Of a stretch of DNA of 64,000 nucleotides, positions 1 through 64,000 are shown in pieces. The stretch spans positions 1 through 64,000 of the IMG/VR virus record IMGVR_UViG_3300044825_003153; one strand, written 5' to 3'. How positions within the stretch are numbered: the first letter of the stretch is position 1; every line of letters begins with the position of its first letter. A model generated the notes under the pieces. The model did not search any database. It had not been told where the DNA came from and saw only the letters and a list, made by a program, of their open reading frames with translations. A program made the position numbers and the translations under genes. Source of the stretch: a virus.

Positions 1-22
1 ATCTGGCCGAGAAGCCGGGACG

Positions 23-508
23 ATGACCAGCCGCGTGCTGATCCTCGGCTGCTCGGCCACCAAGGCCAAGGGGCCGATCCTGATGCCGGCGTGGCAGCGG
101 TACGATGGCCCGATGTGGCGGACCTTCCGCCAGTATTGGGACCGCGAGCGCCATGAAGTCTGGGTCCTGTCGGCCTACCACGGCCTGATCCGGTGCACGA
201 CGAAGATCGAGCTCTACGAGCAAGGCCTGGACGATCCGGATGCCTATTCGGATTGGCGCGGCACGGCCAAGGAGAAGCTGCTCCGGTTCCCCGTCTTCGT
301 CGGCGACCCGCTGCGCAAGCTGCTGGCGCGTGACATCGAGCTGACCGTCATGCTGGGCGAGGGCTACCGTAACGTCATCGGCCAGTGGGAGCTGGTCCTT
401 ACCCAAGCCGGGCCCAGCACGGCCAAGGTTCGATACGTCACGCGGCTCGCCATCGGCGAGCAGCGGGTGGCGCTCAGGCACTGGTTCGAGGAGCACGTCC
501 CGGCCTAG
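23..508 (+). CDS. DUF6884-like protein
   Basis: A 161-residue protein opening with a hydrophobic strand followed by a GCSATK motif, then a W-x-LSAYHGLI block near residues 46-55. This pattern is typical of DUF6884/YaaA-like proteins, small cytoplasmic proteins often found in phages and near nucleotide-modification genes; the biochemical role is not settled. The ATG overlaps a TGA (ATGA, 23-26) that would end a gene entering from outside the left edge, so it is probably translationally coupled to the gene that starts at 63871 if the ends join. Family assignment is by motif only. Confidence 0.7.
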   Translation: MTSRVLILGCSATKAKGPILMPAWQRYDGPMWRTFRQYWDRERHEVWVLSAYHGLIRCTTKIELYEQGLDDPDAYSDWRGTAKEKLLRFPVFVGDPLRKLLARDIELTVMLGEGYRNVIGQWELVLTQAGPSTAKVRYVTRLAIGEQRVALRHWFEEHVPA

Positions 509-540
509 TCTTCCCCCACCTCACCGCACGGAGGTTGATC

Positions 541-915
541 TTGAGGCACCATCCCAGCACCGCGCCCGCCGGCGCGCCGCATCGACACGGCTCGCGCAAT
601 GAGCGGCCGTTCCAGACCGGGCAGCGGCTATGCGACCACCACGGGGTCGCCGCGGCCGTCGACGTCGCCCGCAACCGGGTCCAGCTCCACGCCCCCGTGA
701 GGCTGACCAGCGACGACCTCGCCGACCCCGAGCGGTTGGCCGCGATCGAGACCCACAACGCGAAGCGCTCGGTCGAATCGTTCAATCACTGGCGCGAGGT
801 CCTGATCTGGGTGATGGGCCGGGTGCCCGACCCCGACCGCCGGCGGCTGGGGTTGAGGCCGCGACGTCAGCCGGACCAGCCTACTTCAAACCCGCCGCTA
901 GGCCGCCGCCGGTAG
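541..915 (+). CDS. hypothetical protein with TTG start
   Basis: A 124-residue protein. The start is taken as TTG at 541 because GGAGG at 530-534 sits six bases upstream and there is no ATG in frame. The N-terminal third is basic and poorly structured; residues 50-90 (around RLTSDDLADPERLAAIETHN and HWREVLIWVMGRV) look like two amphipathic helices and are the credible part. It follows the DUF6884-like gene with 32 bases between. No family recognised. The Arg-rich tail is compositionally weak, so the extent is uncertain. Confidence 0.5.
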   Translation: MRHHPSTAPAGAPHRHGSRNERPFQTGQRLCDHHGVAAAVDVARNRVQLHAPVRLTSDDLADPERLAAIETHNAKRSVESFNHWREVLIWVMGRVPDPDRRRLGLRPRRQPDQPTSNPPLGRRR

Positions 916-977
916 GGCGCCAGCACGCGACGCGGACCCCGGCGGGCATCACAGGCCGGGCAACGCGTCGCGGCGCC
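916..977. terminator. long inverted repeat between convergent genes
   Basis: GGCGCC (916-921) plus CGCGACGCG (926-934) can pair with CGCGTCGCG (964-972) and GGCGCC (972-977). It lies exactly between the rightward gene ending at 915 and the leftward gene ending at 988, so a bidirectional terminator is the likely role. There is no clear U-tract on either side. Confidence 0.4.
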
Positions 978-987
978 ATACGGGCCT

Positions 988-1722
988 CTAAGGGGCCTCT
1001 GGCGCGATTTGCCCATCAGTTGACGGCCGTCGCCTGCGTGGCGCCCGTCGCAGACTTTCCGTTGCTGCCTCTGGGGCGCCTTCGGGCGCCCCCTTTTTTT
1101 CGAGCACGAGGCCGATGTAGGTCGTCTGGCTCTTGTCGGGCTTCTGAGCCTGCCAGCGATGCAGGATCTCGGCGTCGAGCTTGGCCGCGAAGTTGGCTAT
1201 GGCCCGATCCAGCACCGCCCCGCGGTGAGCGTTCGGTCGCGGCAAGCCCTTCCGCAGCTTCGCCATGTGGAGCATCGCGTTCGGCATCCCGCCGAGCCGC
1301 ATCTTCAGGGACGTCCCTTCGGTCAGCACCACGCCGATCCGCTCGCCTGGTTCCAGCTGCCGCCGCGCGGCGACGATCGCCGCCTGCTCCCAGCAGCTGC
1401 CGTAGGCGTCCAGATCAAACAGGTTGAACGGCTTCAGGTCGATCGCCCGCAACACCCGCAGATTGTCGCCGACGTAAAGCCGGCGCTCGTCCTTGAACCA
1501 TACCTCGTCGCAGCCGGCGTAGAGCGCGCAGTCCTTCCAGCAGGCCCGGTAGAGCACGCCCTCGCCGGCGAAGGCGTCGAACACGCGGCAGGCTTCGGGC
1601 CCGCCCAGCGCCGCCTTGACGTTCTGGCGCAGGGTGACCTTGGCCTGGAGCAGGGCAGGGGAGCTGTTGGTCTTGACGTTGCGGGCGGTGATGTCGCGCC
1701 CGAACTTGCGGCCGCGCTTCAC
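988..1722 (-). CDS. SAM-dependent methyltransferase-like protein
   Basis: A 244-residue protein from a GTG start that overlaps the stop of the ParB-like gene (GTGA at 1722-1719). The motif VFDAFAGEG resembles the glycine-rich SAM-binding motif I of class I methyltransferases. GCDEVWF follows as a possible motif II, and NLFDLDAYGS lies where a catalytic motif IV would be. Phages commonly carry a ParB-like protein beside a DNA methyltransferase, which supports a DNA modification role. The last 40 residues are Arg/Pro-rich and probably disordered. It lacks a textbook DPPY or NPPY, so base specificity and even methyltransferase activity are inference. Confidence 0.65.
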   Translation of the reverse strand: MKRGRKFGRDITARNVKTNSSPALLQAKVTLRQNVKAALGGPEACRVFDAFAGEGVLYRACWKDCALYAGCDEVWFKDERRLYVGDNLRVLRAIDLKPFNLFDLDAYGSCWEQAAIVAARRQLEPGERIGVVLTEGTSLKMRLGGMPNAMLHMAKLRKGLPRPNAHRGAVLDRAIANFAAKLDAEILHRWQAQKPDKSQTTYIGLVLEKKGAPEGAPEAATESLRRAPRRRRPSTDGQIAPEAP

Positions 1723-2321
1723 AGCTCGTGTTCCTCGGTGCCGATGGACACCGTCACGTCCGGCAGCTCGCCCATCACCGTCTGCAGCCTCAGGAGCGCG
1801 TCGGCCTGTTGCGCGAGCGGGCCCTTGACCACGATCCAGAACTGGTCGTCGACCGCCGACGTGTCGATCGTGATCACGTCGACGTCCTGCTCCTCCAGGG
1901 CCGCGATTTCCTTCTCGGCCTCCTCGTCGCTGTAGCCCACGGCCAGCCATAGCTCCTCGTCGATCTCGCGCAGCAGCTGCGCCGCCTTTGCGGTATCGTT
2001 CTGGCCCAGGTCAGCCAGCCGATTGTCGCCGAGCATGAACGCATCCGCGACCCGCTGAGGCACCTCCCACAAGGCCACGTTGATCTCGCTGAGGCCGGCC
2101 AGTCGCATGGCCTCCCAGACCCCGTGGCCGGCGACGATCATCTTGTTCGCCGCCCGCACCAGGATCCGCTTGGGCTGACCGAACTCCCGGATGGAAGCAC
2201 CGAGGCGCTCAAGCTGCTCTCGCGGGTGGGTCTTCGCGTTTTTCGGGTTGGGCACCAAGCTCGACAGGGCCACGGTTGCCTCGGTGATCGGGTACCTTTC
2301 CTCGGCCCGGGGCTTCGCCAT
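1719..2321 (-). CDS. ParB/Srx-fold nuclease-like protein
   Basis: A 200-residue protein. Residues 18-100 show the ParB/sulfiredoxin pattern: a strand, NPKNAKTH, then the helix REQLERLGASIREFG, then ILV...MIVAGHGVWEAM (the GHxR-like box), and later a LGDNRLADLGQND motif seen in phage ParB-type proteins linked to DNA methylases. The C-terminal half has an acidic stretch. The ATG overlaps the previous stop (ATGA at 2321) and its own stop overlaps the methyltransferase start, so the pair is coupled. The likely role is DNA binding or nicking in a modification or replication module; function is inferred from family. Confidence 0.8.
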   Translation of the reverse strand: MAKPRAEERYPITEATVALSSLVPNPKNAKTHPREQLERLGASIREFGQPKRILVRAANKMIVAGHGVWEAMRLAGLSEINVALWEVPQRVADAFMLGDNRLADLGQNDTAKAAQLLREIDEELWLAVGYSDEEAEKEIAALEEQDVDVITIDTSAVDDQFWIVVKGPLAQQADALLRLQTVMGELPDVTVSIGTEEHEL

Positions 2322-2596
2322 CAGAGCTTCTCCGCGACGTAGATCATGCGGCCGTCGGGTCCGCGGTGCTGCTTGAGCGCCAGCTCGCCCGAGCCAATCA
2401 GCAGCGACCGGATGTGGCCGCACGGCGGTGGGGTCACGACCGGCCATTCGCCGCGGCTGTGCTCGAGCGCATAGCGGGCTGTTGCGTCGACCGCCCGGCT
2501 GCGCGTGCGGTCATAGGCGAGGTGGCCGACGTGATAGCGGCACTGCTGGCCCGGCTGGGCTCGCAGGAGCCAAGCCTCCAGCTCGGCTGCCGTCAT
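2321..2596 (-). CDS. hypothetical protein
   Basis: A 91-residue protein starting MTAAELEAWLLRAQPGQQC. The start at 2596 lies inside the end of the upstream gene (86-base overlap), while the stop overlaps the ParB-like ATG by ATGA. Contains a CRYHVGHLAYDR segment and a C-terminal half ending GRMIYVAEKL. Small phage proteins with an AW-L-A-PG-x-x-xYHxGxLA pattern are frequent in alphaproteobacterial phages; their role is unknown. Confidence 0.65.
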   Translation of the reverse strand: MTAAELEAWLLRAQPGQQCRYHVGHLAYDRTRSRAVDATARYALEHSRGEWPVVTPPPCGHIRSLLIGSGELALKQHRGPDGRMIYVAEKL

Positions 2597-2864
2597 GACC
2601 GGCCGGGCCGAGTATCTCGGGGTCGAGCTCAAACTGGATCCCTGCGTCATCGAACGCCCTCTGTGCCCGGCTGGTGGTCCGCAGCAAGGCCGCCAAGTGG
2701 ATCGCCATCGGCTCCAGCGTGAGGCCGCAGTCCCTGGCCTCACGCTCGACCGCCATCAGTTCGACCTGCAGCCGTAGCAGCTTCGCCCGCAGGTCCCGCA
2801 CCTTGCGCGCGAAGCTGTCGGCCAGCGTCTCTTCGGCGGCTGGCTTGATGCGGACCTCGCGCAT
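2511..2864 (-). CDS. hypothetical helical protein
   Basis: A 117-residue protein. Residues 1-75 form a long amphipathic helical region (KVRDLRAKLLRLQVELMAV), likely a coiled coil. The last 30 residues overlap the next gene in another frame and are low-complexity, so they may matter little. It lies nine bases after the HTH gene in the leftward operon. No family recognised. Confidence 0.6.
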   Translation of the reverse strand: MREVRIKPAAEETLADSFARKVRDLRAKLLRLQVELMAVEREARDCGLTLEPMAIHLAALLRTTSRAQRAFDDAGIQFELDPEILGPAGHDGSRAGGLAPASPAGPAVPLSRRPPRL

Positions 2865-2873
2865 CCGCCCCCG

Positions 2874-3119
2874 TCATATTCCGGCCGCATAGCGTTGCAG
2901 CCGGATTCGCACAGGTGGCGCGCGCAGCCAGTCGACCGGGCTGATCAAGGCCCCACGATCCGACCAACCCGGGTCAGGCCCGAGCTCGATCCGCTCCATC
3001 CAGTCCCGGATGGTGGCGCGCGAGACTGCGAACTCGGCCGCGAGCTGCGAGACGCTTCGGCCCTGGCGGCGGAGTTGGACAATCCGCTGCGCCGTGGCCT
3101 CGTCGTACTTGGGCGTCAT
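2874..3119 (-). CDS. small helix-turn-helix protein
   Basis: An 81-residue protein. Residues 9-41 form a clear resolvase/transposase-type helix-turn-helix: QRIVQLRRQGRSVSQLAAEF followed by AVSRATIRDWM. There is no catalytic domain, so it is probably a DNA-binding regulator or a replication accessory. Its ATG overlaps the stop of the upstream gene (ATGA-like, 3116-3119), which argues for cotranslation with the putative helicase loader. Confidence 0.75.
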   Translation of the reverse strand: MTPKYDEATAQRIVQLRRQGRSVSQLAAEFAVSRATIRDWMERIELGPDPGWSDRGALISPVDWLRAPPVRIRLQRYAAGI

Positions 3120-3781
3120 GTCCGCCCTCCCGTGCCGCGCAGCGTGGTCCGGTAGATCTGCGTCACCGGCGGGGGCGGCGAGCCATGGTCGAGGATCGGT
3201 TCCTCGCCGGTCAGCGCGTGGTAGGCTTCCAGCATCCGCGGCGTCGCGTAGGCCGCCGCCATCGGCGGCGCCCCCAGATGCCGCCTCGCCCAGGCCTCCA
3301 TGGCGCCGCCAACCGCGGCACGCCGCCGCTCTTCGTCGATCTGCCGCAGCCCGCCGGATGGCCGGACCCGCGACCAGACGTTCGCGGCCTCGGCCCAGAA
3401 GTTGCGCAGCTGGTTCGGGTCGCCGCCGCAGAGATCGGGCACGTCGCGGGCGAACCCGCCCAGCAGCAGAACAGCTTCGTTCCGCATGTGGGCCGACAGC
3501 TGGCCCAGGTCCTGGATTTGCTTGGCCTCCAGGGCCTCGGCGGCAGCGCGCTTCTCCGCGAACTCCTTGGCGAGTTTCTTCAGCCGCGACACCGTCGGGA
3601 ACCGATCGTCCTCGTCGAGGGTTGCATCGCAGGCCGCCTTCAGGTCCCGGTAGTCCACCGCCTGCAGCCGCTCGACGTAGATCGCCAGCTTCCAGGCGAT
3701 CTGCTCCTTGGTGGCGGAGCCGCTCCCGTAATGGTTCCACAGCTTAGTGAGGCAGTCCTGGACCGCCTGTACCGTTGCCAT
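3116..3781 (-). CDS. putative replication accessory / helicase loader-like protein
   Basis: A 221-residue helical protein with no recognised catalytic motif. It overlaps the end of the replication initiator gene by 38 bases. In many phages the gene just after an O-like initiator encodes a P-like helicase loader. The N-terminal LTKLWNHYG and DDRFPTVSRLKKLAKEFAEK segments resemble such small replication proteins, but this is by position, not by a diagnostic motif. The start is the ATG at 3781 (MATVQAVQD). Confidence 0.5.
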   Translation of the reverse strand: MATVQAVQDCLTKLWNHYGSGSATKEQIAWKLAIYVERLQAVDYRDLKAACDATLDEDDRFPTVSRLKKLAKEFAEKRAAAEALEAKQIQDLGQLSAHMRNEAVLLLGGFARDVPDLCGGDPNQLRNFWAEAANVWSRVRPSGGLRQIDEERRRAAVGGAMEAWARRHLGAPPMAAAYATPRMLEAYHALTGEEPILDHGSPPPPVTQIYRTTLRGTGGRT

Positions 3782-4691
3782 CGTTTCCGTCCATCGTTGC
3801 CAGGGTTTGGTTGAAGATTTCGAGCGCGCCCTCCAGGACGCTCGGTTTTTCCATGGTTGCCAGATGCTTTGCGCTCTCCACGGCGGCAAAGCGGTTGATT
3901 TCACCACTCTCGATCACACGGCGAACATACTGGATCGGGTCGCGCATCCTCCTGCCGATCGCTTCCAACAGCCGGCCCTCGACCTTGGCCGCCGACCCGC
4001 ACTGCAGGACCAGCAGCTCAACCAGCCGCTCGACCCCGCGTCGACTGTTGCGCAGCTCGTAGAACGGCATGAGCCCGTCGATCAGCTCGGTCGAAACCCC
4101 ACCTGCAATCTCCTGCCCCCGCCCCGGCGCGTCAGCGCCGTCCTCTCGCGGAGTCGGAGTCTCCGATAGGGCGGCAGGAGATTCAGAGTCTTTCTTCTCT
4201 GACTCTGAATCTGTTCTGTTCTGGGGTAACGCGTTACGATCCGTTACGGCTGCGTTACGCTTGTTACGCTTGGCTGGTCGCGGCGCAGCAGTGGCGCGCT
4301 CGCGCTCAGCATCATCGGGTGGTCCGTCTTCGTTGGAATTGCTGGATTTTTCCGCCTTCCGGGCGCGGTATCGGCGCATCCTTTCGGCCGCCGTCGCATC
4401 GCTCGGCTGGCGCTTCCCCCAGGCCTTGATTCGGTCATCTGGAAGGATCATTCCGCGTGCACGGAACGCCTGCAAAAGACGCTCTGCGTCACTCTCCGTA
4501 ACGTCAATCGTAACGGCCAGCAGCTCCGCGGAGTAGCCGGCCATCGAACCTCGGTCGTCCCGATCGCTCGCGTATTCGAGGCAGGCATCCCACGCCGCGA
4601 TGGCGAAGGGGGTGGGCACCTGGGCCGATCTCGCCACCAACCGCAGCTTGGGGTCGGCGCACGTCCCATGATACCGGCGATACCAGTCCAT
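3744..4691 (-). CDS. phage replication initiator-like protein (winged helix)
   Basis: A 315-residue protein. Residues 1-90 (MDWYRRYHGTCADPKLRLVA, then a helix-rich region with ITLDV-like turns and AFRARGMI) match the N-terminal winged-helix domain of phage replication organiser / O-like proteins. A charged linker full of Ser, Glu, Arg and Asn follows (about 110-185), then a helical C-terminal domain. It probably binds the origin and recruits the helicase with the next gene's product. An origin could lie in the linker-coding DNA, as in lambda O, but I see no clear iterons there. Confidence 0.65.
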   Translation of the reverse strand: MDWYRRYHGTCADPKLRLVARSAQVPTPFAIAAWDACLEYASDRDDRGSMAGYSAELLAVTIDVTESDAERLLQAFRARGMILPDDRIKAWGKRQPSDATAAERMRRYRARKAEKSSNSNEDGPPDDAERERATAAPRPAKRNKRNAAVTDRNALPQNRTDSESEKKDSESPAALSETPTPREDGADAPGRGQEIAGGVSTELIDGLMPFYELRNSRRGVERLVELLVLQCGSAAKVEGRLLEAIGRRMRDPIQYVRRVIESGEINRFAAVESAKHLATMEKPSVLEGALEIFNQTLATMDGNDGNGTGGPGLPH

Positions 4692-4694
4692 GAG

Positions 4695-4889
4695 CTAGGC
4701 CCCCCGCGCAGTAACGCGGTGAGCCCGGCGAGCCTTGTCGGCTTGCTTTTCCGCTTTTCCTGGACTAGATAGGTAGCTGCTGAGGATGCCGTGGCTGGAC
4801 ACGGTCAAGCCTTTCTCCGGGCTGCCACCCGGGGTAACTGCCTGAGGCCCGGGGTCGCCACCCCGGGCCTTTCGCTTTGTATAGACCAT
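4695..4889 (-). CDS. small basic hypothetical protein
   Basis: A 64-residue basic protein starting MVYTKRKARGG. Its ATG overlaps the stop of the upstream gene (ATGA, 4889) and its stop falls four bases before the replication initiator ATG, so it fits the coupled operon exactly; that packing is the main argument that it is real. It encloses a strong inverted repeat at 4846-4869. No family recognised. Confidence 0.5.
   Translation of the reverse strand: MVYTKRKARGGDPGPQAVTPGGSPEKGLTVSSHGILSSYLSSPGKAEKQADKARRAHRVTARGA
4846..4869. repeat. perfect 10-bp inverted repeat
   Basis: GGCCCGGGGT and ACCCCGGGCC flank a CGCC loop; read on the + strand it is followed by TTTCGCTTT. It sits inside a small leftward gene, so it is oriented as a terminator for rightward, antisense transcription, or acts as an RNA structure in the leftward message just ahead of the replication initiator. 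Confidence 0.55.
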
Positions 4890-5113
4890 CACGATTTCTC
4901 GGACGGCGCAAGACGGTCCGTATCGGGAACAGATCCAGGTCGCTTGGACCACTGTCGCAGGCGTCGAGTATTTTCACGCGCATTGTCGTGCGACTTACGC
5001 GGCGAATAGTAACGCACGTCCGACTTGCGATCGCTCTGACGCACACGACGGACCATCATGTGCAGTCGGTGCGCGTCCTGATCCATCCGCTCGGGCTTGG
5101 TCGCTGGCTTCAT
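4889..5113 (-). CDS. basic hypothetical protein
   Basis: A 74-residue very basic protein rich in Arg, Lys, Asp and Ser (for example VRRVRQSDRKSDVRYYSPRK). It is coupled on both sides by ATGA overlaps (5113 and 4889). It could be a nucleic-acid-binding accessory of replication; no family recognised. Confidence 0.55.
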   Translation of the reverse strand: MKPATKPERMDQDAHRLHMMVRRVRQSDRKSDVRYYSPRKSHDNARENTRRLRQWSKRPGSVPDTDRLAPSEKS

Positions 5114-5628
5114 CAGACTTCTCCGGGCAGGAAGACGCAGATCTGGCTGTAGGACGGCTCGGCGCCGACGTCGCGCCACTCCAGGACGCAGACATGCGTC
5201 CGGCCATCAGGCGATGGCTGGGCCACGTTCCAGTCGATGGCCTGGCAGACGTCGGGCGCCACCTCCACGCCTTCCTTGCCGTCGACTGTGGTGCACATGG
5301 AGCTCGGCCGGCAGTCGCGGTCGCTGCAGCAGGCTGGCGGGTACCAGTCGTGGGATGCCGCCGGGGATGCCGCCAGCAGGATGGCGAGAAGAGCCGCCTT
5401 CTTCGAGCGCCTCGGCGCCGGCGGGGATACGAACCCGGTCTCGACGGGGATACCGGCCTTGTCGCCGCAGTCGGGGCACAAGGTCCGATCCTTGGCGTCC
5501 CGGCGCCAGCCCTCTGCTGTCAGCTCGGCCGCCGCGGCCAGGACGTCCCAGGCGTTGTTCAGTGGCACGTCCCGGCTCTTGCGGCCGCAGACGCAGGTTC
5601 GTGAGAACACCGCCCCTGAGTCGCTCAC
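5113..5628 (-). CDS. zinc-ribbon plus membrane segment plus Cys-rich domain protein
   Basis: A 171-residue protein from a GTG start overlapping the previous stop (GTGA). Residues 12-60 contain CVC and CPDCG, a likely zinc-binding ribbon. Residues 75-92 are hydrophobic after KK, like a signal peptide or membrane anchor (AALLAILLAASPAAS). The rest is Cys-rich, beginning HDWYPPACCSDRDCRP, a pattern otherwise seen in small secreted proteins. No ATG, GTG or TTG lies in frame between the two halves, so they appear genuinely fused. If membrane-inserted, the zinc ribbon would be cytoplasmic and the Cys-rich part periplasmic. Function unknown. Confidence 0.6.
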   Translation of the reverse strand: MSDSGAVFSRTCVCGRKSRDVPLNNAWDVLAAAAELTAEGWRRDAKDRTLCPDCGDKAGIPVETGFVSPPAPRRSKKAALLAILLAASPAASHDWYPPACCSDRDCRPSSMCTTVDGKEGVEVAPDVCQAIDWNVAQPSPDGRTHVCVLEWRDVGAEPSYSQICVFLPGEV

Positions 5629-5867
5629 AGCGGCGAATCCACGATGTCGGCCACCGCGCGCAGGTAGGCGCCAAGCATGGCCCGCTGCTCGACCGTCATG
5701 CCGAGCGCGTCGCGCGGCATGTACGAACCGAGGGCACCGGCCAGGAAGGCCCGCAGCTCGCGGGACCGCGGGACGAACACGGGATCGTCGCCCACGACAC
5801 CGATGGGGCGCCAGCCCACCAGCAGCTCGACGAACTCCGTCGCCGCCTCTTCATCGGGCTTGATCAC
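5625..5867 (-). CDS. hypothetical protein
   Basis: An 80-residue, mostly helical protein starting MIKPDEEAATEFVELLVGW. Both ends overlap neighbours by four bases (5867/5864 and 5628/5625), typical of translational coupling in this operon. It directly follows the RusA-like gene. No family recognised. Confidence 0.65.
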   Translation of the reverse strand: MIKPDEEAATEFVELLVGWRPIGVVGDDPVFVPRSRELRAFLAGALGSYMPRDALGMTVEQRAMLGAYLRAVADIVDSPL

Positions 5868-6478
5868 GCGATGTGCTCCCAGAACGGTGGGGATGGCGCC
5901 CGGCGAACGCGGATGCGCAGACCTTCAACCGGCGCGAAGTAGCGAACCAGCTGGATGTCCACGACCTGTGTGTCGTCGACCCAGACCACCTTGTTCGCTG
6001 CGTCCGAGACGAGCTTGATGATGTTGTCGCTGTCGGGCTTGGCCGTCGGCCTGATGAGGTTGGCCTCGGCGTCGGCTTTCTTGCGCTTCGACCAGCTCAG
6101 CGTGATCGCCTTACGCACGTCGATCAGCAGCTGGACCGGGAAGCGTATCAGCTCGAACCCTGGTGGCAGCGCCAGGGTCAGGACGCCCTTGAGATCCTTC
6201 TCGGCGTCGATCGTCTTCTGCGGCGTGTGCATGTGGGGCACGCCGTTCCTGGTCGACCAGCGATTGCGGCCCTTGCCGATGAGCAGATGGTTCCAGGTGG
6301 CATCGACGAAGTCGTAGCCGACCTGCGGGCTCACCGGCGGGCGAGAGGGGGCCGATTCAGCGTAGGCGGTCGGGGGCAGGGGAGGCGGGGAGGGCGGTGG
6401 CGCAGGGCGGCGCTTGCCGGTGGTCGTGTCGTACCCCAGCAGCTGGAGCTGCGCCTCGGTCGGCCCTCCCCGCGACAT
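5864..6478 (-). CDS. rusA: RusA-family Holliday junction resolvase
   Basis: A 204-residue protein. Residues 1-55 are a Pro-rich extension. The rest carries the RusA signature KPDSDNIIKLVSDAANK, then VVWVDDTQVVD, whose aspartates bind the catalytic metal. RusA dimers cut four-way junctions and phages use them to resolve recombination or replication intermediates before packaging. RusA is usually about 120 residues, so the N-terminal extension is unusual. It lies in the leftward replication operon, ten bases after the large unknown gene. Confidence 0.85.
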   Translation of the reverse strand: MSRGGPTEAQLQLLGYDTTTGKRRPAPPPSPPPLPPTAYAESAPSRPPVSPQVGYDFVDATWNHLLIGKGRNRWSTRNGVPHMHTPQKTIDAEKDLKGVLTLALPPGFELIRFPVQLLIDVRKAITLSWSKRKKADAEANLIRPTAKPDSDNIIKLVSDAANKVVWVDDTQVVDIQLVRYFAPVEGLRIRVRRAPSPPFWEHIA

Positions 6479-6487
6479 GGCACGGCC

Positions 6488-7540
6488 TCAGTTGAGGCCG
6501 CCGGCGGCGCGGCGGCGACCGCCCGCGCGGCGCTTGGGTCCCGCCGGCGGCGGGGGCAGGAGGCCCTCTTCGGCCTCGCCGGTATCCCCGTTTCCGTTCG
6601 TCGGGGATGCCGCAGCGTCCTCCGCGTCGAGGTGCTCGGCAATCGCCGTCATGTCCGGCTCGGCGGCACCGTTGCCGGCGCCGTCCACCGGGGCAGGGGC
6701 CTCGGGTTGCGGCTCGGCTTCCTGCGGCACCGCGCCGAAGTGCACGGCGACCATCAGGGTGCAGGTCGACTTGCCGCTGTCGTCGATCAGGGTCAGGACG
6801 AACTTGTCGCCGTCGAACTCACTGGCCTCGGGCGCCACGTAGGCGATCAGGCTCGGCCGGGTGTCGAAAATCTCCGCGTTGCCGGCGACTTTGACCAGGC
6901 CATGCTCGGCCGGGCCGAAGGCGAAAGTGTGCGCGCCGAAAGCACGGGCGTCGAACTCGAGCCTTCCGCCCAGCTCGACCCAACGATCCAGCCTGGGATC
7001 GGGCTCGGCCAGCATTTCGACCAGTTGGATCACCGGCTCGGCGGCGGTGAAGTCCTCGCGGGTGAAGCGGCGACGCGGCGGCGGCGGCGGGTTATCGCCC
7101 AGCATGTCGCCCTGGTCGGGCACGCCCATCTGCGGCTGCCGCTCACCGAGGTAGGGCGCGCTGTCGGCTACCCAGAGCTGACAGTTGAGCCCGACGGCCA
7201 TGCCGAGCTGGGTCAGCGAATCCAGGGTCCGCGGCACCTTGAGGTGGACCTTGATCCCCTCCTTGACGTCGACCTTCTCGACCGCGGCCTCGATCGTGCG
7301 CTTGCCGTCGGTGGCGATGATGTTCACCGCTCGGACCACAAGCTGCCGGGCCCGCGCGGTGATCCGGTCGATCAGGGCCTGCTGCTCGTCGTAGCGCAGC
7401 TTGTGGAACGGCTGCCCGTCACGGGCCGCCTTGATCTCGGCGAGCACGAGATCACGGATGTCGCCCGACATGGTGTCGCGGGCGAGGAGGATCCCGGCCG
7501 GAACGTCCGGTTCGGGGTTCGGTTGCTGGTCGGTGCTCAA
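6488..7540 (-). CDS. hypothetical protein, first gene of the leftward replication operon
   Basis: A 350-residue protein. The start is TTG at 7540, chosen because GGAG (about 7547-7550) sits at the right distance and the protein then begins just after the terminator hairpin. Residues 25-130 are helical with a conserved-looking core (EQQALIDRITARARQLVVRA). Residues 175-275 form a second beta-rich domain (FGAHTFAFGP, SLIAYVAPEASEFDGD), followed by an acidic, Pro/Gly-rich and finally Arg-rich tail typical of a disordered end. No family recognised. It is the first gene after a strong terminator, so its expression may need readthrough or antitermination. Confidence 0.7.
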   Translation of the reverse strand: MSTDQQPNPEPDVPAGILLARDTMSGDIRDLVLAEIKAARDGQPFHKLRYDEQQALIDRITARARQLVVRAVNIIATDGKRTIEAAVEKVDVKEGIKVHLKVPRTLDSLTQLGMAVGLNCQLWVADSAPYLGERQPQMGVPDQGDMLGDNPPPPPRRRFTREDFTAAEPVIQLVEMLAEPDPRLDRWVELGGRLEFDARAFGAHTFAFGPAEHGLVKVAGNAEIFDTRPSLIAYVAPEASEFDGDKFVLTLIDDSGKSTCTLMVAVHFGAVPQEAEPQPEAPAPVDGAGNGAAEPDMTAIAEHLDAEDAAASPTNGNGDTGEAEEGLLPPPPAGPKRRAGGRRRAAGGLN

Positions 7541-7552
7541 AGGTGTCTCCGC

Positions 7553-7587
7553 AAAAAGATGGGTCGGCAGCGGTTGCCGCCGACCCA
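7553..7587 (-). terminator. leftward intrinsic terminator between Cro-like gene and replication operon
   Basis: Read leftward, TGGGTCGGC pairs with GCCGACCCA (arms 7579-7587 and 7560-7568, one internal mismatch), followed at once by TCTTTTTG. It separates the Cro-like gene from the replication genes and ends just before the TTG start of the next gene. Confidence 0.75.
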
Positions 7588-7643
7588 GGTCCCATGGAGG
7601 AAATGACCGACGGGCTTGCCCAACCCGCCGGGTGTCCGGGGCC

Positions 7644-8027
7644 TCATGCTCCCCGTCCACGCGGAAGCCGCCGGGTCCGGCGGCGGTTTCCGACTAGACA
7701 GGCGCTCGTCGGCTCTTGACCCTGGAAGTTAACGCCCATAGCCTCCGCAAGCTGGGCAAGCGTTTGCCCGCCGCCAGCAAGTGCAATGACATCCTCAACG
7801 CGGAGCTTGATTTGCTGATCGAGACACATAACCGCAAAGTGTGCCAGCCATTGCCTTGGGATCGCCCCCTGTTCCTTCCAGTTATGAACGAGACGCGCCG
7901 ATGCTATTTCCCGTCTACTTACCTTTTGATCGCCGCAACGACTGGTCTTTTCCACCATGTCGTTGATGCGACGGGCGGTAGCCGTTGGGCCCCCAAAGCG
8001 CTCGATCAGGTCCTGGGCTGTCAGCAT
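7644..8027 (-). CDS. Cro/YdaS-like HTH regulator
   Basis: A 127-residue protein starting MLTAQDLIERFGGPTATARR. Residues 3-60 resemble YdaS/Cro-type helix-turn-helix proteins: a short first helix, the turn at FGGPTATA, then a helix leading to VHNWKEQGAIPRQWL. It is divergent from the CI-like repressor with operators between them, the classic immunity layout. The C-terminus is basic. It probably represses or tunes the switch promoters; which side it favours cannot be told from sequence. Confidence 0.75.
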   Translation of the reverse strand: MLTAQDLIERFGGPTATARRINDMVEKTSRCGDQKVSRREIASARLVHNWKEQGAIPRQWLAHFAVMCLDQQIKLRVEDVIALAGGGQTLAQLAEAMGVNFQGQEPTSACLVGNRRRTRRLPRGRGA

Positions 8028-8094
8028 GACCGACAGGTATCCGATAAAATCGGATGCCGCAAGGCCACCCGTCATCCGAGAAAGTGCGATTGCC
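8028..8094. promoter_or_regulatory. immunity control region with operator pair
   Basis: ATCCGATAAAATCGGAT (8039-8055) is a perfect 6-5-6 inverted repeat. ATCCGAGAAAGTGCGAT (8074-8090) is a weaker copy 35 bases away. On the minus strand TTGCGG lies 17 bases before TACCTG, with the first operator filling the spacer, giving a leftward promoter for the Cro-like gene. The divergent repressor promoter probably overlaps. Confidence 0.65.
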
Positions 8095-8145
8095 ATGGTC
8101 GGGACGACGGGCGATTACCCGAATCGACCCAGCAGCGAGCAACCG

Positions 8146-8454
8146 ATGCAAGACAGGGCCAGCGACGCGATTCTGCAGGCTGAATTTGGCGCACGGCTGG
8201 CGCATGTGCGCGTGGTGCGGGGCTATGCTTCTCAGGCCGCTCTTGCTCGCGCCCTGGGGATCGCCGCCGGCCGCTACAACGTCTGGGAGAAAGGCGAGGG
8301 CCTGCCGCAGACCATCGGTAATCTGCTCGACCTCTGCCGGACGCTGAGGGTGACCTCGGACTATCTGCTGTTCGGCCTGACCGACGGCCTCAGTCGCCCG
8401 GATTACTACGCCCTGGTGTGCGGCGCACCATCTGCCCAAGACGATGAGAAGTAA
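8146..8454 (+). CDS. short CI-like XRE repressor
   Basis: A 102-residue protein from ATG 8146 (an in-frame ATG at 8095 would add 17 residues but would run through the operator edge). Residues 11-70 are an XRE helix-turn-helix: FGARLAHVRVVRGYASQAAL, ALGIAAGRYNVWEKGEGLP, then NLLDLCRTLRVTSDYLLFG. There is no LexA-type peptidase domain, so induction, if any, would not be by RecA-stimulated self-cleavage. Its position opposite the Cro-like gene and the operators makes it the candidate immunity repressor. Confidence 0.75.
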   Translation: MQDRASDAILQAEFGARLAHVRVVRGYASQAALARALGIAAGRYNVWEKGEGLPQTIGNLLDLCRTLRVTSDYLLFGLTDGLSRPDYYALVCGAPSAQDDEK

Positions 8455-8586
8455 CCGGTAAATCGTTTTCCTTACTTGCGCTCACGCTTGGCTGAATGTC
8501 GGCACCAAGTGCGGCAGCCGTATTGTTCTCTTGGCGTCTTGTGCGCTAGATAGCTCCCATCGTGGGGAAGAGAACAAGACAGGCAT
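8455..8586 (+). promoter_or_regulatory. leader region with a 10-bp inverted repeat
   Basis: No gene. TTGTTCTCTT (8523-8532) is a perfect inverted match to AAGAGAACAA (8568-8577), 35 bases apart, and the right arm ends nine bases before the ATG of the next gene. This could be an RNA stem that hides the start region or a spaced protein-binding site. Confidence 0.35.
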
Positions 8587-8823
8587 ATGTTAGCCCAGAG
8601 CGCGTATCACACCGATGGCGACGCCGACGACCGCGCGATTGACGCGGCCTCCGACCTTGCGCTCGAGAGGGCTCGCAGGTTGCTGGAACAGCCAGCCGGC
8701 AATGCCTCCCAGCTGCGGCAGCTGATCGAGGTCGCGGACGACCTGTTCGGCGGCGATCCGGACAGCCGTTTGCTCCTGCATCGCCTGCTGCGGGCGATGC
8801 GGCACGCGGCGGCATCCGAATAA
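8587..8823 (+). CDS. hypothetical helical protein
   Basis: A 78-residue, acidic-to-neutral helical protein (LERARRLLEQPAGNASQLRQ, then LLLHRLLRAMRHA). It lies between the repressor and the early recombination operon. It may be a small regulator or host-takeover protein; no family recognised. The gene ends 14 bases before the promoter-operator of the next operon. Confidence 0.55.
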   Translation: MLAQSAYHTDGDADDRAIDAASDLALERARRLLEQPAGNASQLRQLIEVADDLFGGDPDSRLLLHRLLRAMRHAAASE

Positions 8824-8836
8824 TTTTGCTTCTCGG

Positions 8837-8865
8837 TTGAAGCATACGAATTTTTCGGATACCCT
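8837..8865 (+). promoter_or_regulatory. early right promoter with operator in the spacer
   Basis: TTGAAG (8837-8842) and TACCCT are 17 bases apart. The spacer holds the operator-like ATACGAATTTTTCGGAT (8844-8860), a 6-5-6 inverted repeat with one mismatch. The stretch matches the leftward Cro promoter at most positions. It sits 26 bases upstream of the recombination operon, so the repressor probably shuts this operon off. Confidence 0.6.
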
Positions 8866-8890
8866 TTCCTTCCGTTGTGGAGGGAAAGGG

Positions 8891-9751
8891 ATGCCCCCGC
8901 TCGTCATCCGCGCCAGCTCGCTGTCGGCTTATCCCGACTGCAGCCTGAGAACCGCAGCTCATTCGCAGGCCGATCTGTTCGCGGCCAAGGGTGTCACGTT
9001 GCACCCGGCCCGGACCAATGTCGGCGCCCTGATCGGCTCGGGCGTGCACGCCGGCGCCGAGCTCGCTCTCAAGGGTCGGATGAACGGCGAGCGCGTGCCG
9101 CAGTCGACCTGCGAGGATGCGGCGATCGGCGAGTTCCGCGCGCGCCGGGAGAAGGAAGCCGGCGCGGCACGGCTGATCGTCGACGAGACCGCCGGCGATG
9201 CGAACGCCTGCGAGCGGCAGGTACGACGCATGGTCCACCGCTACCGCCAGGACGTGGTCGAGACCGCCCGGCCGTTGCTGGTCGAGCGCCGCCTTGAGGC
9301 CGAAGTCATCGACGGCGTCATCCTGTCAGGACAGGGCGACCTCCTGCATCTGGACGCCACCGCCACCGGTGACGAGCAGGTTGTCCGCGACCTGAAGTCG
9401 ACCCGGCGGCACATGGCGCAGCCGATGATCCACGCGCCCCAGCTCGGCGGCTACTCCCTGCTGTACCGGTCGCGCGGCTGGACCCCGAACCGGGCCCAGC
9501 TCGACGTGCTGCCCAGAGTGCGGCTTGAGAAGCCGCAGCCGCCGGTGACCACCGCACCGCTCGCGATCGCCGAGACCGAGGAGATCGCCCACGCGGTTGT
9601 CCACGACTTTGCCGGGAAGCTGCTCGCGTTCCGCGAGGACGGCGAGACGTCGCGCTTCCTGGTGAACCCCAGATCCTTCCTGTGCAGCCAGAAGTTCTGC
9701 CGGCTCTACGGGAAGGAGGCGTGCCCAGCAACCAGAGGACTGAAGCTGTGA
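8891..9751 (+). CDS. PD-(D/E)XK exonuclease, RecB/Cas4-like
   Basis: A 286-residue protein from ATG 8891 behind GGAGGGAAAGGG. Nuclease motifs in order: GVHAGAE (His53), GQGDLL (Asp150), VRDLKST (Asp167-x-Lys169) and QLGGYSLL (Gln184, Tyr188), the RecB/Cas4 arrangement. Cys17 near the N-terminus plus Cys265, Cys270 and Cys278 near the C-terminus suggest an iron-sulfur cluster as in AddB and Cas4, though the spacing is not canonical. Paired with RecT next door, it would resect double-strand ends to give 3-prime tails for annealing. Confidence 0.85.
   Translation: MPPLVIRASSLSAYPDCSLRTAAHSQADLFAAKGVTLHPARTNVGALIGSGVHAGAELALKGRMNGERVPQSTCEDAAIGEFRARREKEAGAARLIVDETAGDANACERQVRRMVHRYRQDVVETARPLLVERRLEAEVIDGVILSGQGDLLHLDATATGDEQVVRDLKSTRRHMAQPMIHAPQLGGYSLLYRSRGWTPNRAQLDVLPRVRLEKPQPPVTTAPLAIAETEEIAHAVVHDFAGKLLAFREDGETSRFLVNPRSFLCSQKFCRLYGKEACPATRGLKL
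9724..9738 (+). promoter_or_regulatory. CCCAGCAAC leader motif before recT
   Basis: CCCAGCAACCAGAGG inside the end of the nuclease gene, 24 bases from motif start to the GTG at 9748. It supports that GTG as the start. No hairpin precedes it, as expected within coding DNA. Confidence 0.5.
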
Positions 9752-10857
9752 ATGACCAGAGGCAGAAGCTCCCGCCGCCGCGCAACGGCAGGGGAGGGGG
9801 GCAGGACCGGGGCGAGGACACGCCCTGGGAGCAGCTGCGCGTCGCGGAGAAGCTCGACCAGCTGGCGGGCTACCTCGACAGCGAGGACTTCAGGCTCCGG
9901 CTGACCAAGACGGTTCCGGAGTTCATCGCCGCGGGCGACCGGTCGATGGCCGCCTATGCCAAGCAGCTCCGCCACGGCGCGCTGATGGCGGCGCAGAACA
10001 ACCTGCAGCTGCTCGACCCCAAGCTGCACTCGATGGTCGGCCTGATCCAGGGCGTCGTCGCCATCGCCCGTCGCGGCCTGACCATCGGCGACAACGTCGC
10101 GTGGCTGGTGCCGTACAGGGTCGACGGCAAGCCGACGGTGCAGGTCCAGCTCGGCTACATGGGTCTCTACACCCTGGCCGGCAAAGCCGGGCTGGTGACC
10201 AAGGTCGACGCGCAGGCGATCTTTGCCAACGACAAGCGTCGCATCCGTCTCGGCACCGAGAACATCGTCGAGCACGACGTCTTTCTCGACGGCCCGCGCG
10301 GGGATTTCGTCGGCGCCTACGCCATCATCCATGTGCCGGGCGATGTGCCGCCGTTGATCGAATACATGGACAAGGCCACGGTCGACTACATACGGTCGAA
10401 GTCCCCGGGCAAGAACAGCCCGGCTTGGCGGGACTGGTACGACCAGATGGCAATCGCCAAGGTGTTCAAGCGCGGGATGAAGAAAGTCCCGAAGCCGATG
10501 CACTGGGACTCCTCGCTGTTCGACGATGTCGACGATGCCGGCCTGGTGATCGAGGGCACCGGCGAGGTGATCGACGCCAATCAGGCGCGCCTCACCCACA
10601 GCGCCGAACAGCCGATCAACACCGTGCCCAAGCACCAGGAGCGCGAAGTCGTCCGCACCCGCGAGTTCGAGGACGACGGCGAGGATCCGCCGCGGCAGCA
10701 GCAGGACGATCCCGGCCCCGGCGACGATGGCGGGCAGCAGGTCTCCGCCGATGCCGGTGGCGGGCAGAACGCCGGCGAGCAGGAGCAGGAGCAGCCGCCG
10801 CGCCGCGGCCGCGGCAAGAACGCGCCCACCGGCTCGCTGCCCTTCCCGGAGGATTGA
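9748..10857 (+). CDS. recT: RecT-family single-strand annealing protein
   Basis: A 369-residue protein. The GTG at 9748 overlaps the nuclease stop (GTGA). The core (about 40-270) has RecT features: AAQNNLQLLDPKLHSMVGLI, ARRGLTIGDNVAWLVPY, VQVQLGYMGLYTLA, then GDFVGAYAIIH and SPAWRDWYDQMAIAKVFKR. It binds single-stranded DNA and anneals homologous strands. The C-terminal 100 residues are acidic, Gln/Gly-rich and disordered, ending in a basic then acidic tip like other annealing proteins. Forms a two-component recombinase with the upstream nuclease. Confidence 0.9.
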   Translation: MNDQRQKLPPPRNGRGGGQDRGEDTPWEQLRVAEKLDQLAGYLDSEDFRLRLTKTVPEFIAAGDRSMAAYAKQLRHGALMAAQNNLQLLDPKLHSMVGLIQGVVAIARRGLTIGDNVAWLVPYRVDGKPTVQVQLGYMGLYTLAGKAGLVTKVDAQAIFANDKRRIRLGTENIVEHDVFLDGPRGDFVGAYAIIHVPGDVPPLIEYMDKATVDYIRSKSPGKNSPAWRDWYDQMAIAKVFKRGMKKVPKPMHWDSSLFDDVDDAGLVIEGTGEVIDANQARLTHSAEQPINTVPKHQEREVVRTREFEDDGEDPPRQQQDDPGPGDDGGQQVSADAGGGQNAGEQEQEQPPRRGRGKNAPTGSLPFPED

Positions 10858-10860
10858 GCG

Positions 10861-12507
10861 ATGCAGCTCACGATCAAGAACATCCAGGCGATCCAGGCTC
10901 TCGACCTCACGCTTGAGGCCGGACCGAACGTCCTCGCCGGCTCGAACGAAGCCGGCAAGTCTACCACCTGCCATATCGTGGCCGCGCTGATGGCCCGGGA
11001 CATGAAGCTGGCCCCGACCAAGGCCGAGGTCGCGGCCATGATTCGCACTGGCGCCCGATCCGGCATGGCCGCCATCGGCGACGATCAGGGCAGGGTCGGG
11101 GCGTCTTGGCCGGATGGCGAGTTGCTGGTGGAAGGCGACAACCCGCCCATGGCCTCGGCCATCGCCACCGGCCGGACGATGCCGGCGCGCCTGTCGCCCA
11201 AGGAGCGCACCGCGTTGCTGGTCGAGGCGCTGAAGGCGCTGCCAACCCAGGCCGAGTGGATCGCGGCCGCGGAGGCGGCCAGCATCCCGAAGAAGGCGGC
11301 CGAAGCGGCATGGCGTCAGATCGATTCCATCGGCTGGGACAATGCCGCCAAGGCGTTCGCCGACCGGGCCAAGGAAGGGAAGGGGGCTTGGCGCCAGCTG
11401 ACCAACGTGTCGAGCTACCCGCCCAAGGGGGCGGAGTCCTGGCAGGCGGGCAACCATGACCTCGAGCTGGTCGATCAGGACCTGGATGCGGTCTCGGCCG
11501 AGGTCGATGCCCTGGTCAGGCAGCGCGACGACATGCTGCGCGACAGCGGCGTCCTGCAGGCCCGCCGCGTCGATCTGGTCGCCAAGGTTGGCGCTCTCTC
11601 GGCACTTCGGGAACGCCGCGAGCAGCTGACCCGCGAGATCGAAGCGGCCGAGCCCAAGCTCGCCGCCGCCCGGCAGGCGCACGAGCGCAAGGTGATGGGG
11701 CATCCCGAGGCGCAGTGCCCGCACTGCTCGCAGCGGATCGCCATCCATCCCACGGCACCGCTGGCACGCAAGGTCGAAGCCGGTATCACGGTCGACCCAA
11801 AGTCCTTCGCGGATTCCAAGACTGCCCTCGAGCGGCTGGAAGCCGCGTTCAAGGATCTGGTCCGACAGCAGAGCGCCGTCGACGCCCAGATCAAGACGGC
11901 CGATGAGGCTGCGAGCGAGCTGGAGAAGCTGCCGCCGGCGCATCCCTTGGACACCGCGAAGATCGACGCGGAGATCGAGGCCAAGCGCACGCTGCGCGAG
12001 GACATCCGGATCACCAAGGAAGCGCGGCGGCTGCATCTGGAGATCGTGGCTCTCACGGCAGCAGCTGGGCTTGCCGCCGCCACCGGCCTGCGCAAGACCA
12101 AGCTCGGCGATCTGGTCGACATGATGAACTCGGGCTTCGCCGACCTCTGCGAGGCCACCGGCTGGGGCAAGGTCGAAGTCGATCTCGACCTGCACTTCAG
12201 CCTCGGCGGCATCCCCTGGGAGCGCCTGTCCAGCGGCGCTCGCTGGCGCGTCGACGCGGCGATCGCGCTGTTCTTCGCCGAGCGGGATAGCTCCGATCTG
12301 GTCGTGCTCGACGCCGCCGACCTCCTCGACAAGCGAGGGCGCAACGGCCTGTTGCGGCTCACCCAGCAGTTCGACATCCCGGTCCTGATCGGCATGACGC
12401 TGAACCGAAGCGAGGCCCAGCAGCTCGCCGATGCCAACATCCCGGTGACCTTTCTGGAGGCTGGCATCGGCCGGCCTGTCACCGCGGCAGCCATGGCAGC
12501 CGAGTGA
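10861..12507 (+). CDS. Rad50/SbcC-like ATPase
   Basis: A 548-residue protein. Walker A is GSNEAGKST at residues 27-35. A long coiled-coil region follows, interrupted near residue 286 by CPHC, a zinc-hook-like CxxC. A second coiled coil leads to a LSSGARWR signature and a Walker B strand DLVVLDAADLL near 480. This is the Rad50/SbcC/RecF-type architecture, short for SbcC (about 1000) but common in phages. No SbcD-type nuclease gene is adjacent; the RecB-like nuclease two genes upstream may be the partner. It probably tethers or processes DNA ends during phage recombination. Confidence 0.85.
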   Translation: MQLTIKNIQAIQALDLTLEAGPNVLAGSNEAGKSTTCHIVAALMARDMKLAPTKAEVAAMIRTGARSGMAAIGDDQGRVGASWPDGELLVEGDNPPMASAIATGRTMPARLSPKERTALLVEALKALPTQAEWIAAAEAASIPKKAAEAAWRQIDSIGWDNAAKAFADRAKEGKGAWRQLTNVSSYPPKGAESWQAGNHDLELVDQDLDAVSAEVDALVRQRDDMLRDSGVLQARRVDLVAKVGALSALRERREQLTREIEAAEPKLAAARQAHERKVMGHPEAQCPHCSQRIAIHPTAPLARKVEAGITVDPKSFADSKTALERLEAAFKDLVRQQSAVDAQIKTADEAASELEKLPPAHPLDTAKIDAEIEAKRTLREDIRITKEARRLHLEIVALTAAAGLAAATGLRKTKLGDLVDMMNSGFADLCEATGWGKVEVDLDLHFSLGGIPWERLSSGARWRVDAAIALFFAERDSSDLVVLDAADLLDKRGRNGLLRLTQQFDIPVLIGMTLNRSEAQQLADANIPVTFLEAGIGRPVTAAAMAAE

Positions 12508-12749
12508 TGGGCGCCTATCGCCAGCCGATGCCGGAAATGGTCCCGATCGGGAGGCGGCTGCGCCAGCTGCGCAAGGCGCGCGGCTGGACCCTGAAGGTCG
12601 CCGGCGAGCAGATCGGCTGTTCGCTGCAGGCCGTGCACCGCATGGAGAAGGGCATCATCGGGCTGTCCATGCAGACCATGCTGCGGCTGTCGGAGATCTA
12701 CGAGGTCAGCTGCGACCACATCCTGAAGGGGACCGATCCGTGCAGCTGA
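12507..12749 (+). CDS. XRE-family HTH protein
   Basis: An 80-residue protein. ATG 12507 overlaps the ATPase stop (TGATG); GTG 12504 is an alternative. Residues 12-72 form an XRE helix-turn-helix: LRQLRKARGWTLKVAGEQIG, then CSLQAVHRMEKG, LRLSEIYEVSCDHIL. It may regulate the early operon from within. No other domain. Confidence 0.8.
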   Translation: MGAYRQPMPEMVPIGRRLRQLRKARGWTLKVAGEQIGCSLQAVHRMEKGIIGLSMQTMLRLSEIYEVSCDHILKGTDPCS

Positions 12750-13198
12750 AGTACGCGGCCGACACCGACGTCCCGGTTCACCGCTCGCGCACCGAGATCC
12801 AGGAGCTGATCCTGCGGTTCGGCGTGACCAAGTTCGGCACGATGATGGAGGCCGGCTGCGAGCAGTTCGCCTTCGAGACCAAGGGGCGCCGCTACCGCTT
12901 CCGGGTGATCGACCCGCCCAATGATCACCCCTACGTCACGCGCACGCCCACCGGCAAGCCGCGGCCGACCTACAACCAGGCCGAGGCCTGGGAGAAGCTG
13001 CGCCGCGTCCTGTGGCGCACGCTGGTCCTGTCGATCAAGGCCCGGCTCGCCGAGGTCGAGCTCGGCATGACGTCCTTCGAGGACGCCTTCCTCGCGGAGA
13101 CCATCCTGCCCAGCGGCCAGACGGTCGCCGAGGCGACCAAGGAGACGATCGCGCTCGCCTACCAGGGCCGCGACGTCCCTCTGCTGCCGCCGGCCTGA
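12740..13198 (+). CDS. conserved phage protein of unknown function
   Basis: A 152-residue protein from a GTG start overlapping the previous gene by ten bases. The pattern SRTEIQELILRFGVTKFG, then ETKGRRYRFRVIDPP, a W-x-x-LVLSIKARL segment and a FEDAFLAETILPSGQTV tail is shared by a widespread phage family found beside recombination genes. The role is unknown; a DNA-metabolism accessory is likely from context. Confidence 0.75.
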   Translation: MQLKYAADTDVPVHRSRTEIQELILRFGVTKFGTMMEAGCEQFAFETKGRRYRFRVIDPPNDHPYVTRTPTGKPRPTYNQAEAWEKLRRVLWRTLVLSIKARLAEVELGMTSFEDAFLAETILPSGQTVAEATKETIALAYQGRDVPLLPPA

Positions 13199-13224
13199 GC
13201 GGCACCACACCAAGGAGACCACCC

Positions 13225-13389
13225 TTGTCCGCCAACATCTTCGCCAAGATCGGCGTCGGCGCGAGCGTCCTGTTCGGGCTGGCGCTGGTCGGGAAGCTCG
13301 CCTGGGGTCTCGGGCTTCTCGCTTGCTACGGCCTGTGGAAAGGCCGCGGCCCCATCAAGGCTGTCCTGAAGCAACAGGGAATCATCTGA
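13225..13389 (+). CDS. small membrane protein
   Basis: A 54-residue protein from TTG 13225, preceded by AAGGAG. It has one or two hydrophobic stretches (ASVLFGLALVGKLAWGLGLL) and a basic C-terminus (KGRGPIKAVLKQQG), suggesting a single-pass inner membrane protein with a cytoplasmic tail. The stop overlaps the next ATG (TGATG). Function unknown. Confidence 0.6.
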   Translation: MSANIFAKIGVGASVLFGLALVGKLAWGLGLLACYGLWKGRGPIKAVLKQQGII

Positions 13390-13829
13390 TGTTCGCAGCA
13401 CTGAGAAAGCGTCTCACCGACGCGCTGGACGACAACCTCGGCAGGTACACCGCCGACAAGGACCTGCTCGAGGGCGCCATGGCCGCGTGCGCCATGATGG
13501 CCCACGGCGACGGCACGCTCGAGGAGCAGGAGCGGAAGAAGACCGCCGACTTCGTCCGCCGGCACCCGTCGATGCGCCACTTCGACGGGAGCGAGGCCGG
13601 CAGGCTGTTCCTGCAGTTCTGCTCGGAGTTCGATTTCGACCACGGCATGGGTGTGAGCGCCTGCCTCAAGCAGATCGGGGAGGTGCGCGGGGACGAGAAG
13701 CGCACCTTGGTGATGCAGCTCGCCCTCGCGATCGGCAAGTCGGACGGCGAGTTCGAGCCCGGGGAGAAGCTCGCCGCCCAGAAGATCTGCGACCAGCTCG
13801 GCCTCAGCCGGTCCGAGTTCGACCTCTAA
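13389..13829 (+). CDS. TerB-like (tellurite resistance family) protein
   Basis: A 146-residue protein. The pattern GAMAACAMMAHGDGTLEEQE and later LVMQLALAIGKSDGEFEPGE is the duplicated DG-x-x-x-x-E metal-binding layout of TerB/DjlA-type domains. TerB-like proteins bind divalent metal and occur in phage and defence contexts; a phage role is unknown. It follows the membrane protein with a TGATG overlap, so the two may act together at the membrane. Confidence 0.8.
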   Translation: MFAALRKRLTDALDDNLGRYTADKDLLEGAMAACAMMAHGDGTLEEQERKKTADFVRRHPSMRHFDGSEAGRLFLQFCSEFDFDHGMGVSACLKQIGEVRGDEKRTLVMQLALAIGKSDGEFEPGEKLAAQKICDQLGLSRSEFDL

Positions 13830-13837
13830 GTCGGCGC

Positions 13838-13882
13838 GCGGGCGGCTCCGGCCGCCCGCCTGCCCCTCCCAGCAACCGGAGA
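13838..13882 (+). promoter_or_regulatory. hairpin plus CCCAGCAAC leader
   Basis: GCGGGCGGC (13838-13846) pairs with GCCGCCCGC (13851-13859) around TCCG; CCCAGCAACCGGAG begins at 13868, 20 bases before ATG 13888. Single-hairpin version of the recurrent leader. Confidence 0.65.
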
Positions 13883-13887
13883 CGACC

Positions 13888-14469
13888 ATGTTCCTCCTGT
13901 ACAAGGCCGCGACCACCGGGCTCCCCGTGTGGAAGGCGGCCGACGACGACGCCAGCCAGCCCCACATCGTCGAGCTGGTCGCCATGCTGTGCAACAGCAC
14001 CGGCGACCGCGTCGAGACGCTGTGCCTGATCGTACGACCCGACGGCTGGGAGATCCCCGCCCAGTCGACGGCGATCCACGGGATCACCGAGGTCGAGGCC
14101 AAAGCCTCGCCGATCGACGAACAGACCGCGCTCGGCCGGTTCCTCGGGATGATGGTGAAGGCGCACACGCGGGTCGGCTGGAACGAGCCGTTCGACAGCC
14201 GCATCATCCGGATCGCGCTCGCGCGCTACCTGCCGGAGACGGTCGAGGGCTGGGGCCGGCAAACCGCGATCTGCGCCATGCGCCAGACCCTGGACTACCT
14301 CGCCGAGACCGACCCGGGAACGTTCCACGGCCGCACGCTGAAGCTGCAGGCGGCCTGGGATCACCTGTACCCGTCCGAGCCGCAGGACGTGACCGAGAGC
14401 ACCCTCGATACCGTCGAGGCCTGCCGGCGCCTGTTCTTCGCGACAAAGCTCCGGGGAGGGGAGCGGTGA
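13888..14469 (+). CDS. DnaQ-fold exonuclease-like protein, catalytic residues missing
   Basis: A 193-residue protein aligned by eye with DEDD exonucleases. Motif I, normally D-T-E-T-T-G-L, reads K-A-A-T-T-G-L (residues 6-12), losing both catalytic acids. HGITEVEA (64-71) and VGWNEPFDSR (97-105) match the motif II surroundings, with Asp103 kept. In motif III the expected His is Thr169 while Asp174 remains. It is therefore probably inactive as a nuclease and may bind DNA ends, RNA or a host exonuclease partner. Preceded by the hairpin/CCCAGCAAC leader. Confidence 0.7.
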   Translation: MFLLYKAATTGLPVWKAADDDASQPHIVELVAMLCNSTGDRVETLCLIVRPDGWEIPAQSTAIHGITEVEAKASPIDEQTALGRFLGMMVKAHTRVGWNEPFDSRIIRIALARYLPETVEGWGRQTAICAMRQTLDYLAETDPGTFHGRTLKLQAAWDHLYPSEPQDVTESTLDTVEACRRLFFATKLRGGER

Positions 14470-14684
14470 CCCGCTGGATCTACGCCGACGAGACCAAGCC
14501 GATCCCGCGGCCCGTCTTCGCCGAGTTCACCTGCGACGGCGACCACGGCCTGTTCGACCCGTCCAAGCTGACCGTCGAGCTGTTCGTCGCCGGCCGTGAC
14601 AGCTGGACCCAGGCCACGGCGCACGGGTGGAGCGTCACCCCCGAGCTGTGCCTGTGCCCGGAGTGCAAGGGCAAGCCGTCATGA
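14466..14684 (+). CDS. small zinc-finger-like protein
   Basis: A 72-residue protein; GTG start overlaps the previous stop (GTGA). It ends with CLCPECKGK, a CxxC pair that with Cys near residue 26 could bind zinc. Mostly beta-like before that. No family recognised. Coupled on both sides (next overlap ATGA at 14681). Confidence 0.6.
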   Translation: MTRWIYADETKPIPRPVFAEFTCDGDHGLFDPSKLTVELFVAGRDSWTQATAHGWSVTPELCLCPECKGKPS

Positions 14685-15127
14685 ACCGCGGCATCCTGTT
14701 CAGCGCGCCGATGGTGCGCGCGATCCTCGCCGGCACGAAGACCGAGACGCGCCGGCTCGCTACCTCGCCGCTCGGCAAGCTGACCCTGCCGGCCGAGCTG
14801 TGGGTCCGGGAGACGTGGTACCCCACCGGGCCGGCGCCCGGGGATACCGCCTTCCGGGCGACCAGCGACCCCGAGGCCTGGGAGCCGCCCGACGGGTGGA
14901 AGCCAAGCCTCTTCATGCCGGAGTTCCGCTCAAGGATCCGGCTGAAGGTCACCAGCAACTTCGTCGAGAACCTCCGGGCGATCGAGGACGAGCAGGCCCG
15001 GCGAGAAGGCGTCGCCGACCGCGAGGCCTACCGCGAGCTGTGGGACACGCTCCACCAGAAGCCCGGCACCCGCTGGGCGGACGACCCGATCGTCACCGTC
15101 CTGCAGTTCGAGCGCATCCAACCCTGA
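14681..15127 (+). CDS. ASCH-domain protein
   Basis: A 148-residue protein starting MNRGILFSAPMVRAILAGTK, with the T-x-TRR turn, and ELWVRETWYP, a pattern of phage ASCH (PUA-like) proteins. ASCH domains bind RNA or modified nucleotides and some cleave RNA; the exact role here is unknown. A C-terminal helix (EAYRELWDTLHQK) and final beta strand complete the fold. Confidence 0.8.
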   Translation: MNRGILFSAPMVRAILAGTKTETRRLATSPLGKLTLPAELWVRETWYPTGPAPGDTAFRATSDPEAWEPPDGWKPSLFMPEFRSRIRLKVTSNFVENLRAIEDEQARREGVADREAYRELWDTLHQKPGTRWADDPIVTVLQFERIQP

Positions 15128-15141
15128 ACCAAGGAGCCATC

Positions 15142-15897
15142 ATGCTGAAGCACCTCCTGGCGGCAGCGCTGCTGCTCGCCGCGGTCCCGGCCAAGGCCGC
15201 GACCATCGACGTCCTCGTGACGTTCACGCCCGCGGCGCAGACCAAGATGGTGGCCCAGGCCGGATCGGTCACCACCTACGTCGACCGGATGCTGGAGAAC
15301 GCCAACCGCGCGCTGCTCTACACCGGCAGCGGGCACCAGCTGCGCGTTGCGACCAGCACCACCGGCGCCGCCGGGCGCAAGCTCTTCTCGGGCTACCTGG
15401 AGACGTCGCTCTACGGCGACTTCACCGTCTTCGTTCAGCCGGGCGACGGGTATCTCGACCAGGTGCACAACTGGCGCAACCAGTTCCGCGGCGACGTGGC
15501 GGTGCTGATCGGGGACTATGGGCCCGGCGAGTTCAACACTGGTATCGCCGAGCGCCAGCCCGTGCAGAACGAAGGCGACGCCTTTCTCGGCTGCGACGTC
15601 GACCGCTGCAACCAGGGCGGGGAATGGGTGTTCGCGCACGAGCTCGGCCACCTCGCCGGCTGCGGCCACGAAAGCCAGACGGCGATCGACACGACGGCCT
15701 ATGAGATCCCCGGCACGAACATCATCGACCTGATGTTCACCTACGGCTACCCAAACAAGACCCGGCTATTGTTCTATGGGACGAACCGGGTGGCGCCGAA
15801 CTTCTACGGGATGCAGAATGTCCGGATCGGCGACGCCAATCACGATTGCGGCGGATCGTGGATCTTCTTCGGCAACGTCATGTCAAACTACCGCTAA
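15142..15897 (+). CDS. secreted metzincin-type zinc metalloprotease
   Basis: A 251-residue protein with a Sec signal peptide (residues 1-19, MLKHLLAAALLLAAVPAKA). HELGHLAGCGH at 166-176 is the metzincin zinc motif HExxHxxGxxH. A Met-turn candidate (DLMFTYG, Met198) follows, as do paired cysteines. It looks like bacterial reprolysin-type secreted peptidases. A phage early-region gene for an exported protease is unusual; it could act in the periplasm or outside the lysogen. It has a good AAGGAG site and follows the ASCH gene. Confidence 0.85.
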   Translation: MLKHLLAAALLLAAVPAKAATIDVLVTFTPAAQTKMVAQAGSVTTYVDRMLENANRALLYTGSGHQLRVATSTTGAAGRKLFSGYLETSLYGDFTVFVQPGDGYLDQVHNWRNQFRGDVAVLIGDYGPGEFNTGIAERQPVQNEGDAFLGCDVDRCNQGGEWVFAHELGHLAGCGHESQTAIDTTAYEIPGTNIIDLMFTYGYPNKTRLLFYGTNRVAPNFYGMQNVRIGDANHDCGGSWIFFGNVMSNYR

Positions 15898-15900
15898 TCG

Positions 15901-15914
15901 TCCAGCAACAGGGG
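15901..15914 (+). promoter_or_regulatory. TCCAGCAAC leader motif without hairpin
   Basis: TCCAGCAACAGGGG starts four bases after the protease stop and 23 bases before GTG 15924. No stem-loop is visible upstream. Confidence 0.45.
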
Positions 15915-15923
15915 AACCTCACC

Positions 15924-16487
15924 GTGACGAATGAAAACACGACCGTCTTCAATCCGGTCAACTGCGATAAGCACTATACCGACGGCGTTCTCAATCAGTT
16001 GACAATCTCCACCGAATTGCGCGATTACCTGGACCTCTGCCGTATGGCCCGAAGCAAGGAGCCGTTCCTCCTGTACGGGATCGGCCCGGAACCTTACACG
16101 GTTCGCCATGAGTACTCCGGGTATCGCAACAACATGCTCTACGCGACCTTTGCCGTTGAAGTGGTAAAGGAGGCCACTCCTGCCCAGGAGACAAATAGAG
16201 CGATCGTCATCAGGTCGAAATACGCCGAGATCGCGCTTGAAGTTCAGCAGCTCTTGAACAACCAAGCGTCGCATCGCACGATCGGCGCCTACGTGCAGGA
16301 CCATGGAAAGGAAATCCTCGCGGCGCTCCAGGCCGGGACTGTTGAAGCCATCGAGCGGGCTGATGAAGCACATTGCGCCCGGGTGAAGCTCCTGCAAACG
16401 GTAGGCGACAAAGACATGACCCTCAAGGACATGCGCTACCTCGCCATGTCCGACGCGATCGTCGCGGCCTGGGGGGAGGGCACCTGA
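15924..16487 (+). CDS. hypothetical protein
   Basis: A 187-residue protein; GTG start placed by the leader motif and GGGG upstream. It is less GC-rich than its neighbours (note AATGAAAACACG and CGATAAGCACTATACC at the start), which hints at separate acquisition. Residues 100-150 are helical. No family recognised. Confidence 0.65.
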   Translation: MTNENTTVFNPVNCDKHYTDGVLNQLTISTELRDYLDLCRMARSKEPFLLYGIGPEPYTVRHEYSGYRNNMLYATFAVEVVKEATPAQETNRAIVIRSKYAEIALEVQQLLNNQASHRTIGAYVQDHGKEILAALQAGTVEAIERADEAHCARVKLLQTVGDKDMTLKDMRYLAMSDAIVAAWGEGT

Positions 16488-16488
16488 C

Positions 16489-16695
16489 ATGTCGCTCAAG
16501 CCGTCCGACGTCGTGCGCGACCCTAAGCTCTTCAATGAATGGTGGAACCGTCGCGACCTCGGCGATGACCGCCTCATCGTCGCCACCGCCCTCCGCGCCG
16601 GCCTGATCCGGCGGGAAGACCGCGGCACCCACGATCTGCTGGTCCTGACCCAGGCCGGCAGGAAGCTGCGCGAACAGGCTTGGGCGCCAGCTTAA
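16489..16695 (+). CDS. hypothetical protein
   Basis: A 68-residue protein starting MSLKPSDVVRDPKLFNEWW. It has a possible winged-helix pattern at the end (LVLTQAGRKLREQAW). It is the last gene of this rightward operon and ends 16 bases before a strong inverted repeat. Confidence 0.55.
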   Translation: MSLKPSDVVRDPKLFNEWWNRRDLGDDRLIVATALRAGLIRREDRGTHDLLVLTQAGRKLREQAWAPA

Positions 16696-16710
16696 TAGAC
16701 GCGGCACATC

Positions 16711-16737
16711 GGCCGCGCGGTCGTCAGCCGCGCGGCC
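16711..16737. terminator. bidirectional hairpin between convergent genes
   Basis: GGCCGCGCGG and CCGCGCGGCC form a perfect 10-bp stem around TCGTCAG. It separates the rightward operon (ends 16695) from the leftward gene whose stop is inside it (16724-16726). No U-tract. Confidence 0.5.
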
Positions 16738-16984
16738 AGCCCAGCATCAGCCTCCACCAATCGAGCCAGCTGCTGCGCGGCTTGGCGCTCGCGATTGATC
16801 CGGGGCTACAGTTGATCGGCTGATCGTGCTTGATGGCCGCGGCGCCCATGCCCCTGACCTGCTCGGCCGGAACGTGCAGGATGACAAGGTCGCCCCATAG
16901 CCACGGCGGAGCCGACTGTGGCTCTACAGGCCACTCCGCCCGAACCGGCCATTCCACGCTTGCGCCATTCGCCGCGTCAGACAT
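16724..16984 (-). CDS. hypothetical protein
   Basis: An 86-residue Trp- and Pro-rich protein (VEWPVRAEWPVEPQSAPPWLW). Its start overlaps the end of the winged-helix-like gene by eight bases. It is the last gene of the short leftward operon. No family recognised. Confidence 0.5.
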   Translation of the reverse strand: MSDAANGASVEWPVRAEWPVEPQSAPPWLWGDLVILHVPAEQVRGMGAAAIKHDQPINCSPGSIASAKPRSSWLDWWRLMLGWPRG

Positions 16985-17336
16985 TCTGCTTCTCCGGCAG
17001 CCGGTAGCGCCCGGTAACATCGTCTCGGTGCAGCTCGCCCTTGGTCGCAGCAACCGACAGCAGCGAGCCGATGGTCTTCGTGTTGAAGAACGGATTGAAC
17101 TCGTGCGCGGCCGCGACCAGCTCGCGGAAGCCCAGACCCTCGGGGTGCCGCGCCAGGATCGCCCACAGCGCCGCTCGGACCGGCGAGCGGTGCGGCCGGG
17201 ATGGCGCCGGCGCCGGCACCTCGGGCGCTCGCGCCGGCCGCAGGCTCACATAGAGGTCGCGGGCCTGCTGCAGACCGGCCAGCTGCGCCCGGGTCGTGGC
17301 GATCTCCGCGTCCAGCGCGTCGGCATACTCAGACAT
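16977..17336 (-). CDS. hypothetical protein, coiled coil plus winged-helix-like end
   Basis: A 119-residue protein from ATG 17336 behind GAGGAGG. Residues 3-40 are a coiled coil, then a Pro/Arg linker, then a domain (residues 60-115: RAALWAILARHPEGLGFREL, IGSLLSVAATKGEL, GRYRL) that looks like a small winged helix of the repeat-expansion HB1/ASXL-like type. Probably a DNA-binding protein; role unknown. Confidence 0.6.
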   Translation of the reverse strand: MSEYADALDAEIATTRAQLAGLQQARDLYVSLRPARAPEVPAPAPSRPHRSPVRAALWAILARHPEGLGFRELVAAAHEFNPFFNTKTIGSLLSVAATKGELHRDDVTGRYRLPEKQNV

Positions 17337-17371
17337 CGGCGCAGACCTCCTCGGCGAGCGCCTGGTCAACG

Positions 17372-17596
17372 TCACTCGCCATCGGCGTCTAGCCTCATGC
17401 TGGCCGGGTCGGAGCGGTCGCCGGTCACGAAGATCCACGGGTGGTTGTCGACGATCTCCAGCACCAGCTCTGGGCCTAGACCAAGGCCGATCGCCGCCTC
17501 GCCAATGGTCAAAGGCTTCCCGTTCCCCAGCTTGGGATAGAGCCAGCCCTCCAAGCGGGGGAACAGCTCTCGCATGGCGTCAACGTCCATCACCAT
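17372..17596 (-). CDS. hypothetical protein
   Basis: A 74-residue protein; ATG 17596 overlaps the upstream stop (ATGA). Residues 20-55 (GKPLTIGEAAIGLGLGPELV) suggest a helix-turn-helix-like fold. No family recognised. Confidence 0.6.
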   Translation of the reverse strand: MVMDVDAMRELFPRLEGWLYPKLGNGKPLTIGEAAIGLGLGPELVLEIVDNHPWIFVTGDRSDPASMRLDADGE

Positions 17597-18039
17597 CACC
17601 CTTGGTCCATCGCCGCTTCCAGGCACTCGACTTCCACAAAGGATTGGGCGTTGGCGTAGCCGCGGCCGGCGAAGGGCTCGGCCGCCTTGCGCAAGGCCTC
17701 GACAATCTTCGGGATGTCGGCCTCGGTGAGCGAATCGTCGCCGCAGCTGATCTGCACCCCGATGTGCACGTAGGCCAAAGGACTGACCCGCTCGAGCCAG
17801 TACCGGCGGACACGACGACCCTGCTCCTCTTCCAGCTTGGTCCTGACGATCCGGTATCGAGGTCCGGTCTCGCCACCGACGGTGAACCTGGTCCCGGCAG
17901 TCATCGCCTCAAGCATCGGCCCGTTGACCGCGTGAGCGAGCGGGACGGTGACCGTCTCCACCAGCCCGCTGTCTTCGTCTTTCTCGACCTGCACATCGCC
18001 TGTGAAGTTGAACCAGAGATCACCCTCGGCCATCGGCAT
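17596..18039 (-). CDS. hypothetical protein
   Basis: A 147-residue, mainly beta-rich protein starting MPMAEGDLWFNFTGDV; an alternative ATG is at 18033. The C-terminal half has a helix with EADIPKIVEALRKA. It overlaps the ribbon-helix-helix gene by 20 bases. No family recognised. Confidence 0.6.
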   Translation of the reverse strand: MPMAEGDLWFNFTGDVQVEKDEDSGLVETVTVPLAHAVNGPMLEAMTAGTRFTVGGETGPRYRIVRTKLEEEQGRRVRRYWLERVSPLAYVHIGVQISCGDDSLTEADIPKIVEALRKAAEPFAGRGYANAQSFVEVECLEAAMDQG

Positions 18040-18196
18040 CTTCCCGTTGCTGGCGCCTCGCCAGCTCGCGGTCGATCGCGGCCCGGATCAGTTGGCCGGT
18101 GGTCTCGCCGGCGGCGAGCAGCGCCCGGATGCGGGCGAGCGTGCCGGGGAGCCAGCGGATCAGGTACGTCTCGGAGAACCGGGGCGGGCGGGGCAT
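18020..18196 (-). CDS. ribbon-helix-helix (Arc/CopG-like) regulator
   Basis: A 58-residue protein. A short beta strand (TYLIRWLP) followed by LARIRALLAAGETTGQLIRA and AIDRELARRQQ matches the ribbon-helix-helix fold of small dimeric repressors. It is the first gene of the leftward five-gene operon, with two perfect palindromes 14-35 bases upstream of its start, so it likely represses its own operon and perhaps the divergent one at 18423. Confidence 0.7.
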   Translation of the reverse strand: MPRPPRFSETYLIRWLPGTLARIRALLAAGETTGQLIRAAIDRELARRQQREDADGRG

Positions 18197-18209
18197 GGCC
18201 GGATCATGC

Positions 18210-18231
18210 GGTATATACCTATTGCCGGCAA
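18210..18231. promoter_or_regulatory. paired 10-bp palindromes upstream of the RHH gene
   Basis: GGTATATACC (18210-18219) and TTGCCGGCAA (18222-18231) are adjacent perfect palindromes in the divergent region. RHH repressors bind such short palindromes. GGTATATACC is also the most AT-rich spot of this intergenic region and may overlap a -10 box. Confidence 0.5.
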
Positions 18232-18402
18232 GGCCCGGCGCGACGTATCCTTCGCGGCGGATGGCGGACGCGGAAGCCCGCCGAACGGTGGTTTTAGTAG
18301 GGTCGCCTGGGCGGGTTGCGAATGCCCAAGGCAAGGGGTTCGACGCCCTGCGCCGATAGGTTCCAAGGTGACTGCTGGAGTAGCGCCCGGCCCGCCATCC
18401 AC

Positions 18403-18417
18403 CCCAGCAACAGGAGA
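18403..18417 (+). promoter_or_regulatory. CCCAGCAAC leader motif
   Basis: CCCAGCAACAGGAG, 20 bases from motif start to ATG 18423. The upstream 200 bases carry no clean GGTGC hairpin. It lies at the head of a rightward operon. Confidence 0.55.
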
Positions 18418-18422
18418 CGTCG

Positions 18423-18680
18423 ATGCCGCTTTTCCGAAAGACTGCTCTCGTCGAAGCAACGCAATGGTTCAAGCACGGCGATCATGACGCCGTGCAGAAG
18501 ATCCCACCGTTCCACCACGAACACGCCGGCAGGGACGACCTCGGCTGGGTGCCGACCCTCGAGGGCGGGCACGTCGTCACGCCCGGCGATTGGATCGCAG
18601 GCCCTGGCGCAAAGGGCGAGTTCTGGCCGATCAAGCCGGAGGTTTTCCAGGCAACCTACGAGCCGGCCAATGCTGCATAA
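18423..18680 (+). CDS. conserved small phage protein
   Basis: An 85-residue protein. The pattern VEATQWF-x-HGD at the start and GDWIAGPGAKGEFWPIKPEV then FQATYEP at the end matches a very common small phage protein family whose function is unknown. First gene of this rightward operon, behind the CCCAGCAAC leader. Confidence 0.8.
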   Translation: MPLFRKTALVEATQWFKHGDHDAVQKIPPFHHEHAGRDDLGWVPTLEGGHVVTPGDWIAGPGAKGEFWPIKPEVFQATYEPANAA

Positions 18681-18804
18681 GCCCGCGCTGTTCGCGCTCG
18701 CGAACCCGGTGTTTGACCCGCACACCCAGATCGGCCCGCAGTTCCGGTTCGTGCCGGCGACGCGGATCACCGCCATGCTGACCGTGAACATCGGCATGGA
18801 GTGA
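18670..18804 (+). CDS. hypothetical protein, possibly the N-terminal part of a split gene
   Basis: A 44-residue product starting MLHKPALFALANPVFDPHTQ and ending at TGA 18802-18804. It overlaps the previous gene by 11 bases. The same frame stays open after this TGA as far as 19080, with protein-like sequence, so this may be the front half of one gene broken by a TGG-to-TGA change. Confidence 0.45.
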   Translation: MLHKPALFALANPVFDPHTQIGPQFRFVPATRITAMLTVNIGME

Positions 18805-19080
18805 ATCCGCTTCGCCGGCGGTCGGCCGCTGTGGCACCTGTCGCTCGCGCGCCAGGACCCGGCGACCCGGCTGCCGGTGCCGGTGCTCCGGTGGAGCCCG
18901 ACGGTGAAGCGGAACATGGAGGCCATCCGCGATCGCGTGATGCGCCACCTGGGGACCAACGAGCCCTACGTCGAGGAATGGGGGCAGAGCTGCGTCCACT
19001 GGCGCCGGCCGCTGTCGATCCCCGAGATCAACCAGATGGCGCCGACCCCCGAGGTCCGCGCGCGCCCGGGAAGGGCTTGA
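18805..19080 (+). pseudogene. in-frame continuation after TGA
   Basis: The frame of the preceding short gene continues from 18805 with no ATG, GTG or TTG until GTG 18877. It encodes RFAGGRPLWHLSLARQ and later VKRNMEAIRDRVMRHLG and SCVHWRRPLSIPEINQ, which reads like real protein. Either it is translated from an internal start (GTG 18877, 67 residues), or the TGA is read through, or the gene was inactivated by a nonsense mutation. No family recognised. Confidence 0.45.
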
Positions 19081-19083
19081 ATC

Positions 19084-19524
19084 ATGCTAGTCGATGTGGA
19101 GTTCCGTCGCCCAGACGGAATCATGGGGCTGGTGCTCGGTGTCGTCGCCGAAGGCGGACCGCTGATCCCCGAGCGCCTGGACCAGGGCCTGTACCTGGCT
19201 GGGCACTGGTCCATCGAGCATCTGACCAACGTCCGCGAGCGGTGGAAGGAGAAGACGCCGCACGAGCCGCTGGGCTTCCAGGAGTACGGCGTCTGCGACA
19301 ACCCGGAGCAGGCGGTGGAGAAGCTCGGCCTGCGCGAGCTCCCCGAGCGCTTCTTCGTCACCTTCGTGAAGATCCGGCGCGCCGACCAGCCGGCCGACGG
19401 TGGCTGGCGGTGGCACAAGTGGGGGCCCTACATCGGCGACAAGACGCCGACCTGCGAGTACCTCCACGACGAGCTCGAGATCGACGAGGTCTACACCTTC
19501 CACGTCTACGAGCCCGCGCCATGA
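19084..19524 (+). CDS. hypothetical protein
   Basis: A 146-residue acidic protein starting MLVDVEFRRPDGIMGLVLGV. Features include two Trp-rich segments (WSIEHLTNVRERWKE, WRWHKWGPYIG) and the ending YTFHVYEPAP. Its stop overlaps the phosphoesterase ATG (ATGA), suggesting joint expression. No family recognised. Confidence 0.6.
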   Translation: MLVDVEFRRPDGIMGLVLGVVAEGGPLIPERLDQGLYLAGHWSIEHLTNVRERWKEKTPHEPLGFQEYGVCDNPEQAVEKLGLRELPERFFVTFVKIRRADQPADGGWRWHKWGPYIGDKTPTCEYLHDELEIDEVYTFHVYEPAP

Positions 19525-20069
19525 CCGTCTTCTTCACGGCGGATACGCACTTCGGGCACGAGGCCCTGGTGCGACACGGGTACCGGCAGTTCAGAGACGC
19601 CGCCGAGGTCGACGCCCTGATCTGCCACCGGTGGAACCTGAGGGTGGGGCCGGAAGACGACGTGTGGCACCTGGGCGACTTCACCATGCACGGGGCCGAG
19701 ATCGCCGCGAAGTACCTCGCCCGGGTGAACGGCCGGATCCACCTGATCTGGGGCAACCACGACCGCAACTCCGTGCGCAAGCTGCCGCACTGGAAGTCGA
19801 GCACCTTCGCCGCGGAGATCAGGGTCGACGGCCAGAAGCTCGTTCTGTGCCACTACGCGATGGAGGTCTGGAACAACTGCCACCACGGGTCCCTGATGCT
19901 GCACGGGCATAGCCACGGCGGCCTGCAGGACAACAGCCAGCGGTGCGACGTCGGGGTGGACTGCTGGAACTTCCAGCCCGTGACCCTGGCGGAGATCATG
20001 GAGCGGATGAACCACGCCAAGCCCTTCCGCCCCACGGATCACCACCGGCTAGCCGAGGACGCACAGTAA
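19521..20069 (+). CDS. metallophosphoesterase
   Basis: A 182-residue protein with the calcineurin-like motif order: ADTHFGH (D-x-H, residues 7-13), LGDF (GD-x, about 51), GNHDRN (GNHD, about 77), CHY and HGHSHGG (GHxH). This is a two-metal phosphohydrolase; the small single-domain form is common in phages and may act on nucleotides, RNA ends or phosphoproteins. Its substrate is not determined. Coupled by ATGA to the upstream gene. Confidence 0.9.
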   Translation: MTVFFTADTHFGHEALVRHGYRQFRDAAEVDALICHRWNLRVGPEDDVWHLGDFTMHGAEIAAKYLARVNGRIHLIWGNHDRNSVRKLPHWKSSTFAAEIRVDGQKLVLCHYAMEVWNNCHHGSLMLHGHSHGGLQDNSQRCDVGVDCWNFQPVTLAEIMERMNHAKPFRPTDHHRLAEDAQ

Positions 20070-20086
20070 ACTTGGAGCCTCTATTG

Positions 20087-20308
20087 ATGGAAAAGTTCCG
20101 CAGGGTAGAGCCAACGCCGATGGATTTGCTCCGGTCGGCAATGTCGATGGTCATCGACTACATGCTGAAGGACCCAACGCTTCCGGCGAACGTTGTCTTC
20201 AGCCTGAAGCAACTGAAGGAGCCGGGCTTCATCAGCGATCAGATGATGCACATCCAGATTGTGACGTCCTGGCTGACCGAAGCGCAGAAGAACATCGGGC
20301 GATACTAG
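20087..20308 (+). CDS. hypothetical protein
   Basis: A 73-residue helical protein starting MEKFRRVEPTPMDLLRSAMS, with GGAG upstream at about 20074. Composition is less GC-biased than the flanks. No family recognised. Confidence 0.55.
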   Translation: MEKFRRVEPTPMDLLRSAMSMVIDYMLKDPTLPANVVFSLKQLKEPGFISDQMMHIQIVTSWLTEAQKNIGRY

Positions 20309-20317
20309 GAGACGTCG

Positions 20318-20584
20318 ATGCCTGACAGGCTGGCCTATATCGGGTTCGCGGTCGAGTTGGACGGAGGCGAGCTGAAGGTGCACCACAGCACCACGCTCGC
20401 CCCCAGGCTCAGCCGCATCTACGAGAACATGACCGCCGCAGAGCGCCAGGGCTTCGACGAGCGCCGGCGGGAAGCCGCCGCCAGGATCGGCGAGGCCGTG
20501 GCCTGCCTGATCAACCCGAACGCTCGCGTCGTCGCGGCGCTGAACGATGTGCCTGGACCGGGCGACGGCGGCGGACTCAACTAG
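20318..20584 (+). CDS. hypothetical protein
   Basis: An 88-residue protein from an ATG behind AGGAGACGTCG. Residues 40-75 are a charged helix (MTAAERQGFDERRREAAARI). No family recognised. Confidence 0.55.
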   Translation: MPDRLAYIGFAVELDGGELKVHHSTTLAPRLSRIYENMTAAERQGFDERRREAAARIGEAVACLINPNARVVAALNDVPGPGDGGGLN

Positions 20585-20608
20585 CGCGCCCCAACCGAAG
20601 GCCGCATC

Positions 20609-20839
20609 ATGTCCGAGCCGCAGTTCGAGCCGATCTTCCTGGTCTACCTGATCGGGATCCCGCTGATCTACTTCCTGCCCAGCATCGTCGCGCGCCTCCG
20701 CGATCACCGCCAGATGCCCGCGATCTTCCTGCTGAACCTGTTCCTCGGCTGGACCGGGCTCGGCTGGATCGCCGCGCTGGTCTGGAGTGCTACCGCACAG
20801 TCAGCGTCGCCACCGCCCGCGCCGCGCCACACGGCCTAG
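20609..20839 (+). CDS. superinfection immunity (Imm-like) membrane protein
   Basis: A 76-residue protein with two membrane segments. IFLVYLIGIPLIYFLPSIVA is followed by RLRDHRQ and then IFLLNLFLGWTGLGWIAALVW. The layout FLP-x-x-A-x-x-R-x-H then I-x-x-LN-x-x-LGWT-x-x-GW-x-x-ALVW is that of the superinfection-immunity family related to T4 Imm. Such proteins sit in the inner membrane and block DNA entry by related phages. Last gene of this rightward operon; its end overlaps a convergent gene by 39 bases. Confidence 0.85.
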   Translation: MSEPQFEPIFLVYLIGIPLIYFLPSIVARLRDHRQMPAIFLLNLFLGWTGLGWIAALVWSATAQSASPPPAPRHTA

Positions 20840-21160
20840 CTCGCGCAGCTGCTGGTCGAGCCGACCCTGGAGCCGACGCTCCTGCTCGGCAAGCTGATCC
20901 TGCTGCGCGCGGGCGAGCTCGGCGAAGTTGGCCTGCACCACCTCCTCGAGCCTGGCTGGCGGCAGCGGCTTCTCGATCGGCCGGCCTAGAACGATGCGAG
21001 CCTGCTCGTGCAGCACGGTAGTGCACCAGTCGCCTATCGGCTGCTCAGCCTTGGTCGCCGCCAGCCGGATCGCGATCATGACCTCTTGGGTCAGGAGGCG
21101 GCTCTTGAGCGTCCACTGACCGCGCAGGGCTGCGCGATCCTCTTCCTTAGCGATTGCCAT
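20801..21160 (-). CDS. hypothetical helical protein
   Basis: A 119-residue protein. The N-terminal half resembles a helical DNA-binding or RHH-like region (SRLLTQEVMIAIRLAATKAE, IGDWCTTVLHEQAR). The C-terminal half is a Gln/Arg coiled coil ending in RRGRWRR. It is the last gene read leftward before the early genes and may have its own promoter within 21161-21263. Confidence 0.55.
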   Translation of the reverse strand: MAIAKEEDRAALRGQWTLKSRLLTQEVMIAIRLAATKAEQPIGDWCTTVLHEQARIVLGRPIEKPLPPARLEEVVQANFAELARAQQDQLAEQERRLQGRLDQQLRELGRVARRGRWRR

Positions 21161-21162
21161 CA

Positions 21163-21192
21163 GTACCCCCGATCCAGATGGATCGGGGATAC
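21163..21192. repeat. strong inverted repeat at the left boundary of the late operon
   Basis: GTACCCCCGATCC and GGATCGGGGATAC form a 13-bp stem with one mismatch around AGAT. It lies just upstream of the leftward gene starting at 21160 and downstream of the fibre operon. It may terminate late transcripts or act as a leader stem. No U-tract seen. Confidence 0.5.
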
Positions 21193-21210
21193 CTCAGGAC
21201 GCCACGCGGT

Positions 21211-21227
21211 TTCCAGATTTTTCGGAA
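21211..21227. promoter_or_regulatory. operator-like site
   Basis: TTCCAGATTTTTCGGAA shares the ATTTTTCGGA core and 6-5-6 layout with the operators at 8039 and 8844. It is followed by CGACGA CTG TCGTCG (an inverted repeat). It lies in the only gap (21161-21263) at this end of the late operon. Confidence 0.45.
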
Positions 21228-21263
21228 ACGACGACTGTCGTCGGATAACGATGATTATGACAA

Positions 21264-21689
21264 TTAAGCGAAGGTCAGGATGCCGTTGGTCGGGTCGGCG
21301 TCCACGGTAAAGGTTTCGGTATCGTTGATGGTGATGCTCGACCCGTAGTCCCAATAAGCGATCAGATCGTCATTGGCCGAAGTGTCGTTGTAGAGGACGA
21401 CATACCGGAACGGCCCGATCGAGCCGCCCGACGCGGTCAGGGTCGCATCCGCCAGGACCAGCTTGTAGGTCCCCGAGGTCTGCGCCGAGCTGGTGATGGT
21501 GACCGCGAAGCCGCCGGCGGAGTAGCCGTTGCCGGCGCTGATCTCCGCCGGCAGATCGGCCTTGACCGCATCGGCTGCAACATCGGGCGCCGTGTTGGTC
21601 AGGTAATACTTCAGAGTGTCCGCACCGAGATTGTGCTTCTTCTCCGCGACGGCCTCGACGAAGGCCTGAAACTTGACGAACGTAGCCAT
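21264..21689 (-). CDS. phage structural protein, tail appendage region
   Basis: A 141-residue beta-rich protein starting MATFVKFQAFVEAVAEKKHN. The opening K-F-x-x-F-VE-x-x-x-EKKHNLG-x-DTLK, then LTNTAPDV, and EISAGNGYSAGGF are typical of a family of small phage virion proteins near tail fibres. Ends in Asp/Thr-rich strands. Likely a fibre-associated or decoration protein. Confidence 0.7.
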   Translation of the reverse strand: MATFVKFQAFVEAVAEKKHNLGADTLKYYLTNTAPDVAADAVKADLPAEISAGNGYSAGGFAVTITSSAQTSGTYKLVLADATLTASGGSIGPFRYVVLYNDTSANDDLIAYWDYGSSITINDTETFTVDADPTNGILTFA

Positions 21690-21692
21690 GGC

Positions 21693-24600
21693 CTAACTCC
21701 GCAGGCTGTCCTGGACGACGAACGGGCCCTCGGCCGCCGGCACCTGGTTGCCCAGGGAATCGACCACCCAGAGCTGATGGAAGAAGTGACCCTCATCGAG
21801 GCCTTCGGTCTGGGTGTCGGTCAGGAAGACCTCGATCTTCAGATCCGGGCCGACGTTGGTCAGCGTGATTCCCGAAGGGGACGTCATGACAATCAGGCGC
21901 TCGCCGGCGGCGACGTCCCGATCGCGCGCGAGGTACCAGCTGGCCGAGGCAGCGCCGGCGATGCCCGGCACCGTGAACTCGAGGATCACGTCCTGGCCCT
22001 TCTGGATCGTCTCCTCGCCAAGGATCTTCAACGGCACGTCCCCGTAATCGGTCGGCGGGACAGTGCTGGGCGGGAAGACGATGCGCAGCCGAAACTCACC
22101 GGCCAGCTGGCGCCTGAGCTGGAAGGGAACCGTGTGGCGGCGACGCAGGTCGAACCGGCCGGCCATCTTGATGCGCCGCCGAATCAGCAGCGCTCGGTCA
22201 ATCGAAGCCGCTCCCTCCTGCATCTGCAGGCTGAAGACGCCGGGGTAGGCGATCAGGACCCTGCCCTGGCGCAGGATCACGTCCTGTCCGTCGAGCTCGA
22301 ATGCTCCCGGCTCCGCCAGTAGCGAGAAGCCGCGACGCAGTCGGTTGTCGTACCCTACAAGCACGAAGCTCCCCGCCGCCGCCGGCATCCGGCGCGCCGC
22401 GGCAAGCTGCGCGAGCTGGCCGGTGAGAACGAAGGCTCCCGCGTCGATCGCCAGCCGACGGCCTGCCCGCAGGATCACGTCCTGGCCCTGCAGGCTGAAG
22501 CTCCCGGCCTCGGCGCGCAGCGCCACCCCGCGCCGGAGGACGGCATCCTGCCCCATCAGGGTGATGTGGCCGGCAGCTGCCACCAGTCGGCGGCCCACCA
22601 GCAGTGCGGCGGCCTCCCCGGCAAGGGCAAACTCCCCTGCCCCAGCAGCCAGCCTGCGGCCGGCCCTGAGGCCAGCCGGCAGCCCGGTCAAGGTGAACCC
22701 TCCTGCCCCGGCGGGAAGCCTCCTGGCGGCCCTCAGGGCGGCTTCCTGGCCGGTCACGGCAAAGGTCCCGGCCTCGGCCCGCAGGCGGCGGTCGGCGTAG
22801 AAGTCCAGGTCCATGCCGGCGAGCGTGAAGGCGCCCGGATCGACCAGCATGTGGTAGCCGTGGGTGAGCTGCACCGCCTGGCCGGCCACGACGAAGCCGC
22901 CGGTCTGCGCCACCAGGATGCGCGTCATGCGCAGGGCGACGTCGCGGCCGTCGAGCTCGAAGTCGCCCGCCGCGGCCGCCAGCCGTCGATCGGCGCGCAG
23001 GATCGCCGCGCGGCCGGTGACGATGAAGGCGCCAGTCCCCGCCGGCAGAGACCTCGCCATGCGCAGCGCCAGATCCTGGCCGCTGAGGATGAAGCTGCCG
23101 GCGGCCGCGCCGATGCGGCGGCCGACCTTCAGCGCGGCATCCTGGCCGTCCACCTGGAAAGCGCCGGCGGCGATATGGAGGACCCGGTCGACCCGCAGGA
23201 TCACCGCCTCGCCGGCGAGGGACAGTGCGAGCGCCTCGGCGATCAGTCGACGCGCCACGGCCAGCCGCACATCCTGGCCGGTCACCTCGAAGGCACCGGC
23301 CTCGGGCAGCAGGCGGTAGCCGCGGCGCAGGATCACATCCTGGCCGACCAGGTCGAACGCGCCGGCGTCGACCACCAGCCGCTTGCCTCGCCGCAGGATG
23401 ACGTCTTGTCCCTGCAGGCTGAAGCTGCCGGCCCCGGCGACCATGCTCTTGCCGCGCCGGAGCGCCGCGTCCTGGCCGGTCAGGAGGAACGTGCCTTCCC
23501 GGGCCGGCATCACCCGGGTCGCCCGCAGGATGACGTCCTGGCCGGCGACGAGGAAGCTGCCGGCGCCGGCGGCCAAGCTCCGATTGCGCCGCAGGAAGAC
23601 GTCCTGGCCGGTGACGAGGAAGCTGCCGGCCTCGGCGCGCATCGCGATCCCGCGCAGCAGCAGGACCGCCTGCCCGGTCAGGACGAAGCTGCCGGCGCCG
23701 ACGGCAATCCGGCGGCCCTGGCGCAGGATGACGGGCTGGCCGGCGAGCACGTAGGCCCCTGCCGCCGCCGGCATCCGGCGCGCGGCGCGCAGGGTCACGG
23801 CCTGCCCGGTCAGGGCGAAGGTGCCCGTGCCGGCCGGAAGGTTGCGGTGGTACTGCAGGCCGACCGGGCGGCCGGTCAGGACGAAGGCGCCGGCGGCGGC
23901 CACCATCGTGCGGCCGCGCCGGAGGAACACGTCCTGGGCGGTCAGCAGGAAGACGCCGGTAGCAGCGGCCATCCGGCGCTGCACCTGCAGGGCGACCGCG
24001 CTGCCGGCGTAGGCGAAGGCACCGGGAGCCGCCAGCATCGAGCGCGCGACGCGGAGTGCTACCGGGTTGCCGGTGAAGACGAACGCGCCCGTGGCCGCGG
24101 CCATCTTGCGCGTCGCCCGCAGGCTGACCGCCTTGCCCGAGTGGGTGTAGGCGCCCGCGCCCGCGGCCATCTTCCGGCCCACCTTGAGCCCGACCGCCTG
24201 TCCCGTCAGGGCAAACGAGCCGGCCGCGGCCGCCATCACGTAGGCGGTGAGCGCGCGGACCTCCCAGATGCCGCCGGCGCTGCGATTGTTGCCGCTGGTC
24301 CACGAAGCACTGCTCAAACCCGAGCCATTGGTGAACCGGACCTCCATGTAGAGGTTGCCGGCGTCGACCCCGCCGGCCAGTGAGTTCGCCAGTGGCGAGG
24401 CGGTGGGCGCGCTCGAGCCCACGAAGATCGCCGCGGCCATGACCAGTGAGCCGGTCGCCGGCGCGGACATGGTCGGCGCCGGATCGCCGCCATTGTCCGG
24501 GTCGCCGCCGTAGTTGACGATGCTGGGGTTGAAGCCCGTGGCAATCTGGAACGCGAAGACGCCGACCACATTGCCGTCGCTGTCCAGCGTGACCGTCATG

Positions 24601-24884
24601 GCCGAGGGCGAGCTCGGCGCCTGGGCCACCCACAAGCCGAAGCGCGAGCTGGGCGACGTCCCGCTGCTCGCCGGCTGATTGATCAGGTTCGACCAGCTGT
24701 AGCCGGCGCCGTTGTCGTTGAAGCTGAAGTCGGCCGGGGCGGTGCCGCTGCCGATGCGCGCCCCGCCGACGATGCCCACCAAGGCATTGCCCGACGGGGT
24801 GAAGCTGTCGGTCGTGACCGCGGCGCCGGCGCTCGCCCACTTCAGCGCCGGCGACGTGAGGGCGGTCGGGTTGCTGACCGCCAT
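21693..24884 (-). CDS. repeat-rich tail fibre or appendage protein
   Basis: A 1063-residue protein. Residues 1-216 are a Gly/Ser/Ala-rich beta domain (GGARIGSGTAPADFSF, later SGLSSASW). Residues 217-898 are 31 tandem repeats of exactly 22 residues, consensus M/L-x-A-x-x-G-x-F-x-L-x-G-Q-D-V-x-L-R-x-x-R-R. The last 165 residues form a separate beta domain (DYGDVPLKILGEETIQKGQD; HFFHQLWVVDS), Ig-like in style. The regular repeat suggests an elongated beta-helical or stacked shaft. It is the penultimate gene of the late operon by direction, so probably a receptor-contacting or accessory fibre. Confidence 0.75.
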   Translation of the reverse strand: MAVSNPTALTSPALKWASAGAAVTTDSFTPSGNALVGIVGGARIGSGTAPADFSFNDNGAGYSWSNLINQPASSGTSPSSRFGLWVAQAPSSPSAMTVTLDSDGNVVGVFAFQIATGFNPSIVNYGGDPDNGGDPAPTMSAPATGSLVMAAAIFVGSSAPTASPLANSLAGGVDAGNLYMEVRFTNGSGLSSASWTSGNNRSAGGIWEVRALTAYVMAAAAGSFALTGQAVGLKVGRKMAAGAGAYTHSGKAVSLRATRKMAAATGAFVFTGNPVALRVARSMLAAPGAFAYAGSAVALQVQRRMAAATGVFLLTAQDVFLRRGRTMVAAAGAFVLTGRPVGLQYHRNLPAGTGTFALTGQAVTLRAARRMPAAAGAYVLAGQPVILRQGRRIAVGAGSFVLTGQAVLLLRGIAMRAEAGSFLVTGQDVFLRRNRSLAAGAGSFLVAGQDVILRATRVMPAREGTFLLTGQDAALRRGKSMVAGAGSFSLQGQDVILRRGKRLVVDAGAFDLVGQDVILRRGYRLLPEAGAFEVTGQDVRLAVARRLIAEALALSLAGEAVILRVDRVLHIAAGAFQVDGQDAALKVGRRIGAAAGSFILSGQDLALRMARSLPAGTGAFIVTGRAAILRADRRLAAAAGDFELDGRDVALRMTRILVAQTGGFVVAGQAVQLTHGYHMLVDPGAFTLAGMDLDFYADRRLRAEAGTFAVTGQEAALRAARRLPAGAGGFTLTGLPAGLRAGRRLAAGAGEFALAGEAAALLVGRRLVAAAGHITLMGQDAVLRRGVALRAEAGSFSLQGQDVILRAGRRLAIDAGAFVLTGQLAQLAAARRMPAAAGSFVLVGYDNRLRRGFSLLAEPGAFELDGQDVILRQGRVLIAYPGVFSLQMQEGAASIDRALLIRRRIKMAGRFDLRRRHTVPFQLRRQLAGEFRLRIVFPPSTVPPTDYGDVPLKILGEETIQKGQDVILEFTVPGIAGAASASWYLARDRDVAAGERLIVMTSPSGITLTNVGPDLKIEVFLTDTQTEGLDEGHFFHQLWVVDSLGNQVPAAEGPFVVQDSLRS
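22191..24236 (-). repeat. 31 tandem 66-bp coding repeats
   Basis: Coding repeats for residues 217-898 of the fibre protein; no unit deviates in length. DNA identity between units is moderate, while Gly-6 and the hydrophobic/R pattern are nearly invariant. Confidence 0.9.
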
Positions 24885-24890
24885 GGGCCG

Positions 24891-25367
24891 TTACTCGATC
24901 GCGGCCAGGACCGCGTCGATCTGCGCCAGCACCGCGGTGCGCTCGCCCGTCGTCAGCGTCTTGGTGAGGGCCTCGAGCTCGCCGTTGGCCTTCTTGCGGT
25001 GAAAGGCCGGGTAGCCTTCGCTGGTGCGCCAGAGCCAGGAATTGCCCAGCCAGGTCTGGAACGCGAGCGCGACCGTGCGGGCATCGTTCCAGTCCGAGAC
25101 CGGGCTGTAGCCCACAGGCTTGCCGTACTCCTGCTCGTACCGCAGGCCGAGGCCGGCCGTGTTGATCAGGCCGTCGACGATGTTCACCGCGGACGCCAGG
25201 GCCTGGTAGGCGTTGAAGGTCTCGGTGGCGTCCAGAAAGCCCGGCGACAGCGCGACGTTGACACGCCACTCGGCAAACCGGCGGCTCGCCAACCGCAGGG
25301 CGTCGTCGATCTGACGAAAGGCGTTGGACGCGCTCGGCGTGACGCGGCCGGTGCGGAACTGCGCCAT
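24891..25367 (-). CDS. hypothetical protein in the fibre/lysis region
   Basis: A 158-residue mainly helical protein from ATG 25367, overlapping the endolysin stop (ATGA). Features: RQIDDALRLASRRFAEWRV, then ALAFQTWLGNSWLWR and a final helix LTTGERTAVLAQIDAV. It could be a fibre chaperone or a virion protein; no family recognised. Confidence 0.6.
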   Translation of the reverse strand: MAQFRTGRVTPSASNAFRQIDDALRLASRRFAEWRVNVALSPGFLDATETFNAYQALASAVNIVDGLINTAGLGLRYEQEYGKPVGYSPVSDWNDARTVALAFQTWLGNSWLWRTSEGYPAFHRKKANGELEALTKTLTTGERTAVLAQIDAVLAAIE

Positions 25368-25948
25368 CAGTAGGCTCCCCACAGCTGTTCGACGAGCTCG
25401 ACGGCCACGGGCCACGCCTCACGGACCTCGGCGCGGGCACGGGCGCGGTTCGATTGGGCGGGGCGCCACGTCCCCAGGTAGTAGGCTGCGGCGGCCTCGG
25501 CGGCGGCCGGGTCAAATGACGGCAGCGCGCGCCGCGCGGACCAGTAGTCCGACCAGTAGAGGCCGCGGGCGGCGATCGTCGCCCCGACCTCGCTGCAGGT
25601 CAGCAGCATCCCGCTGTTGCGCTCGAGGAGCCACTCCAGGCCCCAGGTCGCCAGCATCGGGCGCAGCGGGGCGAAGTCCTCGCTCCCGCCGTCCAGCATC
25701 TTCCGGAAGGTGGGCAGCTCGATCTGGTACATGGAGTAGGCCGGGCCGGGGTTGCCCGGGTTGCCGTCGCGCTCCAGCTGGTCGCGGGCGCGGCAGCGGC
25801 TCTCCGTCCAGGCCGTGACCGCCAGCAGTGCCGCCGCGGGCTTGCTGGCGTAGGGCCGGCCCATCCAGTGCAGGGTCGGGATGATCGGCAGGCGCAGGAC
25901 GCGCTCGATCGCGGCGTCCATGGCTTCGGCGGCGGGCTTGGTCGGCAT
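25367..25948 (-). CDS. endolysin-like / lytic transglycosylase-like protein
   Basis: A 193-residue protein. ALLAVTAWTESRCRA contains a Glu in the position of the catalytic Glu of SLT/lysozyme-like folds, followed by GNPGPAYSMYQIELPTF, like the G-x-x-Q-I turn of such enzymes. Together with neighbouring small membrane proteins this marks the lysis cassette. It has no signal peptide, so export would need a holin. Family assignment is tentative. Confidence 0.6.
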   Translation of the reverse strand: MPTKPAAEAMDAAIERVLRLPIIPTLHWMGRPYASKPAAALLAVTAWTESRCRARDQLERDGNPGNPGPAYSMYQIELPTFRKMLDGGSEDFAPLRPMLATWGLEWLLERNSGMLLTCSEVGATIAARGLYWSDYWSARRALPSFDPAAAEAAAAYYLGTWRPAQSNRARARAEVREAWPVAVELVEQLWGAY

Positions 25949-25991
25949 GGCCGGTGGGTGCCACCGGCCGGGCAGGCGGTCTGCCGAAAGC

Positions 25992-26375
25992 CTAGTTGCG
26001 TTGGCCGCCGTTGCGGCCGGCGGCGCGATCCAGGATCTGCTCGATCCGCCGCCAGTGATCGTCGAGGGTCGCGTCGATCCGCTTGAACTTCTCGTCCTCG
26101 GAGAGGTGCATGGTCTCGATGCGGGTCAGCCGCTCGCTCAGCACCTGGTTGGCGGTGAGCGTCTCGGCGATCTTCATCCCCGTCATGCCGATCTGGTTGC
26201 GCAGCTGGTCAATGGCGTCACGCTCGTCGGCCTTGCTCGACGTGAGCACCTGCACCTGTGTGTAGGTCTGCAGCGTCATCGCGCCCAGGGCGGCGAGAAG
26301 CGCCACGATCAGGAGCTGCAAGGCGCCGGACCACTGTTGGAGGAAGCCGTCGACGCGGCGGATCGCTTCAGTCAT
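25992..26375 (-). CDS. membrane-anchored coiled-coil protein, i-spanin or holin-like
   Basis: A 127-residue protein from ATG 26375 (GTG 26384 is an alternative). One membrane segment lies near residues 15-36 (LQLLIVALLAALGAMTLQ), followed by a long charged coiled coil (KADERDAIDQLRNQIG to FKRIDATLDDHWRRIEQ). That topology fits an inner-membrane spanin subunit or a lysis accessory. It overlaps the small membrane gene upstream by eight bases. Confidence 0.55.
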   Translation of the reverse strand: MTEAIRRVDGFLQQWSGALQLLIVALLAALGAMTLQTYTQVQVLTSSKADERDAIDQLRNQIGMTGMKIAETLTANQVLSERLTRIETMHLSEDEKFKRIDATLDDHWRRIEQILDRAAGRNGGQRN

Positions 26376-26493
26376 GGAGGCCACCCCGCCGGTCGATCAG
26401 GAACCTCGCCAGCCGGGCCGTCCCGCAGACAAGCCCAAGATAGGCCAGGATGCAGGCCACGCCGATGAGCGTCTCGATCACGGTCTCAGGCAT
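26368..26493 (-). CDS. 41-residue membrane protein
   Basis: A tiny protein starting MPETVIETLIGVACILAYLG and ending RRGGLHD, with one membrane helix (IETLIGVACILAYLGLVCG). The start overlaps the previous stop and its stop overlaps the next ATG, so it is embedded in the coupled lysis cassette. Small holin or antiholin are options. Confidence 0.55.
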   Translation of the reverse strand: MPETVIETLIGVACILAYLGLVCGTARLARFLIDRRGGLHD

Positions 26494-26689
26494 CCCGCCG
26501 GCGCCGCGTTGCCTTGCGGCCGGCCGGACCGGGCGGGCCGGCGTTCCATGCCTGCTCGGCGCTGTTCCAGCGGCGCTCGGCGATCTCGCGGAGCCTTGTG
26601 ATCTCGGCCTCCTCCAGCTCGCCCTTGATCGCGCGATCGAGGATCTGCGCCACGATGCTGACCACGGCCATCCCCAGCTCCACGCTCAT
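26486..26689 (-). CDS. small lysis-cassette protein
   Basis: A 67-residue protein with a hydrophobic N-terminal part (ELGMAVVSIVAQILDRA), a charged helix, and a very basic C-terminus (GRKATRRRRDA). ATG overlaps the preceding stop (ATGA). The cationic tail is common in holins, but the hydrophobic stretch is short. Role unknown. Confidence 0.5.
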   Translation of the reverse strand: MSVELGMAVVSIVAQILDRAIKGELEEAEITRLREIAERRWNSAEQAWNAGPPGPAGRKATRRRRDA

Positions 26690-27186
26690 CGGGCCAGCTC
26701 CAGGGCGAGCTCGTCGCTCGCCGCGCGGATGACCTCGGCGTCGCCGGGCAACGCCAGGTCGTGGTCGCTGCAGGGCTCCCCGGCTGCCGCCACCAGCTGG
26801 TCGGCCAGTTGTCCGGCAGCATCGGACAACTGCCCCGCGTCGCGCGCCGCCGTCGCGCGCTGCAAGGTGGTGGCGGCCTCCAGGCACGCCTGGGTGAGGC
26901 CGGGATCGCGCTCGGCCGCCACCGGCGCGCAGGCCGACAGCACCGCACCCATGGCGACCAGGAACAGGATGGCGGGGTAAGGCGGCCGGCTCCGCGGCGG
27001 CTGCGGCGTCGCCGGCGGCTTGGTCGGCTCGCCGTTCAGGGCTAGACGCTCGACGAAGCGCCGAACCGCGGCCAGCAGCTCATCGTCCGTTTTCGAGGGC
27101 GTGAGCTTGACGATGATGCTCGCCACCGTCACCAGCCCGGTGACGATCAGGACCAGGTCGTCCCAATTCTCCATGATCCAGCGCAC
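26686..27186 (-). CDS. holin-like N-terminus joined to a lipobox protein
   Basis: A 166-residue protein from GTG 27186, five bases after GGAGG. Residues 5-30 form a membrane helix (WDDLVLIVTGLVTVASIIV). After a Pro-rich linker a second hydrophobic stretch (AILFLVAMGAVLSAC) ends in LSAC, a lipoprotein signal-like lipobox, followed by a mature-like region with paired Cys. It resembles a holin gene fused in frame to an Rz1-like lipoprotein gene. Whether the second part is ever processed as a lipoprotein is unknown. Confidence 0.5.
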   Translation of the reverse strand: MRWIMENWDDLVLIVTGLVTVASIIVKLTPSKTDDELLAAVRRFVERLALNGEPTKPPATPQPPRSRPPYPAILFLVAMGAVLSACAPVAAERDPGLTQACLEAATTLQRATAARDAGQLSDAAGQLADQLVAAAGEPCSDHDLALPGDAEVIRAASDELALELAR

Positions 27187-27261
27187 GGCCACCTCCGGTA
27201 TCCCAACCTGGGGTACCGATCACCTAGCGCGCTATCGACGACTTGGAAGCCGAAAGCCGCC

Positions 27262-28290
27262 CTAGCGCCACATCCGCATGAAGAAGCGCCAGTTGGCATT
27301 GGTCAGGGTGACCCCGGCGCCCGACGTCCGATGCTGCGCCCGAACGCCGGCAACGGTGGCGCTCATGTAGGCGTACCAGTTGATGCCGTCGGCACCGAAC
27401 AGGACCCGCCGGTTGGCCTCCTCGAGGATGGTGCACTCGACCGGCACTTCCATGCCGACACCGTAACCGTGCTCCGCGGTCTTGCAGCGGTAGTAGCCCC
27501 GCACCAGGGTCGGCTGCCCGCCCATGCCATGGGCAGCGACCGCCGAGGTCCCGTTGCCAATGCCCATTTCGCCGGTGGTGCCGAACTGCGTGAACGAGGT
27601 GGCAAGCAAGGTGAGGATGTTCATGCGGAACAGCGCGCCGCCGCGCTGGATCAGGAAGTCGTCATTGACGGTCCGGTCCGTGACCGGGCTCTTGTTCCCG
27701 ATCACCCGATTCGGGGTGTTGAGCGCCACGGCGACAGCCGCCGGGGTCATGACCGCGTTCTCGGCCGTGCCGGCCGCGGCCTGCTCGCCGGACGCGTGGG
27801 TATAGGTCGCGGGCTGCCCCGCCACCGGTGCGGTGCCGTCGATCCCGATGTCGGTGCGGGCCTGCGCGCGGTCCTGCCCGTACTCGCGGGCGAGCTCGGC
27901 CCAGTTGGGCGGCTGGTACTCCAGCCAGAGCCGGGCGAACACGCTCGTCATGGCGAACTGCGCGGTCTTGAGCACGATGTTGCCCGCGAGGTTGCGGACC
28001 ACGATGTCCCGGGTATCGTTGGCCGGCGAGATCACGATCAGGGCGCCTGCCGGGAACGCGCCGGGGTTCACGGTATCGAGGAAATCGCTCGCGGCGCTTC
28101 CGCCCTCGACGTCCACGGCAAGCCGGCAGCGGGTCGGCGAGATGGCGCCGCCGACGATCTGCAGGGCCTGCACGCTGGCCCCGCCGGGCATCAGCCGGAC
28201 CGTCTCGAGCCACTGGTGGAACCGCGCGCCCATGTCGGAGTTGGGCGCCGCCCGGACGTCGAACGAACCGGCGGCGGGAAGGGCTACCAT
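27262..28290 (-). CDS. tail fibre or appendage protein
   Basis: A 342-residue protein with a beta-rich N-terminal region, a middle stretch in fibre style (GIDGTAPVAGQPATYTHASG, then AENAVMTPAAVAVALNTPNR), and a C-terminal domain (WYAYMSATVAGVRAQHRTSG, TNANWRFFMRMWR). The AENAVMTP-x-x-V-x-x-AL pattern is frequent at the shaft-to-tip junction of phage tail fibres. It follows the two large appendage genes and precedes lysis. Confidence 0.7.
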   Translation of the reverse strand: MVALPAAGSFDVRAAPNSDMGARFHQWLETVRLMPGGASVQALQIVGGAISPTRCRLAVDVEGGSAASDFLDTVNPGAFPAGALIVISPANDTRDIVVRNLAGNIVLKTAQFAMTSVFARLWLEYQPPNWAELAREYGQDRAQARTDIGIDGTAPVAGQPATYTHASGEQAAAGTAENAVMTPAAVAVALNTPNRVIGNKSPVTDRTVNDDFLIQRGGALFRMNILTLLATSFTQFGTTGEMGIGNGTSAVAAHGMGGQPTLVRGYYRCKTAEHGYGVGMEVPVECTILEEANRRVLFGADGINWYAYMSATVAGVRAQHRTSGAGVTLTNANWRFFMRMWR

Positions 28291-28302
28291 CCGGGGCTCC
28301 TG

Positions 28303-31300
28303 TTAGGCCGCGAGGTCATAGGCCGTGTTCTTGGACATCTCGGGCCGGAGCGGGTCGCGCGGCCCGCCGCCGCCGACATAGGGCAGCCCGTCGGTCCACA
28401 CCTGCCGGATGGTCGGGGTCGTGCCGTAGGTCTGTGGGTTGTAGACCGGCCAGAGCTTGGACTGGCACAGCGCGAGCGCTGCGTTGATGTTGTCCCGGAC
28501 CCCCGTGAGCGGCTTGCATCCCGGGCGCGCGCCGGTCGTGACGGTCGGGTCGGGCTCGTACCCGACATTGGCATCGACGCGAAGCTGAATCGAGTTCTGC
28601 GACCCGTTCCCGTCAACGACGTAGATGCCGTAAAAGTAGATCGCGTCGACAATGCGACGGCCGCGATTATTGCTGGCCGGAAGTGCCGCCATGATCGAAT
28701 TGTAGTCGGCGGTCTTGAGGGTCAGCAGCGCGCCGTAGGGGATGTCGCCATTGTTGTCGTCGGGGTCCGAGTCCGCGCTATCGTCCTGCCCATAGGATGG
28801 CCAGACATTCCGGCGGCCCAGGACCTGCGTCGCCGGAGGGGCGCCAGTGCCGTCTGAGCGCTTGTACTGCCGGGCGACGGACGCCTGCAGGCAGTGGCCG
28901 ATCGGGGTCAGGATGCTGTTGTCGTTGATCTCAAAGCCCCTGAGGAACCCCATGGGCCACCGCATGCGGCTGGCGCTGGTGCCGGTATCCCCGGGGCTGC
29001 CCGGCTCGGGGGCGTCCATGCCGCCAAGCGGCCACTCCTTCATCGGGTAGATGCCGCGGCTCTCGGCAAAGTTGAAGCCGCGGATCGTCTGCAGCATGTC
29101 CGCGGTGCCGGCGCCCTTGCGGTAGAAGAGAACCTGGAAGTCCTGCTTGGACCCCGCCGGGACCTCCGGATAGAAGGCAAAGCGGCCCGGATCGGGCACC
29201 CCGACGTTCACGGTCTCCTGCAGGACCTCCTTGCCCGCAACGGTCCGATAGAACTTGATCGCCGTGGTGGTGATCCGGCCGGCCACGCACTCCCAGTAAT
29301 ACTTGGTCCCGACCTTGCTGTCCTCGAGGTCCAGCTTGATTGGCAGCGTGCCGAGCCGGCCACGGCCGCCCGGGTCGCCGCCGGTGTAGTGCGCCGGGTT
29401 GGTCGAGCCGATGTTCGCTGCCGTGACGCTGTCCGGGATCCCGAACTGCACCCCGGCACCGATCGGCCGGTGGTGCGCGCTCCAGCGGTTGAACGGGTTC
29501 CGGAACAGGCTCGTATCGACGTCGCCCGGCGCCGACGGGATGGTGACGATGATCTGCCCGTCGGCCAGATAGGCGATGCCGCTGAGGGCCAATTCGGGGA
29601 TGACCACCCGGATGCCGCTCGGCGAGGTCCCGCGCGCCACCCTGACCCGCGCGGCCGCCCCGCTGCCCACGATCGATGTCGCGAGCCCCTCGGCGGCCGA
29701 GACGATGCGCTTGATCCCCACGCCGGTCGACGGCGTCGCCGATGCGAGCACGTTCACGTCGACGCTGTCGCCCGAGAGGGTCACCGCCGTGTCGGCCACC
29801 GTGAGGCTCGGGATGGGCGAGAGCGGCGCACCCTTCCACAGGCCCTTGATGTCCGTGACGGCCCGGCCCCAGGCGGCGGAGCCGGCAGTGTCCGTGCCCC
29901 CATAGGCCGTGGCGCTGAGCAGTTCGCCCCCTGACATGGCCTCGGCTACGAGGTTCTTGGCCCGGGCCTGCGCGCGGAGCAGTTTCGACCACTGCTCGAC
30001 CGCGATGTCGGCCGCCGGGCAGGGCGAGCCATGCACGCCGGTGACCGCCACCGGCGCCCAATCGAGAGCCACGAGCGGGACCGCCAGGGTCTCCGCGGCG
30101 GGGATGACGTCGTCGAGCATCCCGTAGCTCGCCGTGTCCCACTTGCGGAGGAACTGATCGTAGGTCGCCTGGCTCGTGACCAGGCTGTTGGGCCGGAACC
30201 GCATCCCGATCATGTCGACGCCGCCGGCGGCGTTCTTCGGGACCCACGAGGTGATCGCGGCCGGGCGGGACTGCCGGTCCATCTGCTGCGCGATCCGGAG
30301 CCGGCCGCCCCAGCCTTCCCGGAGCTTGGCGATCACGCGCTGCAGCGCCGTCTGATAGCGCGTGGCCGTCGCGGTGTAGACGCGGCAGATCGGCGACGAG
30401 GTCGAGTTTGCGACCGGGAGCACCAGGACGAACAGATCGTCGTCCCACCAGCCAAGCGACCGGTAGGCCTTCTTGAGCCGGGCGCCCATGCGCACATAGC
30501 CGGCGTCCAGGGTGCCGCCGTCGATCAGGTCCCAGATCCGGACGTCGGTCGCCCCACCGGTGTTCGCGAACGCCGCGGGGAACAGCTCGCAGTGCGCGAA
30601 CAGGAAGGCGCTTTCGGGCGTGATCCCGCGCGCGGCCTCGCCGAGCTCGCCGGCGAAGAAGTCCGGCTGGGAATTCGGCTGGATCGTGACCGCGCTCGGG
30701 GCTTCGGTATCGAGCCCGCCCCAGATGCCCTCCCAGGTCAGGTCGGAGACACCCGGGCGGGAGATCGGCGCCGAGTAGGCGGCCCACTGGCCGATGTCCC
30801 GGACCCAATCGGCGCTCCTGGCCCCCATGCCCCCGATGCCGGCCGCCCAGGAGCGGTTGCCCCGCAGCGCCCGGCCGAGCCACCACTTCTCCGCGACCCG
30901 GATCGTGATCGTGCCGACGTCCTCGATCGCGGGGTTCGCGATCAGGCGCGCCTTGTAGGTCATCGTGTAGACGCCGGCCGCCGTGGTCGACCGGGTGTAG
31001 TTGATCTTGCCGGCCACAATCGCGGCGGTGTCCGAGGCGCCGGTCGGCGGGGTCAGGCCGGCCGGGGACAGCTCCAAAGCCGTGGTGCCGGTGCAGCGCG
31101 CCAGGGCGTCGATCACGAACGGCTGCGGCGCGTCGATCGGCACCACGACCGTGAAGTCCGGCGCCGTGACGCTCGCGGAGACCACGCGGACGGTGAGCGG
31201 GACCGCGTCGCCGAGAATCGAGCCGTCGACGAGCCGCGGCCGGTAAGACCCGCCGCTATAGGTCGCGAGCCCCGCGGTGCCGCGCGTGACCCGGAGCTTG

Positions 31301-31815
31301 CCGCCGACTATCGAGAGCGTCGGGCCGCCGGTCGGCTGCACGATGCTGCCCGCCGCGATCTCGAGCGGGCCGCTCGCCTCATCGTTCGCCAAGATGTCGA
31401 AGTCCTTGGTGGTCTCGGCGAGCTCGATGTCCAGGGTATCGGCCACCCCGCGCACGAACGCGACCGTCGTCGTACCCTCGACGATGACCGTGATGGTGCC
31501 CTCGCCCAGGGCGCCAGTCTCGGACCGGGCCCGGTAGTTGAACGAGAACGTGTCGGCGAAGCCCGGCGCCCGCGAGTAGGTCACGGCATTCCCGACCCGG
31601 CCGATCGTGCCCCGCGCGGCCGGGAGTGGGTCGAGGTCGATCAGGCTGACCTCGGCGCCATCGTTCGTGATGTCGTTCACGACCGGGTTGAACGTGACCG
31701 AGCTCGGGTCCGTGCTCCGGATCCGGATCGTCTCGCCGACGCAGATCAGCTCCGGGGTCGGGGGCGTCCCGGGCGTCCCGGCCGCACCCACGATGGCAGC
31801 GATCGGGGTGAACAT
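28303..31815 (-). CDS. large tail appendage / receptor-binding-like protein
   Basis: A 1170-residue protein. Residues 1-300 hold cadherin/Ig-like repeats (EGTITVIVEG, DVGTITIRVAE) with Asp-rich turns. Residues 310-640 look like an alpha/beta domain rich in Trp (KWWLGRALRGNRSWAAGIGG, TWEGIWGGLD, VPLVALDWAPVAVTG). Residues 660-1170 are beta-rich with another Ig-like unit and a Trp/Tyr/Asp-rich tip (KYYWECVAGRITTTAIKFY, YFYGIYVVDGNGSQNSIQL). It could combine receptor binding with a saccharide-degrading domain, but no catalytic motif is certain. Confidence 0.65.
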   Translation of the reverse strand: MFTPIAAIVGAAGTPGTPPTPELICVGETIRIRSTDPSSVTFNPVVNDITNDGAEVSLIDLDPLPAARGTIGRVGNAVTYSRAPGFADTFSFNYRARSETGALGEGTITVIVEGTTTVAFVRGVADTLDIELAETTKDFDILANDEASGPLEIAAGSIVQPTGGPTLSIVGGKLRVTRGTAGLATYSGGSYRPRLVDGSILGDAVPLTVRVVSASVTAPDFTVVVPIDAPQPFVIDALARCTGTTALELSPAGLTPPTGASDTAAIVAGKINYTRSTTAAGVYTMTYKARLIANPAIEDVGTITIRVAEKWWLGRALRGNRSWAAGIGGMGARSADWVRDIGQWAAYSAPISRPGVSDLTWEGIWGGLDTEAPSAVTIQPNSQPDFFAGELGEAARGITPESAFLFAHCELFPAAFANTGGATDVRIWDLIDGGTLDAGYVRMGARLKKAYRSLGWWDDDLFVLVLPVANSTSSPICRVYTATATRYQTALQRVIAKLREGWGGRLRIAQQMDRQSRPAAITSWVPKNAAGGVDMIGMRFRPNSLVTSQATYDQFLRKWDTASYGMLDDVIPAAETLAVPLVALDWAPVAVTGVHGSPCPAADIAVEQWSKLLRAQARAKNLVAEAMSGGELLSATAYGGTDTAGSAAWGRAVTDIKGLWKGAPLSPIPSLTVADTAVTLSGDSVDVNVLASATPSTGVGIKRIVSAAEGLATSIVGSGAAARVRVARGTSPSGIRVVIPELALSGIAYLADGQIIVTIPSAPGDVDTSLFRNPFNRWSAHHRPIGAGVQFGIPDSVTAANIGSTNPAHYTGGDPGGRGRLGTLPIKLDLEDSKVGTKYYWECVAGRITTTAIKFYRTVAGKEVLQETVNVGVPDPGRFAFYPEVPAGSKQDFQVLFYRKGAGTADMLQTIRGFNFAESRGIYPMKEWPLGGMDAPEPGSPGDTGTSASRMRWPMGFLRGFEINDNSILTPIGHCLQASVARQYKRSDGTGAPPATQVLGRRNVWPSYGQDDSADSDPDDNNGDIPYGALLTLKTADYNSIMAALPASNNRGRRIVDAIYFYGIYVVDGNGSQNSIQLRVDANVGYEPDPTVTTGARPGCKPLTGVRDNINAALALCQSKLWPVYNPQTYGTTPTIRQVWTDGLPYVGGGGPRDPLRPEMSKNTAYDLAA

Positions 31816-31818
31816 CGA

Positions 31819-33777
31819 TCAGGCCGCCGGCTTCAGGGAAAGCAGGACCACCGAGCCCTCTTCGCAGGTGATCGTGTTGGTGGCCTGGGCGGATCGGTAC
31901 TGGACCGCGAAGCTGTCGGTTTCGAGGAGCTTCTGGACGATCGCGCCGAAGCCGGCCGCGACCGGCGTGTGCTGGGTCGCGGTTCGGGGCACCTCGCGGT
32001 ACTCCTGGCCGATGCGGCTGCCGTTGCGGGTCAGCTGCGCGAGGCAGGCCGGCGACACGCCCTCGCCGTCGAGCGCAGTGTCCAGGTCGCCGAGCACGAG
32101 GTAGTTCCAGCCCGAGAGCAGCGCCTTGGAGCCAGTGACGAAATCCGCATACGCCGTCGAAGTGCTGGTGACCTCGCCGGTGCTGTTCGCGGTCATGGTG
32201 TCCTGGAACAGGCTCTTCTTGAGCGCCACGATCCCCATGGACGTGATCGAGCAGTTGAAGGCGCCGTTGGACTTCGCCTTGATCTTGATCGAGCGCGACC
32301 CGGACGCGACCGACTTCGGGACGATCGCGCTGTAGTAGCCTGTCAGGGCCGTGTGCTTGCCCATGACGCGCTCCTGGTGGAGCACGCCGTCGATCTCCAG
32401 CGCCAGGGTCGCACCCGGGATGTCGGCCGCCGCCACCTGGGCCCAGGCGAGGAAGATGTATTCCTCGGCCGCGAAGGTCTGGGTCATGGTCAGAAGGTCG
32501 GTGTAGGACGTCGAGGTGACGTTGTTCACCGAGCCATCGGCGACGCTCAGGAACTCGCCGGTCTCCAGCTTCAGGCCGATCAGCTCGGGCGCAAAGACGG
32601 AAGCCGAATAGAGGCTGTTCCCGACGTGGAAGTCCAGATTCAGCGACTGCGAACCGGGGCTCGAGCCGTAGCTGGCGCCGTGCATCATCAGCATGGCGAG
32701 CTGATTGGCCGAGTAGCGCGCGCACCCGACCAGCGGACCCTTGCTGTCCGCGGCACGCTGGAAACGGATCTCCGCCCCGGTGTTGTTCTGGCTGTTCGAG
32801 CTCTTGAAGCCGCAGTGGGCAAAGTAGATCCAGGTCGAGCCGTCCGGCGGAGTGTGCACCAGCGACAGCGCGTTCTTGTACGTCGTGACCCCGGCATCGG
32901 TGTTGATCGTCGCGGCACTCTTGGCCGTCACGAAGGTCCGTTCGATCGAGCCGCCGCCGCCGCCGGAGGCCTGGGTCTGGCCGGCCAGGGTCCACTGGAA
33001 CGTCGGGCTCACCTTCGTGAGCTCGGCGATCATGTAGGCGCCGACGCCGCGGCCGCGGTCGTGGTTGTCGATGTTCCGCGGGACCGAGCCGACGCTGGTC
33101 CGGAAGCTGCAGGACGCGGCCTCCTGGCGGAACTCGATCGTGTCGCCTTCCTGCCACTGATCGCCCGAGGCCGGCTGGGCCATCGGGAGCGTGTAGACGC
33201 AGGAGACCTGATTGACCTGCTTGGTGCCCCGATGGGCGATCCCCAGGGTCCGGGCGCTGTCGCTATGGCGATCGACCTTCCGGCGGCCGCCCGAGACATT
33301 GAACCCCCGCATGTTCAGGTCGGCGTGGAGCTCCGTGAGACGGCCTGCCGCCAGGGGTTGGAGCTCGAAGAACCGATCCTCGACCCGCTGAAGAATCAGC
33401 CACTCGTAGGGGTTCTCCAGGACCACGTCGGCGCCGCCCCGCAGGACGATCTCGCCGTCGTTCGTGACGCTGGCCGCGTTCTTGACCGTCACGGTCTGCC
33501 CGGTCTCGGGACACGACAGCCAGACGATCCGCCCCTGGGCGACCGACGTGAGGTCGAGCCGGACCAGATCGTCGGTCGAGGCGCCGCCCTGCGGCAGGAG
33601 CCGGGACATCATCTTCGTGAGCGACGCAACGCCCTCGGCGATCACCACGCCCTCGGGCTGGGCATGCTCCGCGAGCGCCATGTTGTAGAGCGCGTCCCAG
33701 ATCGAATACGCCACGCCCAGCGCGGGGCTGCGCGGCGCCTCGGTCCAGGTCACGCCCTCGGGCAGGACTTCCCGCAT
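31819..33777 (-). CDS. tail tip / minor tail protein
   Basis: A 652-residue protein lying just after the J-type gene by direction. Residues 1-110 (GVAYSIWDALYNMALAEHAQ, TGQTVTVKNAASVTNDGEIV) resemble an appendage-attachment region. The rest is beta-rich with two repeats of a jelly-roll-like unit (QASGGGGGSIERTFVTAKSA; STSYTDLLTMTQTFAAEEYI and STSTAYADFVTGSKALLSGW), hinting at an internal duplication. Likely a tip or fibre-adaptor protein. Confidence 0.65.
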   Translation of the reverse strand: MREVLPEGVTWTEAPRSPALGVAYSIWDALYNMALAEHAQPEGVVIAEGVASLTKMMSRLLPQGGASTDDLVRLDLTSVAQGRIVWLSCPETGQTVTVKNAASVTNDGEIVLRGGADVVLENPYEWLILQRVEDRFFELQPLAAGRLTELHADLNMRGFNVSGGRRKVDRHSDSARTLGIAHRGTKQVNQVSCVYTLPMAQPASGDQWQEGDTIEFRQEAASCSFRTSVGSVPRNIDNHDRGRGVGAYMIAELTKVSPTFQWTLAGQTQASGGGGGSIERTFVTAKSAATINTDAGVTTYKNALSLVHTPPDGSTWIYFAHCGFKSSNSQNNTGAEIRFQRAADSKGPLVGCARYSANQLAMLMMHGASYGSSPGSQSLNLDFHVGNSLYSASVFAPELIGLKLETGEFLSVADGSVNNVTSTSYTDLLTMTQTFAAEEYIFLAWAQVAAADIPGATLALEIDGVLHQERVMGKHTALTGYYSAIVPKSVASGSRSIKIKAKSNGAFNCSITSMGIVALKKSLFQDTMTANSTGEVTSTSTAYADFVTGSKALLSGWNYLVLGDLDTALDGEGVSPACLAQLTRNGSRIGQEYREVPRTATQHTPVAAGFGAIVQKLLETDSFAVQYRSAQATNTITCEEGSVVLLSLKPAA

Positions 33778-33780
33778 CTG

Positions 33781-36700
33781 CTAACCGCCTCCAACGCGGA
33801 AGTCGGCGACGCCCGGGACGCTGGTCCCCGCGGCATCGAGCAGCCGCACCTTGACCCGCGTCGGCGTCGCTGCGTCGACGACGAAGGTCCTTGCCGCCGA
33901 TCCCGCGCGGACGCTGCCGAGAACGTGGCTCACCACCCGGTAGCTGCGCTCCAGATCGAGCAAGATCCCGGCGGCCGGCACGTTCACGTTGGTGAAAGTC
34001 TCCTCGATCTCCTCGCCGTCGAAGACCAGCTGGAGCCCCCGGATCGCCGGCCGATCGACGCCGCCGCCCGCGATGATGACGCGCAGCTGCAGGGGCTCGC
34101 CCGCCAAGGCCGGAATGCCCTGGCGCCAGGCGCGCCAGACCAGAAGCACCTCGGGGTCGTAGTCGGCGCCGAGCGGCAGATCGAAGCTGCCGGCCAGGAA
34201 GTCGTCGGGCAGCGGGGACTCGAAGCTCACGAAGGTCAGGTCCGCGGTGCCCCACCGGTAGGCGATCTTGTAGTCGCCATCGATGTCCCACTGGAGGAAC
34301 AGCCGGTCGGTCTTGAGCAGCGTCGTGGGGGTCACGACGTTGACGATGTAGGTCACCTCGGACCAGACGCCGGCGAGCCAGGGCGACTCCACAGGGGTCA
34401 GGAAGCGGCCCTTGCCGTCGAGGAACAGCGAGCCGTCGGTGCCCAGGACCTCCCCGGCGATCACCTCCGCGTTGGTCAGGAGGCCCGGCCAGCCGCGGTC
34501 CCGGATGCTGTCGACCCCAAGGGGCACCCGCTGGGCCGTCGTGGTCGGGGTGACGGTCAGGCGCGCGGCCGAGACCGATTCGGTCCCGTGGATCGTCACC
34601 GCCTTGATCAGGACCTGCTGGGCATTGGCCGGGATCGCGGCGGCCGGCAGGCTCGTGTCGGTCACGAGCTGGTCCGTGACGTCCTCGCAGTCCTCCCAGG
34701 CTTGCCCGGGCGCGCTCGCCCACCGGATCTTGAAGCCCTGGTGGTCGGGTCCGGCGGCGAAGATCCAGCGCAGCCACAGGCCGTCCAGGATCACGCCCTT
34801 GACGTCCGCGGGGGGCAGGCGCGGCCCGACGATGAAGGGCTGCACCTCGGAGCCCCAGCGGCCCAGGCGCCCCGTGCTGTAGCGGTAGCGTGCGTTGACC
34901 CGGATGGTCTGGTCGAACGGGACGGAGGTCAGGACGACGGTGGTGGCCTCGGGGGGCGCCTGGATGATCACGAACGGGCTGTCGTCGTTCAGGGGCTTCC
35001 ACGCGATGTCGATCCCCGCAAGGGTCGCGAGCGGCCGGGTCCCGTCGTCCCAGAGCAGGACCAGCGCGCGGATCTCCAGGCTCCCGTCAGGGTGCCGGAT
35101 CGCCGCGGCATCGCCCGAGGTCACGGCCCGGATGATCGGCGCCTCCTGGCCGGCCAGCGGCGTGATGTTCGGATCCCACGGCGGGATCAGCGCGGTGTCC
35201 GCGGTGTAGACCCCCTCGTCGTAGGGTACGCAGGTGATCCGGGCCTCGAGGTCGCCCATGGGCTCGATCGCGCGGATCAGCGCGGCCTGCACCTCCTTGC
35301 CGGCAATGCCGATCACGTAGAGATCGCCGGGCGCCACGACGAAGTCGTTGACCACGGGCGTGGTCAGGTAGACGAGCTTCGTCTCCCCGACCGGCTCGGT
35401 GATGTCGAGCACGATCTGGGAGTTGTTGCGCAACCTGATCCGGATCACGAAGTCGCCGACCATGTCGAAGACGACGGCCTCGTCCAAGGTCAGCGCGGCC
35501 ATGAGGCCGGCCTCGTCCAGGATCACGCTCCTGATCCGGCCGGAGCTGCGCCCCCACAGGGTCGACGTCGACTGGATCCCCACCTTGTCGCCGCGGCGCG
35601 AGACCAGGTGCTCGAAGTCGGTGATGAAGGTCATGGTCTCCGGCCGCAGCCGGCCCTCGGCCAGCCGCCACCGGCCGAGGCGCCACACGGCGTCGGCGTT
35701 GGTCACGCCGGGGCACTCGCCTTCCTCGAACAGCGTGGCGTTCTCGGGCCCGTAGCCGTCGTGGTAGACCTCGCGGGTCTGGGTCGAGAAACCGTTGGCC
35801 TCGTCCACGAAGGTCATGCGCAGGCCGTGCGGCTCCACGGTGAAGATCCGGCGGACCTGCAGCTCGCGGTAGTTCCGCGGGGTGAACATCTGGCTGAAGA
35901 AGGGCTTGGGCTCGTCGATCACGACGGACCATTTTCCGTCGGCGCGGCTCGGGGTTGCCCGGCCGGTGCCGCAGATGATGACCAGCAGGTCCCAGATCGA
36001 CATGTCCCTGTCGGCGACGAAGTTGCAGAACTCGCCGCGTGGGGACGTGCGCTCGGCCCAATACTGGAGCTGCGGTAGGTCGATCTCGCCGTCGGCGACG
36101 GGCTTCTTCACCGAGCGGCCCTGCAGCAGCCGGCGGAACAGCGCCGCGGGCTGGTTGGTGGCCCCATAGACCCAGGCGCTGCCGTTCCACTGCGCGCCGT
36201 AGCTGCGCACGATGCCCGAGAGGTCCCGGATCACGCCGGAGAGCTGGTTGGAGGCCTTGATCCGCAAGGCGGTCAGGACGAAGGCCTGAGCGTTGCGGAC
36301 CGGGGAATCGCCGTTGAAGCTCTTGATGTTCTCCCAGGTGACCTTGTCCAGCCTGGTGCTGTCGGTGCTGTCCGACGTCACCCGCCGGACCTCGAGCTCG
36401 TACTGGCCGCGGGCCGGGAAGCTGATCCGGCGGGAGGTACGCTTGGGCGAGGCCTGCTTGCCGGCGACGGTGGTGATGGTCTCGGTCGACCACGCGCCGT
36501 CGCCAACCAGCCGATACCGGAAGCGCAGCTCGACCTCGACCCCGAGGGGATCGCCGGTCTTCTCGCCGTACTTGATGCAGCCCTCGCGGAACTGGAACTC
36601 GAGCACGACATAGTCGGTGTCGGTGTCGGTGCGCCGGACCTCGCGCTGCCCACTCTCGAGCAGCACGCCGATCGGGGTCGTGGTCACCGAGGACGGGTAG

Positions 36701-37482
36701 AGGCTGAAGGTCGGGTTGGTCTCCTGGTCGCCGAAATAGTGCTCGAGCTGGACGCCCTGGAACTCCTCGATCGGCGTGTCGCCGATCTGGAGCGCCTCCA
36801 CGCTCGCCGGGCCGATGCACCAGCACACCAGCCCGAACAGGTACTCGTCGTCGCCGTCGAGCACGGTGAGCCACGGGGCCGCCAGGGCCGGCACGACCTT
36901 GTGGGTGCCCAGCACGACCGGCACCGGAGCATTGAGCCTGGGCGCGTTCTGGGCGCCCTCGATCCCGTAGGTCTGGCTCTCCTCGGTCGAGTTGTTCATC
37001 TGCTCCTTGGGCGGGGGGATCAGCGCGTTGAGGGCCAGCATCCCGCCCAGGGTCAGGGCGCCGCCAATGCCGGCCGAGGCGAAGGTGAAGGCAGCGCCCT
37101 CCAGGGCCAGCACGGTCGGGCCGGCGATCCAGGCGCCCGTCGCCATGGCCGCGGCGACGATGGCGATCATGAGCACGGTCCGCAGCGTGTTGCCGCCGCC
37201 GGCGGGCAGCGCCACGGCCTCGATCAGCATCCCGGGCTTGGGCCGGACCCGGCGCCAGTTCTCGCGCGGCACGTCATGGCCGGCGATCCGCACCGCCAGC
37301 AGCTCGCGCGCGGCCGGGTCGGGCTGGGCGACCTCCAGGATCTCGTAGAGGGTCAGGCCGGACGGCAGCTCGATCCGGTTCGTCTCAAGACTGAACGGGT
37401 GCGGTCGGTGGCTCAGCCAGAGCGGGATGCCGGTAGACGGTCCGCCTGCCGTGGATCCGGTCGATGGGCTGCAGGACGGCAT
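33781..37482 (-). CDS. tail tip J-like host specificity protein
   Basis: A 1233-residue protein. The conserved core begins near HRPHPFSLETNRIELPSGLT (about residue 26), the N-terminal pattern of J-type tip proteins. Hydrophobic stretches at about 100-155 follow (TVLMIAIVAAAMATGAWIAG and later ALTLGGMLALNALIPPP), then the large beta-rich J body with fibronectin-like repeats toward the C-terminus. No ATG, GTG or TTG lies between ATG 37482 and the conserved start, so either the ATG (98-base overlap with the NlpC/P60 gene) or a rare CTG is used. It forms the tip that contacts the receptor and closes the tube. Confidence 0.85.
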   Translation of the reverse strand: MPSCSPSTGSTAGGPSTGIPLWLSHRPHPFSLETNRIELPSGLTLYEILEVAQPDPAARELLAVRIAGHDVPRENWRRVRPKPGMLIEAVALPAGGGNTLRTVLMIAIVAAAMATGAWIAGPTVLALEGAAFTFASAGIGGALTLGGMLALNALIPPPKEQMNNSTEESQTYGIEGAQNAPRLNAPVPVVLGTHKVVPALAAPWLTVLDGDDEYLFGLVCWCIGPASVEALQIGDTPIEEFQGVQLEHYFGDQETNPTFSLYPSSVTTTPIGVLLESGQREVRRTDTDTDYVVLEFQFREGCIKYGEKTGDPLGVEVELRFRYRLVGDGAWSTETITTVAGKQASPKRTSRRISFPARGQYELEVRRVTSDSTDSTRLDKVTWENIKSFNGDSPVRNAQAFVLTALRIKASNQLSGVIRDLSGIVRSYGAQWNGSAWVYGATNQPAALFRRLLQGRSVKKPVADGEIDLPQLQYWAERTSPRGEFCNFVADRDMSIWDLLVIICGTGRATPSRADGKWSVVIDEPKPFFSQMFTPRNYRELQVRRIFTVEPHGLRMTFVDEANGFSTQTREVYHDGYGPENATLFEEGECPGVTNADAVWRLGRWRLAEGRLRPETMTFITDFEHLVSRRGDKVGIQSTSTLWGRSSGRIRSVILDEAGLMAALTLDEAVVFDMVGDFVIRIRLRNNSQIVLDITEPVGETKLVYLTTPVVNDFVVAPGDLYVIGIAGKEVQAALIRAIEPMGDLEARITCVPYDEGVYTADTALIPPWDPNITPLAGQEAPIIRAVTSGDAAAIRHPDGSLEIRALVLLWDDGTRPLATLAGIDIAWKPLNDDSPFVIIQAPPEATTVVLTSVPFDQTIRVNARYRYSTGRLGRWGSEVQPFIVGPRLPPADVKGVILDGLWLRWIFAAGPDHQGFKIRWASAPGQAWEDCEDVTDQLVTDTSLPAAAIPANAQQVLIKAVTIHGTESVSAARLTVTPTTTAQRVPLGVDSIRDRGWPGLLTNAEVIAGEVLGTDGSLFLDGKGRFLTPVESPWLAGVWSEVTYIVNVVTPTTLLKTDRLFLQWDIDGDYKIAYRWGTADLTFVSFESPLPDDFLAGSFDLPLGADYDPEVLLVWRAWRQGIPALAGEPLQLRVIIAGGGVDRPAIRGLQLVFDGEEIEETFTNVNVPAAGILLDLERSYRVVSHVLGSVRAGSAARTFVVDAATPTRVKVRLLDAAGTSVPGVADFRVGGG

Positions 37483-37789
37483 CGTGGCCCTCGTCGGTAT
37501 GCAGGAGCAACCGGCCGTCTATGACCACCCCGACGTGAAAGGGTCTGCCGATCCTCCGCAGCAGCACGACGTCGCCGGCGCGCATGTCGGCCTCGTCGAC
37601 GGTGATCCAGGCCCGGGTTTCGGCCACGATCTGGCGGGCGACCGCCTGGGTTCCGCCGTGCTCGTCGAGCTCGACCCCCAGCTGCTCGGCATAGACCAAA
37701 CGGACTAGGCCCCAGCAGTCGACCGCGGGGCGCGCGCGGCCGCCCAGGCGGTACGGCAGGCCGATGTAGGGGGTGGGGTCAACGACCAT
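37385..37789 (-). CDS. NlpC/P60-family tail tip peptidase
   Basis: A 134-residue protein from ATG 37789. VDCWGLVRLVYAEQLG carries the catalytic Cys, GRPFHVGVVIDGRLLLH the catalytic His, and the third residue follows in the next strand. This is the lambda K-like tail-tip endopeptidase that cleaves peptidoglycan during DNA entry. It sits just upstream of J in the standard order. TTG 37801 is an alternative start. Confidence 0.85.
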   Translation of the reverse strand: MVVDPTPYIGLPYRLGGRARPAVDCWGLVRLVYAEQLGVELDEHGGTQAVARQIVAETRAWITVDEADMRAGDVVLLRRIGRPFHVGVVIDGRLLLHTDEGHDAVLQPIDRIHGRRTVYRHPALAEPPTAPVQS

Positions 37790-37824
37790 GAAGGCTGCCA
37801 AATATGACCGGAATTATTCCTGAC

Positions 37825-38325
37825 CTATGCCGCGGCCCGGTGCAGCGCGGGGAAGTGCGCGGCGTCGAAGCGCGGGTAGACCGCGGTCAGGAAGGCCGTG
37901 TGCTCGGTCACCAGCTCGGTGCTGATCTCCATGTCGGTGATCAGCGGCTCGGCGAACTGGAGCGGACCGAAGAAGACGCCGGGCAGCGACGGGTCCTGGC
38001 CTTCGATGACCTCGATCATGACCTTGGGCGCCTCGCCGGCGACGCGCGCGAGCGCCGCGACCTCGCGGCTGACGTTGGTGACCTTCAGCCGCGCCCGCGG
38101 AATGTCCGCATCCAGGTCGCTGGGCAGCTCGAGCTCGAAGGGGAAGGCGACGTAGGTGTCGGCGCCGCGCACGATGTTGGTGGCTCCGGACAGGCTCAGG
38201 TTGTTGTTCACCAGCCGGATCGGCTCGCCCAGGCTGGGATGGGTGATCGTGAGCAGGATCAGCGGACAGGCCGACGTGTTCTCGGCCATGATCGCCGCCT
38301 GCAGGGCCGCGTTGAGCGACCTCAC
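37825..38325 (-). CDS. minor tail protein, DUF1833-like
   Basis: A 166-residue protein; GTG 38325 overlaps the previous stop (GTGA). SACPLILLTITHPSLGEPIR, then LVNN-x-x-xxSG..I.RGADTYVAFPFELELPSD is the DUF1833 pattern of tail-tip complex proteins (lambda L-like position). It sits between the tape-measure-adjacent gene and the NlpC/P60 gene, as in other siphoviruses. Confidence 0.8.
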   Translation of the reverse strand: MRSLNAALQAAIMAENTSACPLILLTITHPSLGEPIRLVNNNLSLSGATNIVRGADTYVAFPFELELPSDLDADIPRARLKVTNVSREVAALARVAGEAPKVMIEVIEGQDPSLPGVFFGPLQFAEPLITDMEISTELVTEHTAFLTAVYPRFDAAHFPALHRAAA

Positions 38326-38678
38326 GGGACGATCCAGAGCGACAGCTGCGCACGCCAATCGTCGCCGGAGACCCGGGTGTAGACGGGCATCCGCTCAGGG
38401 TCGATGCGCGCCGCGCAGGGCACCTTGTCGATCGGGTGCCACCAGTCGAACTCTACCGCACCGGACACCAGGTCGACCGCCAGGAAGGTGCGGAAGACGT
38501 TGAGCTGCGCCGTGGTGAACTCGTAGGTGCAGGTCACCGGGATGTAGTTGGAGGTGGTGTTGCGCCGGACCTTGCCCGGTCCCTGCTCGGTCGGCGTGTG
38601 CCGCAGGTTGCTGGGCTCGGTGTAGGTCATCCCCTCCATCAGAGGGGTCCTGGGCAGCTCAGCGGGCCAGCTGGGCAT
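38322..38678 (-). CDS. minor tail protein (distal, lambda M-like position)
   Basis: A 118-residue protein whose ATG overlaps the tape measure stop (ATGA at 38678). The sequence pattern WPAELPRTPLMEGMTYTEPS, then TTSNYIPVTCTYEFTTAQLN and FDWWHPIDKV is typical of small distal tail proteins following the tape measure. The exact equivalent is assigned by order. Confidence 0.75.
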   Translation of the reverse strand: MPSWPAELPRTPLMEGMTYTEPSNLRHTPTEQGPGKVRRNTTSNYIPVTCTYEFTTAQLNVFRTFLAVDLVSGAVEFDWWHPIDKVPCAARIDPERMPVYTRVSGDDWRAQLSLWIVP

Positions 38679-40846
38679 CAGCGGCGGGTCCTAGGCTTGA
38701 GGTTGAAGGCCTGTTCCATGGCCTTGTTGGCGCCGCCGGAGCCGATAGTGCGGTTGACCTCGGCGCGGATGATCATGGTGATCTGCTCCATGCCGCCGGC
38801 GCCGGTGCTGCGCTGGGTCTCCACCGGCGGCGCGCCGGCGCCCCGCTGGTCGATGACGTTGACCACGGTCCCGCCGCCACCACCGGCGCGGACGCCCAGG
38901 CGGCCCTGACCGTCGCGGGCGAGCGGCATCACGGCCTCAGGCCCGGCCTCGCCCATCAGCGCAGCACCGCGCGCCAGCGGGACGATGGTGGCGGCCGAGA
39001 CGATCCCGCCGCGGGCTAGGGGCACCACTTCACCGCGGTTGAAGACGCCGCCACGGGCGAAGCCGGCTGCCGCCGCCTGCCCGCCGCCGCCGGCCGCGGC
39101 GCCGCCGGCAAAGTAGTTGCCGGCGGCGCCCAGCATGGAGCCGATCGCCCACCGGAAGGCCTGGTTGAGGGCGAGCTCGGCCAAGCTCTCGAGCAGATCG
39201 TCGACCGCCAGCTTGCCCGTGAGCGCCATCTGGGTCAGGGCCTGGGCGGCGGTGTCGGCACCCTGCTTGACGAAGTCGCCGGTCATCCGGCCAAGCTGTG
39301 CCGCCTCCTGGCCCAGCTCGCGCATGGCGTCGATCGCGCCCGTCTTCGGGTCGTAGAGGGGCGCGAACTCGGTATCGCCGGTCTTCTGGTAGTACCCGAG
39401 CGGGTCGCTTTCCTTCCAGCGCTTCTCCTCTTCGGCGAGCGCCTCCAGGGTCGCATCGCGGCGCTGGTTGGCGAGGGTCTGCTGCGCCGCCCAGCGGGCA
39501 TCGGCCGCGTCGTTGATCTGCCGGGTCACCAGGTCGAGCTGACGCTTCTTCTCGGCCGCCGCGCGCGCCTGTTCGCGTTCCTCCTCGGCGTTGAGGCGCT
39601 TCTGTTCGGCGATTTCGCGCTTGCGCTTGGCCTCGGCCTCGCTCGCGGCTTGCTCGCGATCCTTGGCGATTTGCTTGGCGTCCTCGCGGTAGTCGCGGGC
39701 CGCCTTCTCGTCCTCGACCGTCCGCTCGGGATAGAGCGACCAGGAGAGCGGGCCCTTCGCCTTGGGCGCCGCCGGGGCGTCGCTGTCCTGCAGCTGCCGC
39801 ATTTCCCGATCGAGGCGGCGCAGGTCTTCCAGCTGCCCCTCGACCTCGGCGATGAGCCGGTTGTTCTCGCCCAGCAGATTGCCGCTGCGGAGGCCGGCCA
39901 GCCGCTTCTCCAGGACCGAGATCGTGGTCTCGGTGTCGGCCCCGCCGTAGTCGACGGCCAACCCCTCGGCGAGGCCGGTCTTGAAATTGTTCCACCACTT
40001 GAAGAACGCGCTCGTCCGCAGGGTCTGGTCGAGCCCCGCCATCAGCATCTTGACGGCGTTGTTCCAGCGGGCCTGGCTCTGCTCGATGCTCTCGGGCAGC
40101 TGCGCGAACCGGGCAGCGGCCTCGTCCGCCGCACCCAGCAGCGCGTTGGCGACCACATCGGCGGTGAGCTTGCCCTCGCTGCCCATCTTGCGCAGCTCGC
40201 CGATACCCACGCCCAACTCGCGGGCGATGGCTCGGGCGACCTCGGGCATCTGCTCCAGGACGCTGCGCAGCTCGTCGCCGCTGAGCCGGCCGGAGGCCAG
40301 GGCCTGCGCCAGCTGGAACATGCCCGACGACATTTCCTGGGCGCTCGAGTTGCCCACGCGGCCGAGCTGGGTGACGACCTCCACCAGCTTGATCGTTTCG
40401 GCCTTGGTGAGGCCGATGTCCTGCGCGGCCATGCCGAAGCGGGAGGTAGCGTCGGCCGCCGTGGTGATCTCGATCCCCAGGCGGTTGGCGAGGTCAACGA
40501 CGTCCTCGAAGGTTCCCTTGCCGAGGGCGTTGTCGAGCCGCCCCCGCATCAGCTGCACTTCGTTGCCGACCGTCGCCACCTGCTGGGCGATGCCGTACAG
40601 CGAGCTGATCATCGCGGTGGCGAAGCCGACCACGGCGAGGTTGCGCAGGGTGGTGATCTGGCCGGTCAGCCGCTCGATCTGGTTGCTGACCCCGACGAAC
40701 ATGCCGTCGGTCTTGCCCTTGACCGTGTCGTTGAGCTGCCCGACCTGGTTCTCGACCGCGGCCTTCGCTACCCGGAGATCCCGGGCCAGCTGGTCGAGCT
40801 TGTAGTGGAGCTCGACATAGGCTTCGCCGACCTTCTCACCCGCCAT
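38678..40846 (-). CDS. tail tape measure protein
   Basis: A 722-residue protein. Residues 1-60 are coiled coil (YVELHYKLDQLARDLRVAKA). Residues 75-270 contain the tape-measure domain (AADATSRFGMAAQDIGLTKA, QEMSSGMFQLAQALASGRLS, QMPEVARAIARELGV). A charged coiled coil with EEKRWKESDP follows at about 370-470, and hydrophobic Gly/Ala stretches near 590 (WAIGSMLGAAGNYFAGGAAA). Length scales with tail length: 722 residues suggests a tail of roughly 100 nm by the usual proportion, an inference. It starts ten bases before the end of the GT frame. Confidence 0.9.
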   Translation of the reverse strand: MAGEKVGEAYVELHYKLDQLARDLRVAKAAVENQVGQLNDTVKGKTDGMFVGVSNQIERLTGQITTLRNLAVVGFATAMISSLYGIAQQVATVGNEVQLMRGRLDNALGKGTFEDVVDLANRLGIEITTAADATSRFGMAAQDIGLTKAETIKLVEVVTQLGRVGNSSAQEMSSGMFQLAQALASGRLSGDELRSVLEQMPEVARAIARELGVGIGELRKMGSEGKLTADVVANALLGAADEAAARFAQLPESIEQSQARWNNAVKMLMAGLDQTLRTSAFFKWWNNFKTGLAEGLAVDYGGADTETTISVLEKRLAGLRSGNLLGENNRLIAEVEGQLEDLRRLDREMRQLQDSDAPAAPKAKGPLSWSLYPERTVEDEKAARDYREDAKQIAKDREQAASEAEAKRKREIAEQKRLNAEEEREQARAAAEKKRQLDLVTRQINDAADARWAAQQTLANQRRDATLEALAEEEKRWKESDPLGYYQKTGDTEFAPLYDPKTGAIDAMRELGQEAAQLGRMTGDFVKQGADTAAQALTQMALTGKLAVDDLLESLAELALNQAFRWAIGSMLGAAGNYFAGGAAAGGGGQAAAAGFARGGVFNRGEVVPLARGGIVSAATIVPLARGAALMGEAGPEAVMPLARDGQGRLGVRAGGGGGTVVNVIDQRGAGAPPVETQRSTGAGGMEQITMIIRAEVNRTIGSGGANKAMEQAFNLKPRTRR

Positions 40847-41605
40847 CGGCCGGCTCCTTGGCTGTCGCCGCGGCCGCCAGCTCGGCGGCCTTGTCCGCCC
40901 GGTAGGCGTCGTCGAACTCGGCCAGGATGAAGCCGTTCCGGTTGAGGCGGTTCTGTTCCTCCATGGCCGCCGTCCCGCCCATGCCGGCGATCAGGCGCTC
41001 GACCTCGTCGTGGCTGATCGGGTTGCGGGTCAGGTTCGCCGTCATCCAGGCCATCCGGAGGTCGCGCGCATGGTCGTCGCGGACCCTGCGGCGATGAGCC
41101 CGGCAAAGCAGCCGATAGTCGGAGAGGGTCAGGTCCCAGGCGGCGGCGAGGTCGAGGCCGAGGACGCCGACGGCGGTCTCGATCCAGCCCTCTAGGGTGA
41201 GGGCGCCGCCACCGCCTGCGGAGGGGGGTCGGGGTTGTCCGCGGCCTCCTGTGGCGGGACCATCTGCCGGGCCACCGCGAGCTGCAGGCGCATCAGGAGG
41301 TCGGGCACCATGTGGACGTCGATCTCGAGGCCCATGGCGTTGGGCGACCGATAGACCTCATGCCCACCCGCGGGGCCGATCCCGGCCCACAGGACCAGGA
41401 TCAGATCGTCCATGCTGAAGGCCAGCAGCTGGGCGTCCACACCCTCTTCGCCGACGTTGGGCTGCAGGGCCTCGATCCGCGCCAGAACGTCGAGCAGCGT
41501 CCGGACCTCGAGCAGCCGCTGCAGGTCCGCCAGCACCTTGGCGGGATAGCGCAGCAGCAGGTCGTGGCCGCCGATCGAGACCGGTACCGGTTCCGATTTC
41601 AGCAA
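40836..41605 (-). CDS. tail assembly chaperone GT, -1 frameshift product
   Basis: The G frame (41605 to 41192) and a second open frame (no ATG, GTG or TTG until ATG 41054, stop at 40836) join by a -1 shift at C_CCC_CCT (41228-41222). The second frame continues PSAGGGGALTLEGWIETAVG, DLTLSDYRLLCRAHRRRVRD, then AWMTANLTRNPISHDEVER, matching T-like regions of tail chaperones, and has no stop before 40836. As in lambda G/GT, a minority fusion product would bind tape measure and tube protein. A free start at ATG 41054 would give only a 72-residue T piece. Confidence 0.8.
41192..41605 (-). CDS. tail assembly chaperone G-like protein
   Basis: A 137-residue protein from TTG 41605. Position between the tube protein and tape measure, size and a C-terminal PDPPPQAV region with the slippery site identify it as the G-like chaperone. 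It ends with TAG about 30 bases after the shift site. Mainly helical with a beta-rich start (EPVPVSIGGHDLLLRYPAKV). Confidence 0.75.
   Translation of the reverse strand: MLKSEPVPVSIGGHDLLLRYPAKVLADLQRLLEVRTLLDVLARIEALQPNVGEEGVDAQLLAFSMDDLILVLWAGIGPAGGHEVYRSPNAMGLEIDVHMVPDLLMRLQLAVARQMVPPQEAADNPDPPPQAVAAPSP
41222..41228 (-). promoter_or_regulatory. programmed -1 frameshift slippery heptamer
   Basis: CCCCCCT in the phase C_CCC_CCT (codons GAC-CCC-CCT), fitting X_XXY_YYZ with X and Y both C. The downstream G frame ends about 30 bases later, while the -1 frame stays open to 40836. Confidence 0.8.
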
Positions 41606-41615
41606 GGGTCAGTCC

Positions 41616-42026
41616 TCAGCTCGGATCCGGGAAGCCGCCGATCTCGCCGTCGACCAGCAGGGTCACCGTCGCCATGGCGTCGGCATCCGTGCCGAAGTCC
41701 TCCGGGAAGGTCTGGACGTAGGCGTAGAAGTCACGCTGCGAGCCGTTCGGCAGCACCACCTGGAAGTAACCGCGGGTGCCGTCCTTGTAGTACTTGTAGA
41801 GCCGGCGCTGCCCCGCATCGGTCGTGTCGATCAGGAGCGGCACCGAGGCCGTGCCGGAATCACGCAAGCCGACGCCGATCCGCTTGAACTTGCTGTCGTC
41901 CAGCGTGGATCGGTCGCGCACGGTGGAGGATCCGGACCCGAGGCCGGTCACCGCCTTGACGCCGATCACCTTGAGGCCGTCGCAGAACAGCTGCGTTCCC
42001 TGGCTGTCGATGGGAGTGACCGGCAT
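41616..42026 (-). CDS. major tail tube protein
   Basis: A 136-residue beta-rich protein starting MPVTPIDSQGTQLFCDGLKV. Short siphovirus tube proteins have this pattern: GTQLF-x-x-G, then LRDSGTASVPLLIDTTDAGQ, RRLYKYYKDGTRGYFQVVLP, ending in a strand VTLLVDGEIGGF. Directly precedes the chaperone pair, the conserved order. Should be one of the most abundant virion proteins. Confidence 0.8.
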   Translation of the reverse strand: MPVTPIDSQGTQLFCDGLKVIGVKAVTGLGSGSSTVRDRSTLDDSKFKRIGVGLRDSGTASVPLLIDTTDAGQRRLYKYYKDGTRGYFQVVLPNGSQRDFYAYVQTFPEDFGTDADAMATVTLLVDGEIGGFPDPS

Positions 42027-42030
42027 CGGA

Positions 42031-42372
42031 TCAGGCCCCCTTGATGACGGCGACGGTGACCGAGGTCACGGCCGAGTAGGTGATCTCGACCTGGTTGGAG
42101 CCGTTGTTCCAGGGCTTGACGTCGAGCGGGCCGAAGATCAGCAAGCCGCCGGCCGGGATCGAGAACGCCTTGTCCGCGACGGCGGTGCCCTCGAGCGCGG
42201 TCTCGGCGAAGCTCTTGAAGGTGACCGTCTTGGCGGAAGCATCCCCGTTACGGACGACGATGGTGATGCCGCCACCGGCGTTCGGAGCCACGTCGCCGCC
42301 GCCGGCAGCGTTCGCGAAGGAAGGGATCACCTTCCCCTTGCCCGTGAGGGTCTGGACCGAAAGCGTTGCCAT
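42031..42372 (-). CDS. putative virion beta-sandwich protein
   Basis: A 113-residue protein with Ig-like style (GKGKVIPSFANAAGGGDVAP, KTVTFKSFAETALEGTAVAD, FSIPAGGLLIFGPLDVKPWN, VTSVTVAVIKGA). It lies between the tail terminator-like and tube genes. It may be a tail decoration protein or a second tube component; no family recognised. Confidence 0.6.
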   Translation of the reverse strand: MATLSVQTLTGKGKVIPSFANAAGGGDVAPNAGGGITIVVRNGDASAKTVTFKSFAETALEGTAVADKAFSIPAGGLLIFGPLDVKPWNNGSNQVEITYSAVTSVTVAVIKGA

Positions 42373-42381
42373 GTCGCCTCT

Positions 42382-42807
42382 TCAGCGCGTCAGGTGAACC
42401 CGGATGCTGACTAGGCGGCCGTCGGCGTCGGTGTCTGCCGAAAGCCCGATCGGCCCGTTGACAATGGCGATCCGAGCGCGGCTGAAGCCCGGCACGGTCA
42501 GGCTGCGGTCGGCCAGGATGTTGCGCAGGCGCTCGGCCGCTTCCTCCAGCGGGCCTTCGTCGGCGTTCCCCGGGAAGTAGAGCTTCAGGTCCTTCGTCAC
42601 GGTGCGCCGGCCGCTCTCGCCATCCATGATCCGGTCGGGCTCGTCGGTGACCGGCGGGCCCAGCATCAGGAACGGCATGTTGGCGTCGGGCGGCACCCGG
42701 TCGGCGGTGAAGATCGCCTTCTCGCCCATGTAGGTCGAGAGGTAGGCGCAGAACGGCTCGTCCTGCAGGAGCAGGTCGCGGATCGCCTTGCCCAGGCCGA
42801 CCGCCAT
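42382..42807 (-). CDS. tail terminator / completion protein
   Basis: A 141-residue protein; ATG overlaps the previous stop (ATGA). Alpha/beta pattern of the tail-terminator family: helix GKAIRDLLLQDEPFCAYLST, strand AIFTADRVPP, PFLMLGPPVTDEPDR, then TVTKDLKLYFPGNADEGPLE. Position between the HK97 gp10-like gene and the tube gene fits a lambda U-like hexamer that stops tube growth. Confidence 0.7.
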   Translation of the reverse strand: MAVGLGKAIRDLLLQDEPFCAYLSTYMGEKAIFTADRVPPDANMPFLMLGPPVTDEPDRIMDGESGRRTVTKDLKLYFPGNADEGPLEEAAERLRNILADRSLTVPGFSRARIAIVNGPIGLSADTDADGRLVSIRVHLTR

Positions 42808-43280
42808 CACATCCCTCCCCGCAGCTGCCGGCGGATCTCGCCCATGACGACGCCGCGGAACCGCGGCAGGTACTCGACCATCCCCGGCCGCAGCCAGGGC
42901 CGCGCCGCCATCTTGCGCGTGCCGTACTCGAGGAAGCGGCCATAGGGGACATTCGTGCCGGCGCGCACGGTCACCTGGTCGTAGCGCAGGTCGTAGAAGA
43001 CCTCGTGACCTACCGACTTCTGCAGCGTGCCGGTGCGCTTCCTGGGCGGCTCGCCCGGCTTGGACGCTTGGTAGAGGAAGCGCGCCGCGCGTCGCCGGCG
43101 CTTCTTCGCCTGGGCCTTGCGCGCGCGCTCGGAGGCCGGCGTGCCGACGCGGGCCGAGACGTTGAGCTTGATCTGCAGGTGGCCGGCGAGCCCGGCTCCG
43201 CCCTTGTGGGCAGCGTCGATCAGGATCCGCCGCAGCTTGATCTTCAGGTTCAGGTCGTCGAGGAGGACGTTCTGGCTCAA
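42807..43280 (-). CDS. HK97 gp10-family head-tail / neck protein
   Basis: A 157-residue protein from TTG 43280 overlapping the previous stop (TTGA). VPYGRFLEYGTRKMAARPWL followed by RPGMVEYL is the HK97 gp10 signature (x-Y-xx-xxE-GT-xKM-xA-PFLxPA). A basic stretch (ERARKAQAKKRRRR) precedes it. A neck or tail-completion component. Confidence 0.85.
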   Translation of the reverse strand: MSQNVLLDDLNLKIKLRRILIDAAHKGGAGLAGHLQIKLNVSARVGTPASERARKAQAKKRRRRAARFLYQASKPGEPPRKRTGTLQKSVGHEVFYDLRYDQVTVRAGTNVPYGRFLEYGTRKMAARPWLRPGMVEYLPRFRGVVMGEIRRQLRGGM

Positions 43281-43615
43281 CGCAGCTCCTCCTCGGGAAT
43301 GTCTGGTAGGTCCACCGTCTGCCCGGCCAGGGCATGGTGGCTGTCACCACAGAACTCGATCCGGCCGGCGCGGATGAAGTAGTGGCACTGCAGCTTGGTC
43401 CCGGGACCGACATTGATCGACGGACTGAAGGTCGGCTTCTCGGCGTTCCGGTCGAAGGTCCAGCGCGCGCCGTTGCGGAACGGCTGCTCCACGGCGATCG
43501 AGTGCATGACCTCGCAGCCCGGGCACCAGTGGTAGTGCAGCTTCATGGTGCCGTAGTCCCGGACGATCAGCTTCGGGCTCAGCACGCGATCCAGGTTCTG
43601 TTCCCCGTCGCTCAT
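43277..43615 (-). CDS. DUF6527-like protein
   Basis: A 112-residue protein with HYHWCPGCEVMH (a CxxC pair with flanking His), WTFDRNAEKPTFSPSINVGP, and CHYFIRAGRIEFCGDSHHAL. This matches DUF6527, a small putative zinc-binding family common in phages. It lies among neck genes, which is unusual for a non-structural protein. Function unknown. Confidence 0.8.
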   Translation of the reverse strand: MSDGEQNLDRVLSPKLIVRDYGTMKLHYHWCPGCEVMHSIAVEQPFRNGARWTFDRNAEKPTFSPSINVGPGTKLQCHYFIRAGRIEFCGDSHHALAGQTVDLPDIPEEELR

Positions 43616-43950
43616 GCCGGCTGCTCCTCGTTCAGGTTCGCCTTGAAGTAGATCCCGTCGGCCTGGACCTCGCCGGCCTGCACGATCAGCACGCGGCCGT
43701 CGGGCGTGGTCAGGATGTCCTGGGGGCGCAGGTCGGCGTCGGGGTCGAAGTAGGCGTAGCGGGTCGGCTGGCTGACCAGCTGGCCGTCGACGTCGGCGAG
43801 CTGGGTGAGGAAGGCCGCCGTCATCCGGCAGCGCAAAGCCGTCGCCACGGTCGTCTTGGTCTCGGTGTGACCGCCGCGTCCGTTCGGGGTCCGCACGATC
43901 CGCTCGACGCGGACGCTCTGCGGCAGCATCCGATCGGAAATGATGGGCAT
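43612..43950 (-). CDS. head-tail stopper-like protein
   Basis: A 112-residue beta-rich protein starting MPIISDRMLPQSVRVERIVR. Pattern G-GHTE-T.. then AALRCRM-like strand, YFDPDADLRPQDILTTPDGR is that of head-completion stoppers (SPP1 gp16-like position). ATG overlaps the connector stop. Confidence 0.75.
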   Translation of the reverse strand: MPIISDRMLPQSVRVERIVRTPNGRGGHTETKTTVATALRCRMTAAFLTQLADVDGQLVSQPTRYAYFDPDADLRPQDILTTPDGRVLIVQAGEVQADGIYFKANLNEEQPA

Positions 43951-44624
43951 CAGAAGCTCACGGTCCGGAACGGATCGAGCAGCAGCTTGAGCTCGTCGGG
44001 CAGCAGCCCCTGCCCCATGGTGCCGGGCGTGTAGCTCCAGGACGCATCGCCCAACCGTTCCGAGGTGACGCCGATCGGTCGCTCCTGTCGCTCCAGCTGC
44101 GCCCGGACCGCCATCTGGCAGGCGGCCTCGATCTCTTCCGGCAGGTTGGCCTCGCCGTCGGTGCTCCCAGGCGGGATCCAACCGGCGGTGTAGTCGATCT
44201 CGACCTGGAACAGGCGCTGCGGACCGCTGCGGTAGCCGTAGTCGCCGCCGGCGCCCACCTCGGCCAATTCGTCCCAGATGAAGTTGCTCTCCGCCAGGAG
44301 CCGGATCACGCCGGCCTCGGGATGCTCCACGGACCACTTCGAGGCCTCGAGCGTCACCCCGTCGATCTTCAGGCTGTGCACGGTCTGGATCGGCCTGCGG
44401 CTCATCACCAGCAGCACGGTGCCGGCGGCCTCGCGCAGCTTCTCGGTGACGCGCTCGCGCGCCAGTATCCTCCCGACATAGCGTTCGATCGCCGCCGAGC
44501 ACTGACCGATGATGGTCTCGATCTTGACGTCCAGCGCCTTGGTCGCCGGCATGACTTCCCGGTAGCGCTTCGCCGTCGTGAGGCTGCGCCGGTTCGCCAT
44601 GGTGGTGGTGGAGACGATCGCCAT
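43950..44624 (-). CDS. head-tail connector (adaptor) protein
   Basis: A 224-residue protein with helical N-terminal part (ETIIGQCSAAIERYVGRILA) and a beta insertion, then NLPEEIEAACQMAVRAQLER, typical of gp15/gp6-like adaptors that bind under the portal. Follows the small exported-protein gene and precedes the stopper. Confidence 0.75.
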   Translation of the reverse strand: MAIVSTTTMANRRSLTTAKRYREVMPATKALDVKIETIIGQCSAAIERYVGRILARERVTEKLREAAGTVLLVMSRRPIQTVHSLKIDGVTLEASKWSVEHPEAGVIRLLAESNFIWDELAEVGAGGDYGYRSGPQRLFQVEIDYTAGWIPPGSTDGEANLPEEIEAACQMAVRAQLERQERPIGVTSERLGDASWSYTPGTMGQGLLPDELKLLLDPFRTVSF

Positions 44625-44627
44625 GGG

Positions 44628-44978
44628 TCAGAACCCCGCCTTGCCCGCCTGCCCGGCATCCAGGCTGTTGCAGCCGCACCGTGCATCCCGCTGTCGCTGC
44701 GCCTGATCTCGGGAGGCCTGGGCCGTCGGGCTCATGCGGCCGCGAGCGTCTCGGTCCGCGCTGCCAGCGGGCGGGCTGGGCGGGTCCTCGTCGCTGTTGC
44801 GGCCGTGCAGGCTCCGGTCGATCGCGGCCAGGATGAACAGGTCCTGCAGGGTCAGGCCGCCCTGCAGGAGGTTCACCGTCCCCGAGGGATTGCAGCAGTC
44901 GCCGGTGCGCCCGCCCTCGCGCGGCGCCGCGGCGGCAGGCGCTGCCAGCAGCAGCGCCGCCACCAGGAGCGTGCGCAT
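44628..44978 (-). CDS. exported Cys-rich protein of unknown role
   Basis: A 116-residue protein with a signal peptide (MRTLLVAALLLAAPAAAA, likely cut near residue 18), then TGDCCNP and later CGCNSLD, suggesting disulfides in the periplasm. It lies between head genes, a place normally held by virion proteins, so it may be a moron-type insertion expressed late. No family recognised. Confidence 0.6.
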   Translation of the reverse strand: MRTLLVAALLLAAPAAAAPREGGRTGDCCNPSGTVNLLQGGLTLQDLFILAAIDRSLHGRNSDEDPPSPPAGSADRDARGRMSPTAQASRDQAQRQRDARCGCNSLDAGQAGKAGF

Positions 44979-45226
44979 CAGTCCTCGGCCGGCTTGCGGC
45001 CGCGCCTGCCGGTCGGCGCCGCCGCCTCGTCGGTCTTCGGCGCCTCGTCGGTCTTCGGTGGGTCCTGGGGCTTGGGCGCCGCCGCGTCGGGCTCGGCGAT
45101 GTAGCCTGCGCCGAGCAGGCCGGGCACCAGAGCATCCGGGCAGTCGAAGTCCTGGCCCTCACGGGCGTGCAGGATCGTCAGGCCGTCCCGGCTGTAGGGG
45201 AAGTCCTTCAAGGCGGTGGCACGCAT
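44978..45226 (-). CDS. small hypothetical protein in head region
   Basis: An 82-residue protein: a compact N-terminal part (ATALKDFPYSRDGLTILHAR, DALVPGLLGAGYI) of a kind often found after capsid genes, then a Pro/Lys/Thr-rich tail with a repeated KTDEAPKTDEA and a basic end. Overlaps the next gene at 44978. Possibly a head-completion or decoration-associated protein. Confidence 0.65.
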   Translation of the reverse strand: MRATALKDFPYSRDGLTILHAREGQDFDCPDALVPGLLGAGYIAEPDAAAPKPQDPPKTDEAPKTDEAAAPTGRRGRKPAED

Positions 45227-45246
45227 GTCGTGGTCTCCAATGTGAA

Positions 45247-45268
45247 GGGGCGGACCGAAGCCCGCCCC
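45247..45268 (-). terminator. weak hairpin after the putative decoration protein gene
   Basis: Read leftward, GGGGCGG (45268-45262) pairs with CCGCCCC (45253-45247), followed by TTCACATT. Could attenuate expression between capsid and connector genes. Confidence 0.35.
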
Positions 45269-45304
45269 CTGTCACCACGCCGCCTGTTGACGGTCTGCCG
45301 AAGA

Positions 45305-45754
45305 TCAGCCGACCGGCGTGAACGGCACGTTCCAGCCCTTCTTCACCACCAGGATGACGATCGGCGCCGCGCCGGTGTTGTTCGAGGGCGTGACGGTCAG
45401 GCGCCAGTAGCGCTTGCCCGCCCCCTTGCGCGGCACGACGCCGATCTTCCGGATGGCGCTGTCCGCCGCGAAGGTGAAGCCGGCCGCGGCCAGGGTGCCG
45501 ATCAGGCACTCGGTCGGGGCCGCGGCCGCATCCGAGAGGTTCGCCGCATCGCCGTGATCCATGGTCACCGCGAAGGTCGCATCCGCGTCGGCCAGCGTGC
45601 CCGTCATGATGACGAACTCGAAGGTCTCGAGGTCCTGCGAATCGATGATCGCCGAGACCAGCGCGGTGTTGTCGGTCTGGGCCGCGGCCACGGGCGCCAG
45701 GCCGACCGCATAGTCCAGGCTGTTGTGGAGCTCGTGAACGTTGATCTGTGCCAT
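45305..45754 (-). CDS. putative head decoration protein
   Basis: A 149-residue beta-rich Ala-rich protein starting MAQINVHELHNSLDYAVGLA. DNTALVSAIIDSQDLETFEF and the ending IVILVVKKGWNVPFTPVG are seen in proteins placed next to phage capsid genes. Position immediately after the major capsid gene and high expected expression suggest a decoration or accessory virion protein. Confidence 0.6.
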   Translation of the reverse strand: MAQINVHELHNSLDYAVGLAPVAAAQTDNTALVSAIIDSQDLETFEFVIMTGTLADADATFAVTMDHGDAANLSDAAAAPTECLIGTLAAAGFTFAADSAIRKIGVVPRKGAGKRYWRLTVTPSNNTGAAPIVILVVKKGWNVPFTPVG

Positions 45755-45787
45755 CGGGGCACTCCGAAGCTGGTGTGGGAGGCGGGC

Positions 45788-45815
45788 GATAACCGGGCCT
45801 GTGGGCCCGGTTATC
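45788..45815 (-). terminator. 12-bp hairpin directly after the capsid gene
   Basis: GATAACCGGGCC and GGCCCGGTTATC pair around TGTG, 13 bases after the capsid stop. No U-tract follows leftward. It may protect the capsid mRNA 3 prime end or attenuate transcription into downstream genes. Confidence 0.5.
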
Positions 45816-45828
45816 TGCTCGGCTCAGA

Positions 45829-47202
45829 TCAGGTGCTGACCTTGAGGAAGACCGCGGCCTCGAAGTTCGTGACGCCGCCGCCCACCCGCATCCGCGAGTA
45901 GAAGGTGACGAACGGCTTGGAGGTGTACGGGTCCCGCAGGGTGGTGATCCCGAGGCGCCGGACGATGGTGTAGAACTGGCGCCAGTCGCCGAACCCGATC
46001 GGGTAGGTGCCGGCCGCCACCGCCGGCATGTCGTCGGCCAGGGACACCGGGTAGCCGCAGAGCTGCGACTGCACCGAGTTGTCGCGGAAGCCGGGCACCC
46101 AGAGATACTGGCCGGTTCCTGCCGAAGCGCCGCTGTCGTCGCGGAAGATCGAGATCGCGGCCAGGGTGGCGCGCTTCATCAGCCAGCGGGCGTTGGGGTG
46201 GTAGGGCTCCTTCAGCGCCAGCAGCGGCAGCTTCTTGATCGCGTCCGGCTTCAGGAGATTGGCGTCTCCGGTCGTGTAGAACTGCACGCCGCTGGTGCGC
46301 GAGCCCTGGCTCGCAGTCATCGTGTAGCCCAGGATGCCCCGGGGCTTCTTGACGCCGTTGCCGCTGATGAAGGCGGTGGCCTCGATGCGGGCGAACTTCT
46401 CCGCGTTCTTCTTCGCCAGCCACTCTTCGACGTTCACGTTGGCGTCCTCCAGCACGCGCTGGGTCGCCTTGACGTGAGTGTAGATCTCGTCGGCCGGGAT
46501 CATGAACGAGCCGACCTGCGGCGTGCCGGTCTCGGTCCGGGCCTCCTCCTCGCCGACCCAGCCGCCCGAGCCCTCGCCCTCGTCGTAGGGGATCTCGATC
46601 CGGTCGGTGCCGATGGTCTCGACGTAGGCCAGCTGCGCCATGGGCGAGCTCTCGCGGACGATCTCCATGATCCGCGAGGACATCGCCGGGGTGACGAAGA
46701 AGCCGCCATCGGGGTCCGAGCCCGTGGTCAGGGCCTTGCTTTCCTCGACCGAGAGCAGCTTCTCGTTCTTGGCGCGCAGGTAGCGCCGGAACGCCGGGCG
46801 ATAGCCCTTGTATTCCGCGATCTCCGCGTCGCTGACCGTGATGTCTTCCAGCTGGTCGTTGGGCGTCCCGGCGAAGGACATGCGGGCGCGCTTGAACTCG
46901 AGCGCCTCGACGTTCTCGGGCCGCGGGATGTCGAAGTTGGCGACGCCGGCGCTGCGCCCCATCCGGTTGAGGGCAGTCCCCATCAGGTCCATCTTCTGCT
47001 GGACCTTCTGCTCCAGGGCCGCGAACTTCTCCGCCATGGAGGTCGCGTAGGCCTTGACCTCGTCGGCGCCGGCCTTGCCCTCGGCGAGCTGGCGGGCGTC
47101 GTGGAGGTCCTTCTGGACCTGATCGAAGAGCTTCTTGTTGTCGTCGCCGATGCGCGCGATCTCGCGCTTCACCTCTTCGGCGACCTGCTCCAGCTCGGCC
47201 AT
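45829..47202 (-). CDS. HK97-type major capsid protein
   Basis: A 457-residue protein. Residues 1-110 are the helical delta/scaffold-like domain (AEEVKREIARIGDDNKKLFD; AEKFAALEQKVQQKMDLMGT). The HK97 body follows: ALTTGSDPDGGFFVTPAMSS, IMEIVRESSPMAQLAYVETI, and the ending MRVGGGVTNFEAAVFLKV. The protease just upstream would remove the N-terminal part. A strong hairpin lies immediately downstream. Confidence 0.95.
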   Translation of the reverse strand: MAELEQVAEEVKREIARIGDDNKKLFDQVQKDLHDARQLAEGKAGADEVKAYATSMAEKFAALEQKVQQKMDLMGTALNRMGRSAGVANFDIPRPENVEALEFKRARMSFAGTPNDQLEDITVSDAEIAEYKGYRPAFRRYLRAKNEKLLSVEESKALTTGSDPDGGFFVTPAMSSRIMEIVRESSPMAQLAYVETIGTDRIEIPYDEGEGSGGWVGEEEARTETGTPQVGSFMIPADEIYTHVKATQRVLEDANVNVEEWLAKKNAEKFARIEATAFISGNGVKKPRGILGYTMTASQGSRTSGVQFYTTGDANLLKPDAIKKLPLLALKEPYHPNARWLMKRATLAAISIFRDDSGASAGTGQYLWVPGFRDNSVQSQLCGYPVSLADDMPAVAAGTYPIGFGDWRQFYTIVRRLGITTLRDPYTSKPFVTFYSRMRVGGGVTNFEAAVFLKVST

Positions 47203-47227
47203 TTGCCGGTCCTTTCGGGATTGGTGG

Positions 47228-47929
47228 TCACGCCGGCCGGATCCGCTTCAGCTGATCCAGCCACCCCGCGACCGCCTTCCCGTCGTCCCGACGTTCATCG
47301 GTACCGCTGCCCTCTGACGGCTCATCCCGAGCCCGCAGCAGGGCGCTGAAACCCTTGATCGAGATCGTCTCCGCCTCCCGGCGGGAAAATCCCCCGTCCT
47401 CGCGCAACCAGGCTTCAAAGTCGCGCGCAGTGACGATCTGGTCGGCCTTCTTGACCGACAGAACTCGCGTGCCCGGATTGGCCGGGTTGTCGACGATGCT
47501 GACCTCGCGCAGGTCGATCTCGCGCAGGGTGCGGATGCCCTTGGCGTCCCGATCGGCCTTCAGCGCCTTGTAGCCAATGCTCAGCCCGTCGATCGCGCCG
47601 TGGCGCAGCAGGGCGGCCACGTCGTTGGCGACGCTATGGCCCGGGGTCAGCTCACCCTCGACGTAGAGGCCGCGGCCGTCCTCGCGGAAGGTGGTCCACT
47701 TGCCGATGACGATGCTGTCGTGCTGCAGCCGCATCGGGATGTGGCGCTTGGCGCCGGCGTAGCGATCCAGCGCCGCCTTGTAGGCGCCGGGGGCGATCAC
47801 GTCCTTGTAGCTGTCCGGCTCGCCACCGAAGACCGACGCATAGCCGCTCACGCGCACGGGCTCGTCGTCGCCCTCGCGGAACTTCAGCTCGCAGCTCTCG
47901 GCGTCGATGAACTTGGTCTCGAGGGCCAA
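47228..47929 (-). CDS. prohead protease (HK97 family)
   Basis: A 233-residue protein from TTG 47929 with GGAG upstream. Peptidase S78 motifs: VSGYASVFGGEPDSYKDVIA, the His in MRLQHDS, and the Ser in IDGLSIGYK, then EVSIVDNPAN. It cleaves the capsid delta domain. It is the first gene after a 586-base gap with two terminators, so head genes likely have their own promoter. Confidence 0.9.
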   Translation of the reverse strand: MALETKFIDAESCELKFREGDDEPVRVSGYASVFGGEPDSYKDVIAPGAYKAALDRYAGAKRHIPMRLQHDSIVIGKWTTFREDGRGLYVEGELTPGHSVANDVAALLRHGAIDGLSIGYKALKADRDAKGIRTLREIDLREVSIVDNPANPGTRVLSVKKADQIVTARDFEAWLREDGGFSRREAETISIKGFSALLRARDEPSEGSGTDERRDDGKAVAGWLDQLKRIRPA

Positions 47930-48330
47930 GGTCGCACTCCGGTTGATAGGCCGGGGCGAGCCTTACGGAGGGTTGCGCGCGGGGTCTGCCGAAAGTCTCG
48001 ACGGGGATGCCGGATGGGGTATTGACGCGGCTGGAAAGCGGCAGCGGCCGGCGAGCCCCTCAGGCACCCGCCGACCGCCCCTCACACCCGATCGCCCTCT
48101 CGGCTTGGGTATGGTCGCTGCGGTCCGCCCCGGGGACCGGGCCGGGCCTCCGCCAGGGATGTCCGGCCCGCCCTCCCCCGGCGCAGGGAACCGCGAAACT
48201 CGCCGGTCAGGACCTGTGCGTTACCTGACCGGGATGCTCCGGTGAGCCGGCGTCCGCCCATGTCGGGTTGAACAGGGTGGAACCCACCGGAGCGGTGATT
48301 GCATAGCAGCAGGTGCGGGGTGGCGGATGG

Positions 48331-48364
48331 AAAAGAAAGAGGCCCGGCGGCAGGGCCGGGCCTC
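48331..48364 (-). terminator. second leftward intrinsic terminator
   Basis: GAGGCCCGGC (on the + strand 48339-48348) pairs with GCCGGGCCTC (48355-48364); leftward it is followed by TTTCTTTTCC. Confidence 0.75.
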
Positions 48365-48464
48365 ACAGTCGGGGCAGTAAGCCTCAAGTCGCAAGTCGGT
48401 GTCATGGGGGCGGGGAGCCCCGGGACACACAGCGGGGGTACCACGCCGCGCGAGGTGGCGGGTC

Positions 48465-48494
48465 AAAAAGAAAGGCCGCGGGGATACCGCGGCC
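48465..48494 (-). terminator. first leftward intrinsic terminator
   Basis: GGCCGCGG (48474-48481) and CCGCGGCC (48487-48494) around GGATA; leftward it is followed by TTTCTTTTTG. It lies 21 bases after the stop of the small gene at 48516. Confidence 0.8.
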
Positions 48495-48515
48495 AGAGTG
48501 AACTCCATCGCTTGG

Positions 48516-48725
48516 TCACAGCGGCTCGTAGCACGGCAGCTTGGTCAGCGGGAAGTCGCGGTCGGCCACCCATGCCTTGCGCTCGCGGTCGTACCAACAG
48601 ACCGGCACGCGGGTACCGCCCTTGAAGAGGAGCGCGCGACGCTCGCCGGCGGGCAGGGTCAGATGGCCCAGGACCTTCCCGTAGCGGCTGCTCAGCACCG
48701 GCGTGGTCTCCAGGGCGACGATCAT
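48516..48725 (-). CDS. small hypothetical protein
   Basis: A 69-residue beta-rich protein starting MIVALETTPVLSSRYGKVLG, with VPVCWYDRERKAWVADRDFP. Its ATG overlaps the MuF stop (ATGA at 48722-48725). It ends just before the first of two terminators, so it closes the terminase-portal-MuF transcript. No family recognised. Confidence 0.65.
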   Translation of the reverse strand: MIVALETTPVLSSRYGKVLGHLTLPAGERRALLFKGGTRVPVCWYDRERKAWVADRDFPLTKLPCYEPL

Positions 48726-50422
48726 GGCAGGCGCCGCCTCAGGGCCGCCAGGACCGCCCGCTCCTGTCGCGCGAAGCCCTCGCGCAGGGCCGCGGCCAGG
48801 ATCTCCTCGTGATGCCGCAGCCGTTGTTCGACCGCCTTCCAGGCTGTGTCGCGTGCGGCCTTGTCGGCGAGCTCGGCCGCGCTCTTCTCGTCCGGCAGCG
48901 GGATCGAGAGGCAGCGGCAGTTTATGTCGAGCTTGGGCTTGCCGAAGTCCCCCGGGTACATGGCCTCATTGCCCTCCCAGACGAAGGGCTTGTCGGCCTC
49001 GACGATCTGCCCGTCCAGCGCCGAATGAGCGTCGCGCACGAAGGCGTCGCGCGAGCTGAGCCACATCTTGCGCTCGACGTTGCCGCGGGCGATCGCCGCC
49101 TGCGCGCCGTAGCCGGCGGCGCGCGTGGTCTCGGTGCGGGCGATGATCTCGGCGCGCACGCCCTTCGCACGAGCGAAGACGCCGCGGATCGCCTTGACCA
49201 GCTTGGGGAAGGTCGGGCCGTCGCTGGTGACCTTCGCCATGGCGTCGGCCAGCTCGCGCCGCGTGGTCGTGCCGACCAGCTCCTTGATCCGCTCGGCGCC
49301 GAACTTCTTGAGGAAGTCCATCACCGCCGGCCGTTTGACCGTGAAGGACGCCTCGACGTCGATCACCCGATAGGTCCGGCGGCCGAAGTCCTGGATGATG
49401 TCCTCGATCGATTCCGCGGCCGCGGCGGCCAGATCCTCGTCGGGGACTTCGTCGCCGATGCCCTCATAGTTGCCGGGGTCGACCTTCAGCTCGAGCTCCT
49501 CGCCCCAGGTCGACTTCGTCGTCTTGGCCGGGCCCAGGATCACCTCGGGGCCGACCGTGATCGGGAAGTCGGGCAGCCGCTCGGGCACCGGACCGTCGTG
49601 GTCGTAGCTCACCGTGATGTGCGGCAGGTAGGCCGGGAAGCCGTGGACCGCGCCGGCCTCGGTGGCGCGCATGTTGCAGGCGCGGGCAAGCTGGCTCTCG
49701 ACCACCAGCGCCAGGGCCCGGCCGTCGGCGCCCAGGCGCGCCCAGCGATAGGTTGCGGGATCCAGGGTCTCGACATCGTCGATCGGCTCACGGTCGCCCT
49801 CGCCCACCGTGCCGCCGTAGACCGTGGTCAGGTGGTAGGCCGGATGCAGCGTGGGCTTGGCCGGGATCACCAGGGGCATGATGCCGACCTCGCGGCACCA
49901 GTCGGCGAGCCGCTCGGGCTCCTGCACTTCCAGCCAGGCGAAGACGGGCGTCGCCAGCCCGTCGTCCTCAGTAGGAAAAGGGGGCTCGGACTTGCCGTCC
50001 GCGCCCTCCTCGTCGCCTGCGCCAGTCTCCGTGGTCGCCCCCGTCGTGGCCGCGGCGAAGTCCTCGTCGCTGACGTCGAAGAACGGGACGTCGAAGCCCA
50101 GCTCGTAGAGCTGGTTCTGGTACTCGTCGACGTAGGTATCGACGACCTTCGTCCAGGCCTCGTCGAGCCCCTCGGCGGCATCGAGGTAGGTCGCCCATGC
50201 GCTCGGCGGCTGACTGAGCTCCGGGGGCTCGAGCGGGCTGGCGTTGCCCTTGATCGGGCTCAGCAGCTCGCCGGTATCGAGATAGTACCCGTCGGGCGCT
50301 TCCGGCTCCAATCCGAGCTGCGCCACGGCCTCCTCGCGCGTCAGCTGCCCGTCGGCCATGAACAGCTGCGTCACCGTGATGATCGGGTGCGGGCCACCGT
50401 CGAACACGGGGATGATGTTCAC
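48722..50422 (-). CDS. MuF-type head morphogenesis protein with 2H-phosphoesterase-like insert
   Basis: A 566-residue protein from GTG 50422 overlapping the portal stop (GTGA). Residues 158-310 carry two H-x-T motifs, HLT at 197-199 and HIT at 268-270 (context YLPHITVSY), about 70 apart, the layout of 2H phosphoesterases. Residues 340-560 are MuF/SPP1 gp7-like: IIARTETTRAAGYG, then KMWLSSRDAFVRDAHSALDG and KLDINCRCLSIPLP. MuF proteins are minor capsid proteins that can be ejected with the genome; a phosphoesterase there could act on host RNA, cyclic oligonucleotides or NAD-derived molecules. The activity is inference. Confidence 0.8.
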   Translation of the reverse strand: MNIIPVFDGGPHPIITVTQLFMADGQLTREEAVAQLGLEPEAPDGYYLDTGELLSPIKGNASPLEPPELSQPPSAWATYLDAAEGLDEAWTKVVDTYVDEYQNQLYELGFDVPFFDVSDEDFAAATTGATTETGAGDEEGADGKSEPPFPTEDDGLATPVFAWLEVQEPERLADWCREVGIMPLVIPAKPTLHPAYHLTTVYGGTVGEGDREPIDDVETLDPATYRWARLGADGRALALVVESQLARACNMRATEAGAVHGFPAYLPHITVSYDHDGPVPERLPDFPITVGPEVILGPAKTTKSTWGEELELKVDPGNYEGIGDEVPDEDLAAAAAESIEDIIQDFGRRTYRVIDVEASFTVKRPAVMDFLKKFGAERIKELVGTTTRRELADAMAKVTSDGPTFPKLVKAIRGVFARAKGVRAEIIARTETTRAAGYGAQAAIARGNVERKMWLSSRDAFVRDAHSALDGQIVEADKPFVWEGNEAMYPGDFGKPKLDINCRCLSIPLPDEKSAAELADKAARDTAWKAVEQRLRHHEEILAAALREGFARQERAVLAALRRRLP

Positions 50423-53082
50423 GGCAGAGCCTCCAGTTCGGAATCCGCCAGGATCTTGTCCACGATCTTCGACGCGCCGTTGAGGTACGCGGCATGTTGC
50501 CGAATTTCGCGCCTCTGGCGATTATCTAGCTCGTTCTTGGTGGTCTGATCCAGGTCGAATGCGCCCTTATTGTAGACGATGTAACGGTGTATCCTGCCGG
50601 TTACCCGGCCGGCGTAGACTTCGGCGAACGTCTCCATGGGGTTCGTCGCGGCATACAGGCTTGCCTGCTCGCGATAGCCGGTGTTTTCCCAGCCGCCCAT
50701 CTTCCGGTACTTCTTGTGATACTTCCGAAGATCCGCTTCGGTCGAGATAAACCAATCCTTGCGCTCGCCCTTCACCATGCCAATCGACAGGTCCAGTGCG
50801 TGAGCTATTTCATGGACGGCGTATTTCTTGACCTGATCCGGCGTGACAGCCCCGAACCCCTGTCGATCGGCCTTCTTGATGTCGGTGACGGCGATCTCGA
50901 ACAGCTTCATCTGTCCCACCGGGGTGCGCGGGATGAAGATGCCGGCTGCGTTGGGGAGCTGCTTGGCAACCTCACCTTCCCACGCCTTGATGTTGATGCC
51001 GCCGATCTGCTCGTCTAGCAGACGACGGTGGCTTTCGGGTATCGCGGCAATCCCGTCCGCCACCGCCTGGCGGCCTTGGGGCGAGAATTTGCCGGCCTCG
51101 AAGTGATCCTCGGGGTTGAAGGGCTTGCCGGGCTTGTCGGCTGCGGTGACCGGCTTCGGCGCGGCGGGCGCGGCCGGCGCAGCGGGCTTGGCCGGCGCGG
51201 TCGGCGCGGCGGGCGCGGCGGGCTTGGGCGTGGTTGCAGCTGGCTTCTCGGCCGCCGAAGCTGCTGCGGCGTCGGCCTTGGCCTTCCTGGTCAGCCAAGC
51301 CTTCTGCGCCGCGGTCAGTGGCTTCTGGTCGCTCGGCGCGGGTGTGCTGGGCTTCTTCGCCGGGTCGGCGCCCTGTAGTCGGGCCTCGGCGTTCGCACGG
51401 CGCGTGGCAGCGGCGCGCTGCGCCGGGCTGAGGCCGCCCGTGGGCTTGGTCGGGATCTTGGGCGCAGGCTTCTTGTCGCCGCCGCCAGCAGCGGGCTTGT
51501 CGCCGGAGCCGCCCCCCAGCCGCCACTTGCCGTCCCTGTTGCGCCCGACCTTGCGCCAGCCGCCGTTGCTTCCGCCCTTGGCCTTCTCCTCGGCCTCGGG
51601 GTCGTCGTCCTCGTCCTTGCGTCGGACCGTGTTGCGCTCGCGCCGATCCTCCAGCTCGATCGCGCGCCGGTGCGCAGTGTCGCTGTCCTCCACCGACCAG
51701 TCGCGCTGGGTGCGGGCGTCGATGCGCTGCCGCGCACTCTCGGTCTCGCCCTTCTTCAGGTCGCGCTCGAGGTTGCGGTTCGCCAGCTCGTCCTGGCGGC
51801 CGAAGTCCTTGTCCTTGGCCTCCTCGCCCAGCTCGTGCTGCTGCTGGTTGTTGGCCTGGTTCGGATCGTTGGCGACCATGGGCTGCAGGCGATCGCCGTC
51901 GGGCACCTCGCCATAGTCGATCTCGCCGCGGGTTTCGTTGAGCGTCAGGATCCCGGCCTGGAAGTCGGCACGAGCCTGTTCGCGCTTCACCCGACGCACG
52001 GGCTCGAGCGCGTCGATCGCCTGCCGGTCGTAGCGGATCTCGAGCTCGTCGTCGCCGTAGAGGCGCTGGAACCACGGATTGAGGTCGCCCAGCAGCCGGT
52101 CGACATAGGGCAGCACGGTGTGCAGCCAGAACTCGACCCGCGCGTTCTCGCGGTTGTTGTAGGTCGACTCGCCGGCGACCACCAAAATGTGGGGCACGTT
52201 CCACGCGGCACAGATGCGGCGGGCACTCTCGCCCATGCCCTCCAGCCACTGCATGTCGACCAGCGTGTCCGACATGCGGGTATAGGTCCAGTCGCCGCCC
52301 AGGATCAGGACCTTGCCGGCGTTCTGGGTGCCGCCGATCCGGCTCTGGATCTTGGCCTCGGCCTGGGCGATCTGGTCGTCCTTCAGGGGCTGCTTGAAGG
52401 CAGCCATGCCGGACATCACCGCGCCGTTCTGCAGCGTCCTGATGTTCAGGTCCGAGGCGGCGTTGTCCATGTCGATGTAGCGCGCGCCGGCCTCGACCGG
52501 GCTCATGCCGTACCAGTCGTGCAGCGGGTGGAAGGTCTTGATGTGCAGGAGCCCGATTGCTCCCGTGACCAGATCCACCGGGAAGTCGCGCGACTGGCCG
52601 TTGACCTCGTAGCGGTAGGCCTGAGGCATCCCGAACGGGCCGGGGATGATCTTCATCCGGTCCGGGCGCAGGTTCCACAGCTCCTTGGGCGGCTGATCCG
52701 GCCCTGGCCCGACGTCCTCGATGTAGGCGTTGCCGGCCAGCAGATGATAGGCCACCAGCTCGCCCCACCAGTTGGCGCCGGTGCACATCGGGTTCTGGCG
52801 CTTCAAGAGCTTCTTGATCTCGTGCTGCTCGAGCTCCTGGTCGCCGGCGAAGGCCATCCAGCGCAGCGACGCCACGGCGTCGGCGATCAGCCGGACGCAC
52901 AGGTAGGCGATGACGTTCTTGGCGTAGGCTTCGTCGGCCAGCCGGTCGTAGCGCCGCGGCGTGAACTGTGGCTGGCCCAGGACGTACTGCGAGATCAGCG
53001 GGCCAACGGCTGAGGCCTTGCGCTCAAGCACGCTGCTCCGCGACCAGTAGGGCACCTCGAAGCGCCGCAGCCCGCGCCGCAT
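50419..53082 (-). CDS. portal protein with C-terminal HExxH metalloprotease-like domain
   Basis: An 887-residue protein; portals of this type are about 400-500. Residues 1-430 are the HK97-type portal (AYLCVRLIADAVASLRWMAF, WWGELVAYHLLAGNAYIE, SPVEAGARYIDM, NPWFQRLYGDDELEI). Residues 430-690 are charged then Ala/Pro/Lys-rich, a long flexible linker. Residues 690-887 form another domain with VHEIAHALDL (His757-Glu758 and His761) and NPMETFAEVYAG (Glu817 as third-ligand candidate), a gluzincin-like arrangement reminiscent of lethal-factor-type or MuF-associated protease domains. It may sit inside the head and be ejected. No frameshift separates the parts. Confidence 0.85.
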   Translation of the reverse strand: MRRGLRRFEVPYWSRSSVLERKASAVGPLISQYVLGQPQFTPRRYDRLADEAYAKNVIAYLCVRLIADAVASLRWMAFAGDQELEQHEIKKLLKRQNPMCTGANWWGELVAYHLLAGNAYIEDVGPGPDQPPKELWNLRPDRMKIIPGPFGMPQAYRYEVNGQSRDFPVDLVTGAIGLLHIKTFHPLHDWYGMSPVEAGARYIDMDNAASDLNIRTLQNGAVMSGMAAFKQPLKDDQIAQAEAKIQSRIGGTQNAGKVLILGGDWTYTRMSDTLVDMQWLEGMGESARRICAAWNVPHILVVAGESTYNNRENARVEFWLHTVLPYVDRLLGDLNPWFQRLYGDDELEIRYDRQAIDALEPVRRVKREQARADFQAGILTLNETRGEIDYGEVPDGDRLQPMVANDPNQANNQQQHELGEEAKDKDFGRQDELANRNLERDLKKGETESARQRIDARTQRDWSVEDSDTAHRRAIELEDRRERNTVRRKDEDDDPEAEEKAKGGSNGGWRKVGRNRDGKWRLGGGSGDKPAAGGGDKKPAPKIPTKPTGGLSPAQRAAATRRANAEARLQGADPAKKPSTPAPSDQKPLTAAQKAWLTRKAKADAAAASAAEKPAATTPKPAAPAAPTAPAKPAAPAAPAAPKPVTAADKPGKPFNPEDHFEAGKFSPQGRQAVADGIAAIPESHRRLLDEQIGGINIKAWEGEVAKQLPNAAGIFIPRTPVGQMKLFEIAVTDIKKADRQGFGAVTPDQVKKYAVHEIAHALDLSIGMVKGERKDWFISTEADLRKYHKKYRKMGGWENTGYREQASLYAATNPMETFAEVYAGRVTGRIHRYIVYNKGAFDLDQTTKNELDNRQRREIRQHAAYLNGASKIVDKILADSELEALP

Positions 53083-54695
53083 CAGGCGACACCCACATAG
53101 AAGAGCGGGCCGTCGCCCTGGTCGTGGAAGGACAGGATCGCGGCCTCGGCCCGGTCGGGGCTCTTCACGCCCCGCTTGGCGAGCTGCTCCTTGGTCTCGA
53201 TCATGATCTTCCCGGCCTCATTGCGGAACCGCTTGGGGGTGCTGAGCTGCCGCGCCAGGTCGTCGTCCTCGGCCAGCAGGATCACCTCGTCGACGGGGTA
53301 GTCGATACCCTCGGGGTCGCCCTGCAGATGCCGAAGAAGAAGCCAGCTGCGCTGGAAGGCCTCGCGGGCGCGGCCCCAGAGTTCGGCCTTCAGGTTGGTG
53401 AATTTCTCCTGCGACGTGCGTTCGTCGGGCCAGACGCGGGCCGTCGGGGGCACGCCGACATTGACGCCCTCGATCTGCACGTCGAGCGTGGCAGCGCGGG
53501 CGAGGATGCTGCCCATGGCGTAGCCGAGGCCGACGCTGTCGTAGTTGAGCAGCCCGAGCCGGTTCTCGCGGGCATAGTCCAGCGCCCAGAACGCGACGTC
53601 GACGCTGTCCGGATCACGCCGGGCATGGGGCTTCCCGATCACTGGTCCCCATTTGCCAATGACGACGCTCTCGGCCTTGCCGCCGCCGATGTCCCAGCCG
53701 CCGATCCCCTTCTTGGCCCGGTAGTTCTCGACCACGTCGGGCATCCGCCGGTAGAGCTCGCGCGCCGCGTCGATCCATGCCGACGGGATGGCGAGGCCGG
53801 TGATGCTGGCCCCGTAATCGAGGTCGAACTCCTGCGCGAAGGTCTCCGGCCCGAGCTTGCGCCGGGTCTTCTCCGCCCACTCATCGTTCTTGCGCGGGTC
53901 GTCGCGCCAGTGGAACCGGAAGACCGGGATCTCGCCGTCGTGGGTCAGGCGGTAGAACAGGTTGCCGTTGCCGTTGACGCTCGACGTCCAGCCACGGGTC
54001 CGGGCGTTGGCCGAGGTCGCGGCGTTGACGCTGTCGGCGCGATCGATGTGCGCCGCCTCGTCTAGCACGTACAAGGTCGAGCGGCCGCCGCGGCCGGCAT
54101 TGTCGCCACCCTCGCCGGTCATGATGTTGCGCGACGCCGGGTTGATGATCTTGGCCTCGCGGTCGTGCCGGCTCGCTCGGTAGCCAGGCGGCAGCGCCCA
54201 CTTCGGCATCCCCTCGATGATGCCGCGGATCTTCTCGAAGATGCTGTCCGGGTTGCCGCGCTGATCGACGAGGTCGAGCTTGTTGGCGCAGAAGCTGGTC
54301 TTCCAGCCGGCGTCGAACCGCCACTTCTGGGTGGCGAGCCCGCAGTTGAGATAGGTGACACCGACGTCGCGGCTCTTCTCGGCCGCGAAGTCCTCGGCCG
54401 CTTCGACCCGCTCCTCGACGAACTTCAGGTATTCCCGTTGCCGCGGCCAGATGACCATCGGGATGTAGGCTTTGAGCCTGGGATCCAGGGTCCAGACGAA
54501 GTTGTCGAAGAACCAGCAGACGTCGCGGCGCGCCTGGTCGAGGCAATACGCGCGGAACTCCGCGTCGACCCCGCCCAGCCAGTAGACCTCGGCCCGCCGG
54601 ACGATCTCCGCCCGCAAGAGCGCGCGGTCGAGGCTGCCCTTGTCGTCGAAGAGTGTCGGCTGGGCCGGGCTAAGCGCGGGCCATGCGTTGGGCAA
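53082..54695 (-). CDS. terL: terminase large subunit
   Basis: A 537-residue protein from TTG 54695, overlapping the small subunit by 26 bases. ATPase: EKSRDVGVTY (Walker A-like, about 106) and TLYVLDEAAH (Walker B, about 207), then SSVNGNGNLFY. Nuclease: GGWDIGGGKAESVV with its Asp, LLNYDSVGLGYAMG and a later Asp-rich segment before SPDRAEAAIL, as in RNase H-fold terminase nucleases. Motor and headful or cos cleavage enzyme. The stop overlaps the portal ATG (ATGA). Confidence 0.95.
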   Translation of the reverse strand: MPNAWPALSPAQPTLFDDKGSLDRALLRAEIVRRAEVYWLGGVDAEFRAYCLDQARRDVCWFFDNFVWTLDPRLKAYIPMVIWPRQREYLKFVEERVEAAEDFAAEKSRDVGVTYLNCGLATQKWRFDAGWKTSFCANKLDLVDQRGNPDSIFEKIRGIIEGMPKWALPPGYRASRHDREAKIINPASRNIMTGEGGDNAGRGGRSTLYVLDEAAHIDRADSVNAATSANARTRGWTSSVNGNGNLFYRLTHDGEIPVFRFHWRDDPRKNDEWAEKTRRKLGPETFAQEFDLDYGASITGLAIPSAWIDAARELYRRMPDVVENYRAKKGIGGWDIGGGKAESVVIGKWGPVIGKPHARRDPDSVDVAFWALDYARENRLGLLNYDSVGLGYAMGSILARAATLDVQIEGVNVGVPPTARVWPDERTSQEKFTNLKAELWGRAREAFQRSWLLLRHLQGDPEGIDYPVDEVILLAEDDDLARQLSTPKRFRNEAGKIMIETKEQLAKRGVKSPDRAEAAILSFHDQGDGPLFYVGVA

Positions 54696-55101
54696 GGAAG
54701 TCCTGCAGCTCTTCGTCCGTCATCTGGCTGAAGTCGGGGCGGTCCTCGGCCGTATCGTGCAGGATCGGGCCGCCACCGGCGCCCGTGTGCTCGAGCCGGG
54801 TGAACCCGTAGCCGCGCGCGCCGCCGATCTGATTCAGCACGTAGAAGGTCGTCTTCTCGCTCCGCCGCAGCAGATGGTAGCGCAGGTTCTCTTCCGCCCG
54901 GTCGAGCAGCTCCTCGCGCGCCTCTTCCCTGATCTCGCGCAGCTCCGGGTGCCGCTTCACGAACTCGGCGACGCCAGAGCGGGTGATCGAGATCTTGTAG
55001 GTCTTCGTGAGATAGCGGGCCGCAGCCGCCATGATCCCGCCGCTGACCTCGAGCGCGTGCTTGATCTGGTCGTAGGTGAACTTCGTGTAGGGGTTCGCCA
55101 T
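54670..55101 (-). CDS. terS: terminase small subunit
   Basis: A 143-residue helical protein starting MANPYTKFTYDQIKHALEVS. Residues 8-45 form a helix-turn-helix (DQIKHALEVSGGIMAAAARY, then TRSGVAEFVKRHPEL), then a coiled coil (REIREEAREELLDRAEENLR) for oligomerisation and an acidic tail. It recognises the packaging site. It is the first gene of the late leftward operon, and the repeat-rich gene-free DNA just upstream is a natural candidate for that site. Confidence 0.85.
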   Translation of the reverse strand: MANPYTKFTYDQIKHALEVSGGIMAAAARYLTKTYKISITRSGVAEFVKRHPELREIREEAREELLDRAEENLRYHLLRRSEKTTFYVLNQIGGARGYGFTRLEHTGAGGGPILHDTAEDRPDFSQMTDEELQDFLAQRMARA

Positions 55102-55320
55102 TAAGGGTCCAAGCCGTCCATGCTTTGACGCCTCGTCCTATGCCCGCAATCGGGGCCTGCAGCGTCCGATTTTCTTGCATCCTGGCCGTTTGCCCGCGCG
55201 GTTCATGGGGCGAGCGTCCTATCTGGGCCACGGCCTGGGGAACGCTCCACTTTCCCCAGCGTTCGCCGATCGTTCGCCGTGGTGTGCATTTTCCCCGCAC
55301 CTTTTGCACCTTGACCGGGC

Positions 55321-55960
55321 CTCAGGGCTCGCCGGCGGGGCCTGGGCCTCCCCTCAGGGCCTTCCAGGCGCCCAGGGCCTCCCCTTCCCCTCAGGGCTGG
55401 GCCTCAGGGCCTTCCAGGGCCTTCCAGGGCTCCCCTCAGGGCCTCCCAGGGCCTCAGGGCCTCAGGTCCGCACCTATCCCCGTCCGGTCCGGCAAGGCGG
55501 GGCCTCAGGGCCTCCCCTGGGGAGCTCGGGCGGGCCTGGGCCTCCCCTTCCCCTTCCATCCGGCGGGCCTCAGGGCCTGGGCCTCGCCTGGGGGTTCCTC
55601 CCAGGGCCTGGGCCTCGGCTCCCCTCGGCTCCCCTCGGCTCCCCTCCCCTCGGCTCCCCAGGCCGGACCGGGCGGGCCTCCCCTCGGCTCCCAGGGCCTC
55701 GGCTCCCCTTCCCCTCCCTTCCCAGGGCCTCCCCTCAGCTCGGCTCCCAGGGCCTCCCCTGGGGCGCCTGGGGGCGCTTCCCAGGGCCTCGGCTCCCAGG
55801 GCCTCCCCTTCATCCCCTCCCCAGGGCCTCGGCTCCCTACGGGCCTCCCAGGGCCTCCCCTGGGCCTTTCCCCTCCCCGGGGCCTCCCCGCCAAAGGGCA
55901 ACCCTCAGGGCCCGATCGCGCCCAGGGCCCCTCAGGGCCTCACCAGGGCCCGGCGGCCTG
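55321..55960. repeat. about 640 bp of C/G-rich degenerate repeats
   Basis: Built from recurring CAGGGCCTC, CTCGGCTCCC and CCCCTCAGGGCCTT words on the + strand, with almost no A or T. Unit length is irregular and not a multiple of three, and several reading frames on both strands are open only because stops need A/T. It lies directly upstream of the terminase small subunit gene. Candidate packaging site, replication origin or terminase-binding array; no iteron of fixed spacing is obvious. Confidence 0.85.
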
Positions 55961-56054
55961 CCCGCCCTACCCTCACCCTTCCGGGCGGACCGTTCGCGTT
56001 CGTTCACGGTCCGGGCGTTCCTATCCGGGCTGGGAATATGCTCCTGCCCTGGCC

Positions 56055-56071
56055 ATCCGATTTTTCTGGAT
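56055..56071. promoter_or_regulatory. operator-like site
   Basis: ATCCGATTTTTCTGGAT, matching the operator ATCCGATTTTATCGGAT in 15 of 17 positions on the aligned strand. It lies between the repeat block and the rightward gene cluster, where repressor control would be expected. Confidence 0.5.
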
Positions 56072-56339
56072 TTTTCAACCCATGCGCCTACCCTTCCCTT
56101 GCCCTTCGGGGCGGGGCGGAGCCATCGGGCTCCCCTCCCTTCCCCTCCCCTCCGGGGGCGGGGGCGCTCTTTGAACCCAACCGGCCGCCCGCGAACTACC
56201 CGGGCCTAGGCTTGCCCCTAGGAACCGCTGGCGCGGGCAACATCGACTCCCATGGGCAAGGTCCGACCATCCGGCCATCCGGCCATCCGGTCACCTCCCC
56301 GCCCGGGCGTTTCGGCGATCCGGCGATCCCCAGCTAGGG

Positions 56340-56552
56340 ATAGCGAGTTCTGAATCCAGTAGGAAACGCGGCACCTAGTATCGCATCGGCTAGATTGTAC
56401 GAAACACAAGCGATGGCCTTTGATCGTTCTAATCGTATGGTTTCCTAGCGCAAGTCACCCAATGCAAGATTGGGCAAAAGCGCGCTCCTAACCGTTGCTT
56501 TCTCACGTTGCACACTACGGGGCGTCCGTCGGGCATTAGTCCGGCGGGCGTT
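56340..56552 (+). promoter_or_regulatory. AT-richer gene-free stretch, probable promoter for the right gene block
   Basis: No gene. This is one of the few AT-rich parts of the window (around ATCGTATGGTTTCC and GATTGTACGAAACAC). A hairpin CCCAAT-GCAAG-ATTGGG lies at about 56457-56475. I cannot assign a -35/-10 pair with confidence, but the first of the leader modules begins at its right end. Confidence 0.45.
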
Positions 56553-56616
56553 CCCGCATGTCTCGACCAAGTCGGGCCATGCGGGAGCGCTTCGCTCCCT
56601 TCCCAGCAACGGAGAG
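56553..56616 (+). promoter_or_regulatory. double-hairpin CCCAGCAAC leader (1)
   Basis: CCCGCATG (56553-56560) can pair with CATGCGGG (56578-56585). GGGAGC (56583-56588) pairs with GCTCCC (56594-56599). The two stems share three bases and so exclude one another. CCCAGCAACGGAGAG starts at 56602, 20 bases before ATG 56622. Confidence 0.7.
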
Positions 56617-56621
56617 AGAAC

Positions 56622-56825
56622 ATGTCGAACGGCGCCAAGATCCAGGTGCGCGTCAAGCAGCTCCATCGCAAAGGCGACTACGCCAGGCGGTGGGCACGCG
56701 GTCAGCTCACGTTGGCCGGTCAAGCCACGCTGCGCGAGCGTCGCACCTCGGAATATCAGGCGGCGACCGAGCAGCTCAGGCGCGAGGTCGAGTTCTGGAA
56801 CGGCAATCTGGCGTTCACGGTGTAA
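56622..56825 (+). CDS. small basic hypothetical protein
   Basis: A 67-residue protein starting MSNGAKIQVRVKQLHRKGDY; basic N-terminal half and a helix (SEYQAATEQLRREVEFW) at the end. First gene of the rightward block behind a leader module. Probably nucleic-acid binding or a host-interaction peptide; no family recognised. Confidence 0.65.
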   Translation: MSNGAKIQVRVKQLHRKGDYARRWARGQLTLAGQATLRERRTSEYQAATEQLRREVEFWNGNLAFTV

Positions 56826-56830
56826 CGGCC

Positions 56831-56962
56831 ATGTGGATGGTCGTGATCACCAAGCCGTCCGGCGAGAGCCGCACGGTCTACACGCCAAGTGCCAAGCGAG
56901 CCCATCGGTATCTCAACCGTCGCCGGAGCAATCCGGCGGTGGTTGTCCGGCGGCTCTTCTAG
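56831..56962 (+). CDS. 43-residue hypothetical protein
   Basis: Starts MWMVVITKPSGESRTVYTPS and ends with a basic RRRSNPAVVVRRLF stretch. It lies five bases after the previous gene and ends 13 bases before the next leader stem. Small and basic; no family. Confidence 0.5.
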   Translation: MWMVVITKPSGESRTVYTPSAKRAHRYLNRRRSNPAVVVRRLF

Positions 56963-56974
56963 CAAGTTCACCTG

Positions 56975-57037
56975 GAACCGTCCCGCGCGAGACGCGGGGC
57001 GGTTCATGGTGCATTTGCACCGTCCAGCAACGGAGGA
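56975..57037 (+). promoter_or_regulatory. double-hairpin CCCAGCAAC leader (2)
   Basis: GAACCG-T-CCCGCG (56975-56987) pairs with CGCGGG-G-CGGTTC (56993-57005). GGTGCA (57008-57013) pairs with TGCACC (57016-57021). TCCAGCAACGGAGGA starts at 57023, 22 bases before ATG 57045. Confidence 0.8.
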
Positions 57038-57044
57038 AGTTGAA

Positions 57045-57659
57045 ATGGCGAAGATCAAGACGATCGAGACCGCGGGCGAGGCCCGGCTGTCGCTGCGCGC
57101 GCTGAAGGCGACCCGCAGCAAGGTCGAGCCGCTCCTGACCTCGACCGAGAAGCGGTATCGCGATGAGGCGCAGCTGAAGATCACGACGATCGACAAGAAG
57201 ATCGCCGATCTTGTGCAGCGCTTCCCCGAGATCCAGCAGTCGCAGGCCGCGAAGAAGCCCGTGCGCGACGAGCTCACCGGCAAGATCGAGGTCGACCGGC
57301 AGCTGGTCCTGCAGCGTCTGCAGGCGTGCGACGATGCCATCATGGCTGAGGTCGCGCGAATCTTCGCGAGCCACGCGAGCCGGAAGGCCCTGGAAGCCGC
57401 CCAGGCGGTGATCACGGGCGCCGGCGAGGTCGAGAGCGAGAGCGAGGGCGAGCCCCAGCAGCAGACCGATGGCGGTGCCATCCTGATGCTGCCGGCGCCC
57501 ACGGTCGAGACGACCGAGATCCAGGGCGATGTCGAGGATGGCCTCGTGATCGAGGGCACTTCGGAGGTCGTGGATGAGATCGAGCAGCCCGCGCCGGCGG
57601 CGCCCGAGAGGGCCCCGAGCCGTCGCGAGCGTCGGGAGGCCCGTCGTCGGGCCGCCTAG
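57045..57659 (+). CDS. coiled-coil hypothetical protein
   Basis: A 204-residue protein. Residues 1-120 are helical and charged (ETAGEARLSLRALKATRSKV, STEKRYRDEAQLKITTIDKK, HASRKALEAAQAV). The rest is acidic with an AILMLPAPTVETTEIQ stretch and a very basic tail (RRERREARRRAA). No catalytic motif. Possibly a host-takeover or DNA-associated factor. Confidence 0.65.
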   Translation: MAKIKTIETAGEARLSLRALKATRSKVEPLLTSTEKRYRDEAQLKITTIDKKIADLVQRFPEIQQSQAAKKPVRDELTGKIEVDRQLVLQRLQACDDAIMAEVARIFASHASRKALEAAQAVITGAGEVESESEGEPQQQTDGGAILMLPAPTVETTEIQGDVEDGLVIEGTSEVVDEIEQPAPAAPERAPSRRERREARRRAA

Positions 57660-57676
57660 CGCAGATGCAGCTAGGG

Positions 57677-57749
57677 CAGCCGTGCCGCTCACCAGCGGGC
57701 GGCTGACCCGATGGTGCACCTGTAGCGCACCGCTCCCAGCAACGGAGGA
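57677..57749 (+). promoter_or_regulatory. double-hairpin CCCAGCAAC leader (3)
   Basis: CAGCCG..CCGCT (57677-57689) pairs with AGCGG..CGGCTG (57694-57705). GGTGC (57713-57717) pairs with GCACC (57727-57731). CCCAGCAACGGAGGA starts at 57735, 19 bases before ATG 57754. Confidence 0.8.
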
Positions 57750-57753
57750 AGCT

Positions 57754-57951
57754 ATGCAGAACCTGAAGATCACGACGAACGGCACCAAGGTGACGCTCGA
57801 GTTCGACACGTCGAAGCCGGCCCAGCAGGCCGCCAAGCTGTCGAGCACCGGCAAGACCAGGCTGCTCGCCGGCACCGGCGGGGCCTCCCCGGTCGACGTC
57901 CCGGGCTGCCCGGGGCTGAAAGTGGCCCTGAACGTCATGATCCCGGCCTAG
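57754..57951 (+). CDS. small beta-rich hypothetical protein
   Basis: A 65-residue protein starting MQNLKITTNGTKVTLEFDTS; strands with LLAGTGGASPVDVPG and KVALNVMIPA suggest a compact beta fold. No family recognised. Flanked by leader modules on both sides, so it is a separate translation unit. Confidence 0.6.
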   Translation: MQNLKITTNGTKVTLEFDTSKPAQQAAKLSSTGKTRLLAGTGGASPVDVPGCPGLKVALNVMIPA

Positions 57952-57967
57952 CCGGAGTTCACCAGGA

Positions 57968-58043
57968 GAACCGCCCCGTGTGCCAGTCGCGCGCGGGACG
58001 GTTCGTGGTGCACTTCGCACCGCTTCCCAGCAACGGATGGAGA
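57968..58043 (+). promoter_or_regulatory. double-hairpin CCCAGCAAC leader (4)
   Basis: GAACCG (57968-57973) pairs with CGGTTC (57999-58004) with inner CCCG/CGGG pairing. GGTGC (58007-58011) pairs with GCACC (58017-58021). CCCAGCAACGGATGG starts at 58026, 23 bases before ATG 58049. Confidence 0.8.
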
Positions 58044-58048
58044 GACAG

Positions 58049-59230
58049 ATGACGCAAGACATCGCCACCCTGGATGCCCCCGAGGTCGGTCGTCGGCAGG
58101 TTGACACCCGCCGCGGATCGGCAAACACGGAGGTCTCCAGTCAGTGGGCGAGGCGTCCGGCCGACGAGAAGTTCCTGACCCTGGACTCCCTGGCCGAGCA
58201 CGTCCTGACCCGCCGCGAGCGCAGCGCCCAGACCGTCGTCGACCTGCCCAAGCTGCAGTTCGACGGCGACTCCGAGCGCGACGAGATCGTGGTGGATACG
58301 GACTACGGGCCGGCGACCTTCACGAACTGGTCGTTCGGTCAGATGTGCTCGACCGTGGGCTACAGCGCCCAGGAGCTCCGCAAGCTGCCCGTGTATCTCG
58401 CCGCCGCGGTCGTGCAGACCATGGCGATGCAGACCGGCGGGCAGGCCATGGAGTACGTCGAGAACCTCGGCAGCGGCGGGCTGATGCGGGCGCTCACGGG
58501 ACCGGCCTATGGCCGCATCTATGATGCGGACGTGGTCCAGAACGTGCAGCGGATCGCGAAGTCGGGGGCTTGGAAGGTGCCTGGGTGCCTCAATTGGGCC
58601 GACGGCAGCTACGATCCCCATACGCCGGTGACGAAGGACACGACGACCCTGTTCGCGTCCGACCGCGACGTCTTCATGTTCCTGTGCGACGACACCCACC
58701 CGATCGAGGTGGGCAAGCTCAGGAACGGCGACCCGGACCTGATGTTTCGCGGCTTCATCGTTTCCAACTCGGAGACGGGGGCCGGGAAGTTCAGGCTCGC
58801 GACGATGTACCTGCGGGGCGTGTGCTGCAATCGGATCCTCTGGGGCGTGGAAGGCTTCAAGGAGATCGAGATCCGGCACAACAACGCCGCCCCGGAGCGC
58901 TTCGTCGACGAGATCATGCCCTCGCTCGACTCCTACGCCAGCCTGGATGCCTCCCGGCTGAGCCGCGGTGTCGCGGCGGCCAAGGGCCTGATCGCCGCCC
59001 GGACCGAGGACAAGCAGGTCGAGTTCCTGGTCGACCTCGGCTTCAGCCAGAAGGTCGCGAAGGACATCATCCTGACCGGCGAGAAGCAGGAGGGTGCTCG
59101 CCCGTCGAGTGTCTGGGAGTTCGCCCAGGCAATCACGGCGCACGCCCAGGCGCTGAATCACCACCAGGATGATCGGTTCGCCATGGAGGCCGTCGCCGGC
59201 AAGCTGCTCGACGACGTCAAGATCGACTGA
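58049..59230 (+). CDS. DUF932 / phage-plasmid-like protein
   Basis: A 393-residue protein. DTDYGPATFTNWSFGQMCST and SAQELRKLPVYLAAAVVQTM fit the N-terminal part. RDVFMFLCDDTHPIEV and PDLMFRGFIVSNSETGAGKF, then RLATMYLRGVCCNRILWGVE, fit the core of the DUF932 family (found in phages and plasmids). The biochemical role is unknown, possibly in replication or DNA protection. C-terminal helices (SLDASRLSRGVAAAKGLIAA) follow. Confidence 0.85.
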   Translation: MTQDIATLDAPEVGRRQVDTRRGSANTEVSSQWARRPADEKFLTLDSLAEHVLTRRERSAQTVVDLPKLQFDGDSERDEIVVDTDYGPATFTNWSFGQMCSTVGYSAQELRKLPVYLAAAVVQTMAMQTGGQAMEYVENLGSGGLMRALTGPAYGRIYDADVVQNVQRIAKSGAWKVPGCLNWADGSYDPHTPVTKDTTTLFASDRDVFMFLCDDTHPIEVGKLRNGDPDLMFRGFIVSNSETGAGKFRLATMYLRGVCCNRILWGVEGFKEIEIRHNNAAPERFVDEIMPSLDSYASLDASRLSRGVAAAKGLIAARTEDKQVEFLVDLGFSQKVAKDIILTGEKQEGARPSSVWEFAQAITAHAQALNHHQDDRFAMEAVAGKLLDDVKID

Positions 59231-59249
59231 GGTCCGAGCCCAGCTAGGG

Positions 59250-59313
59250 CGGCCGGGGGTGCGATCCCCGGCCGACCCGATGGTGCGCTTGGCACCGCTT
59301 CCAGCAACGGAGA
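59250..59313 (+). promoter_or_regulatory. double-hairpin CCCAGCAAC leader (5)
   Basis: CGGCCGGGG (59250-59258) pairs with CCCCGGCCG (59266-59274). GGTGC (59282-59286) pairs with GCACC (59292-59296). TCCAGCAACGGAGAA starts at 59300, 20 bases before ATG 59320. Confidence 0.8.
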
Positions 59314-59319
59314 AAGAGC

Positions 59320-60048
59320 ATGGAGTTGACCGACCGAGAGCGCGACAAGCTGATCGCCAAGATCCGCGCGCTCCAGGCCAAGACGGTGAAGCGCGGTTCG
59401 ACCGAAGCCGAGGCCATGGCCGCGGCCGCCAAGGTCGACCAGCTGCTCAGGGACTACAACCTGACCCTCACCGAAGAGGTCGTGCGCAACGCGAATCACA
59501 TCCGTGGTTCGCTCGACCTCACCCTGGCGACAGGGACGTTCATCCACCCCGTGCAGTTCGCCCTGTACGGCGTCGAGGCCTTCTGCGAGGTCAAGGTCTG
59601 GCTGTCGTCGCGCAACAACCGCAAGTTCGTGGTGATGTTCGGCGAGCACCAGGACGTCCTCGTCTCTCAGTACCTCGTCGGCCTGATGCGGGCCGCCATC
59701 GACACCGAGTACGAGGCCTGGAAGCGCGACCAGCAGCGTCACGGGCTGAAGGTGAACCCCTGGGCGTTCAGGAACGCCATGGGCAAGAAGCTCGGCGCCC
59801 GCCTTGTGGCGATGAAGCGGGCGCGGGACACCGAGGTGACCGCTACCACGGGCACCTCCCTGGTCGTGGTCAAGCAGCAGGCCGTCGAGGAGAGCTTCAA
59901 GAGCCTCGACCTGAAGCTGCGGTCGAAGAAGAGCACCTCCGGGCGGGTCAGCGACGCCGCTGCCGCCTTGGCCGGCATGGCCGCAGCCGATCGGGTCGCG
60001 CTGAATCCGGGCCTCGGCGGGCCTCAGGCCCGCTCCGCCTTGAAGTAG
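59320..60048 (+). CDS. DUF2786-family protein
   Basis: A 242-residue protein. RDKLIAKIRALQAKTVKRGS, then TEAEAMAAAAKVDQLLRDYN is the DUF2786 N-terminal pattern. The second half has FGEHQDVLVSQYLVGLMRAA, NAMGKKLGARLVAMKRARD and a basic end. These proteins are frequent in phages and plasmids; function unknown. Confidence 0.85.
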   Translation: MELTDRERDKLIAKIRALQAKTVKRGSTEAEAMAAAAKVDQLLRDYNLTLTEEVVRNANHIRGSLDLTLATGTFIHPVQFALYGVEAFCEVKVWLSSRNNRKFVVMFGEHQDVLVSQYLVGLMRAAIDTEYEAWKRDQQRHGLKVNPWAFRNAMGKKLGARLVAMKRARDTEVTATTGTSLVVVKQQAVEESFKSLDLKLRSKKSTSGRVSDAAAALAGMAAADRVALNPGLGGPQARSALK

Positions 60049-60058
60049 AGCCCAGCTG

Positions 60059-60124
60059 GAACGGTCCGCGGTGCGATCGCGGATCGTTCATGGTGCGCTC
60101 TGCACCTCTCCCAGCAACGGAGGA
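60059..60124 (+). promoter_or_regulatory. double-hairpin CCCAGCAAC leader (6)
   Basis: GAACGG-TCCGCG (60059-60070) pairs with CGCGGA-TCGTTC (60078-60089) with one mismatch. GGTGC (60092-60096) pairs with GCACC (60102-60106). CCCAGCAACGGAGGA starts at 60110, 19 bases before ATG 60129. Confidence 0.8.
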
Positions 60125-60128
60125 TAGC

Positions 60129-60719
60129 ATGTCGAACGACAAACACCGCGTCGCGGTGGGGTTTCGTCGCGATAACCGCTACGGCACCGACCATCTGATC
60201 GCGTGGCCGGCCATACTCGTGCACGCCGACGATCGCAGCCTGCGCTTCCTGCGCAGCTATGTGTCGTCCTACGACGAGAAGCTCGATCTCGAGAGCCTGC
60301 AGCTCGACTGTTTCGCGTCGGATACGAACGGCCAGATCGTCGATGTCGGTTGGGTCACCTACCGGCAGCCCTACGATGTCGACATCGCTCGCGCCAAGCG
60401 GATGGTGAAGACCCTGGAAAGCGCCAGCCGCGCTTACCAGCGGCACGAGCCGGTCGACTTTGGCGACAAGGTCAGGTGCCTGGCCTTGTGGCTCAAGGCA
60501 GAGATCATCGTCGAGCAGATCAACCACCCCGGCCGCAACGTCGAGCTGGACGTGCACAGCATCCCGAATGGGATCTACAGCCTGCGGCAGGCGTATGCGC
60601 GAAATGGAGGCCGAAGCCAAGGTCAAGCTGGCCTTGAAGGCTGCCTGATGCAGACCCTCGCCACGGCCATCGTGGTGGCCCTGCTCGGGCCGCTGATCGT
60701 GATCTGCCTGTTCTGGTAG
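60129..60719 (+). CDS. hypothetical protein, possibly two genes joined by a frameshift
   Basis: A 196-residue protein as read. Residues 1-160 look coherent (beta/alpha, WPAILVHADDRSLRFLRS, WLKAEIIVEQINHPGRNVEL). Around 60595 another frame gives a better C-terminus (MREMEAEAKVKLALKAA, ending TGA at 60646-60648), and the following ATG 60648 would start a 23-residue membrane peptide MQTLATAIVVALLGPLIVIC. So the open frame may fuse a truncated first gene with a tiny membrane gene. No family recognised. Confidence 0.6.
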   Translation: MSNDKHRVAVGFRRDNRYGTDHLIAWPAILVHADDRSLRFLRSYVSSYDEKLDLESLQLDCFASDTNGQIVDVGWVTYRQPYDVDIARAKRMVKTLESASRAYQRHEPVDFGDKVRCLALWLKAEIIVEQINHPGRNVELDVHSIPNGIYSLRQAYARNGGRSQGQAGLEGCLMQTLATAIVVALLGPLIVICLFW

Positions 60720-60731
60720 GCCCAGTGTGTG

Positions 60732-60781
60732 CGGCCGGGGAGTTGGAGTGCTCCCCGGCCGGCACCGTCCCAGCAACAGGA
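60732..60781 (+). promoter_or_regulatory. single-hairpin CCCAGCAAC leader (7)
   Basis: CGGCCGGGGAG (60732-60742) pairs perfectly with CTCCCCGGCCG (60751-60761). The GGTGC stem is missing; only GGCACC precedes CCCAGCAACAGGAC (from 60769). Candidate start is ATG 60793. Confidence 0.6.
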
Positions 60782-60792
60782 CAGCCGACCAT

Positions 60793-60987
60793 ATGGCGGC
60801 TGAATCCGCCCGCCGCCACCGAAAAGATTCGGATGCTCCGGCAGTCCCCGGTCGAGGCCGAGGCCTGCCGGTGCCGCCAGATCGGCCGCACCACACTCCC
60901 AGCAACGGAGACCAGGATGAAGATCGAGCAGATGAGCCGCCAAGCTGCGGACCTGATCGGCCGCCGCATGGCCGAGGTCGCGGCTGA
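60793..60987 (+). CDS. doubtful small ORF behind a leader
   Basis: A 64-residue ORF starting MAAESARRHRKDSDAPAVPG, placed 24 bases from the start of a leader motif. It overlaps the next gene by 71 bases and is rich in Arg, Pro and Gly. It may be a decayed gene whose leader survives, or a leader peptide. Not supported by family. Confidence 0.25.
   Translation: MAAESARRHRKDSDAPAVPGRGRGLPVPPDRPHHTPSNGDQDEDRADEPPSCGPDRPPHGRGRG
60898..60910 (+). promoter_or_regulatory. CCCAGCAAC leader motif (8)
   Basis: CCCAGCAACGGAG at 60898, 19 bases before ATG 60917. Upstream GGTGC (about 60870) and GCACC (about 60888) can still pair with a longer loop. Confidence 0.65.
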
Positions 60988-61318
60988 CCTCGCCCGCGAA
61001 ATGGGACTGTCGGTCAAGTACGCCGGGGGCACCTACGGCGAGACCAGCTGCGTGACGAAGCTGGAGTTCACCGTGGCAGGCGGGGCCACCATCCATCAGG
61101 AGCGTGACCGCAAGTTCTTCCGCACCTGCGCCGCGCTCTACGGCCTGAGCGCCAGCGATCTGGATCGGGAGTTCGAGCATCCGCGGCAAGGTCGCATGAA
61201 GATCGTCGGCATGACCGCTCGCGGGAAGAATTGCATCATCCTGAAGGGCGCCGATGGCAAGAGCTTCCGGGCCAGCCCGGAGTTCGTCAAGCACTTCATC
61301 GGCAAGCAGGCCGCCTAG
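60917..61318 (+). CDS. hypothetical protein
   Basis: A 133-residue protein. N-terminal helix (SRQAADLIGRRMAEVAADLA) then beta region (VTKLEFTVAGGATIHQERDR), FFRTCAALYGLSASDLDRE, and a final VGMTARGKNCIILKGADGKS segment with an SH3-like feel. No family recognised. Confidence 0.6.
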   Translation: MKIEQMSRQAADLIGRRMAEVAADLAREMGLSVKYAGGTYGETSCVTKLEFTVAGGATIHQERDRKFFRTCAALYGLSASDLDREFEHPRQGRMKIVGMTARGKNCIILKGADGKSFRASPEFVKHFIGKQAA

Positions 61319-61325
61319 CATTGGC

Positions 61326-61413
61326 ACCGCCCGGCCGCGCGCCGGGCGGTCCATCTTCTCATTTCATCTGTTGCAGCATACAATAGGGACTTTCACTCCC
61401 AGCAACCGGAGGA
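61326..61413 (+). promoter_or_regulatory. hairpin plus CCCAGCAAC leader (9)
   Basis: ACCGCCCGGC (61326-61335) pairs perfectly with GCCGGGCGGT (61341-61350) around CGCGC. A 40-base AT-richer stretch (TTCATCTGTTGCAGCATACA) replaces the second stem and may hold a promoter. CCCAGCAACCGGAGG starts at 61398, 21 bases before GTG 61419. Confidence 0.65.
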
Positions 61414-61418
61414 GTTTC

Positions 61419-62231
61419 GTGGGAAAGACTACAATCGAATGGACGGAGTTAACCTGGAACCCGTTTGTCGGGTGCGAGATCGTGTCCGCAGGGTGCACCA
61501 ACTGCTACGCCATGAAGATGGCGCATCGGCTGGAAGGCATGATGACCGCCTCGTACATGGGCACGACGAAGGTCGTGAACGGTAACACGGTCTGGACCGG
61601 CAGGATCAACCGATCCTCGGACGCGACGATGCAGATGCCCCTGCGCAAGCCTGGATCGCATCTGTTCTTCGTCAACTCGATGTCTGACTTCTGGCACGAG
61701 AACGCCAAGGACGAATGGCGCAAGGAAGCGCTCGACATCATGCGACGCTGCCCGCGCCACCAGTTCCAGGTCCTGACGAAGCGGCCGCAGAACATCCAGC
61801 CGATCCTCGATCGGATGGAGGAGAAGCTGCCGGACAATCTCTGGCTCGGCTGCACGGTCGAGGATCATCGGGTCCGCGACCGCATCGACATCCTGCGCCA
61901 GGTGCCGGCCTCGATCCGGTTCCTGTCGGTGGAGCCTATGGTTGCCGAGCCTGGTCAGATGGACCTCACCGACATCCATTGGGTGATCGGCGGCGGCGAA
62001 AGTGGTCCGGGCGCCCGGCGAATGAAGCCGGCATGGGCCAGAGAACTTCGCGATCAATGCTTGGAGCAAGGCGTCAAGTATTTTTTCAAGCAGTGGGGGA
62101 CCTACTGGAACAACCCGCTGGTCGTTGAACAGAAGAAGAGCATCTACGAAGCCCAAGCTCTCGATCCGCATGGTAAAGGCGGATCGCTTCTCGACGGCGT
62201 GGCCTGGAAACAGTTCCCGCGCCTGCCATGA
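61419..62231 (+). CDS. phage Gp37/Gp68-family (DUF5131) protein
   Basis: A 270-residue protein from GTG 61419. IEWTELTWNPFVGCEIVSAG followed by CTNCYAMKMAHR, later FFVNSMSDFWHE, FQVLTKRPQNI, NLWLGCTVEDHR, and HWVIGGGESGPGARRM are the family hallmarks; the conserved C-x-x-x-CTNCYA cysteines suggest metal or Fe-S binding. It resembles radical-SAM-like TIM-barrel proteins, but the activity is not established. The stop overlaps the HNH start. Confidence 0.9.
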   Translation: MGKTTIEWTELTWNPFVGCEIVSAGCTNCYAMKMAHRLEGMMTASYMGTTKVVNGNTVWTGRINRSSDATMQMPLRKPGSHLFFVNSMSDFWHENAKDEWRKEALDIMRRCPRHQFQVLTKRPQNIQPILDRMEEKLPDNLWLGCTVEDHRVRDRIDILRQVPASIRFLSVEPMVAEPGQMDLTDIHWVIGGGESGPGARRMKPAWARELRDQCLEQGVKYFFKQWGTYWNNPLVVEQKKSIYEAQALDPHGKGGSLLDGVAWKQFPRLP

Positions 62232-62566
62232 GGGGCTGTCACGGCAATCATGCCCGAGGCGGCAAGCACCCAGCTTGGTCCCCAAGCAAGATGCTGTCCG
62301 CTGATGGCTACGTGAAGATCCGGGTCGGCAAGACCCATCCCCTCGCCTTCGGCCGTGGATACGCCTACGAGCACCTTGTCGTGTGGGTGTCCGCGGGCAA
62401 CCCCCGGCCGCCGAAGGGCTACCTGCTGCACCACCGGGATGAAGACCGGACCAACAACCGGCTGGAGAACCTGGAGTGCATCAGCCGGGTCGAGCACAAC
62501 CGCCTGCACAACGCGCAGCGCGGTCGTGATCCGGCCACGGGACGGCTCCTGCCAAGGTCGAACTAA
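62228..62566 (+). CDS. HNH endonuclease
   Basis: A 112-residue protein; ATG overlaps the previous stop (ATGA). GYLLHHRDEDRTNNRLENLE with CISRVEHNRLHN is an HNH_3-type core: HH-x-D then N-x-x-x-N-L and the terminal H. N-terminal GYVKIRVGKTHP and YAYEHLVVW strands are typical. Single-domain nuclease, possibly a homing endonuclease or packaging accessory; nothing next to it looks like an intron. Confidence 0.9.
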   Translation: MRGCHGNHARGGKHPAWSPSKMLSADGYVKIRVGKTHPLAFGRGYAYEHLVVWVSAGNPRPPKGYLLHHRDEDRTNNRLENLECISRVEHNRLHNAQRGRDPATGRLLPRSN

Positions 62567-62578
62567 CGGACGCAGGCG

Positions 62579-62640
62579 GTATCCCCGGTGAGCAGTCGCC
62601 GGGGATACAGGGTGCGCCCGCACCATCCCAGCAACGGAGA
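62579..62640 (+). promoter_or_regulatory. double-hairpin CCCAGCAAC leader (10)
   Basis: GTATCCCCGG (62579-62588) pairs perfectly with CCGGGGATAC (62599-62608). GGTGC (62611-62615) pairs with GCACC (62620-62624). CCCAGCAACGGAGAC starts at 62627, 20 bases before ATG 62647. Confidence 0.8.
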
Positions 62641-62646
62641 CACGAC

Positions 62647-62988
62647 ATGACCGAGTTCACGGTCCGGTGGCCTGATCCGCCGGACGGGACCCTGCAGGCC
62701 TATGGCCGCAACGGGTCGGTCAAGCAGACCGGCGTCCATGTGTGGGACGTCGGGTCCTACATCATCGTCCGGGCGATCAGCAGCCGCGGCCACGTCAGCG
62801 ACGCGGCGAACCTGAAGCTGCCGGCCGAGCCCACCAAGCTGATCGAGCTCGCCACCGGCCTGATCGCCATGGCGAACGCGATGCAGGCCGAGCAGACCGC
62901 CAAGCGGCGCAATGCTGCAGGTGCGAGCAACTCTCCGGGAATCTCGGATAGTTCGCCCTCCCCTGCCCTGCGTGTCCTGGGAGGCTGA
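62647..62988 (+). CDS. hypothetical protein
   Basis: A 113-residue protein starting MTEFTVRWPDPPDGTLQAYG with a beta-rich first half (VHVWDVGSYIIVRAISSRGH), then a helix (AEPTKLIELATGLIAMANAM) and a Ser/Pro-rich tail. No family recognised. Confidence 0.6.
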   Translation: MTEFTVRWPDPPDGTLQAYGRNGSVKQTGVHVWDVGSYIIVRAISSRGHVSDAANLKLPAEPTKLIELATGLIAMANAMQAEQTAKRRNAAGASNSPGISDSSPSPALRVLGG

Positions 62989-62992
62989 GGCC

Positions 62993-63481
62993 ATGGCCGA
63001 CTACTTCGCCCAGGCCGTGGTCCACGAAGACTTCCCGGCCGACAAGTTGACCGAGCGCGACCAGCTGTTGCTGGGCGCCTTCGGCTTCGAGGTTCACGAC
63101 GATGGCAACGGCAGCTTCAACCTGACCTGCGAGGAAGGCTGGCAGGACGAGCTCGATGCCGACCAGCTCGCCGACGACTTCGACCCCGACGAGGTCGACG
63201 AGATCCTGGGCGAGGCCGAGTGCCTGGGGATCTTCGACTACCTGCAGGGGCTGATGGGACGCTGCGGGATGCCGGTGATCACGATGGAGATCGCGTTCAC
63301 CTGCTCGAAGATGCGGCTCGATGGGTTCGGCGGCGCCGGGTACGTCATCACGCCCGACGCCGTGCACAGCATGAGCACGGCCGAGTGGATCGAGAAGAAG
63401 CTCGACGAGCTGGGCCTGTTGACGCCAAGCCCGGCCGACGCCGCGGCGCTCGCGCTGATGGGGGAGGCCGCCGATGCCTGA
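62993..63481 (+). CDS. acidic hypothetical protein
   Basis: A 162-residue, strongly acidic protein (DELDADQLADDFDPDEVDEI) with an N-terminal helix-strand region and a C-terminal helix (EWIEKKLDELGLL). High acidity and an early position suggest a DNA mimic or host-protein inhibitor, as an inference only. Overlaps the next gene by eight bases. Confidence 0.6.
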   Translation: MADYFAQAVVHEDFPADKLTERDQLLLGAFGFEVHDDGNGSFNLTCEEGWQDELDADQLADDFDPDEVDEILGEAECLGIFDYLQGLMGRCGMPVITMEIAFTCSKMRLDGFGGAGYVITPDAVHSMSTAEWIEKKLDELGLLTPSPADAAALALMGEAADA

Positions 63482-63878
63482 TCCGTGCGAACGGCTCCTG
63501 CAGGCGCTGCAGGAGATCGCGGACGGCTCCGACCACACCGGTCGGTGGCTGGATGCGGACGGCAGCGAGTGCGAGGAGGGCGACGAAGGCGCGCGCTGGG
63601 AAGAGTTCACCGCCGAGGAACAATCGGCGTGGCTCGACAGCGTCGCCGAGATCGCCCGGCGCGCCATCGCCGAGCACAAGGCGCAGGCCGACGATCCGCG
63701 CTTCCCCGCCTATCCGGCGGAGGGCGTGGCCGCGGCCGTCGCGATGGTCGACACCGGCGATCGCGAACCCACCCACGCACGGTTGCCGGACGGGTCGATC
63801 GTCCCCTGGGACGAGAGGCTTCAGACGGTGGATTGCGCTGCGCTCTACCTGCTGGAGCCGGATGACGGCTATGCCTAG
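63474..63878 (+). CDS. acidic hypothetical protein
   Basis: A 134-residue acidic protein (ECEEGDEGARWEEFTAEEQS) ending in SIVPWDERLQTVDCAALYLL. It overlaps both neighbours (eight bases each), so it is coupled with the previous acidic gene. No family recognised. Confidence 0.6.
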   Translation: MPDPCERLLQALQEIADGSDHTGRWLDADGSECEEGDEGARWEEFTAEEQSAWLDSVAEIARRAIAEHKAQADDPRFPAYPAEGVAAAVAMVDTGDREPTHARLPDGSIVPWDERLQTVDCAALYLLEPDDGYA

Positions 63879-64000
63879 ACCGATCTCCCGTCGCGCCGAG
63901 GTCCTTCTCGACCTGCTGCGCGCGTGGCACGTCCCGCACCAAATGCGGCCGACGTGGTGCAGCGCGGAGGAGCTCGACGGCATCCTGCGGGCACTGGAGG
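63871..64000 (+). CDS. partial hypothetical protein, runs off the right edge
   Basis: At least 43 residues, starting MPRPISRRAEVLLDLLRAWH, with WCSAEELDGILRALE as a helix at the edge. Its phase would let it continue through bases 1-23 of this window (adding DLAEKPGR, TGA at 24-26, overlapping the first gene's ATG). Helical; no family recognised. Confidence 0.6.
   Translation, partial: MPRPISRRAEVLLDLLRAWHVPHQMRPTWCSAEELDGILRALE

What the first reader, a model, noticed from the sequence alone, without database searches (positions are those of the whole stretch)
56553..62640. Recurrent hairpin-hairpin-CCCAGCAACGGAG leader before most rightward genes
Fourteen copies of C/T-CCAGCAAC (motif starts 9724, 13868, 15901, 18403, 56602, 57023, 57735, 58026, 59300, 60110, 60769, 60898, 61398, 62627) sit 19-24 bases before start codons, all on rightward genes. 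In the 56.5-62.6 kb block most are preceded by GGTGC-N(2-9)-GCACC (57008, 57713, 58007, 59282, 60092, 62611) and by an upstream stem with changing sequence but conserved position. Covarying stems with a fixed motif imply selection on RNA structure or a protein-bound leader. The SAS/ESAS elements of cluster K mycobacteriophages are the nearest known analogue; sequence and host differ. Possible roles: per-gene translational control, RNase processing that isolates each cistron, terminator-reinitiation units, or recombination targets.
Basis: partly seen in the sequence, partly recalled or inferred. Interest (0 to 1): 0.92.

Follow-up and report, generated by a model that had tools for sequence, protein, structure and literature searches.

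The report
Switchable RNA spacers between phage genes
One uncultured bacterial virus separates almost all its non-overlapping rightward genes with copies of the same folded RNA element, whose stems keep changing sequence but always stay paired and which can flip between two shapes; it is strong evidence for an undescribed RNA device that probably cuts, insulates or controls each gene's message.

Summary
G000 is a 70,942-nt virus record. CCAGCAAC occurs 17 times on the + strand shortly before a start codon (about 0.2 expected). Nine full elements, three of them beyond the window, fill the gap between a stop codon and the next Shine-Dalgarno sequence: N5 – 7 nt (CCAGCTA) – hairpin 1 – 2 nt – GGTGC – N5' – GCACC – CCCAGCAAC – GGAG. 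This gives a long irregular hairpin (form A) competing with the GGTGC:GCACC hairpin (form B), or a pseudoknot. Across nine copies, 16 of 17 form-A pairs show compensatory changes and 0/500 shuffles reach the covariation. Rfam has no match. Pattern, covariance-model and architecture searches found the element nowhere else, including a relative sharing the structural genes. SAS/ESAS of cluster K phages is a positional analogue only. RNA structure is near certain. My preferred mechanism, RNase III-type intercistronic processing leaving a 5'-capping hairpin before each ribosome site, is inferred (about 0.38). A protein-bound or ribosome-responsive translational operator is the main rival.

The parts
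56961..57047 (+). Full element 57.0: N5 56963-56967 (CAAGT, starts directly after the upstream stop TAG), linker, hairpin 1 56975-57005, GGTGC hairpin 57008-57021, motif TCCAGCAAC 57023-57031, SD GGAGG, ATG 57045
   Evidence: (CM 74.4 bits)
57660..57756 (+). Full element 57.7: N5 57662-57666 (CAGAT, one A.C mismatch), hairpin 1 about 57674-57709, GGTGC hairpin 57713-57731 (long 9-nt loop), motif 57735-57743, ATG 57754
   Evidence: (63.6 bits)
57952..58051 (+). Full element 58.0: N5 57954-57958 (GGAGT), hairpin 1 57968-58004, GGTGC hairpin 58007-58021, motif 58026-58034, ATG 58049 (DUF932-like gene)
   Evidence: (66.5 bits)
59233..59322 (+). Full element 59.3: N5 59235-59239 (CGAGC), linker CCAGCTA, hairpin 1 59247-59278, GGTGC hairpin 59282-59296, motif 59300-59308, ATG 59320 (DUF2786/DUF7168 gene)
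   Evidence: (89.7 bits)
60045..60131 (+). Full element 60.1: N5 60047-60051 (AGAGC, overlaps the stop TAG 60046-60048), linker CCAGCTG, hairpin 1 60059-60089, GGTGC hairpin 60092-60106 (loop GCTCT), motif 60110-60118, ATG 60129
   Evidence: 93.4 bits, best copy; also found by a motif-blind architecture scan
62565..62649 (+). Full element 62.6: N5 62567-62571 (CGGAC, one A.C mismatch; the next pair becomes G-C), hairpin 1 62579-62608, GGTGC hairpin 62611-62624, motif 62627-62635, ATG 62647
   Evidence: (54.8 bits)
56543..56624 (+). Variant element 56.6: long hairpin plus GGAGC-GCTTC-GCTCC in place of GGTGC...GCACC (the only compensatory change seen in hairpin 2), motif 56602-56610, ATG 56622
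   Evidence: CM E = 4e-4; fold
60731..60780 (+). Divergent or decayed copy: hairpin 60731-60762 ending in GGCACC, motif CCCAGCAACAGG 60769-60780
60828..60919 (+). Divergent copy with GGTGC...GCACC around a long loop, motif 60898-60906, ATG 60917
   Evidence: CM E = 0.011
61324..61421 (+). Core motif without the switch module: GC hairpin 61324-61352, sigma-70-like promoter 61356-61384, motif 61398-61406, GGAGG, GTG 61419 (DUF5131 gene)
13837..13890 (+). Left-arm copy: GC hairpin plus motif 13868-13876, CGGAG, ATG 13888 (DNA polymerase exonuclease-like subunit, phrog_192)
   Evidence: (E 0.29)
9724..9732 (+). Core motif only, inside the 3' end of the upstream gene, before the in-frame ATG 9751
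15901..15909 (+). Core motif only, before the start codon (GTG 15924)
18403..18411 (+). Core motif only, before ATG 18423

Best explanation
SHOWN: a family of sense-strand structured RNA elements forms the spacer at essentially every non-overlapping junction of the rightward genes at 56.9-66.4 kb. Each can fold as form A, a rod of lower stem N5:N5', a conserved, nearly symmetric internal loop CCAGCTA/AUGGUGC, and a 12-15 bp upper stem. It can also fold as form B, upper stem plus a separate GGUGC-N5'-GCACC hairpin. Both precede an invariant CCAGCAAC and the Shine-Dalgarno sequence. INFERRED: form A is an intercistronic processing signal of the T7 R1.1 type, cut by RNase III or a similar nuclease on the 3' side of the internal loop. 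The upstream message would keep hairpin 1 as its 3' end. The downstream message would start at or near GGUGC, refold into the GGUGC:GCACC hairpin as a 5' cap against decay, and present CCAGCAAC-GGAG as a standardised ribosome landing site. One long early transcript would thus become separately stable and separately initiated mRNAs. A ribosome terminating at the upstream stop would cover N5 and favour form B, delaying cutting while that gene is being translated.
For: Compensatory change in 16/17 pairs of form A, including 5/5 of N5:N5', with 0/500 shuffles reaching the score and collapse when the register is slid by 1-3 columns. Matched N5/loop pairing beats permuted pairing (48 of 50 pairs; register-free 120/200000, fixed register 0/200000). 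G.U wobbles on the + strand outnumber A.C 12 to 3, as expected of a sense RNA rather than a DNA cruciform (one-sided p 0.018). Forms A and B are close in predicted energy in all nine full copies (A minus B from -3.4 to +1.8 kcal/mol). In 5' truncations starting at or near GGTGC the second hairpin becomes the main fold in most copies, though not all. Elements sit only at gaps of about 78-100 nt, while abutting or overlapping genes lack them. N5 lies between 2 nt inside and 4 nt after the upstream stop codon in the six in-window copies. Motif-blind architecture scans recover six of the copies. T7 R1.1 is likewise a roughly 60-nt early-region intercistronic RNA with an internal loop (PMC6121014).
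Against: No transcript-end data. The T7 R1.1 internal loop is asymmetric (4/5 nt) and its flanking gene starts carry no invariant motif known to me. The invariant CCAGCAAC is not explained by processing alone. Hairpin 2 is nearly invariant, so its pairing rests on invariant complementarity plus one variant (56.6). Predicted Shine-Dalgarno accessibility does not change consistently between full and cut forms. The lower stem is short (5 bp plus 2-3 isolated pairs).
Confidence: 0.38

Rival explanations
1. Translational operator: a phage or host RNA-binding protein (or an sRNA) recognises the GGUGC hairpin, the CCAGCUA/AUGGUGC internal loop and/or CCAGCAAC beside the Shine-Dalgarno, switching all marked early genes together. 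The form A/B choice, set by ribosomes terminating on N5 or by the protein, is the control.
For: The 8-mer next to the Shine-Dalgarno is invariant at 17 starts, including left-arm replication genes without the switch module, which argues for recognition at initiation. N5 abuts the stop codon. Forms A and B are balanced. Marked genes are all rightward and the structural genes are unmarked.
Against: Shine-Dalgarno exposure does not differ consistently between forms. No candidate regulator was identified; several right-arm proteins have no family match. The mini-hairpin enclosing CAGCAAC shows no covariation (permutation p 0.27).
Confidence: 0.33
2. Passive insulator: strong hairpins protect the 3' end of the upstream message and block read-through interference (REP-like), and CCAGCAAC-GGAG is simply this phage's favoured strong ribosome site. 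No switching or cutting.
For: Perfect GC-rich stems with free sequence. Other gaps have hairpins without the module (67.5 kb, 61.3 kb).
Against: It does not explain covariation of N5 with the loop of hairpin 2, the fixed 7-nt linker, or the near-invariant GGTGC/GCACC.
Confidence: 0.17
3. DNA-level element such as ESAS: promoter/operator, replication or recombination site.
For: Position like ESAS (PMC3203893); inverted repeats.
Against: No promoter-like sequence at the full elements (only one in the region, at 61356-61384). Stem sequences are free while pairing is kept. Wobbles are biased to the sense strand. Orientation is strictly sense. Unlike ESAS, departures are compensated.
Confidence: 0.05
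4. Transcription terminator or attenuator units.
For: Two adjacent GC hairpins; the truncated 68.0 kb copy is followed by a T-rich stretch.
Against: No terminator-like site at the elements. The sequence after hairpin 2 is invariant CCAGCAACGGAG, not a U-tract.
Confidence: 0.05
5. Repeat produced by recent segmental duplication with chance hairpins.
For: 57.0 and 58.0 share some linker and stem letters.
Against: Stems average 48% identity (maximum 70%), flanking proteins are unrelated, nine different N5 sequences occur in ten copies, and 23 strong hairpins are present against 2-5 in shuffles.
Confidence: 0.02

Closest known systems
SAS/ESAS of cluster K mycobacteriophages (Pope et al. 2011, PMC3203893; PMC12699233; PMC11373665)
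   Same: A short fixed motif directly upstream of many start codons, all one orientation, mostly outside the structural module; a subset carries an upstream inverted repeat.
   Different: Different motif (SAS GGGATAGGAGCCC). ESAS repeats keep sequence and do not support RNA pairing, and they contain SigA-like promoters. Here stem sequences are free, pairing is conserved with compensation, no promoter is present, and a long-range N5:N5' helix exists.
T7 early-region RNase III processing signals (R1.1 type; PMC6121014)
   Same: Intercistronic irregular hairpin of similar size with upper stem, internal loop and lower stem, in a run of early genes.
   Different: R1.1 internal loop is asymmetric (4/5 nt). 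To my knowledge T7 signals lack a competing hairpin 2 and a fixed motif at the start site. Cleavage is not shown here.
17-bp palindromes of cluster O mycobacteriophages (PMC4351075)
   Same: More than 30 dispersed repeats with dyad symmetry in one phage group, many in short gaps.
   Different: Fixed sequence, partly inside genes, not tied to starts; DNA-like.
Pseudoknot/stop-codon-coupled leaders such as IncI/IncB repZ (recalled, not tested)
   Same: Loop-to-upstream pairing near a stop codon as a translation-coupled switch.
   Different: Single-locus replication control; here repeated before many unrelated genes.

Membership tests
SAS/ESAS (cluster K mycobacteriophages) | 13-bp SAS consensus GGGATAGGAGCCC just before start codons | tested here: not met
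   The motif is CCAGCAAC + Shine-Dalgarno; position alike, sequence not.
SAS/ESAS (cluster K mycobacteriophages) | ESAS: 17-bp imperfect inverted repeats with consensus sequence, not supporting RNA pairing, containing SigA-like promoters | tested here: not met
   Stems have free sequence and compensated pairing; no promoter at full elements; ESAS description.
RNase III processing signal (T7 R1.1 type) | Intercistronic irregular hairpin with upper stem, internal loop and lower stem | tested here: met
   Form A in nine copies; gaps only.
RNase III processing signal (T7 R1.1 type) | Cleavage by RNase III at the internal loop | not testable with these tools
   Needs 5'/3' end mapping with and without rnc.
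Known Rfam RNA family | Score above a family gathering threshold | tested here: not met
   No hit at gathering in the window; only unrelated sub-threshold hits.
Intrinsic terminators | GC stem followed by a U-tract | tested here: not met
   No terminator-like site at elements; the 68.0 kb truncated copy has a T-rich stretch further downstream.
Translational operator bound by a protein | A specific binding protein and effect on translation | not testable with these tools
   No candidate found by family search.

The most novel reading that the evidence does not exclude
A previously undescribed class of repeated two-state (or pseudoknotted) intercistronic RNA, used genome-wide by one phage as its universal gene spacer. 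The terminating ribosome on the upstream gene, or a phage protein, sets the shape of each spacer and thereby the processing or translation of the next gene.
Probability: 0.4. Interest if true: 0.88.

Novelty: new variant of a known kind. Interest (0 to 1): 0.74.

Why it matters
Start-associated repeats in cluster K phages were described in 2011 and their role is still called unclear in the papers read here. In this phage the repeat is, by covariation, an RNA fold with about ten natural compensatory variants in one genome, which makes the question directly testable by mutating one side or both. It offers a compact natural spacer that may turn one transcript into independently expressed genes, and a clear example of long-range pairing conserved between the loop of one hairpin and the bases next to the previous stop codon. 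The element was found in no other phage searched, so such systems may arise or be lost quickly.

Tried and rejected
(1) The pattern was mis-specified (NGGR excludes GGAG) and was redone. (2) Pattern scans of IMG/VR and GTDB genomes gave only isolated hits; those inspected look like chance, mostly coding. (3) hp3 (CTCC-CAGCAAC-GGAG mini-hairpin masking the Shine-Dalgarno): no covariation beyond the fixed motif (p 0.27). (4) A simple riboswitch in which form A masks the Shine-Dalgarno: predicted accessibility does not change consistently. (5) Repeated GGTATCCCC stem in 62.6 as a dispersed element: other occurrences are mostly coding or unrelated. (6) Relatives by TerL, DUF932-like, DUF2786-like and DUF5131 proteins: about 120 loci, none with the element by CM. 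(7) Cas6/Csy4-like nuclease hairpin: considered because hairpin 2 is a 5-bp stem with about a 5-nt loop; the variable loop and the absence of a matching gene among those searched argue against. (8) attC-like integron sites: considered, rejected by eye, no R'/R'' boxes.
Full report
Context. The window is bases 1-64000 of G000, a 70,942-base virus record. A leftward block carries terminase, portal/head-morphogenesis, major head and tail genes at about 21-55 kb. Rightward blocks lie at about 8.6-18 kb (exonuclease, SbcC-like protein, DNA polymerase exonuclease subunit) and from 56.5 kb to near the end of the record (DUF932-like, DUF2786/DUF7168, DUF5131 and many unknown proteins). No similar DNA is in the phage collection for 55-64 kb. 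The closest relative found, G001 (64.3 kb, TerL 66% identical), shares the structural module but not the right arm, and has no leader motif.

The observation. All 14 listed sites exist. The record holds 17 leader-positioned + strand copies of CCAGCAAC; Markov-shuffled genomes give 0.22. None of the one-mismatch versions sits in a comparable leader. Three further full elements lie beyond the window, with GGTGC at 64134, 64571 and 66332, and a truncated one without the core motif at 68005.

Anatomy. Between the stop codon of one gene and the Shine-Dalgarno of the next the order is N5, a 7-nt linker (commonly CCAGCTA, 7 nt in most copies), hairpin 1 (12-15 bp, free sequence), usually AT, GGTGC, N5', GCACC, 0-6 nt, YCCAGCAAC, GGAG. 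N5 runs from 2 nt inside the stop codon to 4 nt after it in the six in-window copies. Gaps holding an element are about 78-100 nt. Junctions without an element are abutting or overlapping genes (read; inference from ORF positions).

The missed pairing. N5 is complementary to N5', the loop of the GGTGC hairpin: AGAGC/GCTCT, TGAGC/GCTCA, CGAGT/ACTCG, CGAGC/GCTTG, GGAGT/ACTTC, CAAGT/ATTTG, CGACC/GGTTG, CGAGC/GTTCG, with 4 of 5 pairs in the copies at 57.7 and 62.6. Permuting loops among flanks reaches the observed 48/50 in 120 of 200,000 trials when the register is free, and in none when it is fixed. The fixed register was first chosen by eye, so the register-free value is the conservative one.

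Covariation. On the covariance-model alignment of nine distinct copies, the structure N5:N5' plus hairpin 1 pairs in 94.7% of cells (shuffles 67.2%). It shows changes on both sides in 16 of 17 pairs and 44 cells (shuffles 9.6 and 16.0), with a covariation score of 0.83 against 0.31, 0 of 500 shuffles reaching it. Sliding the partners by 1-3 columns drops pairing to 32-48%. The N5:N5' helix alone has 5 of 5 pairs with compensatory change. Caveats: the alignment was fitted to a structure taken from one copy, and the shuffles ignore relatedness. Stems average only 48% identity between copies, however, against 86% for the conserved blocks. Wobble pairs G.T exceed A.C by 12 to 3 on the sense strand (p 0.018), as expected for RNA read from this strand. 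A scan for the architecture alone, blind to motifs, finds six of these copies plus one chance site on the + strand, and one chance site on the - strand.

Two states. N5:N5' (form A) and GGTGC:GCACC (form B) compete: the MFE form A uses GGTGC as part of its internal loop, so they exclude each other unless a pseudoknot forms. Predicted energies differ by -3.4 to +1.8 kcal/mol in the nine full copies. In 5' truncations at or near GGTGC the second hairpin becomes the main fold in most, but not all, copies. GGTGC:GCACC is invariant in the full copies; the 56.6 variant has GGAGC...GCTCC, one compensatory change.

What it is not. Rfam: none. No promoter or terminator at the full elements. Pattern scans of IMG/VR and of GTDB genomes return isolated hits; those inspected look like chance. 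Blastn of single elements against phages and plasmids gives only marginal partial hits. The covariance model finds the element only in G000 among about 130 loci and ten other whole records. SAS/ESAS is a positional analogue, but its repeats do not support RNA pairing (PMC3203893) and contain promoters (PMC11373665).

Mechanism. My preferred reading is a T7 R1.1-like processing signal (PMC6121014). Form A is cut at the 3' side of its internal loop, hairpin 1 seals the upstream message, and GGUGC:GCACC seals the 5' end of the downstream message just before a standard ribosome site. It fits the A/B overlap, the near-invariant hairpin 2, the location and the strand bias. It does not by itself explain the invariant CCAGCAAC, which also stands alone before left-arm genes and at 61.4 kb behind a promoter. 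That motif points to a recognition event at initiation, and a protein or sRNA operator is almost as likely. The structure is shown; cutting, protein binding and ribosome control are inferred.

Limits. Only one genome has the element. Gene calls are from ORFs and codon-position GC, not from an annotation.

Noticed in passing
window 55120-56180: About 1 kb of low-complexity CCTCAGGGCCTCCCC-type repeats between the leftward structural block and the rightward right arm; possibly an origin, packaging or transcription boundary.
   Followed up: no
window 61356-61384: The only sigma-70-like promoter in 55-64 kb lies just upstream of the 61.4 kb leader and after a GC hairpin, so the DUF5131 gene probably starts its own transcript; its leader has the core motif but not the switch module.
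   Followed up: partly
window 18039-18053, - strand: A single CCAGCAACGGGAAG 6 nt before a possible start of a leftward ORF (17596-18039); probably chance, but the only leader-like copy on the - strand that I noted.
   Followed up: no
L124 5964-6040 (G000 67963-68039): Element copy that keeps N5:N5', hairpin 1 and the GGTGC hairpin but has lost CCAGCAAC and is followed by TGTTTATTTTT.
   Followed up: partly
window 59258-59265, 60071-60077; L124 5504-5534: The loop of hairpin 1 reads GGTGCGATC in three different hairpins although the stems differ, hinting at an extra recognition site or shared origin.
   Followed up: no
L196 3958 and 4661 (- strand): An unrelated viral contig with two neighbouring gene leaders containing CCAGCAAC; may be chance.
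   Followed up: no
L125: GCTAAGCCG occurs at least 14 times in a 9.4-kb viral contig with a DUF932-like gene (tandem or dispersed repeat).
   Followed up: no
window 9468-9566: ARAGORN calls a 99-nt tRNA-Glu (CTC) on the - strand, unusually long; may be false or degenerate.
   Followed up: no
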